Assembly (NCBI RefSeq): GCF_008362905.1
Contig: NZ_VFJB01000001.1
Location: 124,001-188,000 of the forward strand
Reading direction: 5' to 3'
DNA from: Deferribacter autotrophicus
GTDB taxonomy: Bacteria > Chrysiogenota > Deferribacteres > Deferribacterales > Deferribacteraceae
DNA length: 64,000 nucleotides
Below the pieces are notes generated by a model, which ran no database searches, was not told the DNA's origin, and was given only the letters and a program-made list of their open reading frames with translations. Positions 1 through 64,000 of this stretch are shown here, piece by piece (within the stretch, counting starts at the first letter, position 1; every line of letters begins with the position of its first letter). The position numbers and the translations under genes were made by a program.

Positions 1-1215
1 CTCAAACATAGTCCCCACAGAACCAAATCGAACCTGCTTCAAAGTATTAATACAGATTCCTGGACTTGTTTCTGTAAGCCCGTACCCTTCAAGAATCGGC
101 ATCCCAATCACCCAAAAGAACTCATTAATTGTCTTATCAAGAGGTGCACCCCCAGAAACAAAAGATTTTATCCTACCACCAAAGCGCTCTCTAATTTTAG
201 AAAAAATTAGTTTGTCATAAATTTTATATTTAAAACCTAAAAAGCCAGGATTTTCCCCTTTCAAATATTTCTTTTCCACATACTGCTTACCTACTTCTAT
301 AGCCTTATGAAAAAGTGTCTTTTTTAATCCACTCATGGCATGCACATTCTCATAAATCCTTGAGTACATCTTTTCAAATAGTCTTGGGACACTCACCATG
401 CATGTAGGTCTAACTTCCAATATATTTTCAGGCACCTTATCGATACTTTCCGCAAAAACAACCTGTGCCCCCACATATATAGGAATATAGTAACCTACGG
501 ATCTCTCAAGGGCATGACTCAAAGGCAAAAAACTCAAAAAGATATCATCAGGCCCAAGCATATCAACTTTTCTTGCACCCAAAATTATCTCGGACACAAG
601 GTTATAGTGTGTAAGCATCACACCTTTAGGCACACCTGTTGTCCCTGAAGTATAAATCAATGTAGCCACATCTTCTGGATCAATGGATTCAATAACCTCT
701 TCTATCTCTTTCTTTTCATCATCACTGAGAGGAACTGAAATTTCAGCTAACTGAAGATGCGTATTAACAGGAAACGCCTTATCTCCAAGGAATCTATCAA
801 AAGATATAATATGCTCGATATGTGGAATTTCATCCTTTATCTCTAAAAGCTTTTCATACTGAAATCTATTGGAAATAAATATCACTTTGGATTCAGAATG
901 ATTTAAAACATACTTCACTTGTTCTGGTGTATTTGTAGCATAAATAGGAACTGTAATTGCTCCAGCAGATAAAATCCCCATATCGGCAATTACCCAACCG
1001 GGGCGATTTTCAGAAAGGATAGCCACCCTGTCTCCCGGCTTGATACCAAGTTTTCTCAAACCTCGAGCAACCATCAGCGCAAGTTCATAAAATCTAGCAA
1101 AAGTAACATCAACAAATTTCCCTCCCTTCTTATAACCAAGGGCTGGTTTATCTGAAAATTTTTCAGCATTATGTTTTAAAATCTGGGGAACTGATTTAAA
1201 TGGCCATTTTTCCAT
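1..1215 (-). CDS. Long-chain fatty acyl-CoA synthetase (3' part outside window)
   Basis: The 405 visible residues are the N-terminal two thirds of an AMP-forming fatty acyl-CoA synthetase (ATP + fatty acid + CoA to acyl-CoA). The P-loop LIYTSGTTGVPKG and the adenylate-forming motif GYGLTET are both present; the C-terminal hinge and lid domain lies beyond base 1. The start is the ATG at 1215 (MEKWPFK), preceded by GGAGG five bases upstream. It is divergent from the FadL-family porin across a 432-base gap, so uptake and activation of fatty acids or hydrophobic substrates are probably linked. The family call is secure; chain-length preference is unknown. Confidence 0.9.
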   Translation of the reverse strand, partial: MEKWPFKSVPQILKHNAEKFSDKPALGYKKGGKFVDVTFARFYELALMVARGLRKLGIKPGDRVAILSENRPGWVIADMGILSAGAITVPIYATNTPEQVKYVLNHSESKVIFISNRFQYEKLLEIKDEIPHIEHIISFDRFLGDKAFPVNTHLQLAEISVPLSDDEKKEIEEVIESIDPEDVATLIYTSGTTGVPKGVMLTHYNLVSEIILGARKVDMLGPDDIFLSFLPLSHALERSVGYYIPIYVGAQVVFAESIDKVPENILEVRPTCMVSVPRLFEKMYSRIYENVHAMSGLKKTLFHKAIEVGKQYVEKKYLKGENPGFLGFKYKIYDKLIFSKIRERFGGRIKSFVSGGAPLDKTINEFFWVIGMPILEGYGLTETSPGICINTLKQVRFGSVGTMFE

Positions 1216-1529
1216 AATTCCTCCCTGTTGAATAACAGTTCATTATCTACATAAACTCATTTAACGTTAATGTCAAGCCTTTTAAAATACTATTTTAATT
1301 TTGCTGTAATTAAGATTCATAACTAAATCAAAATTTACTATTGCCATTTGCTAAATATATAATATAAGTAACAAATCATTTTTGATTAATTGTTGTAGCA
1401 AAATAATAAATTGTCATTAATTATGAAAAAACAATTTAACGCAGTATTTACAACCTTTTTTTGAGCATGAAAATTAATAAAACTATTTTTGACAATCGTA
1501 AAAATTCTCTCGTTCTTTATTCTTTTTAC

Positions 1530-1558
1530 TTTACAAAATGTTATATCTATATTATATA
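1530..1558 (+). promoter_or_regulatory. Possible sigma-70 promoter of the FadL-family porin
   Basis: TTTACA at 1530-1535 and TATATA at 1553-1558 are 17 bases apart. A second perfect TATAAT lies at 1607-1612 but has no good -35 box at normal spacing. The 1216-1647 gap is otherwise very AT-rich and shows no gene. Confidence 0.3.
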
Positions 1559-1647
1559 TCTCGTATTATAAGATTTAATATTTTCTAATTGACTATTCAA
1601 TGAAAATATAATAATGTTTGTTCCTAAACCATAAGAAAGGAGGATTT

Positions 1648-2907
1648 ATGAGAAAAAATTTTTCATCAAAATTTTCAAAAGTTTTAATAATTTTACTCTT
1701 TCCTATTCTATTGTATGCAAACGGTTTTCAGATCAACGAGCAGGGAGCAAAAGCATTAGGTATGGGTGGAGCTTTTGTAGCTCAGGCTAATGATCCTAGT
1801 GCAGTCTATTTTAACCCAGCAGGAATAACTCAATTAGAAAACATGCAAATTTCTCTAGGAGTATCACCTATTCACCCCTACGCAACTTTCAAAAGTGACA
1901 CAACCGGAAAATCAACAGATGCAGAAGACAAAACTTTTTATATTCCTAATTTCTATGCTACACTGAAATTATCAGACAAACTTGCTACTGGATTAGGAGT
2001 TTTTTCTAATTTTGGACTTTCTACAGAATGGCCTGATGATTGGGAAGGAAAATATATAGTTGGTGGAACGAATGCCGAAATAGTAACTTTAACAATTAAC
2101 CCTAATATAGCATACAAACTTACAGATAAGCTAAGCATAGCATTTGGTATTGACATCCAAAAAATGGAAATTACTTTGGAAAACAAAATATATACTGGCG
2201 CCCCAATAGATGCCAGTTCTAAATTAAAAGGATATAATTGGGCAATGGGTTGGAATGCCGCTATCCATTATAAAATCACAGATAATTGGAACTTCGGCAT
2301 TTCATACAGAAGCAAAATAAAACACGAAATAAAAGATGGAACACATGATTTATATAATCTTTATAATCCTTTAAATGGTTCTTATTTCGATTATCAAAGA
2401 ACCGCCTCAGCAGATATAACATTACCTGATATCCTATATATAGGGACATCATATAAATTTGGAAGATTTACTTTTGAACTTGATGGACAGTGGACTGGTT
2501 GGTCTTCATATGATGAACTTAAAGTTGAATATGAAAAAGATATGTTGTCTACAACATTTGGTGATCAAATTGTAAAACCAAAAGATTGGAATGACGTTTG
2601 GGCAATAAGGTTTGGCGTCCAATATAAAGTAAATAAACTTTTAGACTTAAGAGCTGGTATTATCAGAGATTTTACACCTATTCCCGACGAAACTATCGAT
2701 CCATTAGTTCCATCAGGGGATAGATGGCTTTATGCATTAGGGTTTGGACTCAACTTCGAAAAAGTCACTTTAGACTTTGCTTATAATTATCTTGATGATG
2801 AGGGTAGAGATTTTAACAATGAAGTTGGGCAACCATACAATGTTATTGGTAAATTTACTGATGTTAGTGCTCACATCTTTGGAGTAAATTTAACCTATAA
2901 ATTTTAA
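1648..2907 (+). CDS. FadL/OmpP1/TodX-family outer membrane porin
   Basis: A 419-residue outer membrane beta-barrel for hydrophobic compounds such as long-chain fatty acids or aromatics. A signal peptide (MRKNFSSKF, then a leucine/isoleucine core ending LLYA) is followed by the family N-terminus NGFQINEQGAKALGMGGAFVA and NDPSAVYFNPAG. The chain ends in an aromatic beta-strand (NLTYKF), typical of BAM substrates. An in-frame ATG at 1618 was rejected because AAGGAGG at 1638-1643 positions initiation at 1648, which is also where the signal peptide begins. It is monocistronic, with a terminator directly downstream. Confidence 0.9.
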   Translation: MRKNFSSKFSKVLIILLFPILLYANGFQINEQGAKALGMGGAFVAQANDPSAVYFNPAGITQLENMQISLGVSPIHPYATFKSDTTGKSTDAEDKTFYIPNFYATLKLSDKLATGLGVFSNFGLSTEWPDDWEGKYIVGGTNAEIVTLTINPNIAYKLTDKLSIAFGIDIQKMEITLENKIYTGAPIDASSKLKGYNWAMGWNAAIHYKITDNWNFGISYRSKIKHEIKDGTHDLYNLYNPLNGSYFDYQRTASADITLPDILYIGTSYKFGRFTFELDGQWTGWSSYDELKVEYEKDMLSTTFGDQIVKPKDWNDVWAIRFGVQYKVNKLLDLRAGIIRDFTPIPDETIDPLVPSGDRWLYALGFGLNFEKVTLDFAYNYLDDEGRDFNNEVGQPYNVIGKFTDVSAHIFGVNLTYKF

Positions 2908-2914
2908 AATTTAG

Positions 2915-2942
2915 AGCGGCTCGGATGAGCCGCTTTTTTTTT
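2915..2942 (+). terminator. Rho-independent terminator of the porin gene
   Basis: An 8-bp stem AGCGGCTC/GAGCCGCT with loop GGAT is followed by a run of nine T. It starts eight bases after the porin stop codon. Confidence 0.93.
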
Positions 2943-2979
2943 ATTTGATTTCATTTATTTTTTCTAATATAAAATCAAT

Positions 2980-3807
2980 ATGATTGACTTGCATATGCAT
3001 TCCACATATTCTGACGGCACATTAACACCCCAAGAATTACTAAATTATGCTGAAGAAAAAAAATTAAAAGCCATTGCACTCACAGATCACGATACTGTGA
3101 ATGGTATTGAATCTTTTTTATCAGTAGAAACAGATATTTTGAAAGTCTCAGGCGTGGAAATTAGTATCGATTTTGATCCAGGAACCTTTCACTTAGTTGG
3201 CCTTTTTATCAAACACAACGACGAAAACCTAAAAACAAAGCTTGAAAAACTAAAAAAATACAGGCGTGAAAGAAATAGTAAATTAGTTGAATTAATAAAA
3301 AATCATTTCGGAATTGAAATATCACTATCGGATCTGCAAAAAGATATAGACGGTGAAATTGGAAGACCTCACATTGCAAAATTTCTAATGGATAAAGGTA
3401 TCGTGTCTTCTACTCAAGAAGCCTTTGACAAATATTTAGGCAAAGGTAAGCCTCTTTACATAGCTAAAAAAAGATATTCAGCCATTGAAGGAATAGACAT
3501 GATTAAAAAAGCAAGTGGTATTTCTATTATTGCTCACCCTATCACTCTTGATTTAGAAAATGAACAATTTGATAAATTTACAAAAGAGTTAATAGAATAT
3601 GGTTTGGATGGTATAGAAGTTTTTTGCTCACTTCACACAATAAAAGATAGTAAATTTTATCTTGAAATTGCTAAAAAATATAATCTATTCATTTCAGCAG
3701 GAAGCGATTTTCACGGATTAAATAAAACTGATGTTGATCTTGGCCAAACAAACTGTCCTGAAGAATACCAAAAGTCAATTTACACAAATCTGCTTAAATA
3801 TTTTTAA
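2980..3807 (+). CDS. PHP-domain metal-dependent phosphoesterase (YciV/Rnm-like)
   Basis: A 275-residue PHP-family protein. The metal ligands are visible as DLHMHSTYSDG (His5, His7, Asp12) and LTDHD (Asp36-His37-Asp38), with IIAHP and SAGSDFHG further on, which is the full set for a trinuclear centre. Relatives include nucleases and 3',5'-nucleotide phosphatases of the YciV/Rnm (RNase AM) group; the substrate cannot be told here. No convincing Shine-Dalgarno precedes the ATG, although the start fits the family N-terminus exactly. The 3' end overlaps the convergent gene by 14 bases. Confidence 0.85.
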   Translation: MIDLHMHSTYSDGTLTPQELLNYAEEKKLKAIALTDHDTVNGIESFLSVETDILKVSGVEISIDFDPGTFHLVGLFIKHNDENLKTKLEKLKKYRRERNSKLVELIKNHFGIEISLSDLQKDIDGEIGRPHIAKFLMDKGIVSSTQEAFDKYLGKGKPLYIAKKRYSAIEGIDMIKKASGISIIAHPITLDLENEQFDKFTKELIEYGLDGIEVFCSLHTIKDSKFYLEIAKKYNLFISAGSDFHGLNKTDVDLGQTNCPEEYQKSIYTNLLKYF

Positions 3808-4468
3808 AATTATTATCTTTGTGCGCATTTAAGAACTTCTTAGTTTCTAAATATTCACTCAATAAACTGTTTTCCATTACCGAATAAAGCTCCACTCGAA
3901 TTTGTTGGTTAAATGCCACAACAACCTCCAATCTTAAACAATCCTTTTGCAACATTTCATATAATAAATCCTCCCCCCAATCCCTTTCTGTAAAATCCAT
4001 CCTTTTTACCACAAGCTGATAACAATCTATTTTGGGATATCTTATCTTTATATTTTTGAGCCTGAATATATCTCCATCAAACTTTTTAATACTTCCGTTC
4101 TTAGAAAAAATCCATGAATAACAACTACCTAAAATGGATTTTATTCCTATTATCTCTTTTATATTATTTTTTTTTACAACACATAAATCAGGCTGAATAT
4201 ATCTATTATTATCTGTTTTAAATACAGACTTTTCAGGATAATTTTCATTATCTTCCACAACTTTTCTAAGACTCTCAGAAATCAAAATTAGACTATCTTT
4301 TGATAATTCTATATAATATTTTGAAAGTATTACTTGAAACAGCCATTCAACACCATAATGACTCCCCCCATTTTTTAGTCTATAGTCCCATACATCGAAA
4401 GTTTGTTTTAAAATGTCGTACTCTGAAGATTTTTTTCCAAAAAAATATTTTATTATCTCTTTTAGCAT
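3794..4468 (-). CDS. Uncharacterised 224-aa protein, faintly PD-(D/E)XK nuclease-like
   Basis: I do not recognise this soluble 224-residue protein. A helix GVEWLFQVILSKYY (Glu41), then IQPDLCVV (Asp94) and IIGIKSIL (Lys110) recall the E...PD...xK order of PD-(D/E)XK nucleases. The acidic residue two before the lysine is Gly108, so a nuclease assignment is only a suggestion. It is transcribed alone, with a promoter-proximal dyad (4504-4540) closely matching one in front of the dynamin cluster. That suggests co-regulation and perhaps a shared role. Confidence 0.6.
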   Translation of the reverse strand: MLKEIIKYFFGKKSSEYDILKQTFDVWDYRLKNGGSHYGVEWLFQVILSKYYIELSKDSLILISESLRKVVEDNENYPEKSVFKTDNNRYIQPDLCVVKKNNIKEIIGIKSILGSCYSWIFSKNGSIKKFDGDIFRLKNIKIRYPKIDCYQLVVKRMDFTERDWGEDLLYEMLQKDCLRLEVVVAFNQQIRVELYSVMENSLLSEYLETKKFLNAHKDNNFKNI

Positions 4469-4480
4469 ATCTCACTTTAT

Positions 4481-4509
4481 AGTATAATTTTTTAAATTAT
4501 CATTAGGAA
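4481..4509 (-). promoter_or_regulatory. Promoter of the 224-aa gene
   Basis: On the minus strand, TATACT (4481-4486) lies 17 bases from TTCCTA (4504-4509), a poor -35 that is also the proximal end of the dyad. This is the layout of an activator-dependent promoter. The predicted 5' leader is only a few bases long. Confidence 0.45.
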
Positions 4510-4540
4510 AAATCCTTAAAGGATATAGGGTATTTTCCTA
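4504..4540 (-). promoter_or_regulatory. 37-bp dyad operator, copy A
   Basis: Nested dyad: outer arms TAGGAAAA/TTTTCCTA with ATCC TTAAA GGAT inside. Read on the minus strand it aligns over its whole length with copy B at 11709-11744; the blocks TAGGAAAAT, CCTA, TTTA, GGAT and TTCCT are all conserved. It abuts the -35 region of the 224-aa gene. Confidence 0.6.
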
Positions 4541-4731
4541 TTGTCAAATATTAAAAATTAACAAAAAATTATTTTGGAGTAACAAATATGATTGTTATAT
4601 TCACATTTAGGAACAAAAAGATTTTGCAAAAATTACTTTTAAACTTTCAAAAAACACCAAGGTAACATTTGAATTTAGAGGAAAAAATCACAAAAGTTTT
4701 ATAAATAGATTACTTGATAAATAAAGTGATT

Positions 4732-6486
4732 TTAAATTTTCTCAAGCTCCTTAATTTTATCATTGTAAAAAGCTGTTAATTCATCATCTTTATTAATTTT
4801 TTTATCTTCAAGAGCCTGTTTATAAATTCTTTCTTTTTCAAGATAAGCTTCTATTAATTCATTCCTTATATTTTCTAATATAGTCTCAGTAATTTCATCT
4901 TGTTGTCCTTCTAATCTCGTAATATACTCTGAAAATGTATCATCTATCTGCTCTTCAATAATAGATAATTGTTTTAAAATTTCTTGCTTTTCTTTTTTTG
5001 CCTTAATAAAAATATTATAAGCTACACCTCCTAAGGCAACTATAGCAAAAAGTGGATTGACAGATGCTAATACCGCTCCTCCAAGTACACTACCACCTGT
5101 AATTATTGCATCTATCATATAATCAACCTTAATACTTATTTCAGGTTTTAAATGCTCCTTAATATCATCTAAATACAAAACCTTATTTTTTGAAAAATAG
5201 TTTTTAAGGTCTAACCTCGATTTTTCTTCTTCTAATATCTTTTCTATTTTTTTTAGAAATTTCCTATATAAATTCTCAAAATTTCTTTTCTCAAGATAAA
5301 TACTTTTTCGAATACTATCTTTTATAATTTTTTCAAAATCTGCAACATCATCAATTCCCTCTATATTATTATCTATTCTTTTGCTTAATCTTTCAATTAT
5401 GTTCTCCTTTAATCGCTCAAACAATTTCTGAACCTCTTCAACAAATGAAGTTACCTCACCATCTATTTTAGGCTTAAGTCTTTTTTTAAAAATAGTTACA
5501 TCCTCTTTTAATTTTTCTACTTCCTGTTTTAAATTTTTTAAAGAGTCTTCAAGTTCTTTAGATTCTTTTTTTTGTAATTCTATCTTTTCAATTATTAATT
5601 CTTTTATTCTTCTTTTTAAGACCTCAAGTTTTTTATATTTATTTTCTAAGATATTTTCACCTTTTTTAGTACTCAAATATTCCCATAATTTTTTCTTTAA
5701 AACATCGAAGTTCTCTTTAGTTTTTGCCGAAATCGGAATCAAAGGTGGCGTAGGAATTTTCTGTCCTAACTCAGCTGAAACAATTTTCAAAGATTTTTCC
5801 ATTTCTGTTTTCACAAATTTAATAACCTCATCCCTTTGATTCTCATCTATTAGATCCCAATAATTAAGCAAAAAGAAAATCTTATCCAAATCTTCTTTGC
5901 TCAGAATCTTTTCTTCTAAAAATTCTTTTTCACTTTTTTTCCATGCTTGAGTAGCCATAATCAAATAAAGTATACTATCTGCACGGTTAATAAAACCTAA
6001 TGTTACATCCATTCTTTCAGTTTCAGGATCATTTAAACCTGGAGAATCTACTATAACTATTCCATCTTTTAAAAACTCTGAATTAATATAAACTTCAACT
6101 AAATCAATTTTCTCAACTTCTTCTCCTCCTTTAGCTACGGTATGCTTTAAAATATTTTCAAAATTTTCATGAAATTCTTTTTGTGTCCCATCTTTGTATT
6201 TTAAGACTATTTTTTCCTCTAAACCATATTTTAATACCGTTAGTTTTGCTGTTGTTGTAGTAACATTAGTCGGTAAAACATTTTTACCAATAAAAAACTG
6301 ATTAATAAAAGTAGATTTTCCAGATGAGAAGTCCCCTAAACACAAAACATTAAATGTTAAATCTCTTTGTATCTCTTCTAAAAAGCTATCTATATTTTCA
6401 TTAATATTATTAATATCCAACTCATTTGCAAAGATTTTTAATGTATTTGTTCTTTCAATCAATTCGCTTTTTTTCTCTAAAAACAT
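4732..6486 (-). CDS. Bacterial dynamin-like GTPase 1 of the three-gene cluster
   Basis: A 584-residue large GTPase of the dynamin superfamily, expected to bind, tubulate or fuse membranes. The GTPase domain carries G1 GDFSSGKST (51-59), the switch-I threonine run TTTT (77-80), G3 DSPG followed by LNDP (147-153), and NYWD (208-211) where NKxD is usual. Long coiled coils follow, with a hydrophobic membrane paddle at about 455-494 and a C-terminal helical bundle. An in-frame GTG at 6498 is possible, but the GGGGGAAG stretch favours the ATG at 6486. It is last in a minus-strand operon, 19 bases after dynamin 2. Confidence 0.85.
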   Translation of the reverse strand: MFLEKKSELIERTNTLKIFANELDINNINENIDSFLEEIQRDLTFNVLCLGDFSSGKSTFINQFFIGKNVLPTNVTTTTAKLTVLKYGLEEKIVLKYKDGTQKEFHENFENILKHTVAKGGEEVEKIDLVEVYINSEFLKDGIVIVDSPGLNDPETERMDVTLGFINRADSILYLIMATQAWKKSEKEFLEEKILSKEDLDKIFFLLNYWDLIDENQRDEVIKFVKTEMEKSLKIVSAELGQKIPTPPLIPISAKTKENFDVLKKKLWEYLSTKKGENILENKYKKLEVLKRRIKELIIEKIELQKKESKELEDSLKNLKQEVEKLKEDVTIFKKRLKPKIDGEVTSFVEEVQKLFERLKENIIERLSKRIDNNIEGIDDVADFEKIIKDSIRKSIYLEKRNFENLYRKFLKKIEKILEEEKSRLDLKNYFSKNKVLYLDDIKEHLKPEISIKVDYMIDAIITGGSVLGGAVLASVNPLFAIVALGGVAYNIFIKAKKEKQEILKQLSIIEEQIDDTFSEYITRLEGQQDEITETILENIRNELIEAYLEKERIYKQALEDKKINKDDELTAFYNDKIKELEKI

Positions 6487-6505
6487 ATCTTCCCCCACAT
6501 TTAAT

Positions 6506-8320
6506 TTAATAAAACATTAATTCGCTTTTGAAATTATTTAAACTAACCAACTCTTCTTCGGCAAGTTTCAACGTTTCAAATTGTTTTGACTTAATTAATT
6601 TAATCTTTTCTTCTAAAATAACCTTTTGAGGAAACTTACTTTTTATGTAATTTTCTTTAAATTCCTCAATATTTAACTTTTCAATCTGAGAAATCATTTG
6701 TGATTCAATTTTATCCAGTTCTTTTTTTACCTGATTTAAAAATATCCTTCTCTTTGCTTTTTCTTCAACAACCGTTGCCACATCACCAATTTTCCCCACA
6801 CCCCATTTAGCAACATCAAACAAAACTTTACCTGCAGCTAAGGCAAAAGAACCTATTACAGGCAAAGCTATAGCTCCAACACTTCCAATTCCAGCTAATA
6901 CAGGCCCCACAATAGGAATCCCGGCTAAAAACGGAGCAATTGCAGACAATCCTTCTATTCCAGACGCAATCCCAACTCCAGTTGCCATTGTAGGTAATAA
7001 AGAAGCAACGCCCACTCCACCAGCCGTCAATGCAGTCAGATTAACTATTTTTTTACCTGCACCTGCTTTTTTAGGAGTTGTAAAAATAAAATTAACACCT
7101 GTATCTTTTAAACTTAACACTTTTTCATCAAAATCGGTAATAAGTTTACTGACATCTTTTAAAAATAGTTTTGTATCTTGCTCAATCTTATCTTCTAACA
7201 ATTTTTTCGTTCTTAATTCAATATACCTTGTTCCTGCTAACTGCTCATATGACATATTATTCACTTCATTCGATATCTCAGAATAAACATATTTAATTGA
7301 ATCTTTAATTCTTCTTTTATAATTTTCTTTTATAATATTAAACTCTCTTTCAAAGTTAATCAGTTCCTTATTTATTGCCAACTCAAAGTTTTTCATTTCT
7401 TCATTAATTTTAGCCAACTCTTCTTCATATTTTTTTGCCTTGCCATTTATCTTATCTTCAATAGCTTCTATTTTTAATATAATCGATTCTATAATTCTTC
7501 TTGTTTCATTTTCCAGCCACTCATTCAATAACACCTGCTTATGACTTTTTATAAACTCATCTATGTTTTCAATAAATATCTCATAGCTTTCACTTTTTAT
7601 ACCATTTAATCTATTTTTTAAAACTTCTTTTGCACTATATAAAAATGTATGAGTTTTCAGTGTATCTTTATTCAGCTTTAACAACGTGTTTAATTTGTCT
7701 ATTACTTCATTTTTTACCAAACGAGGATTGTCTACAATATCTGCAAAATTTAAGACAAAAAAGAATTTCTCTAAGTCCTTTTTCCTTATAAGTTTAGAAA
7801 TAAATTGTCTTTCAGTTTCTTTTAATGCTTGATTTATATTCATAACAAAAATTACAACATCCGACTCTCCAACTAGATTGAAAACAATCTCATCAGTAAA
7901 TTTTGAAGGATCATTCGTTCCCGGTGTATCTACAAAAGTATATTCTTGTAAAATAGGGTTATTAAGAAAAACTTCTATTTTATCACTTTTAATATTATCT
8001 ATATTTTCAAGATTTTCCTTAGTTAATTCTCTTCTTTCCCCATCAACCAATAAATAATTATCCGAAGAATATTTGATTTCCGTAATAAAAACTGTAGTGG
8101 GTTGATACTTTGCTGGAAGTAAATCCTCTGCCAAAAAAGAATTAATTAGAGTAGATTTACCTGAACTAAACTCACCAATAACTGCAATTTTAGGCTTAAA
8201 AACGTTAATTTCTTCTTCAAGATCCTGGATTTTATACTTATCATCAAATAGTTTTAACTCATTATACCATGGATAATCGTTATATTTATTTATTATCTCT
8301 CTTAGTTTTCTTAAACTCAT
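6506..8320 (-). CDS. Bacterial dynamin-like GTPase 2, large glycine-rich paddle
   Basis: A 604-residue dynamin-family GTPase. G1 is GEFSSGKST (49-57), G3 DTPG with TNDP (131-137), and G4-like NFAD (191-194). The segment QALKETERQF after G3 is shared with both neighbours. Its distinctive part is a hydrophobic Gly/Ala-rich stretch of about 80 residues (427-505), long enough for a helical hairpin or several membrane passes, between two coiled-coil arms. The ATG at 8320 has GGAGG five bases upstream, ruling out the upstream in-frame TTG. Adjacent paralogues usually form hetero-oligomers in this family; that is inference here. Confidence 0.85.
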   Translation of the reverse strand: MSLRKLREIINKYNDYPWYNELKLFDDKYKIQDLEEEINVFKPKIAVIGEFSSGKSTLINSFLAEDLLPAKYQPTTVFITEIKYSSDNYLLVDGERRELTKENLENIDNIKSDKIEVFLNNPILQEYTFVDTPGTNDPSKFTDEIVFNLVGESDVVIFVMNINQALKETERQFISKLIRKKDLEKFFFVLNFADIVDNPRLVKNEVIDKLNTLLKLNKDTLKTHTFLYSAKEVLKNRLNGIKSESYEIFIENIDEFIKSHKQVLLNEWLENETRRIIESIILKIEAIEDKINGKAKKYEEELAKINEEMKNFELAINKELINFEREFNIIKENYKRRIKDSIKYVYSEISNEVNNMSYEQLAGTRYIELRTKKLLEDKIEQDTKLFLKDVSKLITDFDEKVLSLKDTGVNFIFTTPKKAGAGKKIVNLTALTAGGVGVASLLPTMATGVGIASGIEGLSAIAPFLAGIPIVGPVLAGIGSVGAIALPVIGSFALAAGKVLFDVAKWGVGKIGDVATVVEEKAKRRIFLNQVKKELDKIESQMISQIEKLNIEEFKENYIKSKFPQKVILEEKIKLIKSKQFETLKLAEEELVSLNNFKSELMFY

Positions 8321-8343
8321 AATTACCTCCAAAGTTAAATTAA

Positions 8344-8907
8344 TTATAAATCTTCGTTACATTTTCTTATTAAATTTCTAATTTCAACTACAATTTCAGG
8401 AAATGGTGAGCATTTTTTCTTCAAAGCAATTGCCCTAGTCTTGATATCTGCTATTTTTTCTTCATCATCATTAAACCACCCCTTTGCTTTATGAAATTCC
8501 TTCTCTAAAATATCATATTCTTTATAACAATTTTCCCATAATCTATTACGTTCTTCCTCATTTTTTCTTTTCTTTTCTATTGCACTTATTTTATTTTCAC
8601 ATTCAATTATTAATGTTTGGATATCGTTATTTATAATATCACATTTAGACAATAATTCCTTTGCTCTTAATTTAATATTTTCTAATTCAGATTCATCTGA
8701 TGAACTAAACACGCCACCAGTTGCATTAGCAAATCTTGATTTTAAAATTTTCAATTCATTTAAACATTCTTTTCTAATTTGATTTTCAATTTGCTGTCTA
8801 TATTTAATAATCTTTTTTTGCTCATTATATTTATATCCATTAATAACAATTAAACCTACAACAATAATAATACCTATAATCGGAATTAAATATCTTTTTA
8901 GTTTCAT
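8344..8907 (-). CDS. Single-pass membrane protein with two cysteine-bearing coil repeats
   Basis: A 187-residue unrecognised protein. A positively charged start (MKLKRYL) precedes one transmembrane helix (about 7-23), then two tandem repeats of about 58 residues. Each repeat begins with Cys (CLNELKILK / CYKEYDILE), has an acidic loop, then a helix ending in KC (LLSKC / LKKKC), and closes with a final Cys (IECEN / RKCNE). The C-x~40-C-x13-C spacing suggests disulphide- or metal-stabilised helical hairpins. Placement between the dynamin genes and a strong RBS (AGGAGGGAGGGG) suggest it is the membrane partner of the system; topology is unresolved. Confidence 0.75.
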   Translation of the reverse strand: MKLKRYLIPIIGIIIVVGLIVINGYKYNEQKKIIKYRQQIENQIRKECLNELKILKSRFANATGGVFSSSDESELENIKLRAKELLSKCDIINNDIQTLIIECENKISAIEKKRKNEEERNRLWENCYKEYDILEKEFHKAKGWFNDDEEKIADIKTRAIALKKKCSPFPEIVVEIRNLIRKCNEDL

Positions 8908-8919
8908 ATCCCCTCCCTC

Positions 8920-9378
8920 CTATTTTTCCAAAATGTCTAAAAATTTCTTAATTTTATTTTGTAATCCAAATTCTTTAATATTCGAATCTTCATCTTTTTC
9001 ATTGGTTTTAGCTGAATAAATAAATAATTTGCTTTTAACAATTTCATCATACATTTTGACATTTTTCAAAATACTCTTAACTCTTTTCAAATATTCGTTT
9101 CTTTTCTCTTTTTTATGGTATTTTTTTAGTTCGAATAGTATGTTAAAGAGATAAATTACTGGTATTATTTTATATATTTTATTTATTTCATCGACTATTA
9201 ACTCATCTTTTTCAAGGTCAATTTTAAGAAATTTATCTATTTGAAGAATTTCACTTTTTAAAATCTCTAAAATTTCATTTTCTTCATCACTTATCTGTCT
9301 ATCAAACATCATAACGCTATAAATAGCTTTCAAGAATGATTCCTTTTCTTTATCAGTCAGCAAAAACATTTTTATCAT
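8920..9378 (-). CDS. Small TerB-like helical protein
   Basis: A 152-residue, all-helical, very charged protein. The N-terminal part (LKAIYSVMMFDRQISDEENEI) matches the TerB-like pattern of an acidic turn followed by SxxE, as in proteins linked to membrane-stress modules. It has no signal peptide or transmembrane helix. It begins two bases after the dynamin 3 stop codon, with AAGGAG upstream, so the two are probably translationally coupled. The TerB assignment rests on one short motif; a structure-based search would decide. Confidence 0.6.
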   Translation of the reverse strand: MIKMFLLTDKEKESFLKAIYSVMMFDRQISDEENEILEILKSEILQIDKFLKIDLEKDELIVDEINKIYKIIPVIYLFNILFELKKYHKKEKRNEYLKRVKSILKNVKMYDEIVKSKLFIYSAKTNEKDEDSNIKEFGLQNKIKKFLDILEK

Positions 9379-9380
9379 TA

Positions 9381-10973
9381 TTAACTCCTTTCCTCTAAAT
9401 CTTTTAATTGTTCTTTTGTTTCCTCTAATAATCCTACATCCGCAAGTAATTCATCATTAATAGTTTTTCCTATATTTTTAATTTCGTTAACAAAGTAAGA
9501 CATATCAAAATCCATATTTAACAGATTAAAAATAGTGCCATCACTTAAATTTTCCGAAGCATTCTCACAATTTTTAATGAATTTATAAACATAATCATCA
9601 GAAAGAAGTCCTATTATATATCCAACAATTAAGAGTTGTTTACTATTTTGCAATAAATTCAAATTCGCTGAAAGAGTATCCATTTTTCTATCCAGCTCTT
9701 CTTCTAACTTATTGTTCTTAATTAAATTATTTTCTCTTATCTTTTTTACTTCTAATTTAAACTTTTTAAATTGTTCATGAAATCTAGCTATAAATTCATA
9801 ATATATATTCTGAATATTTTTTCTCATTACATCCAATTCTTCTGCAGTAAAATAAAAAGAAGCAAACTTTAAAAGAGATTCAACATATTCTTTTTTAAAT
9901 AGAGATGTATTTTTTAATCTATTTTCTATTTTATTAACACCTTCTCTAATGATATAAATAATATTTGATTTAATCTCATCTAAATGTGAAATTAAATCTT
10001 CACCAATATCAGACTGGATAAACTTATTAAATTTCTGATTTAATTCATTATTAAGTTTTAAAGTGCTTTGAACAACTTCATTTATTCGCTTGTTTAATTT
10101 TTCAAACTCTTCTTTTAATTGTTTTCGTGAAATCTCTTTATCTTTCTCTAACACTTTCTCTCTTAAATCACCTTCAAGAAGTGCAAATTTCTCACTCCAA
10201 AACTCATCTTTTTTAACACAGGAAATTAAAAATATTTCATCATTTACAAAATAATCTCCAAACTGTATTTGCAAATTTTCGAGAATTTCATTTGATACAT
10301 TTTCGTATTCATTTGGATCACTAACTACTTCATCACCAAAATTAACAACCGCATAAATATTGTCTTTATAAAGAGACTTACTTTTAAACTCTTCTAAGTA
10401 TATTCTTTCTGTTTCTTTTCCTGCCTGACTCGCCTTAAATATCCATATCACATAATTAATATCATCAAAAATTGATTTAGTAAGTTCTCCCAAATTATTT
10501 GGATCATTAAAACCAGGAGTGTCGATAATATGAAAATATTTTAAGATCTCATTGTTAATAAAAACTCTAATTTTCTGTATATTAATGAATTCTTTATTTT
10601 CTTGTTGATTTTGAAAAAACCTCAACTTGTCATACCCATCATACTCTTTTGTAATTATATTTCCACTTGACTCTTTATAAGTAATTTCTATTTTTTCCTT
10701 TTCCGAATATTCCAAAACGGTAACAGCTGAAGTTACAGGCATAAAACCTGTCGGCAAAATATCCATCCCTATTAGCCTATTAATAAAAGATGATTTACCA
10801 CAGCTAAACTCACCAAGTATTGCAAGTTTTAAAGGTTTCTCCGTTATTTCTTCTACCCTATTATAGATATCCTTAAAACAATTATAAATATGAGGCTTTT
10901 CATCCAAGATTTTTGCACTCTTAATTAAGAAATGATACAAAGAAGTCTCTTTAATTTCCGTTGACTTATCCAT
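9381..10973 (-). CDS. Bacterial dynamin-like GTPase 3
   Basis: A 530-residue dynamin-superfamily GTPase. G1 is GEFSCGKSS (54-62), G3 DTPG followed by FNDP (151-157), and G4-like NFGD (211-214). The motif SQAGKETERIYL parallels the other two. The remainder is coiled coil with only one short hydrophobic segment near the C-terminus (about 455-475), so membrane insertion may depend on its partners. The in-frame TTG at 10997 was rejected: AGGAG before the ATG at 10973 fits. It appears to be the first gene of the core operon. Confidence 0.85.
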   Translation of the reverse strand: MDKSTEIKETSLYHFLIKSAKILDEKPHIYNCFKDIYNRVEEITEKPLKLAILGEFSCGKSSFINRLIGMDILPTGFMPVTSAVTVLEYSEKEKIEITYKESSGNIITKEYDGYDKLRFFQNQQENKEFINIQKIRVFINNEILKYFHIIDTPGFNDPNNLGELTKSIFDDINYVIWIFKASQAGKETERIYLEEFKSKSLYKDNIYAVVNFGDEVVSDPNEYENVSNEILENLQIQFGDYFVNDEIFLISCVKKDEFWSEKFALLEGDLREKVLEKDKEISRKQLKEEFEKLNKRINEVVQSTLKLNNELNQKFNKFIQSDIGEDLISHLDEIKSNIIYIIREGVNKIENRLKNTSLFKKEYVESLLKFASFYFTAEELDVMRKNIQNIYYEFIARFHEQFKKFKLEVKKIRENNLIKNNKLEEELDRKMDTLSANLNLLQNSKQLLIVGYIIGLLSDDYVYKFIKNCENASENLSDGTIFNLLNMDFDMSYFVNEIKNIGKTINDELLADVGLLEETKEQLKDLEERS

Positions 10974-11086
10974 TTTCTCTCCTTCTACCAATTTCAACTT
11001 ACTAACTTACACTCCTAATTTTTTACATACCCTGAAAACAAACCTTAACAATCCTTCTTTCTTAGCAAAAACAGTTAAATAAATAT

Positions 11087-11218
11087 TTACGTTACTTTTG
11101 GTAAGATAATACGACGTCTTTCTCTAAAAATTTTAAACAAAATCTTTTCCAAAAAACTTTCTTCTGGAAAAAAAATTACCCTTCTTTTACTTTTACTTTT
11201 CATTTTGATTTCATACAT
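11087..11218 (-). CDS. Possible 43-aa basic peptide
   Basis: A short reading frame (starts MYEIKMKSKSKRR, ends IILPKVT) lies between the 11254 gene and the first dynamin gene. AGAGGAG sits 11 bases before the ATG, slightly too far. The peptide is strongly basic with an amphipathic centre. Its only support is position and a weak RBS. The rest of the 10974-11253 gap shows nothing recognisable. Confidence 0.25.
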   Translation of the reverse strand: MYEIKMKSKSKRRVIFFPEESFLEKILFKIFRERRRIILPKVT

Positions 11219-11253
11219 TCTTTAATCATCTCCTCTTTTAAAACATTTAACAA

Positions 11254-11636
11254 TTAAGGATACACTTCAGTTAATTTAATATCCCCTTCCTTAATATCCT
11301 TAAAAAGCTCTTTTGTTAAAATTTTCATCTGAAAAACCATACAATCATCATGTTTGGCAAACATATTTTCTTTAGTCAAAGCACCTTTGATAACTTTTAA
11401 TTTATCACGATTATTGATAACCCAGCTTTTATAACAGAGATAATAAATCTCATTCATATCCCATTTTACACTACTATCTGCTTTACACGCTGCTACACAC
11501 TTTAAAAAATTAACAAAATAATAAGCAATAGCTTCACACGCTTCTTTATAAAAAAACTTTTTAGCTTTTAAATTTGTAAATGAGACAAAGAGCAACAATA
11601 AAGTTAAAAAATAAAAAGCATTACTTTATTAAACAT
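11254..11636 (-). pseudogene. Small secreted-looking protein, apparent 1-nt frameshift near its start
   Basis: The main frame (11254-11598) encodes about 114 residues beginning at a TTG inside a hydrophobic stretch, without an RBS. A better start is the ATG at 11636 with GGAAG upstream, reading MFNKVMLFIF before a stop. Adding one T in the six-T tract (11606-11611) joins the two frames into a normal signal peptide, MFNKVMLFIFLTLLLLFVS, ending near NLKA. The mature part has five cysteines (YYFVNFLKCVAACKAD, IYYLCYKSW, DDCMVF) and is not recognised. It is either a sequencing error, a real frameshift, or slippage. Confidence 0.5.
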
Positions 11637-11683
11637 AAAAATCTTCCGCATCGCATAACACCCCCCATTTTTGATGGAATTTT

Positions 11684-11744
11684 ATTATAAACCTCAGAAA
11701 ATTTCATTCAGGAATATCCCTAAAATTTTTAGGAAATTTTCCTA
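11684..11744 (-). promoter_or_regulatory. Dyad operator copy B and promoter of the dynamin-cluster operon
   Basis: The 36-bp dyad at 11709-11744 contains AGGAAA T TTTCCT and CCTAAAA T TTTTAGG palindromes and aligns with copy A. TATAAT (11684-11689, minus strand) follows about 19 bases downstream, with no good -35 box. The same geometry as copy A implies an activator that replaces the -35. The leader to the ATG at 11636 would be about 40 bases. Confidence 0.55.
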
Positions 11745-11845
11745 TAATTATCTTGTAGCGTTATAAGAATTGGTTAAAATTTTCTGATGATTTTTTTCAG
11801 ATAAAACAAAAATTATAGCTTATTAAAATTACAAATCTTACAATA

Positions 11846-13537
11846 TTATTTTTTATTTTGAATAGGAATATCTATAAAATAAATTGTACCTTTCTCATTA
11901 GACACAATATTCAGTAAACCTTTTAATAAATAAATCCTCTCTCTGATTGTTACCAATCCGAAATGCCCCTTTTTCGCAAACTCTTTTTCTGCATCAAATC
12001 CCTTACCGTTATCCGAAACAATTAACTTCAACAAATCTCCATTATATTCTACTTGTATATCTATTTTATCACCTCTTGAATGAGTAATTGCGTTATTAAT
12101 AATTTCCTGAACAACTCTAATAATATTTGATGCAATAAAATTATCTATTTCAATCTTCTTTGTTGTTTTTTCTATATTTACGTTAAACGAAAATTCAGAA
12201 TATTTTCTTTCATATTCATCCACCATTTGTAACAACAATTTTTCAAATCCTAACATCTTAATTGTTGATAAAAAATTATCCGCTATAATGCTTCTCAACT
12301 GACTATTTACGCTTTTTACCATTTCAGCCAAATCGTTTTCATTTTTTCTTTTAAGTTGTATGAGTACATAATTCAGCTCTTGCAAAACTGTATCATGAAT
12401 TTCTCTAGCAATTTTTTCTCTTTCTTTATCTTGCACTTTTATAAGTTCACCTACAAAATCTCTCAGTCTAATATTTTCAAGATGAGAAATATAAGCACTT
12501 TTTAATTTGTGTATTTCATCAATTTTTACTTCAAAATCACTATCCAATACTGGTGATGACTTATTAATGAAATTCGCCAGATTTCTAATTGGATTAATAA
12601 TGGTTTTATTGATCTTTTTATAATAATACCGATAAATCAAATAATAGGTTATTAATACTAACAAATTAATAATTATTATAAAAAACAGTAAATTTTTATT
12701 AGATAGTAAAGTTATTTTCAAAACGTATGCTATACCGTAGGGGGTTCCTTTATTAATGTTGAAATTTAAAATTTTATAAAAATTGAAGAAATATACCCCT
12801 TTTTCTATAAGCTCCGACTTATTTTCTTTATACAAACCTTCAAGTTTTTCCAATTGATTCTTATCTACTTTTTTATTACCTAGAGAATAAACTTTAAAGT
12901 CGTTCTGCTCAAAAAAATAAACAACATTTAAATAATAACGAATATCGTCTAACTGCCCTAAAAAACCAAAATTATCTTTCAATTCATTTAATAAATCTAA
13001 TTTGTAACTTAATTGAAGATACATGCCTTTCCCTGGCAAATAATCCAATAAATATAAATGAAAAAACTGATGTGTGATATCAAGAACAGGAAAATCAATT
13101 CTAAACCGTCCACTATTTTTAACATCAATTAATGCTTTTCTTGCATCTTCAAGCTCCCATAAGTTTAATCCAAGCTCTGACTTAAATGTGGTATCATAAA
13201 TCACCCCTTTATTGGATATTAATGCCACATCTACGTTACTATCATGATGTTTATGCTTTATATAATTTACCAACAAAGAAGCTGAAAAAGAATCATTTTT
13301 CTCAATAAAAGTTTTTATATCTTCGTATAACCATACAATATAATCTAATTTTTTATTAACATCTTTCTCAAAAGTGTTAGAAAATGTTTTTATAAAACTT
13401 GATAACGTCAATATGTTATTGTTTAAAATTTTATAAAAAATAAATAGATTAATAATATTTACGGTAATATACAATGACAATACCAAAACAACTATTAATA
13501 TATAATGCTTTTTAAACAAACCTGAGAGCTTTTTCAT
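11846..13537 (-). CDS. NarX/DegS-type sensor histidine kinase (HisKA_3)
   Basis: A 563-residue inner-membrane sensor kinase. TM1 at about 12-37, a periplasmic sensor domain of about 240 residues (38-280), TM2 at about 282-303, a HAMP-like linker, then a HisKA_3 box REKIAREIHDTVLQEL with phospho-His381, and a HATPase_c domain (IINNAITHS, DNGKGF, GLVTIRERI). The ATG overlaps the stop of the response regulator by four bases (ATGA), so the pair is coupled. The sensor domain is not recognised. Its position beside the dynamin cluster makes it a candidate controller of that cluster. Confidence 0.88.
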   Translation of the reverse strand: MKKLSGLFKKHYILIVVLVLSLYITVNIINLFIFYKILNNNILTLSSFIKTFSNTFEKDVNKKLDYIVWLYEDIKTFIEKNDSFSASLLVNYIKHKHHDSNVDVALISNKGVIYDTTFKSELGLNLWELEDARKALIDVKNSGRFRIDFPVLDITHQFFHLYLLDYLPGKGMYLQLSYKLDLLNELKDNFGFLGQLDDIRYYLNVVYFFEQNDFKVYSLGNKKVDKNQLEKLEGLYKENKSELIEKGVYFFNFYKILNFNINKGTPYGIAYVLKITLLSNKNLLFFIIIINLLVLITYYLIYRYYYKKINKTIINPIRNLANFINKSSPVLDSDFEVKIDEIHKLKSAYISHLENIRLRDFVGELIKVQDKEREKIAREIHDTVLQELNYVLIQLKRKNENDLAEMVKSVNSQLRSIIADNFLSTIKMLGFEKLLLQMVDEYERKYSEFSFNVNIEKTTKKIEIDNFIASNIIRVVQEIINNAITHSRGDKIDIQVEYNGDLLKLIVSDNGKGFDAEKEFAKKGHFGLVTIRERIYLLKGLLNIVSNEKGTIYFIDIPIQNKK

Positions 13538-14166
13538 AAACTGATGATATTCAATTTTAGAGCAATTTTTATTAAATCAGCCATTGAATTGATTTCCAAC
13601 TTATTCATAATAGATAATCTTTGATTCTCAACCGTTTTCTGACTTTTACCAAGCAGATATGCTATTTCTTTAGTATTCTTACCTTCAGCGAGTAAAACAA
13701 AAACTTCTTTTTCAGCTTTTGAAAGAGTGAAGTATTTCTCAATTTTTTTATTTATGTTTTCTGATTCATCATATAAATTTCTATCAACAAACATTCCTCC
13801 GTTCAAAACAACCTTCACTGCATCAATAAGATTTTCGTAAACATTATCTTTTGATACAAAACCATTTGCTCCTTTTTTTAAAGCTTCTTCTAGAAAGAAG
13901 TTTTTATACATTGTCAAAACGAGTATTTTTATGTCGTTATATTTTTTTAATTTTTCAAGAACAACAAAACCATCTTCTCCTGGTAAATTGATATCAAGGA
14001 TAACTAAATCTACCTCGTTGTCTTCAATTATCTTATAAGCTTCTTCAGAATTTCCAGCTTCATAGATTTGATTGAATAAATTTTCATCTTGCAAAACTGA
14101 GATTACACCTCTTCTAAATATTGGATGGTCATCAACAATAAGTAAAGAGTAAAAGTTCTTATTCAT
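13534..14166 (-). CDS. NarL/FixJ-family response regulator
   Basis: A 210-residue regulator: receiver domain with acidic pocket VDDHP (Asp12-Asp13), phospho-acceptor Asp58 (LVILDINLPG) and the conserved Lys-containing FVSKDN. A LuxR-type HTH follows (LSKAEKEVFVLLAEGKNTKEIAYLLGKS, TVENQ). It is the partner of the overlapping kinase. NarL-type proteins bind short inverted repeats, so the duplicated dyads at 4504 and 11709 are plausible sites; this is inference. Confidence 0.88.
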   Translation of the reverse strand: MNKNFYSLLIVDDHPIFRRGVISVLQDENLFNQIYEAGNSEEAYKIIEDNEVDLVILDINLPGEDGFVVLEKLKKYNDIKILVLTMYKNFFLEEALKKGANGFVSKDNVYENLIDAVKVVLNGGMFVDRNLYDESENINKKIEKYFTLSKAEKEVFVLLAEGKNTKEIAYLLGKSQKTVENQRLSIMNKLEINSMADLIKIALKLNIISL

Positions 14167-14261
14167 AACTTATGTTTAGTATGATTCCAACTACATTTCA
14201 AGACAAACTAGATTTCGAATTAAGAATTTATAATTCAACATTTAACATTCATAATTCTACA

Positions 14262-15080
14262 TTATATATTAAAAACCATCCCTGTTTTCATGTAAAACAA
14301 ATTAGATTTCAATTTTGACTTTATGTAAAAAAACGGATCTAGCCCTGTACAATGACCTGTAATTATATTTTCCACTTTAATTTCATTAAGAAAAAAATCC
14401 ACAACTCTATCAATTGTGGCCTCATCACTTCTAAACAGATGCATCCCACCAATCAGATAATCAATTCTATCCACATTCATTTTATTTTGACAATCTTTTA
14501 CAATATTTATAATTCCTGCGTGAGAACAACCGGTTATCAAAATATTTTTGCCATTATGTTTGATAAACATATAAAGTTCATCTCTAAAAGGATCCCTCAC
14601 ATATTTCCCATCAATCTCGCAGTAAAGTCTTAAGTCAGCAACAAAAGGTTCATACCTTTTGATATTGGAAAGAATATAAATATCATCGTTTATTTCCTTA
14701 TAATCATCTATGTATTCGAAATGAAACTCATCACATACATCTTTACTCAACCCTATTTCATCAAATTCCTTTTCAGATTTTTTTCTTAAATGTTTGTCAA
14801 AGACATACTTAGATGCAAAAATCTTATTTGCTAACTTCTTGAAGAATTCTGGATGTTTTGCAAGTCCACCGGTATGATCATAATGACCATGACTAAGAAC
14901 AATAAAATCTACTTTACTGACGTTTTCAGCTAAATATTTATAATTGTTTACAACGGAGAGATTCTGGCCCGTATCAAAAATTATATTATAATTTTTTACT
15001 TGAATAAGTATTGAAAGACCATGCTCAGAAATTAAATTTTGCTTATCTACATAATTTTCATTTAGTATTGTTATTTTCAT
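14262..15080 (-). CDS. MBL-fold metallo-hydrolase (COG1237 type)
   Basis: A 272-residue metallo-beta-lactamase fold protein with the metal motif LSHGHYDHTGG (His64, His66, Asp68, His69), a later GCSHAG and the terminal GHCTG. Length and motifs match the group often annotated as a dihydropterin-ribofuranosyl-aminobenzene-phosphate synthase-like hydrolase; the true substrate is uncertain. There is no Shine-Dalgarno, and the start codon lies only three bases after the T-run of the glnA terminator. It may depend on readthrough or a very short leader. Confidence 0.8.
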   Translation of the reverse strand: MKITILNENYVDKQNLISEHGLSILIQVKNYNIIFDTGQNLSVVNNYKYLAENVSKVDFIVLSHGHYDHTGGLAKHPEFFKKLANKIFASKYVFDKHLRKKSEKEFDEIGLSKDVCDEFHFEYIDDYKEINDDIYILSNIKRYEPFVADLRLYCEIDGKYVRDPFRDELYMFIKHNGKNILITGCSHAGIINIVKDCQNKMNVDRIDYLIGGMHLFRSDEATIDRVVDFFLNEIKVENIITGHCTGLDPFFYIKSKLKSNLFYMKTGMVFNI

Positions 15081-15083
15081 AAC

Positions 15084-15111
15084 ATAAAAAAAGGGGAGTT
15101 TTAACTCCCCT
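15084..15111 (-). terminator. Rho-independent terminator of glnA
   Basis: On the minus strand, AGGGGAGTT/AACTCCCCT is a 9-bp stem with a 2-base loop, followed by a run of seven T. It lies 12 bases after the glnA stop and almost touches the start of the next gene. Confidence 0.92.
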
Positions 15112-15122
15112 GCTATAAGCTT

Positions 15123-16535
15123 TTACACGTCAAAATATAAGATAAATTCATATGGATGAGGTCTACTGTTAACCTCTGAAGTTTCGTTTTCCCTCTTATA
15201 TTCTATCCATGTAGAAATAACATCCTCTGTAAATACATCTCCCTTGAGCAAGAATTCATGATCTTTCTCAAGCTCATTTAACGCCTCATCAAGGGAAGCA
15301 GGCATTTGTGGTATATTTGAAAGCTCAATAGGATCAAGATCATAAAGGTTTCTATCCATTGGTTCGCCTGGATCTATTTTATTCTCAATACCATCAAGAC
15401 CAGCCATCAACATAGCTGTAAAAGCAAGATATGGGTTACAGGATGGATCTGGGAATCTTACCTCAATTCTTTTTGCTTTAGGTGATGAACTATACATTGG
15501 TATCCTGATGGATGCGCTCCTGTTCCTTGATGAATAAGCAAGATTTACAGGTGCTTCAAAACCTGGTACTAACCTTTTGTAAGAGTTAGTAGTTGGGTTT
15601 GTAAATGCAGCAATTGCTCTTGCGTGCTTAATAATACCACCAATATAGTAAAGAGCTAGCTCACTTAATCCAGCATATTCATCCCCTGCAAATAAAGGCT
15701 CGCCGTTTTTCCAAAGTGACTGGTGACAGTGCATACCGCTTCCATTATCAGCAAACATTGGTTTAGGCATAAAGGTTGCTGTTTTACCATGCGCTCTTGC
15801 AACATTTTTTACAATATATTTATACAACAATAAATTATCTGCCTGCTCCACTAATGGTGCATACTTAATATCAATCTCACATTGACCACCTGTAGCCACT
15901 TCATGGTGATGGGCTTCCACTGTAATCCCCATCTGCTCCATAAGCATTACCATTTCATTCCTGATATTCATTAAAGAATCATGAGGCGGAACAGGGAAGT
16001 AACCCTCTTTATGTCTGATTTTATAGCCAAGGTTTGGCATTTCATCAGAACCTGTATTCCAAAAACCTTCTTCTGAGTCAAAAGTAAAGAAAGCTTCATT
16101 AGGACTATAAGCATACTGTACATTATCAAATACAAAAAACTCAGCTTCAGGACCAAAATAAGCAGTATCGGCAATACCTGTACTCTTAAGATAGTTGATT
16201 GCTTTTTGTGCAATATACCTTGGATCTCTTGTATAAGGCTCCTTAGTAATAGGATCGAATACATTACAGATAAGTATCAATGTAGGAATTTCTGTAAAAG
16301 GATCAATTTTTGCTGTGGATGGATCTGGAATTAAAACCATATCGCTTGCATTAATTGTCTGCCATCCTCTGATACTGGAACCATCAAATCCCAAACCTTC
16401 CTCAAAGACATCCTCCGTAAGCTCATGAGCTGGATATGAACAGTGCTGCCATAAACCAATAAAATCCATAAATCTCAAATCAACAATCTTGATATTTTTC
16501 TCCTCAATTAATTTTAAAACATCTTTTGCCGTCAT
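15123..16535 (-). CDS. glnA: Glutamine synthetase, type I
   Basis: A 470-residue GSI (glutamate + NH3 + ATP to glutamine). It shows the [10 protein letters not shown] loop, [23 protein letters not shown], the ATP-binding [16 protein letters not shown], and the C-terminal RNLYDLDP segment that contains the adenylylatable tyrosine of beta-type enzymes. AGGAGGAC precedes the ATG. It is the second gene of a glnB-glnA operon (27-base gap), the classical nitrogen-assimilation pair. Confidence 0.97.
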
Positions 16536-16562
16536 AAAAAAGTCCTCCTTTATCGTTTATTT

Positions 16563-16943
<381 letters not shown>

Positions 16944-17015
16944 TCACATGTTTAATTCTTTTAGTATTCCTATAACACAAAAAAAGTTAATGAATAATTT
17001 TTAATCACTGATTGA

Positions 17016-17699
17016 TTATTTTTTAATCACCTCCTGCAACATTGTTTTTCTTTTTTCCAAATTATCACATACTTCACCTTTCTTTTCACAAATTTTATAC
17101 ATTATATTCAAATCTTTTAAAAGATATATTGAATAAGAATTAAAACTATCAATTTGATAAGCTTGGTTTATATAATATTCAGATTTTTCTAGGCTCTTCA
17201 TAAAGTTATCTTCTGCAAGCATTCTAAAAACTTTTGATTTTACATAATCTGGTACTTCATCTTTTTTTAAAAATGTCAATAAGTTATTTTCATTACCAGA
17301 TTTAAGATAATTAAAATAATAATTATAAAACTTATTTACTATTTCAGTATCGAGTTTTAACATCAATAAACCATCAATAATTTTTTTCTCTTCATCACAA
17401 TCAGAAAGATTTGCAAAAACACTTGCTTTCTCTAAATAAAACAATGAATTTTGGTTAAATTCTTCCTCTACAAAAAATCTTTTTATATAAATTCTTGCCA
17501 AATTGCAGTTATCATCAGCTAATAACAGCTGTTTCTCAGCCTTTTTGAAAAAACTATCAGCGAGCTTGGAGTTGTCTTTTAAAACAGTTTTTACATAACT
17601 ATTCATATATCCTGATACAGTTGTAAAATAATCAGGATATTTAGTGGTTTTACTGCAGGAAACTACAAATACAAGCAAAACTATAAAAATAACTCTCAT
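17016..17699 (-). CDS. Lipoprotein of the Mla-like operon
   Basis: A 227-residue predicted lipoprotein: signal MRVIFIVLLVFVVSC with lipobox VVSC, then an all-helical region that looks like degenerate TPR/SEL1-type repeats (DSFFKKAEKQLLLADDNCNLARIYIKRFF). It overlaps the end of the MCE gene by four bases and ends the operon. Position suggests an outer-membrane or periplasmic partner of the lipid transporter, but no sequence motif proves that. Confidence 0.7.
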   Translation of the reverse strand: MRVIFIVLLVFVVSCSKTTKYPDYFTTVSGYMNSYVKTVLKDNSKLADSFFKKAEKQLLLADDNCNLARIYIKRFFVEEEFNQNSLFYLEKASVFANLSDCDEEKKIIDGLLMLKLDTEIVNKFYNYYFNYLKSGNENNLLTFLKKDEVPDYVKSKVFRMLAEDNFMKSLEKSEYYINQAYQIDSFNSYSIYLLKDLNIMYKICEKKGEVCDNLEKRKTMLQEVIKK

Positions 17700-18700
17700 G
17701 GCAATTTTAACCTTTGGCTATTATTAATCTCTCTTTTTGGTGGAGTAAACGGCCACCTTTTCTGCATATTCAAAAGCAAGATATTTGTATTGCCTAACAA
17801 AAAGTCCACTTCATCAAGATAAAGACTCAAATTGTCGCTTAATAATCTCAAATTTTTTACAAGCTTACCGCTTTCGACAATCAATTGTTCGCTTTTTGCT
17901 AACTTATCATCGACATTTAAAACAAGTTTGTTGCTATTCTTTACAAGCTCATTACTGTTTAAAAGAAGATTATTGGTGTAATCTAAAGTTTTCTTAGTAT
18001 CATCAATTCTGTTTTCTACTTTATTTAATATTTTATTTACCTGGTTTTCCAGTTTATCCACTTTTGCAAAAACAGAATCAATTTTATCGATAAGATAATC
18101 TGTCCTACTTAATTTACCAATAGCTCCTTTTTTATCACTTAAATCTTTTCCCACATCCCCAAGACCTTTAGACAACTTTTGCCAATCAGGTGTCATTTTA
18201 TTCAATGCTGTCGTAATTTCTTTTAAATTCTTTATTACAATCTTTACATCATTTAAAATTGGCTTTGCTTCTTCTATTAACTGCTCCACCCCTTTATCCC
18301 TTTTCAACTCAAACACCGCATTATCAGTAATCTCCTCGCCACTTCCACCTGAAAAAACAAGAACAGCAGAACCAATGAAATTTTTTGTACTCAGTTTAAC
18401 TACAGAATCCTTCTTTATCCATTTTGCATATCTGATGGGTATTTTTATTTTTATAACCACCTTACCATCATCCCTTAAATACAATTCATCAACTTTGGCA
18501 ATTTGAAAACCAGAATATACCACAGACATCCCTTTTACTAATCCATCACCACTATCAGCGATTACTTGCACTTTTATTTTTTTTGTAAAAATATTCTTCT
18601 GAATTGCCATAAAAGTTATTATTGCAACAGCAATTATAAAAGAAGTAAAAATAAACAAACCGACCTTTAGTTCTAAATTCTTAAACCTTTTTTCAGCCAT
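17696..18700 (-). CDS. mlaD: MlaD-like MCE-domain periplasmic lipid-binding protein
   Basis: A 334-residue MCE protein: an N-terminal transmembrane anchor (LELKVGLFIFTSFIIAVAIITF), the MCE/MlaD beta-barrel (VIADSGDGLVKGMSVVYSGFQIAKV...VKIKIPIRYAKWI), then a long helical coil (about 150-310) that probably forms a tunnel or needle. It hands phospholipids or other hydrophobic molecules to or from the permease. The start is taken as the ATG at 18700 rather than the upstream GTG. It overlaps the ATPase remnant by 28 bases. Confidence 0.87.
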   Translation of the reverse strand: MAEKRFKNLELKVGLFIFTSFIIAVAIITFMAIQKNIFTKKIKVQVIADSGDGLVKGMSVVYSGFQIAKVDELYLRDDGKVVIKIKIPIRYAKWIKKDSVVKLSTKNFIGSAVLVFSGGSGEEITDNAVFELKRDKGVEQLIEEAKPILNDVKIVIKNLKEITTALNKMTPDWQKLSKGLGDVGKDLSDKKGAIGKLSRTDYLIDKIDSVFAKVDKLENQVNKILNKVENRIDDTKKTLDYTNNLLLNSNELVKNSNKLVLNVDDKLAKSEQLIVESGKLVKNLRLLSDNLSLYLDEVDFLLGNTNILLLNMQKRWPFTPPKREINNSQRLKLP

Positions 18701-19167
18701 TCTTCCAAATTCCACTCATCATAATTTTTCAAGTTTTTAGTTAGAATATTTTTATAAATTTCCTTTTCAATTATAACAAAATTCTTCTCATATTGCTTAT
18801 TAAAAAAATCATAAAAAAGCTCTCTGCAATTAACAAAATAATGAAACTGATTTATAAAAAAAATCACCTTTGCTCCAAAGTATTTACACATTAAATATTT
18901 AGTGAAAAATATTTCAATCTCATTTAATCCATCTTTTCTATAATACATTTTATCATAAAGGTTATAATTCCTTAAATCATCATTTAGCTGTCTCATATCA
19001 TATTTGATACCATGATACTGAATAGGTAATGTTATATTCTCAATCAAATTTAAATTAGAAATTAAAGGTAGCGTTTCTGCCACAAATGCAATTTTTATAC
19101 TTACAATATTCATCTTTAAACGTTTCAATAAATCATTTTCTTTATAATTTGAAAAAATAAGTATCAT
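18673..19167 (-). CDS. Degenerate MlaF-like ABC ATPase lacking Walker motifs
   Basis: A 164-residue protein sitting exactly where MlaF belongs, between the permease and the MCE gene. The segment FVAETLPLISNLNLIENITLPIQYHG resembles the Q-loop region of small ABC ATPases, and GAKVIFFINQ occupies the place of a Walker B strand. There is no Walker A (GxxGxGKS/T), no LSGGQ and no catalytic glutamate; the N-terminus is about 50 residues short. The frame is open and overlaps both neighbours (ATGA with mlaE), so it looks like a maintained pseudo-ATPase rather than recent decay. Confidence 0.6.
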   Translation of the reverse strand: MILIFSNYKENDLLKRLKMNIVSIKIAFVAETLPLISNLNLIENITLPIQYHGIKYDMRQLNDDLRNYNLYDKMYYRKDGLNEIEIFFTKYLMCKYFGAKVIFFINQFHYFVNCRELFYDFFNKQYEKNFVIIEKEIYKNILTKNLKNYDEWNLEEWLKKGLRI

Positions 19168-19940
19168 ATAAATGCTCCAGTAATTTCAACAAACAAAATA
19201 GCAAAAAATAATCTCATCATTCCTTTCAACAGAGAAATCGGTATTTCTGTATTTGCCTTTTTAACCCAAAGAGCACTATAAATAGGTATACTCATTAAAA
19301 AAAATCCAAACATTATAGTTTTATAAAAAAAAGCAGCAATATCCGATAAGCTTACGTAATCAAAAATTAAACTCAAAAGATAATCAAATGTTATCCCAAG
19401 ATTAAAACTAAGAAGTAAATAACCACCGGTAATTGAAATAAAAGAAAAGAATATAGATAAAGATACCATACATGTTAAACCAGCAAAAATTCTAGGTAAA
19501 TAAAGATATTTCACAGGATCTATTTCAAAGTACTCCAATGTGTCAATTTCCCTACTCAATTTCATTACACTAATTTCAGCCCCTACAGCAGTAGATGATC
19601 TAAGAGCCAATAAAATAACTGTGACTATAGGCCCCAATTCTCTCACAATTAATAAAACTAATATTTTCCCCAACTCATTATAAATACCTAACTCTATCAG
19701 TTGTCTTGATAAAAATCCTACTAGGGCAATACCAAAAACTAGGGATACGATTATATAAGTGGGAAGAATTTGTACACCTGTAAAATAAACCTGTCTAATA
19801 AAAACAGTAAATATTGCTTTATTAAATAGATTAAATCTCAAAACTGACTTAATTATTTTATAGGAAAAAGCTAAATAGTCTTTTATAAAAATATAAAAAT
19901 TAAGAAAAGCAGCTCCCAAGTTTATTAAAAAACTTTTCAT
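19164..19940 (-). CDS. mlaE: MlaE-family ABC permease
   Basis: A 258-residue integral membrane permease of the MlaE family. The signature region LLIVRELGPIVTVILLALRSSTAVGAEISVMKLSREIDTLEYFEIDPVKYL is intact, including the amphipathic helix that normally contacts MlaF. About five membrane segments. It opens the mlaE-ATPase remnant-mlaD-lipoprotein operon. Because the ATPase-docking loop is preserved, an ATPase encoded elsewhere may drive it. Confidence 0.9.
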   Translation of the reverse strand: MKSFLINLGAAFLNFYIFIKDYLAFSYKIIKSVLRFNLFNKAIFTVFIRQVYFTGVQILPTYIIVSLVFGIALVGFLSRQLIELGIYNELGKILVLLIVRELGPIVTVILLALRSSTAVGAEISVMKLSREIDTLEYFEIDPVKYLYLPRIFAGLTCMVSLSIFFSFISITGGYLLLSFNLGITFDYLLSLIFDYVSLSDIAAFFYKTIMFGFFLMSIPIYSALWVKKANTEIPISLLKGMMRLFFAILFVEITGAFI

Positions 19941-19993
19941 AAATAAATTATACTAAAATTCTAAAGCTAATCAATAATACTTCAGTAGCAATA

Positions 19994-20509
19994 CTAAAAC
20001 CTTGTAAAAAAATTGAGAGTGCCAAATGTAAAGAAAAATATTATAGCAATAATTAGAAAAGCGAATAATAACTTTTTAGATTTGTTATTTCTTTTGTAAT
20101 CAAATAAAGCTAGCTTTTCTTTTATATCCTCAGAAACCTTTTCTTTCAATAAATCTATGATTTTTTCAAAACCGTCAACTACAGAAGATAAAAAAACAAA
20201 CTTTTCATCATCTGCAAGAATTAGAACAGTTCTCCCTTTTAAGTATAGGAATACCGCATCTTTAATTTCGTTATATTTTATTTGTTTTGTACCTAACAAT
20301 GCGTGAACAATGATAACTTCATCTTTTACTTCAACTTTACGTTTTAAAATACTTAATAAATTAAAAAGAACAAAAATCATCAAAACAATTAATACTATAA
20401 TTTTTACATGGCTACCGCCCAAAACATAATGTGAAATTGAAAAATACACTGATGAAACTAATAGTATTATTAATAAAAACAACAGTTTCTTATCATATCT
20501 AAATATCAT
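19994..20509 (-). CDS. Small membrane protein with a PH-like cytoplasmic domain
   Basis: A 171-residue protein with two N-terminal transmembrane helices (about 10-28 and 35-53), a soluble beta-rich part (VEVKDEVIIVHALLGTKQIKYNEIKDAVF) resembling bacterial PH-like domains, and a C-terminal transmembrane helix. The ATG at 20509 overlaps the end of the TPR gene; an adjacent TTG was not used. Function unknown. Confidence 0.65.
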   Translation of the reverse strand: MIFRYDKKLLFLLIILLVSSVYFSISHYVLGGSHVKIIVLIVLMIFVLFNLLSILKRKVEVKDEVIIVHALLGTKQIKYNEIKDAVFLYLKGRTVLILADDEKFVFLSSVVDGFEKIIDLLKEKVSEDIKEKLALFDYKRNNKSKKLLFAFLIIAIIFFFTFGTLNFFTRF

Positions 20510-23216
20510 CAATTAATATCTCCAAATTAACTTTCTCATTTATTTTTGGTTCGATATTCTTCATTGATATCAAATCATCCAACACCTTTTTTAAGTTATT
20601 ATTCTTAAAAGATAAAAGTGTATCAACCATTAACCCTCTGTAATCCACGGGATACTCTTTTATAAAAGAGTTAATCTCTTTAATCAAGCGTTTTTCATTG
20701 TAATTTAAAAGAAAATAAAGCATCCTGTAATACTGAGTGAACAAATTTTTAAATTTTAGTTTTTCTAGAGCTGTGTATGATGCCTCTGCGTTTACAAAAT
20801 CTTTTTTAAGTAAAAAGTAATATAAACTTATCTCATAAAGCTTTGAATATCTAAAATCTTTACGCGATAAAATCTTGAGACCTTTTAATACGTTATCCAA
20901 TTGATTAATTGCCAGATTGTACATAATATATTGAGCAAGTTCGTATTTATCCATTTTGTTTGAAAAATTGTACATATTTCTTTTTGATAAATATAAGTTA
21001 GAATAAAGTTTATAATTTTTACATACCCTATCACCTGTTAAACTAAAATCTTTTCTTAACAATTCATCAAAACATTCAAAATGATATATTACACTGAATT
21101 CATCTTTATCAAATACCCCTACTTGCCCCTCCTTCATAAATTGAGCAAGCTTACCAACAAACAATTCATAATTGAACTCACTTTTACTATTTGATATTTC
21201 AAAAATTACGTCATCATATTTCCCAAGACCAATCATTGCAAAATATTTTGCGAGTAAAAATATGTGGGGATAATTAACACTATTTACAGCCTCATCATAA
21301 TTATTAATCACTAAATCGTATTGAGAAATTATCCTGGTAGCTTCACCCCTTAGATAAAAAACAACAGCCTTTCCAAGGTATGAATACAAAATAAATCTAT
21401 TATTCAAAAGTGAGTTATCAAAATAATAATAGGCTTTTTTCAAATCACCTAAAGCCAAATAACCTATTCCTAAATTATAGGTCACAAAAGGATTGTTTTT
21501 CAAATATTTTGCAGCCTTTTGAAAGTAATTTATTGCCTTATAAAAATCACCATTTAGAAAGTAATCAACACCTTTATTGTTATACATTATTCCATTATTA
21601 AAATTCGCGGATTTTTTCAGCTCAATAATAGCTTTTAAATTTTCATTATCCTGCAATAACTTATAACCAAGAGTTAGAAATTCAATTGACTCATTAGGAT
21701 CAATCACAAGGGGAAAAAGAAACAATCTTAAAATATCTTCAAACTTCCCATCATATCTATAAAAAAAGCCAATGTCGTATATGCTTGATTTAAGTTTGAA
21801 ACTTACTTTTGGAAGCTCCCTATTGTATTTTAAATAATTAAGCCTCTCTTTTGAAAGTGTCAAAAGTGCATCAAAATAACCCAAATTCCATAGCGCAATA
21901 AATTTGTAAAGATAATATCTATTTTCATACCTACTTATTTTTTCTATATTCTCTAAAGCTCTTTTATAATCTCTTTGTTTCAATAAAATATAGCTTACTA
22001 AAAGATAATAATCACTTCCTTTATTAGATATGTTTGACAGATAGTTATTTGCAATCTGAAATTTTCCAATTTTAGCATAATAAATTGCTTTTGACAGCAA
22101 GATATAATCATCTTCTTCTTTTACGTTTTTTATCAACTGATAGGCTTTTTTTACGTTATCAAAGTAAAGTAATAAATGTCTGATATACAAATATCTAAAA
22201 AAAGATGATTTTAAATTTGTATAGGCATTTTTTACCACTTGTAATGCTTCGTTGTATTTACGTTCATTTATCAAAATATCATATTTTAGCTTATAATATC
22301 TTGATTCATTCGGAAATTCATTAATCAATGCGGTAACAACCTCTTTTGCTTTTGAAAAATCACCACTTTTGTAAAGAGCTAAGGCATACCTGTATCTGAA
22401 TTCAGGTTTGTTGCTTATTTCAATCAATTGAGATAAAACCGTAGCTTCAAGGATATAATCTTGAATTTTGTTGTAATTTTCAGCAAGAAGTTTCAATGCC
22501 TGTTCTGTTTTTTTTAAATCAATTGCTTTTTTTACATTGTCAATGGATTTGCGATAATCTTTTTTGTAGAAATATGCTTTAGCTAAATTATAATACTCAT
22601 CATAACCTTTTTTCTTTATCTTAGATAAAATCTCGATACCTTTATCTACCTCTTCTATACTTATTAAAAAATTTCCATAGCTTGCTCTAACAAATTCATT
22701 TTTTTCATCAATCTCCATTGCTTTTTGAAAGTAATAATAAGATTTCGCTGTACTTCCTTTCTTAAGATAAAGATTAGCAAGGTTTATATACGTTTTAAGA
22801 TCTTTATAACCTTCTAAAAACTGTATGTATTTTTCAGCCTCATCCACTTTATTTTCTTGAATTAAAACAGCAACCAAGTTTATGTATGCTTCTTTAAAAT
22901 TTTTATCATCATCAATGGCTAATTTAAAATATTTTTCACTCTCCTCTAAATCCCCCAACAAATAATAACTAACACCAATATTGTAATACGCTACTGAACG
23001 ATTCTCTTTTACACCCTTCTCATAGAATCTTAATGCTTCTTGATATTTACCATCTAGAAAAAGTTGATTCCCTTTTGAAATTGTTTCTTTTTTTATCTCG
23101 ATTACAGAGTTTATTGGTAAATTCTTGGTTTTATTGTCCTGAACAAGCTCTTTTTTTTTATCAGAACATGATAAAACAATAAAGATTAATATAACGATAC
23201 TTATTAACTTTTTCAT
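20499..23216 (-). CDS. Large TPR-repeat lipoprotein
   Basis: A 905-residue lipoprotein: signal MKKLISIVILIFIVLSC with lipobox, then an almost continuous superhelix of TPR units, for example GNQLFLDGKYQEALRFYEKG, SVAYYNIGVSYYLLGDLEESE and NKGVDYFLNGDFYKAINYFQK. It presumably scaffolds protein complexes at the envelope. It lies 35 bases after the kinase-like gene and overlaps the PH-like gene by 11 bases. Its N-terminal half has canonical repeats; the C-terminal half is more divergent. Confidence 0.85.
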   Translation of the reverse strand: MKKLISIVILIFIVLSCSDKKKELVQDNKTKNLPINSVIEIKKETISKGNQLFLDGKYQEALRFYEKGVKENRSVAYYNIGVSYYLLGDLEESEKYFKLAIDDDKNFKEAYINLVAVLIQENKVDEAEKYIQFLEGYKDLKTYINLANLYLKKGSTAKSYYYFQKAMEIDEKNEFVRASYGNFLISIEEVDKGIEILSKIKKKGYDEYYNLAKAYFYKKDYRKSIDNVKKAIDLKKTEQALKLLAENYNKIQDYILEATVLSQLIEISNKPEFRYRYALALYKSGDFSKAKEVVTALINEFPNESRYYKLKYDILINERKYNEALQVVKNAYTNLKSSFFRYLYIRHLLLYFDNVKKAYQLIKNVKEEDDYILLSKAIYYAKIGKFQIANNYLSNISNKGSDYYLLVSYILLKQRDYKRALENIEKISRYENRYYLYKFIALWNLGYFDALLTLSKERLNYLKYNRELPKVSFKLKSSIYDIGFFYRYDGKFEDILRLFLFPLVIDPNESIEFLTLGYKLLQDNENLKAIIELKKSANFNNGIMYNNKGVDYFLNGDFYKAINYFQKAAKYLKNNPFVTYNLGIGYLALGDLKKAYYYFDNSLLNNRFILYSYLGKAVVFYLRGEATRIISQYDLVINNYDEAVNSVNYPHIFLLAKYFAMIGLGKYDDVIFEISNSKSEFNYELFVGKLAQFMKEGQVGVFDKDEFSVIYHFECFDELLRKDFSLTGDRVCKNYKLYSNLYLSKRNMYNFSNKMDKYELAQYIMYNLAINQLDNVLKGLKILSRKDFRYSKLYEISLYYFLLKKDFVNAEASYTALEKLKFKNLFTQYYRMLYFLLNYNEKRLIKEINSFIKEYPVDYRGLMVDTLLSFKNNNLKKVLDDLISMKNIEPKINEKVNLEILIDDI

Positions 23217-23251
23217 AAATCTATAATCGGATAGTAAAAATAAATCTTAAT

Positions 23252-24448
23252 CTAATTTTCACTTTCCTCACTTAGTTTTAACATATTAATGCCAGGTAAA
23301 TACTCTTCAGTTTTAATATCTTTTACTTTTTGTAACTTTTCAACAACCTTTTTGATTGTATCTATATTTTTTTCAATAATATCAAAGGATTTATGTAGTT
23401 CATTATCATCATTACAAAACTTTTTGATATATTCAAAATTTAATGAAATACCCAATAAATTATTATTAATTATGTGATTCAAACTAACAGCAAGATTCAA
23501 TAATGTTTTTTGTCGCTCAGTTTCCAACAACTTGTCTTTCGCCTCTTGCAAGTCTATTAATAACTTTTTATTAAAAACATTTAATGCCAAATGTTCTGAT
23601 ATGAGTGTTAAATAAAAATCATCATATTCCTCAATCATATTACCTTCAATCAGAATAGAACCAAAATAGTTATCTTCATACCATATAGGATAAACCAAGA
23701 AAAAATACTCTTTATCCAACTTTAATTTAACTTTTCCTCTAGATTCGTTATTACCTAATCTTTTTAAATCAATCCCTTTAAATAAGGTATCAAATTTCGC
23801 AAACTTATCAGGAATATTTGTAACACTAATATCTTCTTTATTTTCTTCATAGACTTTTGTTATTATATAATACCTATCCTGAAACCTAACACTTATGTAT
23901 GAATCTATTATATCAGGAATCTTTTCAAAATCCGATTTATTTAAATCTTTTACAAAGTTATCAATAAGTTTTAAAACATCAACAATTTCATTTAAATGAA
24001 TCTTCTCAATTTCCAGCTCTTTTGTTCTTTGAATAAGTTTTTCATTGCTCTTCTCAAGTTCTTCTGCAAGACTCCTAATACCCTCAAAAGCATATTTATT
24101 TTCAATAGCTTCTTCAATACTGGTTGCTAGCTCAATTTTTTCAAAATCACTATTTAAATAATCATAAAAACCATTTTTTAAAAAAAACCTTACCTCATTC
24201 CTATCACCATCACCGATATAAATAAAAGAAGCATCACAACCAAAGTTTCTCATTGTCTGTATAAAAGCAATAGGGCTTGAAATAAACCCTGCTTCCATAA
24301 CAACTACAGTAACTTTTTCATTCAAAAGAAATTTTTTCGCCTCCTCCAATGAATCAATATAAAAGAAAATATAACCATATTCTTTACAAATTGATGACAC
24401 TAACTTCAAATTTTTCTTATCATTACTTAGTAAAACTACTGATTCCAT
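23252..24448 (-). CDS. Receiver-like/GAF/DHp protein without kinase catalytic domain
   Basis: A 398-residue protein built like a truncated histidine kinase. Residues 1-120 have the receiver-domain fold pattern, but the phospho-acceptor site reads VVVMEAG (Glu52 in place of Asp). A coiled coil (about 125-160) and a GAF-like sensor (160-300) follow. Then LLNLAVSLNHIINNNLLGI resembles a HisKA H-box with His325. The chain ends about 70 residues later without any HATPase domain. It overlaps rnhA by 26 bases. Possibly a pseudo-receiver dimerisation or phosphotransfer protein; partner unknown. Confidence 0.65.
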   Translation of the reverse strand: MESVVLLSNDKKNLKLVSSICKEYGYIFFYIDSLEEAKKFLLNEKVTVVVMEAGFISSPIAFIQTMRNFGCDASFIYIGDGDRNEVRFFLKNGFYDYLNSDFEKIELATSIEEAIENKYAFEGIRSLAEELEKSNEKLIQRTKELEIEKIHLNEIVDVLKLIDNFVKDLNKSDFEKIPDIIDSYISVRFQDRYYIITKVYEENKEDISVTNIPDKFAKFDTLFKGIDLKRLGNNESRGKVKLKLDKEYFFLVYPIWYEDNYFGSILIEGNMIEEYDDFYLTLISEHLALNVFNKKLLIDLQEAKDKLLETERQKTLLNLAVSLNHIINNNLLGISLNFEYIKKFCNDDNELHKSFDIIEKNIDTIKKVVEKLQKVKDIKTEEYLPGINMLKLSEESEN

Positions 24449-24845
24449 TTTTTATAGCACTCTTTGCCAATCTATCCGCCAACTTATTATTATCTCTCCT
24501 AACATGTATGATATCATAATTTAAAAGTGAGAGTTTTGACATAACATTTTTATACAGCCCTATTAATTTCTCATTCCTTACTTTATATTCACCTTTTAAC
24601 TGTTTCACCAAAAGTTCTGAGTCAGAATAAAATCTAACTCTTTCTGGAGCTAACTCTAAAATTTTCTCTATAGCCCTCAATAAAGCTGTATATTCGGCAA
24701 CGTTGTTTGTTGTATTGCCAATAAACTCGGAATACTCAAAAACAATGTTGCCGTCATTATCTTCTATAACATAACCTATCCCAGAAGGGCCGGGATTACC
24801 GCTTGACGCACCGTCTGTATATACATTAAGCGTTGCTTTCTTCAT
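24423..24845 (-). CDS. rnhA: Ribonuclease HI
   Basis: A 140-residue RNase HI that cleaves RNA in RNA-DNA hybrids. All four catalytic acids are present: YTDGASSGNPGP (Asp11), NNVAEYTAL (Glu51), YSDSELLV (Asp75) and NNKLADRLA (Asp124). The ATG at 24845 fits the family start; a longer frame reaching 24905 would only add residues overlapping the zinc-ribbon gene. Expression is probably coupled to that gene, with a 20-base overlap. Confidence 0.93.
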   Translation of the reverse strand: MKKATLNVYTDGASSGNPGPSGIGYVIEDNDGNIVFEYSEFIGNTTNNVAEYTALLRAIEKILELAPERVRFYSDSELLVKQLKGEYKVRNEKLIGLYKNVMSKLSLLNYDIIHVRRDNNKLADRLAKSAIKNGISSFTK

Positions 24846-25554
24846 CAGTATCTTCTTTATAGTATAAAAATCTTTGGCAATTTGGACACTGCTGAATATG
24901 AACATTTTTCTTTACTTCAACAAAAAGCTGAGGTGGCACTTTCATATAACATCCAGTGCATGTTTCATCTATAATTCTTACAATTGCAAGGTTATTTCTA
25001 GCCTTTCTAATCCTTTCATATTTTGATAATGTTGACTTTTTGATCTTTTTAACCTGCTCTTCTCTTTTCACTTCAAGGTCTTTAAGTTCTTCAACGAACT
25101 CAGAGTTTTCCTCATCTCTTCTTTTTTTATCCTCTTCAAGCTTTTTCTTAGCTTCATCATATTTTTTTGTCATCTCTTCAATATTCTTTTCATACTCTTC
25201 AATTTTTTCATTAAGTTCAACAAGTTTTAATTCACCGTCATTTACATTTTTTTTCAGAATATCTAGTTCTTTTAAAACAGCTTCATACTCTTTACTATTT
25301 TTTACAGTGGATAATTTTTTCTGTGCCTTTTCTAAAAGAGTTTTCTGTTCATTATATTCTTTTTCAACAACCTCTTTTTCACTCAAATTTTTTTCATATT
25401 CACTTTTTGCTTCCAAGAACTTCTTTTCTAAGGTTTCAAAATGTTCCATACTTTCTCTTAAATATGCGGGGATATTTGCCAGTGCAGTCTCAATCTCTGC
25501 TATTCTGTTATCAATCTTTTGTAACTCAATTAAATTTACCAATTCATCAAGCAT
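24826..25554 (-). CDS. Coiled-coil zinc-ribbon protein (COG1579/CT398 family)
   Basis: A 242-residue protein: a long antiparallel coiled coil (about 10-185), then a C4 zinc ribbon formed by CTGC and CPNC. This architecture is the CT398/HP0958 family, whose members bind nucleic acid or RNA polymerase sigma-54 and secretion components in some bacteria. The exact role here is unknown. GGAGG precedes the ATG, and it overlaps the Nif3 gene by eight bases. Confidence 0.87.
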   Translation of the reverse strand: MLDELVNLIELQKIDNRIAEIETALANIPAYLRESMEHFETLEKKFLEAKSEYEKNLSEKEVVEKEYNEQKTLLEKAQKKLSTVKNSKEYEAVLKELDILKKNVNDGELKLVELNEKIEEYEKNIEEMTKKYDEAKKKLEEDKKRRDEENSEFVEELKDLEVKREEQVKKIKKSTLSKYERIRKARNNLAIVRIIDETCTGCYMKVPPQLFVEVKKNVHIQQCPNCQRFLYYKEDTDEESNA

Positions 25555-26665
25555 TATTATGCCTCCAACTTTTTATTTTACATTTATTTTCATAATATAA
25601 GGTCTCTATAGAGAACTTTTTAGCCACAATATCAGCAATGTATTTCATAAATATAGTTTCACTCTCAAAATGCCCAATATCAACAATTGTAACACCATGC
25701 TCATAAGCATCTACGGCATCATGATATTTCATATCGCTTGTAAGCAGAACAGTTACACCAGATTTAAGGCACTCTTTCCATAAAGAAGCACCACTACCTG
25801 TAACAATAGCAAATTTACTAAACTTTATATCTTCCGATTCTTGATTATGTCTAATATTTTCGATATTTAACTTTTCAGCCAAGATTTTCAAAAAGTCATT
25901 TAATGGCATTTCCTTATTAAACTTACAAATTCTGCCAAGAGAATATTCATCTCCCATTTCCAACTTATAAACATCATAAGCCACTTCTTCATAGGGGTGA
26001 ACCGATAAAACAGCATCAATCAGCTTCTGCAAATTTTTTCCTTTTACTATTGTCTCAAGCCTATATTCATTTGCTTCTTCAAGCTTACCAATTTCTCCTA
26101 AAAATGGACTTGTATTTTCACCTGGTAAAAATGTACCAGTGCCTTCTGTATAGAATGTGCATTTAGAATAGTTACCTATTTTACCACCACCTGCAGCATC
26201 TATCGCATCTATTATTTTTGTTTCATATCCTTTAGGAACAAAAACTACAAATTTGTAATATGGCTCTTGTCCAAAATCAGTAAATCCTGAAATAACTTCT
26301 GCACTTATTTTCTCTGCAATATAATCATTTAAACTGTAATCAGCTCTATCCAAAACTGTATGATAACTTAATAGATTTAACTCATTCTTTATACATTTGA
26401 TGATTTTGTTACCTACTACAGATGAAAAATCTATTTGCTTAATGGGACGAAAAAAAATGGGGTGATGAGTTATTAACAACTCACACCCCATTTTAATCGC
26501 ATAATCTATTGAATCCTCGGTGGGATCCAGTGCAAATGCTATCTTAGATATTTTCTTATCGTGGACTAATAGTTGAATTCCATTGGAATCCCATTCATAT
26601 TGTCTGCTTTTTGAACTGAACTCTTTTTCAAAGAAGTTGATGATATTTTTAGTTTTGATCTCCAT
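25547..26665 (-). CDS. Nif3/YqfO-family dinuclear metal protein
   Basis: A 372-residue Nif3-like protein with the inserted PII-like domain of the YqfO type, which explains the length (short YbgI forms are about 250). Metal ligands are visible as LLITHHPIFF near residue 65 and DIGHFESE near the C-terminus; the insert (FVVFVPKGYETKIIDAIDAAGGGKIG) is the regulatory domain. Family members form hexameric toroids and have proposed GTP cyclohydrolase-like or metal-chaperone roles. The start lies 18 bases after the CAU tRNA gene. Confidence 0.9.
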   Translation of the reverse strand: MEIKTKNIINFFEKEFSSKSRQYEWDSNGIQLLVHDKKISKIAFALDPTEDSIDYAIKMGCELLITHHPIFFRPIKQIDFSSVVGNKIIKCIKNELNLLSYHTVLDRADYSLNDYIAEKISAEVISGFTDFGQEPYYKFVVFVPKGYETKIIDAIDAAGGGKIGNYSKCTFYTEGTGTFLPGENTSPFLGEIGKLEEANEYRLETIVKGKNLQKLIDAVLSVHPYEEVAYDVYKLEMGDEYSLGRICKFNKEMPLNDFLKILAEKLNIENIRHNQESEDIKFSKFAIVTGSGASLWKECLKSGVTVLLTSDMKYHDAVDAYEHGVTIVDIGHFESETIFMKYIADIVAKKFSIETLYYENKCKIKSWRHNNA

Positions 26666-26683
26666 TCATCACTCAAAAAAAAA

Positions 26684-26756
26684 TGGGCCAACCAGGATTC
26701 GAACCTGGGACCTACCGGTTATGAGCCGGTGGCTCTTCCTACTGAGCTATTGGCCC
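26684..26756 (-). tRNA. tRNA with CAU anticodon (elongator Met or Ile2)
   Basis: A 73-base cloverleaf: acceptor GGGCCAA/TTGGCCC with discriminator A, D-stem GCTC/GAGC, anticodon stem ACCGG/CCGGT with loop CTCATAA (anticodon CAT), and T-arm CCAGG TTCGAAT CCTGG. CCA is not encoded. A fully paired acceptor excludes initiator tRNA. Whether the C is modified to lysidine (Ile) cannot be told from this sequence alone. A T-run follows directly, then the Nif3 gene. Confidence 0.95.
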
Positions 26757-26770
26757 GTGAAGCGTAGTGT

Positions 26771-26798
26771 ATATTAATAATTTTTTTTTCTTTGTCAA
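26771..26798 (-). promoter_or_regulatory. Promoter of the CAU tRNA
   Basis: Perfect TTGACA (26793-26798) and TAATAT (26771-26776) are separated by 16 bases, mostly A. It begins ten bases after the rpoD stop codon and ends 14 bases before the tRNA. Confidence 0.7.
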
Positions 26799-26807
26799 CC
26801 ACTTTTA

Positions 26808-28610
26808 TCATTCTAAAAATGTTTTTAATATTCTACTTCTGGTTGGATGTCTAAGCTTCCTCAAAGCTTTAGCTTCAATCTGTCTAATTCTTTCTCTTGT
26901 AACATTAAATCTTCTACCAACCTCTTCAAGTGTATGGTCTGAATCACAATCTATCCCAAACCTGAGTCTTAATACACTTGCCTCCCTAGGAGTAAGAGTA
27001 TCCAATATTGTTCTCGTATGCTCTTTCAGCTTCTGATAAACTACTTCATCAAGAGGGTTTTTGGCAGATTGATCCTCAATAAAATCACCAAGACTGCTAT
27101 CTTCATCCTCACCAATAGGAGTCTCAAGAGACACTGGTTCTTTTGCTATTTTCAGTACTTTTTTCACCTTTTCTACAGGGATATCCATTTTTTCTGCAAT
27201 CTCTTCAGGAGTTGGTTCTTTTCCAAGCTCTACCTGCAACTGTCTTATAGTTCTAATCATTTTATTTATAGTTTCAATCATGTGTACCGGAATACGTATT
27301 GTTCTAGCTTGATCAGCTATAGCTCTTGTAATAGACTGTCTGATCCACCATGTAGCATAGGTGGAAAATTTATATCCTCTCCTGTACTCAAACTTCTCAA
27401 CAGCTTTCATCAAACCAATATTACCTTCCTGAATTAGATCAAGAAACTGTAATCCCCTGTTTGTATATTTTTTTGCAATACTTACAACAAGCCTCAGGTT
27501 TGCCTCAATAAGCTCTGATTTAGCTTTTTCTGCTTCATATTCTCCTTCTAACAAACTGTTATAAATAACTTCTAATTCGTTTTTAGTGAAACCAAGTTTT
27601 TTATAATAACTATCCAATTTACTTTTTAAATCTTCAAATTTTTCTCTTAATTTTTTCTTATCCTTTACATTAAAAGGAGATTCTTCAATTTTTTTAAATA
27701 CCTCTTCTTCACTTATTAAAGATACATCTTCAACATTTTTAATCCCTATAAGATTTAAAAATTTCATAATATCTTTTTCACAGTAGCTTATATCTTCATA
27801 AATTTCTTTTATCTCATTTGCTATCTGCATGATTTTCTTATAATTAACTTTAATCTCAATAAATTTTTCAGTAATTTCATCTACCGTCTTATTAATTTGA
27901 TCTTTAATACTTAAGATATTATCAATCGTAACGTTATCTGATTTCAATTTCTTTGTAAGTTTTATATTATGTTTAAGTTTTTCAGCAATATCTGTAAGTA
28001 CACCTATAAAATCTTCCTTAATCTGATTTTCTTTCTCATCTTTTAATATTTGTATTTCTTCTTCGTCCATATCCTCAAAATCAAGTTCTTCTTCGTAATC
28101 TATGTCTTCATCGATATCTATGATATCTTTCAATCTCATTGAACCATCTTTAATTTTTTCAGCCATTTCCATAATTTTTGCGGCTGTTGATGGAAACAAC
28201 AATACACTTCTTATAACTTTCTTCTGACCTTCTTCAATTCTCTTAGCAACCTCAACTTCTTCTTCTCTACTTAGCAAAGGGATATTTCCCATCTCTCTCA
28301 AATAAAGCCTAACAGGGTCATCTACCGCAACTCCCTCTTCAACTTTCTCAAATTCAAGTCCTTCGGCAAATTCTAATTCATCTTCATCTTCTTCTAAATC
28401 AATATCTGTTATAATAGCACCTTTTTTATTCTTAGTATCAATAACATCTATTTTAAGTTGTGCAAGTAGCATAAATATCTCATCTAAGAATTCAGGAGTT
28501 AAAACTTCTTGCGGGAGTGTCTCATTTATTTCATCTACTGTTAAAAAACCTTTTTCTTTTCCAAGTGCAATCAATTGCTTTACTTCTGGAATTTTAATTT
28601 TTTTACTCAT
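26808..28610 (-). CDS. rpoD: RNA polymerase primary sigma factor (sigma-70)
   Basis: A 600-residue housekeeping sigma factor. An acidic N-terminal region 1.1 and a non-conserved region (about 130-330) are followed by region 1.2/2 ([71 protein letters not shown]), region 3, and region 4 with the [34 protein letters not shown]. It overlaps dnaG by four bases, as in the classical macromolecular-synthesis operon. Confidence 0.97.
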
Positions 28611-30328
28611 AAGGACTGAACCTCCAATAATCTCTTTTCATATTCCTTTTGTTTATTTATTATGTCATTAATTTCACTGAGAATTTTCATCTTTTCATGA
28701 TTATCTTTCGATTTCCCAAGCAACTGTTGTTTCTCTTTTTTTATCTTTTTCAAATAATTTATGCATATTTTATATTTATTTAAAAGAGCGCTATAATAAT
28801 CATCTTCGTAATTTTGCTCTTTCAAAAGCAATTCAGATAGAAAATCCCCCACTTCAGGGTCATTCACGAGAACGGAAATATTAACATTTTTATTTAAAAA
28901 TTCAACTACTTTTTTATATATTTTCTTCATATTCTCATCGAAAAAATAATCCTCATTTATATCATTAATTAGCTCAAGCAAAACATCTTCTGGCAAACTA
29001 AACAAAGATGATATGAAATCATACTCACATATGTATTTCACCTTTCTTTCACTTCTATTTAAGATTTTCTTTGCAAGAGAAAAATCAACCCCTTTTTTTA
29101 ATGAGTCATAATCAATATGAAATATATCTGAAATTTCCTTAAGATATATTTCCTTTAAATAATTATCTCGAATTAATGATACTTTCTTAGAAAGGTCTGC
29201 TAAATACTTAGATTTTAGATTATAATTATCTTTACACCTTTTTGCAACTTTATTTATAAACAACTTAAATAAATCCTTTTTATTCTTCTCTAAATTAATG
29301 AGAGCATCACTACCATTTTTCAATAAAAAAGTATCAGGATCTTCACCCTTTGGCAAAAAAAGCACATTGGGAACAAAACTATTTTTCAAAAAGACATCAA
29401 GAGACCTAATTGCTGCTTTTCGACCTGCTTCATCACCATCAAATAATAAAACAACCTCATCTGCATAACGTTTTAATATTGCAGCATGTTCTTCAGTAAG
29501 AGATGTCCCCATCGTGGAGACACAATTCCTAAAACCATACTCCCACATCCTAATTACATCAAAATACCCCTCTACAACATAAATTTTTCGTACTTCACCT
29601 TCTGTATAATTTTTTGCTCTATTCAGATTGTATAAAATCTTTCTTTTAGAAAAGATATCTGTCTCAGGAGAATTAATATATTTTGGTAAACTATCATCCA
29701 GTACCCTACCGGAAAAAGCTATAGTTTTACCAGTAAGACTGTGAATTGAAAAAAGAATGCGATTTCTCAATTTAAATGAATAAGAACCGTACCTCTCATA
29801 AAAAAGCCCTGACTTTATAATCACATCTCTATCATATTTTTTAAGCACCGTTTCTAGATTAATACCATCTCCAATAAAACCTATATCAAACTCATCAATT
29901 AAATCTAAACTCAACTTCCTTTTTTGAAGAAATTCCTTAACACGCTTATCTTTGGACAGTAAAATCTCTTTTTTAGCCAAAACACCTATTTCTTCGTGCA
30001 GAGAGTACAACTCGTTAACATAGGGTTTTATTTCCCCCATTTCGATATTTATTCCATATTTTTCAGCCAAAAACTTTACTGCATCAATAAAATCATAACC
30101 ATGGTATTTCATTACAAAACTGATAGCATTCCCAGAGGCACCACACCCAAAACAGTGAAAAACCCCTTTTTCTTCAGACACATAAAAAGAAGGTGTTTTC
30201 TCAGAATGAAAAGGGCACAATCCTCTATAATTCTTCCCTGTTTTTTTCAACTCTACATATTCAGAGATAAGGTCTAAAATATTTGCTTGCTCTAATATGG
30301 TTGAAATACTGCTTTCAGAAATTTTCAT
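28607..30328 (-). CDS. dnaG: DNA primase
   Basis: A 573-residue primase that makes RNA primers at the replication fork. It has the CHC2 zinc finger (Cys38, His41, Cys59, Cys62 in [14 protein letters not shown]...FHCFGCG), the TOPRIM domain ([26 protein letters not shown]) and a C-terminal helicase-binding region. It is upstream of rpoD and overlaps the small hydrolase gene. The C-terminal DnaB-binding part is poorly conserved, as is usual. Confidence 0.96.
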
Positions 30329-30881
30329 TTATCACAAATTCTTCAACAATTTTTTTAAATTCTTCATGTTTATCATAAAATGGTGCAAAACCAGCACCTT
30401 CAATGAGATGGAAAGATGTTCCATTCAACAATAGACCAAGCTTTAAACCATAATCCACTGGCACCAGTTTATTCTCATCACCATAAATAATATAAACTTT
30501 ACTATTATACACATCCATTTCAGGCAAAAATACCTTTTTATTTGTTAACATGGAATAATCAGCGTCAACTTTTAAAAATCTTTCCTCATCAATCCCTGAT
30601 AAATATAAATATTTTCTTTTCCAGTCATCATCCTTATGTACCCAGTTAAAGAACATATCAAAATCAAGATATGGCGAAATCAAAACTATTGCCTTATTGT
30701 TTAATTTTTTTATATTTTCAAGCAATGCAAAACATCCACTTCCCCATCCTACTATTAAATCAGCATAATTTATGTCGCAATCATAATAGACTTTAAAATA
30801 ATTTTTGAGAAATTTCATATATTCTTCATAAAGAGTATTTTTAAACAAAAAGTCCCCTAAAACCAAACAGTTGAATTTCAT
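30315..30881 (-). CDS. Small alpha/beta-hydrolase-like protein
   Basis: A 188-residue protein with a compact alpha/beta-hydrolase pattern: nucleophile elbow GWGSG (Ser48), an acid strand YIIYGDENKLVP, and IEGAGFAPF, where related enzymes have GAGHAPF with the catalytic His. The usual histidine is thus Phe, although His in the following DKHEEF might substitute. Size and motifs recall BioG/BioV-type pimeloyl esterases, but biotin neighbours are absent. The ATG at 30881 was chosen over a TTG nine bases upstream. Confidence 0.65.
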   Translation of the reverse strand: MKFNCLVLGDFLFKNTLYEEYMKFLKNYFKVYYDCDINYADLIVGWGSGCFALLENIKKLNNKAIVLISPYLDFDMFFNWVHKDDDWKRKYLYLSGIDEERFLKVDADYSMLTNKKVFLPEMDVYNSKVYIIYGDENKLVPVDYGLKLGLLLNGTSFHLIEGAGFAPFYDKHEEFKKIVEEFVINENF

Positions 30882-31043
30882 AATTCCCAACTAAACCTAT
30901 AAAATTAAAACATATAAAATTTAAAGTTAAAATTGTTTGATTAATACTTATTATTCAAGTTCATAATCTAAGCTGATTTTTGCAAATAACTTCATATTAA
31001 TATTTTATAGACAATAGCTAATTTTTCAATTAGTATTTTTTAC

Positions 31044-31988
31044 ATGTTAAAAATTGAAAACCTTAATGTTCAGTTAGAAAAAACAGATATTCATATCTTA
31101 AGAGATATAAACCTGCAAGTAAATAAAGGTGAACTCTTTGGTATTGCAGGTGAATCAGGTTCAGGTAAATCTGTCCTTGCAAAAACTATACTCGGATTGA
31201 TTAAGTATCCTTTAATTAAGAAAAGTGGAAAAATATTTTTTAAAGATAAAGAATTAAAATCTGATAAAGACTTTAATGAAATTAGAGGTAAGAAAATCTC
31301 CATGATTTTCCAGAATCCAACAGCATCTTTAAACCCTGTGCTAACAATTGGTGAACAACTAATCGAAACGATAAAGTTGCACAAAAAGTGTGATGAAAAA
31401 ACTGCTCGCAAAATTGCTATAAACTTATTACGAAAAGTGGAAATTGATTTCCCTGAAGAAAGACTTAAGAGCTATCCTTTTAATTTGAGTGGAGGAATGA
31501 ATCAAAGGGTTATGATTGCCCTATCCCTTGCAAGTGACCCAGAAGTATTGATTGCAGATGAGCCTACCACAGCCCTTGATGTAACCACTCAAACAAAAAT
31601 TATAAATCTGCTTCTAAAACTAAAAGAAGAGAAAGGATTAACCATCATTTTTATATCCCACGACTTATCCCTTCTGGAAATGATAACAGATAAAATACTC
31701 ATAATGTATGCTGGAGAAACAATGGAGCTCATTACCAAATCTGATTTACAAGACGGCAAAATAAAGCACCCATACACATATGCACTTAAAAAGAGCGTTC
31801 CTGATATTGAGCATAAAGAAGAATATCTCTACTCAATACCTGGAACAATTGAACAAAACAGCAAATCATATGACAACGCATGTATTTTTTACAAAAGATG
31901 TGACAGAAAAAGAGAAATATGCACTAAACAGAAACCACAATTTAAAAACAATTTAAAATGCTTTAACCCTTTAATTAGTTACTGCTGA
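31044..31988 (+). CDS. ABC transporter ATP-binding protein (OppD/DppD type)
   Basis: A 314-residue ABC ATPase for di/oligopeptide or nickel import. Walker A GESGSGKS (36-43), signature LSGGMNQR, Walker B VLIADEPTTALD and H-loop FISHD are intact. The C-terminal oligopeptide domain with cysteines (CIFYKRCDRKREIC) is also present. It stands alone on the plus strand, with no permease or OppF partner in this window, so the partners must lie elsewhere or the gene is a remnant. No clear Shine-Dalgarno. Confidence 0.87.
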   Translation: MLKIENLNVQLEKTDIHILRDINLQVNKGELFGIAGESGSGKSVLAKTILGLIKYPLIKKSGKIFFKDKELKSDKDFNEIRGKKISMIFQNPTASLNPVLTIGEQLIETIKLHKKCDEKTARKIAINLLRKVEIDFPEERLKSYPFNLSGGMNQRVMIALSLASDPEVLIADEPTTALDVTTQTKIINLLLKLKEEKGLTIIFISHDLSLLEMITDKILIMYAGETMELITKSDLQDGKIKHPYTYALKKSVPDIEHKEEYLYSIPGTIEQNSKSYDNACIFYKRCDRKREICTKQKPQFKNNLKCFNPLISYC

Positions 31989-32050
31989 AAAAGTGTATTT
32001 TATTGATAAATGGAAAATTATTCATTTGTGATATTTGCAAAGATGATACT

Positions 32051-32072
32051 TAAAGGGGGCAAGCCCCCTTTA
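32051..32072. repeat. Strong GC hairpin
   Basis: Perfect 10-bp stem TAAAGGGGGC/GCCCCCTTTA with a 2-base loop, 63 bases after the ABC ATPase stop. There is no T-run on either side, so it is not a typical terminator. It could be a transcript-end stabiliser or a dispersed repeat. Confidence 0.6.
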
Positions 32073-32174
32073 AACCCCCGAAAAGGTTTAGAGTTTACAA
32101 TAAATTATATAAGATAACAGATTTTAGTGATTGATGGATAACAATCAGTATAATAAGGAAAAACATATTAACTA

Positions 32175-32310
32175 TTAATTAGTTGCCACTTTTTCAACAC
32201 GTGTAATAGTATGGCACACATTCTAATTTTGAACAATAAAACCTGAATTATCCGCAATCAATATATCACTCAAATGCTTTATTACACGTGTTCAGTGGCA
32301 ACTAATTAGT
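32175..32310. repeat. MITE-like inverted-repeat element
   Basis: Arms at 32175-32208 and 32280-32310 are inverted copies sharing TAATTAGTTGCCAC and AACACGTGTAATA, differing by a short indel in the centre. They enclose about 70 AT-rich bases. No coding capacity. It looks like a miniature mobile element or solo IS ends. The rest of the 31989-32408 gap holds only the GC hairpin and nothing else recognisable. Confidence 0.55.
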
Positions 32311-32408
32311 CATCGTTAAAAATTCTTCAAACAAAACTTAAATGCTGCGCCATTTGCCCTTAAAAAACAAGATTGTAAGAGTTAGCAAAGAATTTCATTA
32401 TAATTTTT

Positions 32409-33092
32409 TTAATTGTATAATTGAACTCCGTTTATATCCCCCATTTTTAGTACACTTGTCACATCAAAACCAGCTTTTTTTATCTCTTCCACGCACAATT
32501 CTATATTCTTTTCATCTCCATTAATCCTCAAAACAAGATCTCTCAAACCAGGTTTCTCTTTTATATAAAATGTTGCAAGGCTTATAATATTTAAACTAAA
32601 CTGTTTAACAATTTTTGCCAGTTCAGCAATTGCTCCCGGTTTATCTTCTACAAGGATATTTATTCTTACTCCTTTTTCCCTTATCCCCATTGCTTCAACA
32701 AATACATCAAAAACATCCACAGCTGTAATCAACCCAACAAGCTTCCCCTTATCATTTACCACAGGTAATCCGCCAAACCTTTTGTCACGTAAAATAATGG
32801 CTGCTTTCTCAATGGGATCTTCCGGTCTTACCGTGATTACATCTGTCGTCATGGCATCTTTCACTTCATATTTTGCCAAGGCATTATGAAGCTCGTAGAT
32901 ATCAAGAGTGCTTGCCTTCGAAGGGGAAAAGTCCTTTATATCTTTTTCAGTAATAATACCAACAAGTTTTTCACCATCCAAAACCGGCAGTCTTCTAAAA
33001 CCATGCTCTCTCATCAAATGTAGCGCATCTAAAATCGTATCGTTTTTATTTACAACCACAACGTCTTTTTTCATCCAATCTTTTACAAACAT
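32409..33092 (-). CDS. CBS-CBS-ACT regulatory protein (AcuB-like)
   Basis: A 227-residue protein with two CBS motifs (about 1-60, WMKKDVVVVNKNDTILDALHLMREHGFRRLPVLD, and 75-130, MTTDVITVRPEDPIEKAAIILRDKRFGGLPVV), then an ACT-like domain (about 143-220, RINILVEDKPGAIAELAKIVKQF). Members bind adenine nucleotides and small ligands; AcuB-like proteins are linked to acetoin or central metabolism, unproven here. GAGGAG precedes the ATG. Monocistronic. Confidence 0.87.
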   Translation of the reverse strand: MFVKDWMKKDVVVVNKNDTILDALHLMREHGFRRLPVLDGEKLVGIITEKDIKDFSPSKASTLDIYELHNALAKYEVKDAMTTDVITVRPEDPIEKAAIILRDKRFGGLPVVNDKGKLVGLITAVDVFDVFVEAMGIREKGVRINILVEDKPGAIAELAKIVKQFSLNIISLATFYIKEKPGLRDLVLRINGDEKNIELCVEEIKKAGFDVTSVLKMGDINGVQLYN

Positions 33093-33225
33093 AACTACTC
33101 TCCTCTAAAAATTCTTTTCGCACTCAATAATAGAGAAGCAATCTTTATTAAAAACTCAATTTTTCCCCGCATTTACTCATAAAGTTTGTAAAAACTCAAA
33201 AAACTTACTTACTTATTTATAAAAA

Positions 33226-33268
33226 AATTTTTATTTTAAATAGTTAGCCTGTTGTAAAGCTAACTATT
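33226..33268 (-). terminator. Probable terminator of the liv-ligase operon
   Basis: On the minus strand, a 10-bp stem AATAGTTAGC/GCTAACTATT (33239-33248 and 33259-33268) with a 10-base loop is followed about ten bases later by seven T. It starts four bases after the PaaK-like gene. Confidence 0.6.
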
Positions 33269-33272
33269 CTAT

Positions 33273-34430
33273 TTACCTCTTCTTTAGATATTCACGGTTA
33301 TCTATAATCTCGTTTTCTTTTATTTTTTCATCTATTATAACATCTTTTAAGCTCACCTTAAATACATCTTTAAACTTTTTATGAATGTCTTTTACATTAC
33401 TGTTTACTCTCAAAATTAAATAATCAAATTTCTCTTCATCTGAATTTACTTCAAGCCTTCCAGCAATGGAATTTGCACTACAAAATTCATCAAACTGCCA
33501 TTTGTGAATAAAAACTCCTTTCACTTTTACTGAAGAATCGGTTCTTCCGAATATACCTAATATTCTTATACTTTCTCTTTCACATTTACATTCACTCAAA
33601 ATATATTTAGACAAATCACCTGTCCCATACCTGATAAGAGGAAATTTTTCATTTAATAAAGTAACAATCACTTCCCCCAATTCCCCTTCTTTCACATTCT
33701 CAGTATGGTCGACACTCAAAAACTCCACAAACAGCTCGTCATCTATATGCATCCCATCCTTATATTCACACTCCGTTGCAATCAATCCCACTTCAGCAGT
33801 TCCATACCCTTGATAAATTTCAATATTATACTTTTCAGCCAGTTCTTTTCGCTCTTCTTCCGTAATTTTTTCAGCAATTAAATATGCCTTTAATAGAGAA
33901 TTTCTATCACCTAAATTCTCTAAAACTTTTTTCAAAAATGTTTTTGTCCCGATAAAAGCAGTAGCCTTTGTCCTAACCACTAAATCAGCACATTTTTCAC
34001 TGCTAACAGGCCCCACAGGAATAACAGTGGCTCCAATCTTTTCAGCAGCCTCCTCAAACATTTCACCTGCAGGAGTCAAATGATATGCAAAAGTATTAAT
34101 CACAACATCACAGGCACCAAAGCTTGATATCTCTAACGCTTTATAAAATCTGTACTGACAGTATTTATCGAATAAAAAATTGAAAATTCCACCCGGAGAT
34201 TCAAAAATTTTGTGCGGACACACTTCAAAAAGTTTTAAATAACTATCTATATCTTTCGACAAATCTGCTAAATCTTTTCTGCCAATTATCTTTATCTTTT
34301 TAAAGTCCTCATAATCTTTGATATCATCCACAGACAGCCCTGATCTTTTCAACTGATATTGAATAAAAGGATGATTTCTATTCTTTTTTAAAAAAGATAA
34401 AACTTTTGAAAACTGTTTTAAGAGAGCCAC
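33273..34430 (-). CDS. PaaK-like AMP-forming acyl/aryl-CoA ligase
   Basis: A 385-residue member of the phenylacetate-CoA ligase family of adenylate-forming enzymes. YQGYGTAEVGLIATEC and IRYGTGDLSKYI are the family motifs; a glycine-rich ATP loop is weak (FESPGGIF). It is shorter than typical PaaK (about 430). The start is GTG at 34430 with AAGGAG seven bases upstream, overlapping livF by 13 bases. Being the last gene of a Liv-type ABC operon suggests it activates the imported acid. Confidence 0.75.
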   Translation of the reverse strand: MALLKQFSKVLSFLKKNRNHPFIQYQLKRSGLSVDDIKDYEDFKKIKIIGRKDLADLSKDIDSYLKLFEVCPHKIFESPGGIFNFLFDKYCQYRFYKALEISSFGACDVVINTFAYHLTPAGEMFEEAAEKIGATVIPVGPVSSEKCADLVVRTKATAFIGTKTFLKKVLENLGDRNSLLKAYLIAEKITEEERKELAEKYNIEIYQGYGTAEVGLIATECEYKDGMHIDDELFVEFLSVDHTENVKEGELGEVIVTLLNEKFPLIRYGTGDLSKYILSECKCERESIRILGIFGRTDSSVKVKGVFIHKWQFDEFCSANSIAGRLEVNSDEEKFDYLILRVNSNVKDIHKKFKDVFKVSLKDVIIDEKIKENEIIDNREYLKKR

Positions 34431-35200
34431 CTTTTTCTCCTTCTATAATGTTTTACATCCCTAAAACTCTTTCTACTACCCAGCCCCAAATAAAATTCTT
34501 TCACATCATCATTCTCTATTAATTCCGCAGCACTTCCTTCAAGCACAATCTTACCATTTTCCATAATATACCCGTAATTAGATACGGACAACGCCATATT
34601 GGCATTTTGCTCCACAAGCAATATGGTTGTCCCCTCTTCCTTGTTGAGTTTTTCAATAATTTTAAAGATCTCTTTAACCAGTAACGGACTAAGCCCCAAC
34701 GACGGTTCATCCATCAAAATAAGCTTCGGTTTCGCCATCAAAGCTCTACCGATGGCAATCATTTGCTGCTCCCCCCCACTCATATATCCGGCAAGCTGTT
34801 TTCTGCGCTCTTTCAATCTTGGGAAATAAGTGTATACTCTTTCTATTAAATCTTTTATTTCAGCATTTTTCCTTGTATAAGCACCGGCTATTAGATTCTC
34901 TTCAACCGTCAAATCTTTAAAAACTCTCCTACCTTCCATTACCTGAAATATACCCATCTTCACAATCTCGGCAGCATCTTTTCTATCAATCCTTTCACCG
35001 TCAAAAATTATCTCTCCATCAGTAATTTCCCCGTTATCAGGCCTTAAAAGCCCCGATATGGCTTTCAATGTAGTGGATTTACCTGCACCGTTTGAGCCAA
35101 GGAGGGAAGTAATACTCCCCTCCTTTACCTCTAAAGATAAACCTTTTAAAACAAGTATGACATCATTGTAAACTACTTCAATATTATTTACCTTAAGCAT
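34418..35200 (-). CDS. livF: Branched-chain amino acid-type ABC ATPase LivF
   Basis: A 260-residue ABC ATPase of the LivF subfamily: Walker A LLGSNGAGKST, signature MSGGEQQM, Walker B LILMDEPSLGLSP, H-loop LLVEQN. It forms the heterodimeric motor with LivG. Its ATG overlaps the livK stop (TAATG). The C-terminal tail (KHYRRRKRWLS) is unusually basic. Confidence 0.93.
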   Translation of the reverse strand: MLKVNNIEVVYNDVILVLKGLSLEVKEGSITSLLGSNGAGKSTTLKAISGLLRPDNGEITDGEIIFDGERIDRKDAAEIVKMGIFQVMEGRRVFKDLTVEENLIAGAYTRKNAEIKDLIERVYTYFPRLKERRKQLAGYMSGGEQQMIAIGRALMAKPKLILMDEPSLGLSPLLVKEIFKIIEKLNKEEGTTILLVEQNANMALSVSNYGYIMENGKIVLEGSAAELIENDDVKEFYLGLGSRKSFRDVKHYRRRKRWLS

Positions 35201-36342
35201 TACTCCACCGAAATATAATCAGTAATTGGCTTCATTTGCCCATTATTAATTCTATAAATTTTAAGTGCTCTCACACCCTTATGACTTGTGCTTGTAAATG
35301 TCACTGGTGCAGTAAGTCCCATTGTATCAAAATCTTTCATGGACTCATAAACCTTCTTCAAATTTTCCCCTTTGTAATTTTTATTAGCCATTTTCAACCC
35401 GGAAAGCATCACATACATACTGCTGAAACCTTGAATGTAGTTAATCTTTCTATAAGTCACATCCGGATGATATTTTTTATTTAATTCATGAAGAAACTTT
35501 ATCCCTTTCACATCGGTATCAGTCCATAAAGCAAAAGGGTTTGTAGCCATAAAACCTTCGGCAGCATCCTGGGCAAGCTTTATAAGAGTTTTGCCAAAAG
35601 TCCAGTTAAAACCTATAAATTTCGTTTTTATTCCAAGCTTTTTTGCATCTTTTAAAATTGTAGATGTCGCCATATACGTTTCCTGCACCAAAGCATATTC
35701 CGGATCATGTTTTGCCATATTCAACAATTGGCTTGTAGCATCAAGGGATTTAAGCCCCACCACTTCTTTATCCACCACTTTCACACCAATCTCTTTGGCA
35801 TAGTTTTCACCATCTGGAAAAAACGGAGATCTACCAAATCCCGTATCATTATAAATAAAAGCCACCGTCTTCTTCACACCATTTTGTTTAATATATTTTA
35901 ATGCAATACGTGCCTGATCAGAATATGTAACTCCCACTAAAAAGTTATAAGGGTTTTTCTTTGCATCAGTTAAATGCTCAGAATATGAAGCGCTGAAATA
36001 AGGTATCTTGTCTTTTTTTATAAATTTTGTTAGAGCTTCCGTATCGCCTGTACCCCAACCATGAATAGCTACGACTTTTTCCCTTTTAAACTTTTTGTAA
36101 GCTGATATAGCTTGAGGAATTTTGTATCCATAATCTATCAATATCAGTTTAATTTTATCACCATTTAATCCACCATTTTCATTAAACCATCTCACACAAT
36201 CTTTAACGCCATCTGCATACGCTTTACCCACATCAGCAGTAGGGCCAGTCAAATCCACCAAAGCACCTATTTTCACCTCTTTGGCATAACTTAAACTCAC
36301 AAACAGCACAAAAGTTAAAAATATGACAAAAAACCTTTTCAT
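35200..36342 (-). CDS. livK: Liv-type periplasmic substrate-binding protein
   Basis: A 380-residue type-I periplasmic binding protein (Peripla_BP_6). Signal peptide MKRFFVIFLTFVLFVSLSYA, then KEVKIGALVDLTGPTADVGKAYADGVKDCVRWFNENGG, the family N-terminus. Members bind amino acids, amides or aromatic and fatty acids; ligases in the operon favour a carboxylic acid. GGAGGATGTC precedes the ATG, so the TTG nine codons upstream was rejected. An IS element separates it from livM. Confidence 0.92.
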   Translation of the reverse strand: MKRFFVIFLTFVLFVSLSYAKEVKIGALVDLTGPTADVGKAYADGVKDCVRWFNENGGLNGDKIKLILIDYGYKIPQAISAYKKFKREKVVAIHGWGTGDTEALTKFIKKDKIPYFSASYSEHLTDAKKNPYNFLVGVTYSDQARIALKYIKQNGVKKTVAFIYNDTGFGRSPFFPDGENYAKEIGVKVVDKEVVGLKSLDATSQLLNMAKHDPEYALVQETYMATSTILKDAKKLGIKTKFIGFNWTFGKTLIKLAQDAAEGFMATNPFALWTDTDVKGIKFLHELNKKYHPDVTYRKINYIQGFSSMYVMLSGLKMANKNYKGENLKKVYESMKDFDTMGLTAPVTFTSTSHKGVRALKIYRINNGQMKPITDYISVE

Positions 36343-36363
36343 GACATCCTCCACACTATATTT

Positions 36364-36389
36364 AAGCAACCATAAAGGTTGCTTTTTTT
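36364..36389 (+). terminator. Hairpin with T-run in the livK leader (plus orientation)
   Basis: Stem AAGCAACC/GGTTGCTT with loop ATAAA and five T on the plus strand. Read as minus-strand RNA it is a hairpin in the livK 5' leader preceded by A residues. It would stop transcription coming antisense into livK. Confidence 0.5.
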
Positions 36390-36492
36390 AACGCTCTACG
36401 TTCTCAACGACAACACGCCGGTCGCTGGCGTCATCCTAATTTTTGTAAAAACTCTTTTTTTATAAGCGAGAAGAAAAACATTTTTCGGGTTT

Positions 36493-36536
36493 AAGTTCCC
36501 ATAAAACCGCCATGGACGGCGGTTTTAGAGGAACTT
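36493..36536. repeat. Composite hairpin upstream of livK
   Basis: Inner stem AAAACCGCC/GGCGGTTTT and outer stem AAGTTCC/GGAACTT form one long hairpin. A further stem TGGCAC/GTGCCA (36546-36562) lies next to the IS end. No T-run follows on either strand. The 36343-36561 gap holds these structures and a small GC hairpin near 36413-36431, but no gene. Confidence 0.55.
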
Positions 36537-36584
36537 GCCTCGCAGTGGCACCGGACGTGCCATGAGAATGTTCCGTGTTAATTG

Positions 36585-37598
36585 TCAACCATTTTCTGTA
36601 ACCTCTGTTAAATTTTTTAAATATTCTGGATCATATGGCCTACCGTTTTTTAATACACCAAATATTTGCCTTATCAATTTATTCGCTACTGCTATTATCG
36701 CCAATTTCTTCGCTTTACCTGATGATAAAAGCCTTCTATACAAATTTGAACAAAATTTATTATACCGTATCGCTGACAATGAACATACAAACAATATCTT
36801 CCTTATATAAGCATTTCCTCTCCTTGATATATGTCCCCTTCCCCTTACAGATGTCCCAGATTCCCTAATAGAAGGACACAAACCTATATAACTAACAACC
36901 TCCTTCGCCCTCTTGAAATTACGAAAACACTCCAATTTGCCCAACACTATCGACGCTAACTTCATACCTACTCCAGGAATACTCATAACTAACTCATATT
37001 CCTCTCTATAACGACTTTTCAACAAAACCTCTAGTTCCTGCTCCAATTTCTTAATCTTGCTCTTATAGGCGGAAATTACATCTTTATAACACGATATAAC
37101 CTCTTCTTGTTCATATGGCAATTGGCTAAATCCCTCTATCTGATTATTCAATCTATTTATCTGAGATTGAAAATCCTCTATTGCTTTTAAACGACTATCT
37201 ATCTCATAATATAATTCATCCTTAGGTTTAAATCTCCATTTATAACCATATTCCAGCCCATATTCCGCTATCAATTTGGAATCCGATTTGTCTGTCTTTG
37301 CCTTCCTTAAATTCATATCTGAATATTTCTTTATTGACATCGGATTAGCTACACTTACTTCGTAACCTAACTCCCTACTCAAATGGGTGGCTAATTTTAA
37401 ATGATATACTCCTGTACTTTCCATCATAAAAAGTACTTTCGACCAATCTACTCCTTTTACTTTCTTAAGAAAATCTTTAGTAAAAGATCTTACACTATTG
37501 CTCGTCTCGTAATACTTGTGCGTAGATCCATCATAAAAACTTATTGACAATGTCGACTTTGATACATCAATACCTACCACATTTTCAAATCTTCTCAT
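36585..37598 (-). CDS. IS110-family DEDD recombinase (transposase)
   Basis: A 337-residue intact recombinase. The N-terminal RuvC-like domain shows VGIDVSKSTLSI (Asp), FMMESTGVYH (Glu) and LRKAKTDKSDSKLIAEY (two Asp), the DEDD set. A coiled coil (about 135-195) leads to the C-terminal domain with SIPGVGMKLA and the SGTSVRGRGHISRRGN region that carries the nucleophilic serine in this family. GGAG lies 13 bases before the ATG (spacing slightly long). It works with a bridge RNA encoded upstream in the same element. Confidence 0.93.
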   Translation of the reverse strand: MRRFENVVGIDVSKSTLSISFYDGSTHKYYETSNSVRSFTKDFLKKVKGVDWSKVLFMMESTGVYHLKLATHLSRELGYEVSVANPMSIKKYSDMNLRKAKTDKSDSKLIAEYGLEYGYKWRFKPKDELYYEIDSRLKAIEDFQSQINRLNNQIEGFSQLPYEQEEVISCYKDVISAYKSKIKKLEQELEVLLKSRYREEYELVMSIPGVGMKLASIVLGKLECFRNFKRAKEVVSYIGLCPSIRESGTSVRGRGHISRRGNAYIRKILFVCSLSAIRYNKFCSNLYRRLLSSGKAKKLAIIAVANKLIRQIFGVLKNGRPYDPEYLKNLTEVTENG

Positions 37599-37639
37599 TT
37601 TATAATGTCTCCTATATTTTTTCTTGAGCTTTGCTTCCC

Positions 37640-37780
37640 TTTATACTATCATCGCAACATAATACAGGCTCGTAGCCTAATGTTCCGTCCAGTATTTGGA
37701 AAGCTGAAGGTGGGGACAACATTCTCAACGGTTTCTTACAACCAATGAGAAAAATGTCCTTGTTCACCTTCAGTGCTCCA
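37640..37780 (-). ncRNA. Candidate IS110 bridge RNA
   Basis: The leader of the recombinase folds into two stem-loops with internal loops. Loop 1: stem CTGAAGGTG/CACCTTCAG (37765-37773 with 37704-37712), then GGACA/TGTCC, then an internal loop. Its 5' strand ATTTTTCTCAT is identical to the left flank and core at 37842-37852, and its 3' strand TGAGAATGTT is complementary to the right end (36563-36572). Loop 2: ATACT/AGTAT, AACAT/ATGTT and hairpin AGGCT/AGCCT. Its 5' strand ACGGAACATT is identical to the right end before the core (36567-36576), and its 3' strand CGATGA is complementary to the left end. This is target-loop then donor-loop order. Confidence 0.7.
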
Positions 37781-37919
37781 TACATTACATAACCTTTTTT
37801 TAACTCTTTGTTAATTGTTTATTCCATATTTCTAATATACGATGAGAAAAATTTTTTCCTCTCGCTTCTTTTACACAACTAATTAAAAACAACAACAATT
37901 TCCCTCTCTATTTCATAAA

Positions 37920-37940
37920 ATGGGTGACGCCAGCACCCAT
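37920..37940. repeat. Hairpin downstream of livM
   Basis: Stem ATGGGTG/CACCCAT with loop ACGCCAG. A second small hairpin TAGCGC TTTTT GCGCTA lies at 37992-38008, close to the livM stop. Neither has a clean T-run on the minus strand. The 37849-38019 stretch is otherwise non-coding. Confidence 0.45.
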
Positions 37941-38019
37941 TATTGCAAGCATATTAAATGACATTCTCATCCTTAAAACTTGTAGTTTTGCTAGCGCTTT
38001 TTGCGCTAACCATTTATTG

Positions 38020-39072
38020 TTAATAAGAAAATGGCCAAAGCTTCCAGTAAGCTTTTATCAACTTCCATCTTCTATAAAGCCCTTCCGGCTCAAACATCAA
38101 AAATAGTATAATTACTAAACCGAATACACCTTCCCTAATCGAAGCAAACAATTGCGTAATATCTTGGTAATACTGTGAGAGAAAATCAGAAATTAATTTC
38201 AACGCCTCAGGCAGCACCGTCATAAAAACAGCACCAAAGATACTTCCAAGAACTTTTCCAAGTCCACCGATTATGATCATTGAAAGATACTGGATGGAAA
38301 CACCTATCGTGAAATGTTCAGGAGTAATAATTGTTGTATAAAAAGTCCATAGTCCTCCAGCAACTCCGGCATAAAAACTACTTATGGCAAAAGATAAAAT
38401 TTTATACTGAAAAATGTTTACACCCATAACCTCTGCAGCAATGTAATTGTCCCTTATACTTAAAAATGCCCTCCCTATCCTTGTTCTCATGATATTCACG
38501 GCAAAAATGGTCATTAAAATACAAAAAATTAAACCAAGATAATAAAACTTGAAATCATCATCTATCTCAATACCAAATATTTTCGCATAATCTACAGATA
38601 ACCCGGTAACTCCGCCTGTAATCCCCTCCATTCTCACAAATAAAAACTCTAAAATAAACTGGGCAGCCAATGTGGCAATGGATAAATACAACCCTTTTAA
38701 TCTCAAAGACGGAATACCAAAAATACTCCCGATGAAAGCTGCTGCTAAACCACCAAACAATATAGCGACGATAAAATTAACATGAAGCGTATTGTAAAAG
38801 TAACCTGCTGCATAAGCACCAACACCTATAAAGGCTCCATGCCCCAATGAAATCAGTCCTGTGGCACCGGTCAAAATATTTAACCCCACTGCACCAATCA
38901 CTGAAACAAAAATAAGATTAAATATATACAAAAGGTAATCAGTAGCCACAAAAGGGAAAAGAAATAGAAGAACAAGGAAAATTATCAATACAACTTTGGA
39001 AAAAGTGGTCTGATAAAGAGCAAAATCCTTCTCATAGCTGGTTTTGAAATTTCCACAGTTGACATAATTCAT
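38020..39072 (-). CDS. livM: Liv-type ABC permease LivM
   Basis: A 350-residue LivM permease: about nine transmembrane helices, with the family motifs GLISLGHGAFIGVGAYAAG, LRLKGLYLSIATLAAQFI, ITGGVTGLSV and the cytoplasmic coupling helix RTRIGRAFLSIRDNYIAAEVMGVN. It overlaps livH by four bases. The IS element lies downstream, between it and livK. Confidence 0.94.
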   Translation of the reverse strand: MNYVNCGNFKTSYEKDFALYQTTFSKVVLIIFLVLLFLFPFVATDYLLYIFNLIFVSVIGAVGLNILTGATGLISLGHGAFIGVGAYAAGYFYNTLHVNFIVAILFGGLAAAFIGSIFGIPSLRLKGLYLSIATLAAQFILEFLFVRMEGITGGVTGLSVDYAKIFGIEIDDDFKFYYLGLIFCILMTIFAVNIMRTRIGRAFLSIRDNYIAAEVMGVNIFQYKILSFAISSFYAGVAGGLWTFYTTIITPEHFTIGVSIQYLSMIIIGGLGKVLGSIFGAVFMTVLPEALKLISDFLSQYYQDITQLFASIREGVFGLVIILFLMFEPEGLYRRWKLIKAYWKLWPFSY

Positions 39073-39953
39073 ACTTTTTCGACCTCTTCAGTTCCAAAAA
39101 GTCCATAAGGTTTTATCATTAAAACTATAATCATAAATATGAATGGAAAAACTTCTTTGGCACCACCACCTATAAGAGGGTCGACATAACCACCTACCAG
39201 ATTTTCTAGGATACCAATAATTACTCCTCCAATGATTGCTCCTGAAATACTATCAAGCCCACCTAAAATAACAGCCGGAAAAACTTTGAGTCCAAATTGA
39301 GAAAGATTTGTGTTAACCCCATTAATATTTCCTACAAAAACACCGCCAACGGCAGAAACAACAGCAGCAATGGCCCAGGCAAGAGCAAAAACCTTTTTTA
39401 TCTCAATTCCCATTGACAAGGCAGCTTGCTGATCACTGGCCACAGCTCTCATCGCCACACCAGCTTTAGATTTTTTGAAAAAAACTGAAAAAATTACCAA
39501 TGAAATAGCCACACTTATTACGGAATATATATATACCTGACTAACTTTAATCCCAAAAAGATTTACCGGCTCACTTGGAAAAACCTTTGGAAATACTCTC
39601 GTATCAGTTCCCCAAAAAATCTGAACCACTGACTTGAGTAATGAGGAAAGACCAATGGTAAGCATTATAATGGAAATAATAGGTTCCCCTATCATTTTGC
39701 GTAAAAATATTCTTTCAATGATAAAACCGAATAAAAACATAAAAATAAATGTAAGTATAAATGAGGGGATAAAAGGTACCCTATAGCTTACAGTTAAATG
39801 TAAGCAGATATATGCACCGATTAAAAGCAATTCTCCTTGAGCAAAGTTAACTACACCTGTGGATTTATATATAAGTGTAAACCCCAAAGCCAAAAGGGCA
39901 TAAATACTTCCAACAACCAATCCAGTGATAAGAAGATTAAAAAAAAGTTCCAT
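39069..39953 (-). CDS. livH: Liv-type ABC permease LivH
   Basis: A 294-residue LivH permease. GLVVGSIYALLALGFTLIYKSTGVVNFAQGELLLIGAY at the N-terminus and the coupling segment AGVAMRAVASDQQAALSMGI are characteristic. About eight transmembrane helices. GAGG is found nine bases before the ATG. It is separated by 129 bases from the upstream ligase gene. Confidence 0.94.
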   Translation of the reverse strand: MELFFNLLITGLVVGSIYALLALGFTLIYKSTGVVNFAQGELLLIGAYICLHLTVSYRVPFIPSFILTFIFMFLFGFIIERIFLRKMIGEPIISIIMLTIGLSSLLKSVVQIFWGTDTRVFPKVFPSEPVNLFGIKVSQVYIYSVISVAISLVIFSVFFKKSKAGVAMRAVASDQQAALSMGIEIKKVFALAWAIAAVVSAVGGVFVGNINGVNTNLSQFGLKVFPAVILGGLDSISGAIIGGVIIGILENLVGGYVDPLIGGGAKEVFPFIFMIIVLMIKPYGLFGTEEVEKV

Positions 39954-40030
39954 TGCCCACTACCTCATATTATAAAATTTTAGATTGCTTCATCCCAAAC
40001 ACCTCACCAACTCAATTTCCATTACTGCGA

Positions 40031-40066
40031 ATCTGCTATACTTGCCAGCCTCTGAGCATAGCAGAT
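40031..40066. repeat. Inverted repeat between livH and the ligase gene
   Basis: Arms ATCTGCTAT (40031-40039) and ATAGCAGAT (40058-40066) enclose 18 bases. No T-run follows, so it may be an operator or an RNA processing site rather than a terminator. Confidence 0.4.
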
Positions 40067-40082
40067 GAAGCAACCTCCACCA

Positions 40083-41975
40083 CTATTCCAAAAAATATAT
40101 TTTTAAAACCGTATTGATCTTTCTTTCCCTACCATCCTGTAATTTAATAGTTGCAACAATATTTATCTCTTTTTTATCCGAATATAGAGCTTCAACTATC
40201 TCTTTATATTTTTCTTCGATAAATCCTCTTCTAACCTTCCTTGTCCTTGTCAACTCACCGTCATCAGCATCCAACTCTTTGTAAAGCAACACAAATTTCT
40301 TAATCTGATGCTCATCTTTCAAATCACTATTTACTTTGCGAACCTCATCTGCAATAAGTTCATAGACCTCATCTTTTGCTGCTAAATCCGTATATGTTGT
40401 ATAAGCAATCTTGTTGTTCTCAGCCCACTTCCCCACAATCCCCATATCGATATTTAATATCGCAGTTATGTAATCCCTCTTATTGCCAAGAGTCACAGCT
40501 TCCTTGATATAAGGGCTAAATTTCAGTTTATTTTCAATAAATTGTGGAGAAAACATGGTGCCATTCGAAAGATACATTAAATCTTTTTTCCTATCAATGA
40601 CTACCAGCTTTCCATTTTCATCGAAATAACCAGCATCACCAGAGTAAAGCCAACCATTTCTCAATACTTCTTTTGTAGCTTCTTCATCCTTGTAATACCC
40701 TGCAAAAACAGCAGGACTTCTTGATATAATTTCTCCATCCTCTGTTATCTTTATTTCAGTACCTTCAATCGGTCTCCCTACGGATGTGAAATCAATATCA
40801 TCATTTCTATGGATACACGAAATGCCTGAAATTTCTGTCTGACCATAAATCTGCTTCAAATTTACTCCAATAGCATGAAAAAATCTAAAAGTGTCAGGGC
40901 CAAGTGCAGCTCCACCTGTCATGGCACTCCTCAAATTGCTAAAACCAAGTCTCTCCTTCAATTTTCTAAAAAGCATTATATAAGCTAAGGCATATTTAAT
41001 TTTCTGATACAAAGTAGGTGATTTTTTCTGAAATTTTAAATCTGCATATTCATAACCAATTTTTATACATTTATTAAAAACAAAATTTTTAAACGGTGTA
41101 GAATCCATCATTTTCATAAAAACAGAAGAAGCCATATTTTCCCAAACCCTTGGAGGAGAAAAAATAATATGTGGTCCAATCTCTTTCATGTCATTTTCAA
41201 CCGTTTCATAACTTTCTGGAAAATTAACCACAAAGCCAAAAATCTGAGCACTTGCCACACTCATCATCTGTTCCCCAATCCAGGGAAGAGGAAGGAATGA
41301 CACAAATTCATCAGTATCATATTTTGGATCAGCCTTTGCTAGACTCGTAGACATAAAAATCAAATTTCTGTGTGTGAGCATTGCCACTTTTGGTTTTGAA
41401 GTAGTCCCAGAAGTGGTGCACATAACCGCTATGTCATCACTACTAACCAATCTCAACTTATCTTCAAAATACTTTTCCAGTATTTCAATATCCACATCTT
41501 TATTAACAATATTTTCAAAATTTTCTAATTTCTCATCATCATATAAATACATACCTCTGTTGTCATAATAGATTATTTTCTTAATTAAAGAATGTTTACT
41601 GGCAACTTCTAAAACCTTATCCACCTGCTCTTGGTTTTCAGCGATAACCATTTTAGCACCGGTTTTTGTCAGCAAATATTCCACTTCTTCCACAACAGAA
41701 TCTTGATAAATACCCACAGGATATGCTCTTATAAGTTGAGCAGCAAATTCTGCAATTACCCACTCAGGCTTATTGTCTCCTATTATGGCAATAGTATCCC
41801 CTTTTCTTATACCAAATTGCTCAAAATAAATTGCAAGCAACGCAACCTTTTTAAAATATTCAGACCAAGAAATTTCTTTCCAGATACCATAATCTTTTTC
41901 ACGTAATGCTACTTTATCCTTTTTACTTCTATAATTTTCCAGAAAGTACTCTAACAAAGTTTCTTTTATAACCAC
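40083..41975 (-). CDS. Long-chain-type AMP-forming acyl-CoA synthetase
   Basis: A 630-residue adenylate-forming ligase. The P-loop reads CTTSGTTSKPKVAML (usually TSGTTGxPK), the A5 motif is IYGQTE and the hinge region is YSGDAGYFDENGKLVVIDRKKDLM. It matches the bacterial long-chain/AMP-dependent synthetase group that sits within Liv-type operons. The start is GTG at 41975 in a ten-base overlap with livG; no better ATG is available. Probably activates the imported acid; chain specificity is unknown. Confidence 0.88.
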   Translation of the reverse strand: MVIKETLLEYFLENYRSKKDKVALREKDYGIWKEISWSEYFKKVALLAIYFEQFGIRKGDTIAIIGDNKPEWVIAEFAAQLIRAYPVGIYQDSVVEEVEYLLTKTGAKMVIAENQEQVDKVLEVASKHSLIKKIIYYDNRGMYLYDDEKLENFENIVNKDVDIEILEKYFEDKLRLVSSDDIAVMCTTSGTTSKPKVAMLTHRNLIFMSTSLAKADPKYDTDEFVSFLPLPWIGEQMMSVASAQIFGFVVNFPESYETVENDMKEIGPHIIFSPPRVWENMASSVFMKMMDSTPFKNFVFNKCIKIGYEYADLKFQKKSPTLYQKIKYALAYIMLFRKLKERLGFSNLRSAMTGGAALGPDTFRFFHAIGVNLKQIYGQTEISGISCIHRNDDIDFTSVGRPIEGTEIKITEDGEIISRSPAVFAGYYKDEEATKEVLRNGWLYSGDAGYFDENGKLVVIDRKKDLMYLSNGTMFSPQFIENKLKFSPYIKEAVTLGNKRDYITAILNIDMGIVGKWAENNKIAYTTYTDLAAKDEVYELIADEVRKVNSDLKDEHQIKKFVLLYKELDADDGELTRTRKVRRGFIEEKYKEIVEALYSDKKEINIVATIKLQDGRERKINTVLKIYFLE

Positions 41976-42730
41976 TTCTCTTCACCCAAATATGCTGAAA
42001 TAACTTTTTCATTATTAATAACTTCTGAAGGAGTCCCTTCACATACTTTTTCACCGAAATCAAGAGCCATTATTCTATCTGAAATATCAACCACCACATT
42101 CATGTCATGTTCTATTAAAATAATGGTTGTGTTTAATTCATCATTTATATCAAGAATATAGCGAGCCATATCCTCTGTCTCTTCCATATTCATACCTGCC
42201 ATCGGCTCATCAAGGAGAAGTAATTTTGGCTCTAAACAAAGAGCTCTTGCCAACTCAATCCGTTTTTGCAAGCCATAAGAAAGTTCATACACATATTTTT
42301 TTCTGACACTGTTAAGATTCAGGTAATCAATTACTTCCTCCACTTTCTTTCTATGCTCTACCTCTTCCCTCAATGCTTTACCAAAATACAAAATTGAAGA
42401 AAAAAGACCGTATTTCATGAATATATGTCTTGAAAGCATCAGGTTTTCCAAAACTGTCATTCCCTTAAACAATTCAAGATTTTGAAATGTCCGAACTATC
42501 CCAAGTTTAGCCCTTTTATGAACAACAAGCTTTGTGATATCCTTCCCTTCGAATTTAATAGTCCCCCTATCAGGAAAATAAATACCTGTAATCGTATTTA
42601 AAACACTTGTTTTACCTGCGCCGTTAGGCCCAATAATTGAAAAAATCTCACCTTTATTAACATTAAATGTTACACCTGCAATGGCCATTATCCCGCCAAA
42701 ACTCAAATAAATTCTATTGACTTCGAGCAA
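41966..42730 (-). CDS. livG: Liv-type ABC ATPase LivG
   Basis: A 254-residue LivG ATPase: Walker A IIGPNGAGKTS, signature LSYGLQKR (degenerate LSGGQ, normal for LivG), Walker B LLLLDEPMAGMN, H-loop LIEHDM. A TTG at 42730 is taken as start because AGAGG lies six bases upstream; the TTG at 42736 is too close to the ribosome site. It heads the liv-ligase operon, after a 172-base AT-rich non-coding stretch. Confidence 0.9.
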   Translation of the reverse strand: MLEVNRIYLSFGGIMAIAGVTFNVNKGEIFSIIGPNGAGKTSVLNTITGIYFPDRGTIKFEGKDITKLVVHKRAKLGIVRTFQNLELFKGMTVLENLMLSRHIFMKYGLFSSILYFGKALREEVEHRKKVEEVIDYLNLNSVRKKYVYELSYGLQKRIELARALCLEPKLLLLDEPMAGMNMEETEDMARYILDINDELNTTIILIEHDMNVVVDISDRIMALDFGEKVCEGTPSEVINNEKVISAYLGEEKWL

Positions 42731-42908
42731 CTGCAACCTCTTTTAAAACATTTTTCTATTAAACTTATTTAATTCTAACTAAACTAAAAAGGATAGTCAA
42801 CAATAAATTTGATTATGCTTAACAATTTTTGATTATATTAAACATTAATAAAAAAATTCACTATAAAATCATTTTATTTGACCATAAGAATTATTGATCT
42901 AAAGAAAA

Positions 42909-45281
42909 TTATAATGATAATTTGCGCTGATAAAATTCTGCTTTCTTTCTAAGACTTTTAAACTCAGTTATAAATTTATTGAGTATTTTTCTTGCTTTCT
43001 CTTTTTTACCTAGTTTGATAGACGCATCCATAAAGGCAAAATAAAGATTAGGATCATTGAATTTTGTAAAGTCTATACTATTTAATATTTTAAATCCTTC
43101 CTGAAAACGACCTAATTTTATTAGAGCTAGTCCATAATAACATCTAATTTCCTCATCCTGCCCAAAATTTTCATATGCTTTCATAAAAGAATCTACAGCA
43201 TCAGATATGCGTCCCATATTCAAATAAATTTTACCACTTGTAAGCAATTGCTCAGCCAAGAATATCTTTTTCGCATCAATTTTTAATTCACTTTCCTCTT
43301 CCTTCTCCTTTGAAGTGAGCAAATCAAATGCCTCTTTTATTATCCTAAATATTTCATCAGCAAGTGCCTTTTTTTGCTTATCCTCATATAAATCAGGATG
43401 GTATTTTTTTGATAGATTAACATATGTTTTTTTTACTTCATCAATATCAAAACTATCCTTATTTACTCCAAAAATTTCATAAGGGGTCATTTTTTGTAAA
43501 TTGTTTAAATACTCCTTTAATTCATCAACATCTAAATCATCCTGACTTACAGGTTTAATAAGATCAAGGTAATACAGAATTTTCAAAATGTTTATCTCAC
43601 TACTACTAAACTGCCTTAAAACTTCCCTGTCCAATCTATTATTATCAAAACTACTCAAAATTTTTACAATCGCATGGTACTCTTCTGCCATCTCTAACAA
43701 CTCTTTTTCCAGTACTGTCAACTCATAACTCTGGTTCAAATCAAAATCTACATTAACATCAACATTATACCCAGACACAACAAATAAAATTAGATAAAAA
43801 AGATTTAAAGAAATGCTTATATCGTAAGTAAATTTCTCATTGAATATGAAAATATTTGAAATTGGTTCCGTTTTTATAATCTCTTGAATGAGCATATTAT
43901 CATAAACTTCAAGAACCCTTTTAAGCTCATCAAAACTTAAAATATCTTCATCAATAATATATTTTAATGTTTTGCTGAAATCTTTTTCATCAACCAAAGA
44001 AATATCTTTAACGTTTTGTAAATACTTACTAAAATTATAATTCTCTGAAAAGGAATATCCTATCTTAAACTTTCCAGATTCAAAAAAGAATACCCCGGTA
44101 AATTTTTCGTTAATAACCTCCAATGCCCCAGTTAATTCGTTCTTCATAATATACAATAACGATAATAGCGTATCTCCTTCTAATTCTTTAGTTTCTTTAC
44201 GTCTAATTTCTTTCAACATAATCAAATTTAATTTATACAACTTAATCAAAACTAATTTAAGCTCAGTTTTTTCAATATTTACAACTTTATATAATTCATC
44301 AAAACAAGGATATTCACTTATTCTAGATAAGATAAAACCTTCTTTAGGAGTTAGAAAAATTCTTTGATCTAGCAATTTATAACTATTCACTTTAAAACAA
44401 GAATTTTCCCCCCCTACTTTTTTCTCAAAGAAATTATTTACAAATATCACAAGATTTTGATAGAAGTTTTTAATTATTTGACTACTTTTATATTTATCAT
44501 AGAGATTTTTAGTTATATTGTAAGATTCATAAATTCGACCTCTACCATAAAGTTCTAACGCCACTAAAAAGCTAACTGTGGGGTCTTCTTTAACTTCTTT
44601 TTTACCTATCTTTTCAATCTTTTTATCTAAAAAAAGCTGATATAACTGTTTATAGGTCTCAAGATAATCTCCACCTATCTCAAATAATATTTCACCTATA
44701 CATCTTTTACCATCTATAAATTTTTTTAAATCCCCTGACAAATCACTAGAATCAACAACTTTAATTATGTCACTTTCATCCAATACTTTTTTATACAAAT
44801 CCAATTCATCTTTTCGTCTAATACATTCAAATAAAATCTCATCAACACTAATACTAAAATCTAAATTTTTACTATAACGTTTTTCTTCAAAATAAAAATA
44901 TCCTTTATCCCACCCTAATAGATATACAGTTATTTCAATAATTTGTTGTTTTATTATATCATTTAACTCATCCTTAGTAATAAAACCTTTTGCAATTAAC
45001 AATTGTCCTAAAGGACGTTTCTCCTTTAATTGAGTTTTTAAAACATTTGCTAAATTTTTTTTATCAATCTTTTTGTACCTTATTAATAATTTTCCTAATA
45101 AAAATTCAGGAATATTAGATGATGTATTAATAATAAAACCATCAGAAAAAAATACTTTCACTTCTTCTGTTTCTCTTTGAAAAAAAAGAAAGCCCGATTT
45201 TCTATTTTGAGAAACCCACTGGAAAACATCCGGAACTGATATAGATTTCAAATCACCAATTAATTGGGAATTAAACGCCAT
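42909..45281 (-). CDS. PATAN (DUF4388)-DnaJ-TPR multidomain protein
   Basis: A 790-residue cytoplasmic protein. The N-terminus (about 1-130, LIGDLKSISVPDVFQWVSQNRKSG) is a PATAN/DUF4388 domain of the type seen in gliding and two-component proteins. A second PATAN-like segment follows near 370-500 (ELEGDTLLSLLYIMKNELTGALEV). A J-domain has HPD at 628-630 (KKYHPDLY), and the C-terminus holds TPR repeats (FMKAYENFGQDEEIRCYYGLALIKLGRF). It probably recruits an Hsp70 to a signalling complex. It overlaps the phosphatase gene by 11 bases. Confidence 0.8.
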   Translation of the reverse strand: MAFNSQLIGDLKSISVPDVFQWVSQNRKSGFLFFQRETEEVKVFFSDGFIINTSSNIPEFLLGKLLIRYKKIDKKNLANVLKTQLKEKRPLGQLLIAKGFITKDELNDIIKQQIIEITVYLLGWDKGYFYFEEKRYSKNLDFSISVDEILFECIRRKDELDLYKKVLDESDIIKVVDSSDLSGDLKKFIDGKRCIGEILFEIGGDYLETYKQLYQLFLDKKIEKIGKKEVKEDPTVSFLVALELYGRGRIYESYNITKNLYDKYKSSQIIKNFYQNLVIFVNNFFEKKVGGENSCFKVNSYKLLDQRIFLTPKEGFILSRISEYPCFDELYKVVNIEKTELKLVLIKLYKLNLIMLKEIRRKETKELEGDTLLSLLYIMKNELTGALEVINEKFTGVFFFESGKFKIGYSFSENYNFSKYLQNVKDISLVDEKDFSKTLKYIIDEDILSFDELKRVLEVYDNMLIQEIIKTEPISNIFIFNEKFTYDISISLNLFYLILFVVSGYNVDVNVDFDLNQSYELTVLEKELLEMAEEYHAIVKILSSFDNNRLDREVLRQFSSSEINILKILYYLDLIKPVSQDDLDVDELKEYLNNLQKMTPYEIFGVNKDSFDIDEVKKTYVNLSKKYHPDLYEDKQKKALADEIFRIIKEAFDLLTSKEKEEESELKIDAKKIFLAEQLLTSGKIYLNMGRISDAVDSFMKAYENFGQDEEIRCYYGLALIKLGRFQEGFKILNSIDFTKFNDPNLYFAFMDASIKLGKKEKARKILNKFITEFKSLRKKAEFYQRKLSL

Positions 45282-46035
45282 TCAACAACCTTAATAAATC
45301 CTTTGTTATAAATTTATTTGTAGCAATTATAAATTTATCACTAAAAGTGTAACTCTCACCTTCAATATTCAAAACTTCCCCACCAGCTTCTTTCACTACA
45401 ATTTTGCCAGCTGCCACATCCCATGGTTTTAAGTTACTCTCATAATAACCATCAAACACACCCTTTGCCACATAGCATAAATCTAAAGCAGCAGAGCCTG
45501 CCCTTCTAATCCCCCTTGTATTTTTTAATACATTAGACAACAATTTTAATAATTTATCAATATTTTCTACAACAGAAGAATAAGGAAAACCGGTAGCAAT
45601 TAAAGATTTCTCTAAATTATCTGTCTTAGATACAAAAATTCTCTCACCGTTTAAATAAGCACCTTTACCAGACTCAGCAGTAAAAATCTCATCCAAAATG
45701 GGATTATAAACAATACCACACTCATAATCTTTATCTATTAATGCTAAAGAAATAGCTACAAAAGGAAAACCATGAACAAAATTTGTAGTCCCATCAATAG
45801 GATCCAATAATATTACTTTATCATCAGGCAAATTCCCATCAAAGGATTCCTCAGCAACAATATTGAAATCCCCTTCAATAGTTTCAAGCCTTTTTTTGAT
45901 AAACTCCTCAACTTTGATATCTATTTCAGTTACTAAATCTATTTTTCCTTTGTAATGTACCGTATTTGATTTATTGAAATTTTCTTTAATAATCTTTCCG
46001 GCTTCTATTACTATCTCTTTTAAAAAATTTATCAC
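45271..46035 (-). CDS. suhB: Inositol monophosphatase family protein
   Basis: A 254-residue IMPase (myo-inositol-1-phosphate hydrolysis; SuhB-type roles in rRNA transcription in enterobacteria). Metal motifs: EESFDG, LLDPIDGTTNFVHGFPF and the C-terminal LKPWDVAAGKIVVKEAGG. GGAG lies six bases before the GTG at 46035, favouring it over a TTG at 46047. Confidence 0.88.
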   Translation of the reverse strand: MINFLKEIVIEAGKIIKENFNKSNTVHYKGKIDLVTEIDIKVEEFIKKRLETIEGDFNIVAEESFDGNLPDDKVILLDPIDGTTNFVHGFPFVAISLALIDKDYECGIVYNPILDEIFTAESGKGAYLNGERIFVSKTDNLEKSLIATGFPYSSVVENIDKLLKLLSNVLKNTRGIRRAGSAALDLCYVAKGVFDGYYESNLKPWDVAAGKIVVKEAGGEVLNIEGESYTFSDKFIIATNKFITKDLLRLLNGV

Positions 46036-46050
46036 TGACTTCTCCAAAAC

Positions 46051-47115
46051 TTAATTGTGGTAAAAAATGCCTAGTTCACTTAATCTTGATATACACCTTT
46101 TCAATTTCTTCTCAAAACAAGATTCCAACATTTCTTTACTAAACATATCTTCTAAATCATATTCTGATTTAATAAACAATTTTGTATTATAATAATAACA
46201 TAAATCTACAAAATGAGTAAACCTCAATGCACCATTTAAAAGCGGAAACGGTTTCATATCTCTAATAAAAACAGCTTCAACATTCTCTGGTATTATAAAA
46301 AATCTAAAAGGATGTATCTGCTCAAGCTGAGCCATCAAATCATCAAAACTTACAACCATTTTTTTCCTGTCCAAAGAAGGACTATATTCACCGTAAACAA
46401 CTTCAAAAGGTTTTCTATCCAAAGTTCTTTTCCAAACCTCTTTTTTACTACGATAATCTTCTCCCTCTACAACTACAACTTTAAAAGTGTTTGCAATAAC
46501 CCCCATTTCCCGCTTAAATTCATCAGCCTGAAACCTGTTTTTCCCTAAATCTCCAGGCAATGTATTAGATGTGGTTATAATTAAAGTATCTCTATTTAAT
46601 TCTGAAAAAAACTTTGCCATTATCCTTACAGTAGCTGGATCATCAATCTCAAACTCATCTATAAGGAGTAAATCATAATCCGAAAAAATTTCTATACTCT
46701 CATTTAAGCCTATATAATTGATATAATAGCATAATTCAGAAAATGACATAAACGCTTTTTTACATTTTGCAACATTGTAGCATGCGGCAAGTAAATGAGT
46801 TTTACCAACACCATAACCACCATCTAAATAAACGTTTTTAAAACTTCTATTTTCGTTATTTTCGTTTCTACCAAAAAAAGAGAAAAAAGACTTTTTTTTG
46901 ATTATAGGCCTATTTTTGTAATCATTATATTTACTGATTTTTTCAAAAAGCATCTGTTTGACATAGCTTTGTGAAGGATACTTTTCATCAGGATAATAAT
47001 TTTCAAAAGAACAACTACTGAATTTTGGATGTGGTTTTAAATTTTTAAGACTACTTTCAACACTTATTTCAAAATCTAAATCATGCAACCTTAATTCATT
47101 ATCCACACCAATCAT
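46051..47115 (-). CDS. zapE: AFG1/ZapE-like AAA ATPase
   Basis: A 354-residue P-loop ATPase of the AFG1/ZapE family: Walker A YLDGGYGVGKTHLLAA, Walker B LLLIDEFEIDDPATVRIM, and the sensor segment LIITTSNTLPGDL. In proteobacteria ZapE modulates the FtsZ ring; the function in this organism is inferred by family. It stands four bases before the phosphatase gene's possible upstream TTG start, in the same operon. Confidence 0.87.
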   Translation of the reverse strand: MIGVDNELRLHDLDFEISVESSLKNLKPHPKFSSCSFENYYPDEKYPSQSYVKQMLFEKISKYNDYKNRPIIKKKSFFSFFGRNENNENRSFKNVYLDGGYGVGKTHLLAACYNVAKCKKAFMSFSELCYYINYIGLNESIEIFSDYDLLLIDEFEIDDPATVRIMAKFFSELNRDTLIITTSNTLPGDLGKNRFQADEFKREMGVIANTFKVVVVEGEDYRSKKEVWKRTLDRKPFEVVYGEYSPSLDRKKMVVSFDDLMAQLEQIHPFRFFIIPENVEAVFIRDMKPFPLLNGALRFTHFVDLCYYYNTKLFIKSEYDLEDMFSKEMLESCFEKKLKRCISRLSELGIFYHN

Positions 47116-47214
47116 TTATTCCTCTCAAATTGTTTTTGATACAATACTAGGCAGATTTGAAAAAATCAAGCAACTAGTTATTTTTTTCAAATACCGTTAC
47201 AAATACATAAATAT

Positions 47215-47676
47215 CTACTTACGCAATTCTTTAAAAAATTGTTGCATGATATTTTTTATTTCATCTGCCAGTAAACCATACTTATATCTTATTTTATGAT
47301 TATATGGAATATCAAAAAGCCTAGCATTGGAAATAACTCCCCCGAATTTAGGCTCATTCACTCCAAATACTATTTCATCTAACCTACAATGGAGTAAAGC
47401 ACCTACACACATTATACAAGGTTCACATGTTACATACATTTTACAGCCTTTTAAGCGCCAATCCCCCAATATCTTAATAGCTTTATTCAAAGCTTCAATT
47501 TCTGCATGCAATAATGCATTTCTTTTTTCCTCTTTTCTATTCCTACCATATGAAATAATCTCATTATCTTTAACAATGACAGCTCCAACAGGCACATCAC
47601 CATTGTCATAAGAAATAAGTGCCTGAGAAATAGCTTTTTTCATAAAATACACATCCCAATTATTAAATAAATTCAT
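47215..47676 (-). CDS. tadA: tRNA-specific adenosine deaminase
   Basis: A 153-residue A34-to-I34 tRNA editing enzyme. The zinc site HAEIEAL and PCxxC motif (CEPCIMCVGAL) are intact, and GAVIVKDNEIISYGRN is the substrate loop. The ATG at 47676 aligns with family starts (NNWDVYFMKKA); it overlaps rsmE by 14 bases. Confidence 0.94.
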   Translation of the reverse strand: MNLFNNWDVYFMKKAISQALISYDNGDVPVGAVIVKDNEIISYGRNRKEEKRNALLHAEIEALNKAIKILGDWRLKGCKMYVTCEPCIMCVGALLHCRLDEIVFGVNEPKFGGVISNARLFDIPYNHKIRYKYGLLADEIKNIMQQFFKELRK

Positions 47677-48373
47677 TGCAATCCATCAATGCTCTAATTA
47701 TCCCAGTAAAAACTACTGCTGCTGTTTCAGCCTTAACAACACTTTTTAAAGGTGATACTAAAAGAAATCCTTTTTCTTTTAAAATATTTACATCTTTATC
47801 AGATAATCCACCTTCAGGTCCAATAAAGATGGAAACAGTCTTTCCTACTTTATGAATAAAACTCTTATTTTTAATCTTCTCATAAAAACACAGCTTCATA
47901 TCACAATCATCATTAATATTTGATACAGATTCTAATAAATTTATTCTTGGTAAAAAGTCCAAATCTGCCTGCATTGCTCCATTAATTAACAATTTCTTGT
48001 ATCTTAGCAAATTTTTTTCAGTAATATTTTTTATGCTATAATCAGTTAAAACAATATTTAGTTCATAAACTCCTAATTCACCATACTTCTCAACAACAAA
48101 ATCCATATATTCCCGTTTCATTAAACCTTGATAAACCTTGATTTTCTTCTCACTTATTTCATATTGTTTTACCTCAATCTTTTCACACAGTAAAAGTTTC
48201 TTTTTTACCTCTTTGATTTTAAATATTCCTTTTTCCTTGTTTGAAAAAATTTGTATATGTTCACCAACTTTTTTTCTTAAAACATTTTTTATATAATGAC
48301 TGTTTTCATGAGACAGTAAAATTTCCTTAGACAGTTTATCGATATCTTCATAAATAGATGCTAATCCAGACAC
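47663..48373 (-). CDS. rsmE: 16S rRNA m3U1498 methyltransferase
   Basis: A 236-residue SPOUT-class methyltransferase. The knot motifs are IFIGPEGGLSDKDV and VSPLKSVVKAETAAVVFTGII; the N-terminal PUA-like domain includes HYIKNVLRKKVGEHIQIF. The start is GTG at 48373 with GAGG seven bases upstream. Usually clustered with prmA, as here. Confidence 0.93.
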   Translation of the reverse strand: MSGLASIYEDIDKLSKEILLSHENSHYIKNVLRKKVGEHIQIFSNKEKGIFKIKEVKKKLLLCEKIEVKQYEISEKKIKVYQGLMKREYMDFVVEKYGELGVYELNIVLTDYSIKNITEKNLLRYKKLLINGAMQADLDFLPRINLLESVSNINDDCDMKLCFYEKIKNKSFIHKVGKTVSIFIGPEGGLSDKDVNILKEKGFLLVSPLKSVVKAETAAVVFTGIIRALMDCNEFI

Positions 48374-49122
48374 CGTACTACCTCAAAATCAAACTCACCA
48401 GTTGCCTCATTAAGTATTAAAACACTCAAATTAAATCCGTAAACACACCCTGTATCAATATTAATTGATATTATACCTTCATCACTTCTGTTTACCAATG
48501 GAGTACTTTCTCCATTCAATTTTTGAACAGGTGTATGCCCATGAATAACAACTGTGTTTTCAATCTTCTTGTCGTAAGAATCTATCTCTCTACTCCAAAG
48601 ATAAGGAAAAAATATTTTCTTTTTATTATCGGGAACCACGTCATTATGAAACTCAGGTGGCAAATCAATTTTTAAACACCCAGCATGACTGAAAAAATAT
48701 TTTTCAAAGCCTTCCACAGTATGATAAAATTTAAAGCTTTTAATAAAATTTAAATAATTATCAAACTTTTTAACAAAATCTTTTTTTATATTTTGAAAAG
48801 AAATTAATCGTAAAAACAATTCTTTGTCAAAGGATTTTATCGTTAATCTACCTCCATTTTCAAACCAAACATTAGCATCATATTTACCTTCAGAAAAAAA
48901 GTAATCTAACATCATATCTTCATGATTGCCCATTAGAAATATTGAATTATAGTGTTTTGAAAAGTTAATAATAAAATCCAAAACATCCTTAGCATTATCA
49001 CCTCTATCAACAAAATCACCTAAAAAAATAAATGTATCAATATCATATTTTGCAAACAATTTGTCTATGAGTTTATTAACTGTTTTTATACATCCATGGA
49101 TATCACCAATCGCAGCTAACAT
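48361..49122 (-). CDS. Calcineurin-like metallophosphatase (PrpA/ApaH group)
   Basis: A 253-residue serine/threonine-type phosphatase or diadenosine-polyphosphatase-like enzyme. The metallophosphatase motifs GDIHG, GDFVDRGDN, GNHE and HGHTPV are present in order. The ATG at 49122 (MLAAIGDIHG) matches the family, although an ATG at 49146 is possible. It overlaps prmA by seven bases. The substrate is not predictable. Confidence 0.88.
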   Translation of the reverse strand: MLAAIGDIHGCIKTVNKLIDKLFAKYDIDTFIFLGDFVDRGDNAKDVLDFIINFSKHYNSIFLMGNHEDMMLDYFFSEGKYDANVWFENGGRLTIKSFDKELFLRLISFQNIKKDFVKKFDNYLNFIKSFKFYHTVEGFEKYFFSHAGCLKIDLPPEFHNDVVPDNKKKIFFPYLWSREIDSYDKKIENTVVIHGHTPVQKLNGESTPLVNRSDEGIISINIDTGCVYGFNLSVLILNEATGEFDFEVVRCLD

Positions 49123-49892
49123 CTCTTTAATCTCACCCCCCACCATCCATCAATTATATTCTCCCTGTCTATTTGGTAATTATTTGATACTTTCTTTAGA
49201 AATGTTTCCCTTTCCCCAACCAATATACCTGAAAAAACTATAAACTCAGGATTTATATTAAAAATCGTTTCTTTTATCATCAAAAGAACACTGCTGATAA
49301 TATTTGCAACCACAATATCAACTTTAACAGATGTTTTGAAAGAATCAATTGAACCACACCACATATAAATATTATTTACGTTGTTTAATCTACAATTTTC
49401 TTTAAAATTACCAAATGTATTTATATCATTATCGCATGCAAAAACTTTTTTAGCACCCTTCTTAGCAGATAAAATAGATAATATGCCACTTCCAGAACCA
49501 ACTTCCAACACTACCTTATCTTTTACTAAAGGTTCCAAAAGTCTTGCAGCAATTTTCGTTGTAGGATGATCACCTGTCCCAAAAGCCATAGATGGATTAA
49601 TGTATAATACATCTCTGTCATCAAACTGTTTTGGAGTATGTGTAAAATAGGTAGTATATGTAAGCCATCCGTCTTTTAGATATTCTTTCCACTTAACACT
49701 CCAATCCTCATCGACAATTTTTTGTAAATCAAATCTAATATTATATTTTTTCAATTTATTAATTAAATCCTCTTCAGAATAAATGATATATTCTTTATTC
49801 CCTTTAAAATATTCCTCGACAACCATTGATGATAGTTTCTCATCTTGATTTAACACATCGATATCTTCTGCATTAATAATATATTTATACAT
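49116..49892 (-). CDS. prmA: Ribosomal protein L11 methyltransferase
   Basis: A 258-residue class I SAM methyltransferase of the PrmA family: motif I LEVGSGSGILSILSAKKGAKKVFACDND, the family motif FGTGDHPTT, and VANIISSVL as motif IV. Adjacent to rsmE and the phosphatase. Identification is firm by motifs and neighbourhood. Confidence 0.93.
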   Translation of the reverse strand: MYKYIINAEDIDVLNQDEKLSSMVVEEYFKGNKEYIIYSEEDLINKLKKYNIRFDLQKIVDEDWSVKWKEYLKDGWLTYTTYFTHTPKQFDDRDVLYINPSMAFGTGDHPTTKIAARLLEPLVKDKVVLEVGSGSGILSILSAKKGAKKVFACDNDINTFGNFKENCRLNNVNNIYMWCGSIDSFKTSVKVDIVVANIISSVLLMIKETIFNINPEFIVFSGILVGERETFLKKVSNNYQIDRENIIDGWWGVRLKRC

Positions 49893-49899
49893 AGCACCC

Positions 49900-51084
49900 T
49901 CATATAAAAATCATAATAACTGAAGATAACAAAGAAATTAATAACATCAGCTTTAAAAAATAATGCCCCAAATATTCATAACTTATTTTAAACTTTAAAA
50001 TATAATTTTCAATTACTAAGTTTTTTATATAACTAAAAAAACCTAATGATAGAAATAAAATATATCCCATGCCAAAAACATACTCATTAAAATTATATTC
50101 ATCTATTAAGATGCGATAAAAAGGGTATAAAACAATTAGTACAGCCATTGGATCTATAAACTGCAACAAAATAAAACTTACACATAGTAAAAATACAATA
50201 ATGATATATCTATCTGAAAGAAATGAAGTAAAAAAGTTTGATGTTAATACGTTGTATTTTCCATAAATGATTATCATATTCATAAAAAAAAGCATAATTA
50301 AAATCGAAACAATCACACCACTTCTAAATAAAACATCTCTCACCAATAAAGCATTTCTTACTACATTTAATTTCCTTGTGAATAAAGAATATACAAATGT
50401 AATCACAATAGTAACAGAAACAACCTTCATAATGGACTCTGGAATGAAAAGATAATAATAAAAGAAAATCATAATAAAAAAGTAAAATAATACATCAATT
50501 TTATTGCTTTTCTTTCTCATAAAATTGTAATTTCTTTTTTTCAATAAATACAGATAACCTACTATAAAAAATATATGCGACAACAGTATAAACATTATTA
50601 TAACAGTTTTTATAGGTAATCTCAAAAGATAAGCATAAATCAATATTGGTATAGAAATTGGGCTTATAAAGTTAAATACTGAAAAAAACTGAGCTAAACA
50701 AATTTTATCTTCATCACTAGCAAAACAGTTCATTTTCAAAAATCTTACTATATAACTGTTAGCAAATACTGCAGATGGTAAAAAGGAACAAGTTAGAAAA
50801 AACATAAAATAAAATTTAAAAAATTTAGGAATCTTTGAATTTAGTATAAAAAATAAGTTACTATCAAATAGTTTGCTTTTTATAAATAACTGAGATAACA
50901 ACAAAAAAAATGGTATTACAAATAATTCATCAGAATTTACAACTCTCTTTAATGAAATATACATAAGAAATTGCAGTTGCCCTAAATTAATATTCAGAAA
51001 AAAAGCAATTAGCAATGAAATACTTACCAAATATGTAAAAATATTAACTAAATAAATATCAAAACCATTTATTTGCTCTACCAT
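49900..51084 (-). CDS. TRAP transporter large permease (DctM-like)
   Basis: A 394-residue polytopic membrane protein with about 11-12 helices. PSAVFANSYIVRFL and NFISPISIPILIYAYLLRLP parallel the conserved halves of DctM (which has SPPS and GA/SLP motifs), but the sequence is divergent and about 30 residues short. Identity rests on its place downstream of dctP and a dctQ-like gene. It overlaps the small subunit gene by 26 bases. Confidence 0.75.
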   Translation of the reverse strand: MVEQINGFDIYLVNIFTYLVSISLLIAFFLNINLGQLQFLMYISLKRVVNSDELFVIPFFLLLSQLFIKSKLFDSNLFFILNSKIPKFFKFYFMFFLTCSFLPSAVFANSYIVRFLKMNCFASDEDKICLAQFFSVFNFISPISIPILIYAYLLRLPIKTVIIMFILLSHIFFIVGYLYLLKKRNYNFMRKKSNKIDVLFYFFIMIFFYYYLFIPESIMKVVSVTIVITFVYSLFTRKLNVVRNALLVRDVLFRSGVIVSILIMLFFMNMIIIYGKYNVLTSNFFTSFLSDRYIIIVFLLCVSFILLQFIDPMAVLIVLYPFYRILIDEYNFNEYVFGMGYILFLSLGFFSYIKNLVIENYILKFKISYEYLGHYFLKLMLLISLLSSVIMIFI

Positions 51085-51358
51085 AAAAATAAATAATTAT
51101 AACTATTGAATAGAAATAGAAGTATAACGTATTAAAAGTAAGTAAGAAAATAAATATAATCACAAAAACATGATTCAAAATATTTTGCTGATTATTTATA
51201 TATTTTTCAAAAGAATACATTTTTCCACTTAATAATGACATGATAGAAATGAAAACTAAGAAGTTGATCAAAACAATATGTAACTTACTACTGATATTGA
51301 AGATAATTAGCTGATCAACATATACAAATGAGATAAAAAGCATTACAGCAAATATCAA
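51059..51358 (-). CDS. TRAP small permease-like protein (DctQ), unusually short
   Basis: About 99 residues with three or four closely packed hydrophobic helices; DctQ proteins are usually near 160. The TTG at 51358 has no RBS. Extending upstream, an ATT codon at 51379 would give the start MRVIFYNLIFAV with GAGGTG five bases before it, overlapping the end of dctP. ATT initiation is rare, so this is tentative. Position between dctP and dctM supports the assignment. Confidence 0.55.
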   Translation of the reverse strand: MIFAVMLFISFVYVDQLIIFNISSKLHIVLINFLVFISIMSLLSGKMYSFEKYINNQQNILNHVFVIIFIFLLTFNTLYFYFYSIVIIIYFYGRANKWF

Positions 51359-51369
51359 ATTATAAAATA

Positions 51370-52347
51370 TTACTCTAATTTAAACACCTCATCCACAATT
51401 TTTTTATCAATGAATTCGTAAAATACATTATAATGTTCATAATAAAAATCTTCCCAAATCTTTTTCTCCCTATCATTCAACGGTATTATCTCAATATTGG
51501 AATGTATAATAATTCTATAGTAATCTTCGTAATTTATCTCCTCAGCTAACTCATATTCATATATCGTTGCCTTTTCCAAAGCATTTAAAATTATTTCTTT
51601 GCTCTTTATATCAAGATTTTCCCAGAATTTCACACTGCTAATAAAAACATACCCTAAAAATCCATTATTCGTAATAGTTAAATATTTTTGATATTTAAAA
51701 AATTGTTGTGTATAAATATTATTATAAGTATTTTGCTGACCATCAATCAAACCTGCTTTAAGTAAATCCACCACAACTTTAAAAGGTTTAGAAACAGGTA
51801 CAGCACCCACAATTTCAAGAGATTTATTAATCACTTTACTTCCCTGAGTCCTTATCTTTAGTCCTTTTAAATCCTGAGGATATTTTATTTTTCTTTTATT
51901 ATTTGTAATAACCTTAAATCCATTATCCCACATTGCCAACAGTTTATAACCTTTTTCATATGACTTACTTTTCAATAAATTACCTATTTTACCGAAATAA
52001 CTCCTATGTACATGCTGTATATTCTTAAATAAATATGGTATATCATAAATTTGAAATTCTGGTACAATATCTGCAAATTTTGAAAAACTTGGAACTGCAA
52101 ACTGTATCAAACCATTTTTTAGAGCACCCAATGCTTCTCTATCGTCAAAAAGAATACCTTCTGGATAAATCTCTACCTTTATTGCTCCTTTACTCTCTTT
52201 CTCTACAATCTTTTTAAAATAAATTACGGCCTTCCCCTTTGGACTGTTGTTTTTCACTACATGACTAATTTTTAATACTAATTGAGACCAGGCAATCCCA
52301 TTGCATAAAAAGAATAAACTTATTATTAATAAAACTTTATTTTTCAT
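51370..52347 (-). CDS. TRAP transporter solute-binding protein (DctP family)
   Basis: A 325-residue periplasmic binding protein. A signal peptide (KNKVLLIISLFFLCNGIAWSQ) precedes LKISHVVKNNSPKGKAVIYFKKIVEKESKGAIKVEIYPEG, the typical DctP start, and KYPQDLKGLKIRTQGSKVINKSLEIVGA with the conserved arginine that binds carboxylates. The ATG overlaps the regulator stop by four bases. Confidence 0.9.
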   Translation of the reverse strand: MKNKVLLIISLFFLCNGIAWSQLVLKISHVVKNNSPKGKAVIYFKKIVEKESKGAIKVEIYPEGILFDDREALGALKNGLIQFAVPSFSKFADIVPEFQIYDIPYLFKNIQHVHRSYFGKIGNLLKSKSYEKGYKLLAMWDNGFKVITNNKRKIKYPQDLKGLKIRTQGSKVINKSLEIVGAVPVSKPFKVVVDLLKAGLIDGQQNTYNNIYTQQFFKYQKYLTITNNGFLGYVFISSVKFWENLDIKSKEIILNALEKATIYEYELAEEINYEDYYRIIIHSNIEIIPLNDREKKIWEDFYYEHYNVFYEFIDKKIVDEVFKLE

Positions 52348-53687
52348 TTTTTAAAGTATTTCTGAACTTTTCGATGTAATGTTGAAATATCTATACCTGC
52401 AAGTTTAGCGGCTTCAGACATACTGTTCCCAGTAATCATTAAAAGGTTTTTAATATATTCTTTTTCAAACTCTTCTTTAGCAAGTTTATAAGGCTTCACC
52501 TCTTTAGTTTTAATTTGACTTAATTCATTTGGCAGATATTTATCCGTTAACACTTCTCCATCTTCCAAAGCAACACACCTTTCGATAATATTTTCCAACT
52601 CTCTCACATTACCAGGCCACTCATACTCATAACAAAACTTGTAAAATTCAGATGAAATCTTCTTTATATCTTTACTAAACTCTTTAGAATATTTTTTCAT
52701 AAAATACTCTACCAAGTAAGGAATATCTTCTTTCCTTTCTCTCAGCGGGGGAACTTCAATATTAATTACATTCAGTCTATAATATAAATCTTCCCTGAAA
52801 TTACCTTTTGCCACTTCTTCTTTTAAATTCTTATTAGTAGCCGCAATTATCCTTATATCCACATTAATAATATCAGAAGATCCCAATCTTTTTATTGTTC
52901 TTTCCTGAATCACTCTAAGCAATTTTGCTTGGAAATTAAGTGAGGTCTCAGCTATTTCATCCAAAAATATGGTGCCACCATTGGCCTCCTCAAAATACCC
53001 TTTTTTATTCGTATAAGCACCAGTAAAAGCTCCCTTTTCATATCCGAAGAAAAGACTTTCATATAAATTTTCAGGAATTGCAGCACAGTTTACCGGTAAA
53101 AAACGGTTACTTTTTCTATCGCTTAAACTGTGAATCGCTCTTGCAATCAGTTCCTTACCTGTACCTGACTCGCCAGTAATTAACACATTACTATTAATTC
53201 TAGCTATCTTTTTTATAAGTGATAAAATATCAAGCATCTGCTTACTTTTTGCCACAATGTTTTCAATACCATAAACCTCTTTAATATTTTCTTGTAAGGT
53301 TTTTAATTCCGTTTTTAATTGACTGTTTTCCAGAGCTTTTTTAATTCTTACTGTTACTTCTTCCAAATCTTCAAACGGTTTTGTAATAAAATCAAATGCT
53401 CCTTTTTTAATGGCTTCTACAGCCTTCTCAATGGAAGCATAAGCTGTAATAAGTATCACAGTTATATCAGGATAATTCTTAACTATAAATTCTAATACTC
53501 CTAGACCATCCATTTCTGGCATTAATATATCGGTAATAACTAAATCTGGATAAATTTTATCTATATCGTTTAAGGCTTTTAAAGGAGAATCATATTTGTA
53601 TACAACTATATCTTCATCATCCATCAACAATGCTTCAAAAAAATCAAGTGTATAGCGCTCGTCATCAATAACAAATATCCTTTTCAT
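52344..53687 (-). CDS. NtrC/DctD-family sigma-54 response regulator
   Basis: A 447-residue regulator: receiver (FVIDDE, LVITDILMPEMDG with the phospho-Asp), AAA+ domain with GESGTGKE, the sigma-54 loop GAFTGA, FLDEI and R-finger motifs, and a Fis-type HTH at the C-terminus (GNSMSEAAKLAGIDISTLHRKVQKY). The ATG at 53687 has GAGG upstream. The partner kinase is directly upstream. By position it controls the TRAP genes, like DctD. Confidence 0.92.
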   Translation of the reverse strand: MKRIFVIDDERYTLDFFEALLMDDEDIVVYKYDSPLKALNDIDKIYPDLVITDILMPEMDGLGVLEFIVKNYPDITVILITAYASIEKAVEAIKKGAFDFITKPFEDLEEVTVRIKKALENSQLKTELKTLQENIKEVYGIENIVAKSKQMLDILSLIKKIARINSNVLITGESGTGKELIARAIHSLSDRKSNRFLPVNCAAIPENLYESLFFGYEKGAFTGAYTNKKGYFEEANGGTIFLDEIAETSLNFQAKLLRVIQERTIKRLGSSDIINVDIRIIAATNKNLKEEVAKGNFREDLYYRLNVINIEVPPLRERKEDIPYLVEYFMKKYSKEFSKDIKKISSEFYKFCYEYEWPGNVRELENIIERCVALEDGEVLTDKYLPNELSQIKTKEVKPYKLAKEEFEKEYIKNLLMITGNSMSEAAKLAGIDISTLHRKVQKYFKK

Positions 53688-53694
53688 AACCACC

Positions 53695-55863
53695 TCATGT
53701 CATAATAATTTTAAACTCAGTATAGCTGTTTTTTTCTGATTTTACTTTTATACTCCAACCATGCTCTTCCACTATACTTTTAACGATAGCAAGCCCTAAA
53801 CCAGTACCCTTTCCAACCTCTTTTGTGGTAAAAAATGGATCGAAAATTTTCGATTTAACCTCATCAGGAATACCTATACCATTATCTCTTACAGTAAAAA
53901 TCTTTTTGTCATCAATACATTCAAACTTTATATCAATACATCCACCACTCTTTAATGCATCTATGGCATTGGAAATTAAATTTATTATTACCTGATGTAC
54001 CTTACCTCTATTCCCGTAAACAACGGAATCACATAAAATATCTACATTTACATTTAAGTTTTTCTTTTTTATCGTTGAACCAAGAATTTTGAGAGCAAAA
54101 TCTATTGACTCTTTAATATCAAAATTACTGTATTCCCCTTCCTTATGTCTTGCGAACAATAATAAATTTGAAACAATATTTTTAGTATCTTTACTTGCTT
54201 CAATAATTGTTTTAACAAGCCTTTTTTCATAGCTACCTTCAGGAAGCCTTTTATCGAGAAGCTGAGCAAAATTTAAAATACCTACAAGAGGATTATTTAT
54301 TTCATGCGCTACTCCTCCTGCTAGTAAACCCAATGCAGATAGTTTTTCTCTTTCAATTAACTGTGCTTCAAGTTCTCTTATCTTAGACATATCTCTTATT
54401 ATCATAAGGCTATGCTTGTCATTTTCATTTATTATCTCTAAAGCTGAAATCCTTACAGGAATATTTTTTTCATTATTTTGAATATAGGTATCAAAATGTT
54501 CTACTAAATTATTACTTTTTAAAAGTTCAAATAAATGATTATCATTGATATAATTTCTTATATCATCATCTACTAGCTTATTCTCACAAAACAGTTTTTG
54601 TGCCTGAATATTTGTTGTTAATATCTTATAATCAGCATCAAATGTAATTATAGCATCAGGAATATTTTCTAAAATATTCCTTAGATAGTTTTCACTCTCC
54701 TGCACCTGAATTTGCAAATTGACCAAATCAGTTAAATCCCTAATCAATTCCACAACAGCCACAACTTCACCTTGACTATCTAATAAAGGTGACAATATCA
54801 CATCGTAATGCCCTGTTTTACCTTTTATAAAATCTTTATATCTATAAGTTTTAACTTTTTTCTCTTTTATTACATCATTTAGATTGCATTTTTCACAAAC
54901 ATTTTCATTTCCACAAATTGCTGAAAAACATTTATCACCTTCATTCAAATCTACAAAGTTTCTGATATAATTATTTGCCCATAAAACATTATAATTTTTA
55001 TCTATAAGGACTACACCCTCACCAATTGCCTCAACTATGCTTTCAAATTTCTCATGTTCAAGTTCAAATAGGTGTTCAAATTTTTCTCTTTCATAATAAA
55101 ATCTACCTATATAATATCTGATTAGAATTAACATAATTATAAAAATAATGCCGATAAAAACATTTATTAAAGATACCCTTTCTAATTTGTTCATTATTCT
55201 GAAATAATCAGTTTTATTAGATAATACATATGCCTTAAAATTATCAAAAAGTAGATCTGAACTTACTATATAATCTTTGTTTTCATAACTTGCAGTATAA
55301 TATTTTTTATCTTCAAATTTAAAACCATACAATGAATCACTTAAAAAATACGTTTTATTATCTTTTATTAAAACAAAATAAAAGTTTTTAGGAACAACTT
55401 CATCAACAATTTCTTTAATTTCTTGATACTTAATAACTAGGTAATTACTTTTTTTAAAAATATAAACAACATAGGGAGTCCTCTTAATAATCTTAATTAA
55501 ATAAAAATCATCAATTTTACTCAAAAAAGAATACAAATCATCAAAGTAAATATCCGAATTATCAACAACAATTTTTTTATCTTTAAAGATTAAAATTCCA
55601 TCATTATCAACCGTTCGATTATCCTCAATTATATTGATTAGATTCTCAGCTTCCCTCTGAAATTTTACAGAATTACTTTCAATCTTATCTTTAACTTTTA
55701 ATATCAATTCTTTCTGGAAAGAATAAGCATAATTGATCAACTTTGAATTACTTTTTATATCAATGAAAATTACAGAACCAAAAATGAACAACAAAAAAAT
55801 GAATAAAAAGAGCAAAATTTCATAAGTTTCAAAATATTTGAAATAATTTTTAACAAAGTCCAT
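53695..55863 (-). CDS. PAS-domain sensor histidine kinase (NtrB/DctB type)
   Basis: A 722-residue membrane kinase. TM1 at about 12-36, a periplasmic region of about 190 residues, TM2 at about 228-250, two PAS domains (the first with [16 protein letters not shown], a cysteine cluster that might bind metal or sense redox), HisKA with [18 protein letters not shown], and HATPase_c ([26 protein letters not shown]). The ATG at 55863 with AAGG upstream replaces a longer TTG frame. Cognate partner of the downstream regulator. Confidence 0.9.
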
Positions 55864-56320
55864 GAAAACCTTTTTTTGCCAAAAGATGGTACGCAACTAT
55901 AGCAACAGAATTTGACAAATTCAAGCTCCTCATCCCTTCTTTCATAGGAATCCTGTATAGATAATCTTTATATTTTTCTCTTACCCATTCTTGCAAACCG
56001 TAAGATTCGTTTCCAAAAATTAATATAAGCTCTTTATTTAAATCTTTTTCTATCTCCGTATAGTAACTTTTGCCAAATTTAGAAATAAACCTGTAATCAT
56101 ATTCCTCTTGTTTGAATCTTTCGAAAAACTCATTTATACTTTTTATCCACTCCCAATCCACATAATTCCAGTAATCCATTCCTGCTCTTTTAAGATATTT
56201 ATCTGAAAGGCTAAAACCGAGCCTCCCAACTAACAACAGTCTAATCCCTGTAGCTGCACATAATCTTGCAATATTACCTGTATTTTGTGGTATTTCAGGC
56301 TCAAAAAGAGCAACAATCAT
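55850..56320 (-). CDS. trmL: tRNA (C34/U34)-2'-O-methyltransferase
   Basis: A 156-residue SPOUT enzyme methylating the wobble base of tRNA-Leu in E. coli. EPEIPQNTGNIARLCAATG is the N-terminal motif, LIFGNESYGLQEW and RIPMKEGMRSLNLSNSVAIVAYHLL form the knot. The start overlaps the HTH-Zn gene's end by four bases. Confidence 0.94.
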   Translation of the reverse strand: MIVALFEPEIPQNTGNIARLCAATGIRLLLVGRLGFSLSDKYLKRAGMDYWNYVDWEWIKSINEFFERFKQEEYDYRFISKFGKSYYTEIEKDLNKELILIFGNESYGLQEWVREKYKDYLYRIPMKEGMRSLNLSNSVAIVAYHLLAKKGFHGLC

Positions 56321-56589
56321 TTTCTAACCGTAAATTCAGGCTCACTAATATAAGTTGATTTGCAAGAAGGGCATTTGGAAGGCTTTTTAAAGTGCCTTAG
56401 GTTTGTAAATTTAAAACCACATTTTTTACATTGAGGATTGCGGACTTCGATTTTAACATGACCTTTATTTATCTCTTTCAAATGCTCCACAATCTCTTTT
56501 TCACTCAAAGAGAGCTTTTTGGAAAGCTCTTTAGCGGTAAAATAACCACTAGTTAATATCTCAATTATTTCCTGCCTGACTGTACCCAT
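56317..56589 (-). CDS. Small HTH-zinc-ribbon regulator (COG3357 type)
   Basis: A 90-residue predicted DNA-binding protein: a winged-helix part (TVRQEIIEILTSGYFTAKELSKKLSLSEKEIVEHL) and a C4 zinc ribbon (CKKCGFKF...CPSCKSTY). Such proteins are annotated as transcriptional regulators without a known target. It lies two bases after rsfS. Confidence 0.82.
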   Translation of the reverse strand: MGTVRQEIIEILTSGYFTAKELSKKLSLSEKEIVEHLKEINKGHVKIEVRNPQCKKCGFKFTNLRHFKKPSKCPSCKSTYISEPEFTVRK

Positions 56590-56591
56590 AA

Positions 56592-56936
56592 TTACTGACC
56601 CACATTAAAAACATTTACTTTATCACAATCACCCCATATAGACTCTAAATCATAAAAGTTCCTACTATCCTCCGTCATAAGATGAACAATAACATCTCCA
56701 AAATCGATACACACCCATTTTGACTTCCCCGTTCCATCCACACCAATAGGCATAACACCCTTCCGCTTCATCGCATAAAGTAAAGCATCTGTAATAGCAT
56801 TCAAATGCACTTCAGAATTACAAGTACATATAACCATATAATCAGCCAAAGCTGAAACAGGTGAAATGTTAAAAGCAACAATATTTTCACCCTTTTTGTC
56901 ATCAAGTATTTTTACAATTTCTTTCAAATTTTCCAT
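56592..56936 (-). CDS. rsfS: Ribosome silencing factor
   Basis: A 114-residue RsfS/RsfA family protein that binds L14 to block subunit joining in starvation. DYMVICTCNSEVHLNAITDALLYAMKRKG and WVCIDFGDVIVHLMTEDSRNFYDLESIWGD are the core signatures. GGAGG precedes the ATG at 56936, which shares a base with the nadD stop. Confidence 0.94.
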   Translation of the reverse strand: MENLKEIVKILDDKKGENIVAFNISPVSALADYMVICTCNSEVHLNAITDALLYAMKRKGVMPIGVDGTGKSKWVCIDFGDVIVHLMTEDSRNFYDLESIWGDCDKVNVFNVGQ

Positions 56937-57574
56937 CACACCTCCTGATATAATTTATTTTTTCTAATATAATCTACAACAACATTAGGTAAACAGCTAA
57001 AAATAGTTTTATCTTTAAATTTTTCTCTTATTTCAGTGCTAGAAATAGGTATTTCATCAATTTTATACAAAATTATGGCTCCTTCTTTTTGATCAACATA
57101 ATCTGAAAAATTAATAACCAAAGATTTTAACTCTTCAGGTATTATATTCATCATTTTTTCAAAAGGCATCTCTCTCCTGTTTGCAACAATGAAATTAGAA
57201 AGTTTAAACAGCTCTCTCCAATTTTGCCATGTTTCAATTGTAGCAAATATATCACTACCTGTTAAGAAAAAAAGTATATCGTCTGGATACAACTTTCTAA
57301 AATATTTCAATGTCTTGTATGTAAAAGAGATACCTTCTTGTTTTAACTCATAATCTGAAACCTCAAAATTTCCTCTCAAACAAAAGTCCAAAGCCAATTT
57401 TACCATTTCAAATCTTTTCTCAGCAGGAACCAATCCCAAATTTTTATGAGGTGGTATTTTTGCAGGTATAAAAAAGAATTTATCTATATTGAAGTCTTTA
57501 TACACCTTCTTAGCCAACTCTATATGGCCATTATGAATTGGGTTAAAGGTCCCCCCGAAAAGTACTATCCTCAA
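56936..57574 (-). CDS. nadD: Nicotinate-mononucleotide adenylyltransferase
   Basis: A 212-residue NaMN adenylyltransferase for NAD synthesis. GGTFNPIHNGHIELA is the nucleotidyl-transferase motif and ISSTEIREK the C-terminal one. The start must be the TTG at 57574 (eight bases after AAGGG); no ATG or GTG exists between the proA stop and the catalytic motif. In operon with proA and rsfS. Confidence 0.94.
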   Translation of the reverse strand: MRIVLFGGTFNPIHNGHIELAKKVYKDFNIDKFFFIPAKIPPHKNLGLVPAEKRFEMVKLALDFCLRGNFEVSDYELKQEGISFTYKTLKYFRKLYPDDILFFLTGSDIFATIETWQNWRELFKLSNFIVANRREMPFEKMMNIIPEELKSLVINFSDYVDQKEGAIILYKIDEIPISSTEIREKFKDKTIFSCLPNVVVDYIRKNKLYQEV

Positions 57575-57586
57575 TTAATCAACCCT

Positions 57587-58828
57587 TCACTTTCTTATGT
57601 GTCCATCGCCATAGATGATATATTTCGTTGTTGTCAAATCGTAAGCTCCCATAGGACCTCTACAGTGAAGCTTTTGCGTACTGATACCAATCTCAGCACC
57701 AAGCCCAAACTCTGCCCCATCGGTAAATCTTGTAGAAGCATTCACATAAACAGCAGCAGCATCCACTTCATCCAAAAATTTTTGTGCAACAGTGTAATTT
57801 TCCGTAACAATTGCTTCAGAATGTGAAGATCCATATCTATTTATATGTTCGATAGCTTCATCAATGCATCCTACTACCTTGATAGACAAAATCAAATCGA
57901 GATATTCTGTTTTCCAATCATCTTCTGTAGCAGGAATAACATCTATAACACTTTTCGTTAGTTCACACCCTCTCAATTCTACACCAGCTTTTTCATACTC
58001 ATCTTTAAGTTTTGGTAAAACTACTTCAGCCACATCTTTGTGAATTAAAAGTGTTTCCATGGCATTACATACCCCAGGGCGCTGCACTTTGGCATTAAAA
58101 GCAATTTTTACAGCTTTATCAATATCAGCATCCTTATCAATATACACATGACACAACCCTTTATCATGTTTCACGATGGGGATAAGACTATTTTCTGTAA
58201 CAAACTGAATAAGCCCTTCACCACCCCTTGGCACAATTAAATCAATATAACCTTTTGCTTTTAACATATCATAAATAAGCTTTCTCTCACTATCCTCTAT
58301 TACCAAAACAGTCTCTTTCATCAAACCATTATTAACAATGGCTTCCTGAATTATTTCTCCCAAAATTCTGTTAGAATTAACAGCCTCCTTACCACCTCTC
58401 AAAACAGCAGCATTACCTGATTTTAAACAAAGTGCAGCTGCATCTACAGTAACATTAGGTCTTGACTCATAAATTATACCTATCACCCCGATAGGCACTC
58501 TCACTTTATATATTTTCAAACCATTAGGTCTTTTATACCCTTTTTCAACCACCCCTACCGGATCATCTTGATTTACTATATCCATAACCCCATTTATCAT
58601 TGCATCTATTCTTTTATCATTTAACAACAATCTATCCATGAGGGCCTTACTCAACCCCGCCTTTTCCCCTTCAGCAAGATCCTTTGCATTTTCGTTCTTT
58701 ATTCTATTTCTATTTTTATCCAAATTTTCAGCAATCTGTTTCAAAAGGTCATTTTTTACTTCACTTTTCAAATGCATCAACTTTAAAGATGCTTCTTTTA
58801 CCTTCTTTAACTGCTCTAAAAAACTCAT
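57587..58828 (-). CDS. proA: Gamma-glutamyl phosphate reductase
   Basis: A 413-residue NADPH-dependent reductase, second step of proline synthesis. The catalytic cysteine lies in RPGVCNAMETLL; SRPNVTVDAAALCLKSGNAAVLRGG is the cofactor region. GGAGGGG precedes the ATG, adjacent to the proB stop. Confidence 0.96.
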   Translation of the reverse strand: MSFLEQLKKVKEASLKLMHLKSEVKNDLLKQIAENLDKNRNRIKNENAKDLAEGEKAGLSKALMDRLLLNDKRIDAMINGVMDIVNQDDPVGVVEKGYKRPNGLKIYKVRVPIGVIGIIYESRPNVTVDAAALCLKSGNAAVLRGGKEAVNSNRILGEIIQEAIVNNGLMKETVLVIEDSERKLIYDMLKAKGYIDLIVPRGGEGLIQFVTENSLIPIVKHDKGLCHVYIDKDADIDKAVKIAFNAKVQRPGVCNAMETLLIHKDVAEVVLPKLKDEYEKAGVELRGCELTKSVIDVIPATEDDWKTEYLDLILSIKVVGCIDEAIEHINRYGSSHSEAIVTENYTVAQKFLDEVDAAAVYVNASTRFTDGAEFGLGAEIGISTQKLHCRGPMGAYDLTTTKYIIYGDGHIRK

Positions 58829-59971
58829 CTACCCCTCCAAAAAATCGGATAAAACAAAATCATCTCTATGCACCACCTCATCACTAAATTTATAGCCTAA
58901 AATATTTATTATTTCAGCAGTTTTTTTCCCCATTATTTTTTCAATTTCAATATTACTGTATCTCACTTTACCTCTTCCAAGCTCTTTCCCTTTTTGGTCA
59001 ACAATTCTTACCACATCTCCTACATTAAATCGACCATTAACATTCACTATACCACTTGGTAAAAGAGATTTTTTGTCATTAACAATAGCCTTCTTAGCAC
59101 CCTCATCAACAACAATCTCACCTTTTGGAATCGCTGCATATGCTATCCAAAGTTTCCTCTTTTTTAAAGGATCTTCAAGATGAGAAAAGTATGTGCCTAT
59201 TTCATCACCATTTAAAAATCTTTTAATATTTTCAGGATCTTTTCCATTTATTATGCCCACATAACACCCAGCATTCAGTGCTTTTTTTGCAGCCAAAATC
59301 TTGGACTTCATCCCCCCTGTTCCCACAGATGTAATGGAATCTCCAGCCATTCCAAGTAATTTACTATCAAAATACTTTATTTCTGAAATAAGAGTTGCGC
59401 TTTTATCCTTGGAAGGGTCTGCAGTAAAAAAACCATCCACATCAGATAAAATCAAAAGCAATTCAGCACCAATTAATCCTGCCATAAGGGCTGATAAATT
59501 ATCGTTATCGCCAAAACTATCTACAAACTTTAATTCTTCCACTACAACAGTATCATTTTCATTTACTATAGGAATAACATTATTGCTAAAAAGTTCTCTG
59601 ATTGTATATTTGGCATTAAGATATCTTCTTCTGTTTGAAAAATCATCTTTTGTTATCAAAATTTGAGCTACTTTTAAACCACAATGTTCAAATGCATTTT
59701 CATAGATCTGAATTAGTTTCGGCTGTCCAACAGCAGCACAAGCTTGCCGCTTTGAAATTTCCTTAGGCTTTTCTTGCAATCCTAATACCTGTATCCCTGC
59801 TGCAACTGCACCAGAGCTTACAATGAGTATATTTTCAATTTGTGATTTAAGCTCACCTATTACTTTTGCAAGATTATTAATATAGTTGTTGTCGATTATT
59901 GTTGAATTATTGGTTAAGATGTTACTGCCGATTTTAATGACTAGGGTTTTAACCTGAGGTAATCTTCTCAT
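58829..59971 (-). CDS. proB: Glutamate 5-kinase
   Basis: A 380-residue kinase, first step of proline synthesis: amino-acid-kinase domain (VIKIGSNILTNN, VSSGAVAAG, VNENDTVV, VGTGGMKSKILAA) and a C-terminal PUA domain (GIVNVNGRFNVGDVVRIVD). The frame continues upstream through the tRNA-Gln gene, so only the ATG at 59971 is real. It is 11 bases past the tRNA 3' end, without a Shine-Dalgarno. Confidence 0.95.
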   Translation of the reverse strand: MRRLPQVKTLVIKIGSNILTNNSTIIDNNYINNLAKVIGELKSQIENILIVSSGAVAAGIQVLGLQEKPKEISKRQACAAVGQPKLIQIYENAFEHCGLKVAQILITKDDFSNRRRYLNAKYTIRELFSNNVIPIVNENDTVVVEELKFVDSFGDNDNLSALMAGLIGAELLLILSDVDGFFTADPSKDKSATLISEIKYFDSKLLGMAGDSITSVGTGGMKSKILAAKKALNAGCYVGIINGKDPENIKRFLNGDEIGTYFSHLEDPLKKRKLWIAYAAIPKGEIVVDEGAKKAIVNDKKSLLPSGIVNVNGRFNVGDVVRIVDQKGKELGRGKVRYSNIEIEKIMGKKTAEIINILGYKFSDEVVHRDDFVLSDFLEG

Positions 59972-59982
59972 AAATTTATCAG

Positions 59983-60055
59983 CTGGGGCGGCAGGATTCG
60001 AACCTGCGAATGGCGGATCCAAAGTCCGCTGCCTTGCCAGCTTGGCGACGCCCCA
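59983..60055 (-). tRNA. tRNA-Gln (TTG anticodon)
   Basis: A 73-base cloverleaf: acceptor TGGGGCG/CGCCCCA with discriminator G and the U1-A72 pair typical of tRNA-Gln, anticodon loop CTTTGGA (anticodon TTG), T-loop TTCGAAT. CCA is not encoded. Confidence 0.96.
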
Positions 60056-60072
60056 ATTCAAATCCGTCGCTC

Positions 60073-60101
60073 TAAATATATAAATTTCTCAAACTTGTCA
60101 A
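60073..60101 (-). promoter_or_regulatory. Promoter of tRNA-Gln-proBA
   Basis: TTGACA at 60096-60101 and TATTTA at 60073-60078 are 17 bases apart; TATATT is an alternative -10 at 15 bases. It follows the hybrid kinase stop within six bases. Confidence 0.7.
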
Positions 60102-60106
60102 GCGAT

Positions 60107-62869
60107 TTATATTTTTTTCTTTTCGTTCCTTAAATATCTATCAATTATTCTTTTTATTTCATCAAGGCTAAAAGGTTTAATAAGACAATCATCAAACCCA
60201 TATTTCTTATAATTTGAAATAGCATCATTATCCGAATAACCACTAGTAACTACTACATATAAACCAGGATCCTCTTCTTTAATTTTTTTTACAGTTTCAA
60301 TGCCACCCATTCCGCCAATGATTGTTAAATCCAGAAAAATCATATCAAATTTCTCATCTTTTATTGCCTCTAGAACCTCTTCACCACTCTTTGTGACTCT
60401 TACTTCACAACCAAGTGATTTAATCAACATCCCAAACGAATCCCTTAACATTTTTTCATCATCCATATAAAGTACTTGAAGCTTATAATCAGAAACAGTT
60501 TCTTGCTTAAAACTTTCTAAGTAACTACCTTCAAAGCTCTTTAGCAAAATGACAAATTCAGCACCTTTATCAGCCCCTTGATTTAAATATATAATCCCAT
60601 TATGTTTTTTTATTATAGAATAACATACTGCCAATCCAAGACCATGTCCTTTTTCTTTTGTGCTAAAGTAAGGCTCAAAAATTTTATCAGATAATTCATA
60701 AGGTATACCAGGTCCACTATCCTTAACTCTAATCTCTACATATTTCCCTGAGGATAACCCAAAAACATTATTTTCATCTAATAATTTTTTGTTTGTAGTT
60801 ATTACTATTTCACCTTTATTTTTTATAGCATCTCTTGCATTTAAAAGTAAATTTGTAAATACTTGAGCTAGCTGATGTGGATCCACCTCGCAAATAATGG
60901 GCTCTTCCAAAAAATCTGTTTTTACTTCAATAGCTGTACCACTTAAAACTATTTCAATACAATTCTCTATTATATTAATAATATCAACTTTCTTTTTAAC
61001 TGGTTCGCCACCTTTGGAAAATGTAAGAAGCTGCTTAGTAATCCCAACCGATTGTTCTACAATTTTATCTATACCAATAGCAATATTTCTAACATAATTG
61101 TCCTCATAATTTGCAAGAAGGTTCGCATAATTTCGTATGGCAGCAAGATAATTATTGAAATCATGAGCTAAACCACCAGCAAACTTGCCAATTGATTCAA
61201 ACTGTTTCGTTTGATAAAGCCGACTCTCAACCAATCTTTTTTCTGTAATATCATTAAAAACAAAAACTGCTCCAGATATTTTACTTTTTGCATCAAAAAG
61301 TGGAGCAAAACTATCACCAATATATATTGGTGAACCATCATGTAGCTTTAAAATACAATCATTCTCTAATTTACCTTTTATCCCTTTATCAAAAATATCT
61401 TTGAAGGGGATATTAACTTTTTTACCATTTTTATAAATCTTTATTACATCACCAAAATCTTTTCCCAACAAATTGAAACCTCTAAGCTTCAAAATATCTA
61501 AAGCAGCGTCATTATAGAAAATAATCTTCATACTTTTATCTATACCGATTACACCCTCAGATATTGATTTTAAAATTGCATTAAGCTTCTCTTTTTCTTC
61601 AATCACTTTATCCATCGCATTTTTAAGTTCTGTAATATCAATAGCATACCATGCAACTGTTTTTTTGGGATATCCAAGCTCAATAGGGATAACTCTCCCT
61701 TCAAAATATTCATACCCTCCTTTTACATCCAACTCATACCTTAATATCTGCATTTCATTGGTTTCAATTGCTTTCTTTATAACACTCATAAACTCTCTGG
61801 CTTTTGCCCCATCCATTACTTCGTCAATTTTTTTCCCTAATAAGTTCTCTTTAAAATCAAATAATAAACCTTCATTAGAAGTTATAATCTCCAAATAAGT
61901 GCCATCTTCATCAAAAATAAAAATAACATGAGGTGCAGAATTAAGAATTAAATTTAATCTTAATTCGCTTTCAGATAATTTTTGAAGCGCCTCTTTTAAC
62001 TCTGCAGTTTTAACCTCAACCTTATTATGAAGATATTTATTAAAAATGAATAAAAACAAAGATATTCCTGTTAAAATTATTAAAATAATTATGAAGATAG
62101 AGTAATTATAATTCTCAACATAGTTATTCAAAAGGAAATTTAATCTTTTATAATAATAAGAATCTCTATTCTCAATTAAATTTTTTAACTCATTGTTTAT
62201 TTTTGATATTATATTACCATCAAAATTTCTATTAAATGCAAAAACAATTTTGACTGGATTAAATATCAGATTTGTTTTATATAATTTTACATCTTTCATT
62301 TGTAACAAATATAGTCTACTTACTAAACCTGCATCACCTTCCCTTTTGATTAATCCGCTAATCACTTGGTCGTAATCTTCTTCTACAATAATATTAGATT
62401 TTATATTAAAACTCTTTAAATTACTTTTTAATCCTTGTAACCCTTCAAAAAATATATCATTATTGACAACTAAAATTCTTTTCTCTTCAAGATCCAATAC
62501 CGACTTAATACTTTTATCAACAGAAACTATCTGTCCCCAATTAGTCAACAGTGGAAAATCAGGTGAGCTAAATTTCATATATTTTAGACGCTCATCCGAA
62601 TAACCGATAGGTAAAAAAATATCTATATTTCCTTTTACTAATTCTTCATAAAGACCGTTCCAATTACCTGTTACAATTTCATATTTTATATTTTCTTTTT
62701 CAGCAATATATTTAAAAATATCTACGACAAATCCACTAACCTTATCATGTTCCACATATGATAGTGGTGGGTTGTGCCAAATACCAACTTTAAAAGTTTT
62801 AGCATAATTAAAATCAGGGTAGAAAAGAATAAAAAGAAAAGCAAAGAATAACATAAACCTCGATAACAT
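60107..62869 (-). CDS. Hybrid histidine kinase with periplasmic solute-binding sensor
   Basis: A 920-residue kinase. A signal-like N-terminus (LFFAFLFILFYPDFNYA) is followed by an SBP_bac_3 domain (about 25-245, FKVGIWHNPPLSYVEHDKVSGFVVDIFKYIAEKE), one TM helix (about 250-272), two PAS domains (about 300-415 and 425-540), HisKA (GLAHDFNNYLAAI), HATPase_c (DSGPGIP, GHGLGLAV) and a receiver (MDDEK, FLDLT). Amino acid-like ligands probably bind directly. No separate DNA-binding regulator is adjacent. Start is the ATG at 62869; an ATG at 62854 is possible. Confidence 0.9.
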   Translation of the reverse strand: MLSRFMLFFAFLFILFYPDFNYAKTFKVGIWHNPPLSYVEHDKVSGFVVDIFKYIAEKENIKYEIVTGNWNGLYEELVKGNIDIFLPIGYSDERLKYMKFSSPDFPLLTNWGQIVSVDKSIKSVLDLEEKRILVVNNDIFFEGLQGLKSNLKSFNIKSNIIVEEDYDQVISGLIKREGDAGLVSRLYLLQMKDVKLYKTNLIFNPVKIVFAFNRNFDGNIISKINNELKNLIENRDSYYYKRLNFLLNNYVENYNYSIFIIILIILTGISLFLFIFNKYLHNKVEVKTAELKEALQKLSESELRLNLILNSAPHVIFIFDEDGTYLEIITSNEGLLFDFKENLLGKKIDEVMDGAKAREFMSVIKKAIETNEMQILRYELDVKGGYEYFEGRVIPIELGYPKKTVAWYAIDITELKNAMDKVIEEKEKLNAILKSISEGVIGIDKSMKIIFYNDAALDILKLRGFNLLGKDFGDVIKIYKNGKKVNIPFKDIFDKGIKGKLENDCILKLHDGSPIYIGDSFAPLFDAKSKISGAVFVFNDITEKRLVESRLYQTKQFESIGKFAGGLAHDFNNYLAAIRNYANLLANYEDNYVRNIAIGIDKIVEQSVGITKQLLTFSKGGEPVKKKVDIINIIENCIEIVLSGTAIEVKTDFLEEPIICEVDPHQLAQVFTNLLLNARDAIKNKGEIVITTNKKLLDENNVFGLSSGKYVEIRVKDSGPGIPYELSDKIFEPYFSTKEKGHGLGLAVCYSIIKKHNGIIYLNQGADKGAEFVILLKSFEGSYLESFKQETVSDYKLQVLYMDDEKMLRDSFGMLIKSLGCEVRVTKSGEEVLEAIKDEKFDMIFLDLTIIGGMGGIETVKKIKEEDPGLYVVVTSGYSDNDAISNYKKYGFDDCLIKPFSLDEIKRIIDRYLRNEKKKI

Positions 62870-62874
62870 AAGCA

Positions 62875-62903
62875 ATTATAACATTTTTTAATTTTTTTAT
62901 CAA
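62875..62903 (-). promoter_or_regulatory. Strong promoter placed against the hybrid kinase start codon
   Basis: TTGATA (62898-62903) and perfect TATAAT (62875-62880) are exactly 17 bases apart. The predicted transcript start coincides with the ATG at 62869, so the mRNA may be leaderless. Confidence 0.7.
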
Positions 62904-62949
62904 TATCAATTGACTTTAGTAAATTTTGTTTTATTTTGTCATTATCTTT

Positions 62950-62969
62950 TAGTCATATTTAGTCATATT
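62950..62969 (+). repeat. Tandem TAGTCATATT in the nitroreductase leader
   Basis: Two adjacent copies of TAGTCATATT upstream of the nitroreductase RBS. They could be a regulator site. Confidence 0.4.
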
Positions 62970-62987
62970 AAAATTAAGGAGAGAGAT

Positions 62988-63512
62988 ATGTTAGAGTTAT
63001 TGAGAAAAAGAAGAAGTATCAGGCAATTTCAAGACAAAAAAATCGAATCTGAAAAAATCGAAATACTAAAAGAAGCAATTCTTCGCTCACCATCATCAAG
63101 AGGCCTTACCCCTTGGGAATTTATTTTTGTCGATGATAAAAATATTTTACAAAAGCTATCCACGGCAAAAACACATGGCTCTTCTTTCATTAAAAACGCA
63201 CCGCTAGCTGTAGTGGTCATTGCAGATACAAATAAGTCGGATGTTTGCATTGAAGATTGCTCAATAGCAGCAATTACGCTTCAGTACACTGCAGAATCTT
63301 TAGGGCTTGGCAGCTGCTGGGCACAAATTAGATTAAGGGAACATAATAAAGAAATGAGTGCGGAAGATTATGTGAAAAACATATTAAACATTCCCGAAAA
63401 TTATATGGTGGAATGTATCATTGGCATTGGTTATCCGGCTGAAACCAAAAAAGGTCATACAACTTCTGAACTGCACTTTAATAAAATTCATTGGAACTCC
63501 TATGGGAAGTAA
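62988..63512 (+). CDS. Nitroreductase-family flavoprotein
   Basis: A 174-residue FMN-dependent nitroreductase-like protein: LRKRRSIRQFQDKKI and RSPSSRGLTPWEFIFVDD bind FMN, and AESLGLGSCW is the other family motif. Substrate unknown. AAGGAG lies seven bases before the ATG at 62988; a longer frame from 62910 has no RBS and overlaps the kinase promoter. Confidence 0.9.
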   Translation: MLELLRKRRSIRQFQDKKIESEKIEILKEAILRSPSSRGLTPWEFIFVDDKNILQKLSTAKTHGSSFIKNAPLAVVVIADTNKSDVCIEDCSIAAITLQYTAESLGLGSCWAQIRLREHNKEMSAEDYVKNILNIPENYMVECIIGIGYPAETKKGHTTSELHFNKIHWNSYGK

Positions 63513-63513
63513 G

Positions 63514-63594
63514 GGTATTAGGGGTAGTAAAGGTATTAGAGGTATTAGAGGTTGTAGAGGTATTTAAGGGCGTAAGGGGAATAAGGGTTGTTGA
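63514..63594 (+). repeat. Nine imperfect copies of a 9-nt repeat
   Basis: Period-9 array with consensus GGTATTAGA (for example GGTATTAGG, GGTAGTAAA, GGTATTAGA twice, GGTTGTAGA), starting two bases after the nitroreductase stop. The reverse complement of 63614-63632 reads GGTAGTAAGGTACTAGGAG, matching the repeats, so the array can fold back on it as a hairpin. Confidence 0.7.
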
Positions 63595-63667
63595 AAAATA
63601 TACATATACAACTCCTAGTACCTTACTACCCATAACTATTTTATGAAATAAAAAAAAAGGGTAAAAA

Positions 63668-64000
63668 ATGATAAAAAATGAACTTTCTAAAGCGAAAAGC
63701 AAATATTTACTTCAGCATAAAGATAATCCAGTTGCATGGCAAACTTGGAATAATGAGACACTAGAGCTTGCCAAAAGATTGAATAAACCCCTTTTCATAA
63801 GTATCGGATACTCATCCTGTCACTGGTGCCACGTAATGGCTCACGAATCTTTTGAAGATAATGAAACTGCAAATATTTTAAATAAAAATTTTATCCCCAT
63901 AAAAATTGATAAAGAAGAATACCCTGAAATCGATAAAAAATACCAGTTTTATATTCAAATTACGAATAAACAAGGTGGATGGCCGCTATCCGTTTTTGCT
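63668..64000 (+). CDS. DUF255 thioredoxin-like protein (YyaL/SSP411 family), N-terminal part
   Basis: The 111 visible residues form the thioredoxin-like domain of the DUF255/YyaL family: SSCHWCHVMAHESFED with a CHWC redox motif, KIDKEEYPEIDK and GGWPLSVF. Full-length members also have a C-terminal six-hairpin glycosidase-like domain, outside this window. AAGGG precedes the ATG. The in vivo role of the family is unclear. Confidence 0.9.
   Translation, partial: MIKNELSKAKSKYLLQHKDNPVAWQTWNNETLELAKRLNKPLFISIGYSSCHWCHVMAHESFEDNETANILNKNFIPIKIDKEEYPEIDKKYQFYIQITNKQGGWPLSVFA

What the first reader, a model, noticed from the sequence alone, without database searches (positions are those of the whole stretch)
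4732..10973. Three tandem dynamin-like GTPases with a membrane-anchored repeat protein and a TerB-like protein
Seen: three distinct large GTPases (G1 GxFSxGKS/T; DxPG followed by x-NDP; QAxKxxE after it) in one tight operon, interleaved with a single-pass Cys-repeat protein and a small TerB-like protein. Known: bacterial dynamin-like proteins usually occur singly or in pairs, act in membrane remodelling and repair, and one (B. subtilis DynA) delays phage lysis. Inference: a multi-subunit membrane-surveillance or defence machine. The three differ in paddle: about 40 residues, about 80, or almost none, suggesting division of labour.
Basis: partly seen in the sequence, partly recalled or inferred. 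Interest (0 to 1): 0.82.

Follow-up and report, generated by a model that had tools for sequence, protein, structure and literature searches.

The report
Three-dynamin membrane operon with anchor protein
A deep-sea vent bacterium carries five tightly packed genes, for three different dynamin-like membrane-remodelling enzymes, a membrane-anchored helical repeat protein and a small helper; the same five genes in the same order turn up in a vent bacterium of another phylum but not in close relatives, so they behave like one transferable machine, possibly for protecting the cell membrane against stress or phages.

Summary
Window 4732-10973 (- strand) encodes three complete Dynamin_N GTPases (DLP3, DLP2, DLP1 in transcription order), with a 152-aa protein (TER) and a single-pass Cys-repeat protein (REP) between the first and second; gaps are 2-12 bp. 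The genome is Deferribacter autotrophicus. Each DLP forms its own well-supported clade across phyla, and the paddle pattern (about 50, about 100, none) is conserved. REP models confidently as two three-helix repeats behind a membrane helix. 'TerB-like' is only suggestive. No defence role is shown; PADLOC's LeoA/LeoBC models match weakly. Beyond the finding, three-DLP operons recur: 10 triplets against 5 pairs in a sample not selected with the window DLPs, other triplets carrying other partners. Papers I could search describe singles, pairs and the split LeoABC. I call this a new variant of a known kind: a three-DLP membrane machine, accessory and probably horizontally transferred, with envelope protection or anti-phage action the likeliest but untested role.

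The parts
9381..10973 (-). DLP3: dynamin-like GTPase without a hydrophobic paddle, first gene of the operon (ATG start; in-frame TTG at 10997)
   Evidence: Dynamin_N 80.6 bits; ortholog in L036 4741-6315, 40% identity, E 3e-112; clade support 100/100
8920..9378 (-).
   Evidence: Ortholog in L036 6296-6763, 32% identity, E 2e-8; no TerB match in Pfam; hhalign to TerB prob 11%, highest of 27 small window proteins
8344..8907 (-). REP: single-pass N-terminally anchored Cys-repeat protein, two three-helix repeats
   Evidence: Ortholog with seven Cys pairs in L036 6756-8240, 494 aa, E 3e-13; AlphaFold2 mean pLDDT 86.4, helices 4-63, 69-88, 93-141, 149-165, 170-186
8839..8895 (-). Predicted membrane helix of REP (about residues 5-23)
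   Evidence: Sequence MKLKRYLIPIIGIIIVVGLIVING; start of predicted helix 4-63; the L036 ortholog has the same N-terminal hydrophobic helix
6506..8332 (-). DLP2: dynamin-like GTPase with the longest hydrophobic paddle (TTG start; ATG at 8320)
   Evidence: Dynamin_N 86.6 bits; ortholog L036 8215-9993, 38% identity, E 5e-121; L037 1e-54; clade 100/99
6785..7120 (-). Low-charge hydrophobic paddle of DLP2 (residues 405-516)
   Evidence: Charge and hydropathy scan; 95 residues in the L036 ortholog
4732..6498 (-). DLP1: dynamin-like GTPase with a short hydrophobic paddle, last gene of the operon
   Evidence: Dynamin_N 95.6 bits; ortholog L036 9986-11725, 43% identity, E 5e-145; L037 9e-73; clade 100/100
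5005..5154 (-). Low-charge hydrophobic paddle of DLP1 (residues 449-498)
   Evidence: Charge and hydropathy scan; 46 residues in the L036 ortholog
3808..14261 (.). Accessory block, not present at this place in the sister species: 224-aa orphan, the five-gene operon, 114-aa ORF and a histidine kinase/response regulator pair, between a PHP gene and the MBL-fold/glnA/glnB genes
   Evidence: Collinear flanks in G001, which carries a cyclopropane-fatty-acyl-phospholipid-synthase-like gene there instead

Best explanation
The five genes encode one transferable membrane-associated dynamin machine. SHOWN from sequence: three anciently distinct, orthologous DLP subunits are kept together with REP and TER, in order and tightly packed, across two phyla; two subunits have hydrophobic paddles and one does not; REP has an N-terminal hydrophobic anchor. 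INFERRED: DLP1 and DLP2 are the membrane-inserting pair (their pair alone occurs in Methyloprofundus) and form a heterotypic, GTP-driven tethering or remodelling assembly like other bacterial DLP pairs. DLP3, with no paddle, is a soluble regulatory or nucleating subunit. REP is a membrane-bound rod of helical repeats, each pinned by a cysteine pair (length variable, two to seven pairs), that recruits or spaces the assembly, and TER is an adaptor, being encoded between DLP3 and REP. The machine probably assembles on the inner membrane when it is damaged or deformed and stabilises or reseals it, so protecting against envelope stress or delaying phage lysis.
For: Same five genes and order in L036, another phylum (the contig's glyS is campylobacterotal, 42-49% against 33-36% to Deferribacterota). 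Each DLP is its own starred clade. Absent from the sister species and all other Deferribacterota searched and from 297 other Campylobacterota, so accessory. Paddle pattern conserved. REP model pLDDT 86 and regular Cys pairs. Known DLP pairs act heterotypically (PMC6104087) and DynA protects membranes and delays phage lysis (PMC8844932).
Against: No functional data. The five-gene form is known from two genomes only. No recognised defence gene, integrase or phage gene lies next to it in the window. No complex was predicted; TER's structure prediction failed. REP topology (which side the repeats face) is not settled. No G4 Lys in any of the three, so nucleotide handling is unproven.
Confidence: 0.5

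Rival explanations
1. A dedicated anti-phage system of the 'Dynamins/LeoABC' kind: the machine is triggered by infection and blocks phage release or kills the cell; REP and TER are sensor and adaptor.
For: Patchy accessory distribution; PADLOC LeoA 3.5e-15 and 1e-21 and LeoBC 7e-10 and 2.8e-13 for DLP1 and DLP2; some other multi-DLP operons sit on plasmids, two of them with integrases nearby; published D. autotrophicus has only a broken CRISPR-Cas (PMC6896113).
Against: PADLOC matches are weak and other DLP families match about as well; no recognised defence neighbours in the window; island-borne dynamins tested in one study were inactive against the phages used (PMC12595487).
Confidence: 0.3
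2. A vesiculation or secretion device: the three DLPs drive membrane vesicle release, as proposed for LeoABC in E. coli.
For: LeoA and LeoB knockouts roughly halve vesicle release (PMC4159319); DLP2 resembles the LeoA profile over most of its length.
Against: No secreted cargo or outer-membrane gene in the operon; the nearest tree neighbour of DLP3 is the Campylobacter-type DLP2, weakly supported.
Confidence: 0.12
3. Ordinary membrane housekeeping DLPs expanded by local duplication; REP and TER are passengers without a joint function.
For: All three are DLPs; Methyloprofundus keeps only DLP2-DLP1.
Against: The three are not recent duplicates: each is nearer its ortholog in another phylum than its operon neighbour. 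REP and TER stay in place across phyla, with overlapping reading frames in L036. Close relatives do without it.
Confidence: 0.08

Closest known systems
Campylobacter jejuni Cj-DLP1/Cj-DLP2 pair (PMC6104087)
   Same: Adjacent, sequence-distinct DLPs that need each other; the Campylobacter-type second DLP is the nearest neighbour of window DLP3 in the tree (weak support)
   Different: Two DLPs, no REP or TER; in the Campylobacter-type pairs read here the first DLP has a long N-terminal extension (G1 at residue 176-177) absent from the window DLPs
LeoABC of enterotoxigenic E. coli (PMC4159319); 'Dynamins' in DefenseFinder and PADLOC
   Same: Tandem DLPs; PADLOC LeoA and LeoBC profiles match DLP1 and DLP2
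   Different: LeoB and LeoC are one DLP split in two, so LeoABC is a two-DLP system; here three complete DLPs plus REP and TER
Bacillus subtilis DynA (PMC8844932)
   Same: DLP with more than one GTPase head; membrane protection and delayed phage lysis
   Different: A single two-headed fusion protein, no accessory proteins known to me; NCBIfam DynA match far below cut-off (66 of 1600 bits)
Nostoc BDLP1/BDLP2 and cyanobacterial tandem cBDLPs (PMC5827413)
   Same: Tandem DLPs with hydrophobic paddle; 2j68, named bacterial dynamin-like protein, is the best PDB match of DLP2, E 2e-10
   Different: Pairs; different neighbouring genes
Other three-DLP operons seen here (NIFGG-repeat type, M48-protease type, Bacilli about 1000-640-590 aa type, Calditerrivibrio plasmid type)
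   Same: Three distinct full DLPs in one operon, often with a small extra gene between them
   Different: Separate DLP clades and different partner proteins; none has REP or TER

Membership tests
Dynamin superfamily, bacterial DLPs | Dynamin_N GTPase domain above curated cut-off | tested here: met
   95.6, 86.6, 80.6 bits against 27
Dynamin superfamily, bacterial DLPs | G1 and G3 motifs; G4 (N/T)KxD | tested here: inconclusive
   G1 and G3 intact; G4 reads NYWD, NFAD, NFGD, Lys absent, also in orthologs
Dynamin superfamily, bacterial DLPs | Hydrophobic membrane-binding paddle or tip | tested here: met
   Met in DLP1 and DLP2, not met in DLP3, same in L036
Dynamin superfamily, bacterial DLPs | GTP-dependent oligomerisation and membrane remodelling | not testable with these tools
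   Needs biochemistry
LeoABC / 'Dynamins' defence system | LeoA plus a second DLP split into LeoB and LeoC (or fused LeoBC) | tested here: not met
   Three intact DLPs, none split; PADLOC matches weak
LeoABC / 'Dynamins' defence system | Anti-phage activity | not testable with these tools
   No assay possible
DynA (NCBIfam NF052648) | Two-headed fused DLP reaching the family cut-off of 1600 bits | tested here: not met
   66.2, 45.9, 38.2 bits
TerB (PF05099) for the 152-aa protein | Pfam TerB match above cut-off | tested here: not met
   No TerB match for either ortholog; no TerB at E 1e-6 anywhere in this genome
TerB (PF05099) for the 152-aa protein | Profile-profile similarity / acidic D-x2-I-S-x2-E motif | tested here: inconclusive
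   hhalign prob 11%, P 0.003, but clearly the top of 27 small window proteins (score 23.5 against at most 15.3)
Spectrin-type repeats for REP | Significant structural match to spectrin repeats | tested here: not met
   Spectrin and plectin repeats are among the top Foldseek hits, but E 0.38 or worse; only the order of helices agrees

The most novel reading that the evidence does not exclude
Three-DLP operons are a widespread, so far unrecognised class of three-subunit bacterial dynamin machines: a three-subunit core that pairs with interchangeable partner modules (anchor plus adaptor, protease plus zinc ribbon, NIFGG repeat, J-domain, LRR). In the type found here, the anchor is a disulfide-pinned envelope rod of variable length that sets where the dynamins assemble.
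Probability: 0.25. Interest if true: 0.85.

Novelty: new variant of a known kind. Interest (0 to 1): 0.6.

Why it matters
Bacterial dynamins are mostly described and studied as singles or pairs. A conserved five-gene unit with three non-redundant DLPs and a membrane anchor, kept intact across phyla, gives a defined set of parts for asking why a cell would need a third dynamin, how bacterial DLPs are placed on membranes, and whether such units protect against envelope damage or phages. The survey suggests triplets are common, so the pair-only picture may be incomplete, and defence annotation pipelines may be giving such operons weak LeoABC labels.

Tried and rejected
TER structure prediction: mean pLDDT 42.6, unusable, so not searched. 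Foldseek of REP against PDB: nothing significant. Viral contigs with DLP2, A4 and A3: no relatives. TER in phages and REP in plasmids: no match. DLP hits in plasmids are generic DLPs with under 80% coverage. Further relatives of DLP1 in samples of 395, 321 and 359 genomes: none beyond L036 and L037, only two weak matches at E about 1e-31. Other 'DLP3' matches in Campylobacterota are generic DLPs at about 73-120 bits, against 987 for the ortholog. 'LeoABC is a known three-DLP operon' was considered and rejected because LeoB and LeoC are one split DLP. Bin contamination as the source of the cross-phylum case was considered and made unlikely by glyS on the same contig. Promoter and terminator scans were no better than shuffles.

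Full report
WHAT IS THERE. On the - strand, in transcription order: DLP3 (9381-10973, alternative TTG at 10997), TER (8920-9378), REP (8344-8907), DLP2 (6506-8332), DLP1 (4732-6498). The gaps are 2, 12, 11 and 7 bp. The three large proteins pass Pfam's Dynamin_N cut-off with a wide margin, and they are the only strong Dynamin_N matches in the genome. G1, G3 and the QAxKxxE stretch are as described; G4 is NxxD without Lys. The searched assembly has 10 contigs (2,535,300 bp) against 12 published (2,543,746 bp).

A scan of one genome per species for about 85,000 species, made with conserved DLP stretches, returned two real relatives well above the rest. L036, a MAG labelled Epsilonproteobacteria (isolate EPR_DSHV_bin 189, which I read as East Pacific Rise deep-sea vent), carries all five genes in the same order with overlapping reading frames: DLP3 (40% identity), TER (32%), REP (33%), DLP2 (38%), DLP1 (43%). 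glyS on the same contig is 42-49% identical to genomes of its own phylum sample and only 33-36% to Deferribacterota, so the contig belongs to its bin's phylum. L037, a Methyloprofundus MAG, has only DLP2-DLP1, beside an antitoxin/PIN-like pair. After these the scores fall to generic DLP level.

DISTRIBUTION. The sister species, all other Deferribacterota genomes searched, and 297 other Campylobacterota lack the five-gene form; samples of 395, 321 and 359 further genomes added none. In the sister species (G001, taken to be D. desulfuricans) the flanking genes are collinear, but the block between the PHP gene and the MBL-fold/glnA genes is different. The operon has 26.4% G+C against 33% on one side and 31% on the other. 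It is therefore accessory. Horizontal transfer is the simplest reading, though no mobile-element gene lies next to it and loss elsewhere cannot be excluded.

ONE UNIT, THREE DIFFERENT SUBUNITS. In a maximum-likelihood tree of 68 GTPase domains, DLP1, DLP2 and DLP3 each form a clade across genomes (supports 100/100, 100/99, 100/100). Each is far closer to its ortholog in another phylum than to its operon neighbours, so the operon was inherited or moved as a set. DLP3 falls, with weak support, near the second DLP of Campylobacter-type pairs and near one of the three DLPs of Bacilli and NIFGG triplets. The low-charge paddle measures 50, 112 and none here, and 46, 95 and none in L036.

REP AND TER. 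REP has an N-terminal hydrophobic helix in both genomes. AlphaFold2 gives a confident model (mean pLDDT 86.4): a 60-residue helix from the membrane, then two three-helix repeats. Six cysteines in the window protein, and fifteen in L036, are spaced so that each repeat has one near the start of its first helix and one at the end of its second, giving seven C-x31..40-C pairs in L036. Disulfides, and hence a periplasmic rod, are an inference; positive-inside reasoning fits that for L036 and is ambiguous for the window protein. Foldseek puts spectrin-type repeats near the top but without significance. TER has no TerB match in Pfam and no usable model. Against a TerB profile made here it scores clearly above 26 other small window proteins, but the probability is only 11%.

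THREE-DLP OPERONS RECUR. A Dynamin_N search of 385 genomes, not selected with the window DLPs, gave 77 same-strand clusters in 56 genomes: 62 single, 5 double and 10 triple, the window's own included (strict E-value, so pairs with a weak partner may count as single). The same search shows that Calditerrivibrio nitroreducens, in the window's order, carries a different triplet on a plasmid. Across all loci read, 58 entries hold triplets (one locus was fetched twice, and the scan that gave most of them favours this motif type). The genes between the DLPs fall into types: an M48 metalloprotease and zinc-ribbon proteins in mostly Firmicutes loci (19 proteins in each cluster), a NIFGG-repeat protein (4 clustered), a J-domain protein (2), LRR proteins (2). 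REP and TER were found only in the window and L036. The papers I could search speak of singles, pairs, fusions and up to eight DLPs per cyanobacterium (PMC6104087, PMC4159319, PMC5827413); one mentions an island with three DLP-superfamily proteins in Helicobacter pylori (PMC8935386). I found no paper describing three-DLP operons as a class, but only open-access PubMed Central was searchable.

HOW IT PROBABLY WORKS. The Campylobacter DLP pair is inactive unless both are present (PMC6104087), and DynA stabilises membranes and delays phage lysis (PMC8844932). By analogy DLP1 and DLP2 are the membrane-inserting pair, DLP3 the soluble third subunit, REP the membrane rod and TER an adaptor. This is inference from anatomy. 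Envelope protection, including against phage lysis, is the role I rate likeliest. A dedicated defence system is the main rival: PADLOC's LeoA and LeoBC models match DLP1 and DLP2 weakly, and other DLP families match similarly. No recognised defence neighbour was seen in the window.

VERDICT. Function, complex formation and the TerB label remain open. New variant of a known kind; interest 0.6.

Noticed in passing
L011 8610-9020, L016 8094-8513, L042 13149-13562, L101 8986-9393: A 135-139-aa protein of tandem 'NIFGG.D' repeats is encoded between the second and third DLP of three-DLP operons in several unrelated genomes; no significant Pfam match.
   Followed up: partly
L038-L115, e.g. L038 11006-12001 and L041 4047-5248: Three-DLP operons, mostly in Firmicutes, carry an M48-family metalloprotease and one or two zinc-ribbon proteins between the DLPs.
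   Followed up: partly
L032 1781-14629 (Ruegeria sp. SCSIO 43209 plasmid unnamed3): Four tandem DLPs followed directly by a protein kinase, an FHA-domain protein and a PP2C phosphatase.
   Followed up: no
L035 11884-17720 (Calditerrivibrio nitroreducens pCALNI01) and L014 9663-15225: A different three-DLP type (566-750-582 aa) on a plasmid and in a second genome of the same order; the third DLP has a long N-terminal extension before G1.
   Followed up: partly
L034 942-7617 (Lysinibacillus capsici pFN9B): Three-DLP operon with an about 1000-aa first DLP on a plasmid, in the same stretch as a fexA resistance gene and a site-specific integrase.
   Followed up: no
L033 3112-4823 (Pseudomonas aeruginosa pPAG5): First DLP of a triplet is annotated as two ORFs (306 + 256 aa), like the LeoC/LeoB split or a frameshift.
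   Followed up: no
window 3794-4468 and 11254-11598: Two orphan ORFs (224 and 114 aa, no significant family match) flank the operon inside the accessory block; the second is Cys-rich.
   Followed up: no
window 36585-37598: Transposase-like ORF, apparently of the IS110 type, lies inside what looks like a branched-chain amino acid ABC transporter gene cluster.
   Followed up: no
window 4732-10973 and L036 4741-11725, L037 8869-12673: The G4 motif lacks the conserved lysine in all DLPs of this type (NYWD/NFWD, NFAD/NWAD, NFGD), which may mean altered nucleotide handling.
   Followed up: partly
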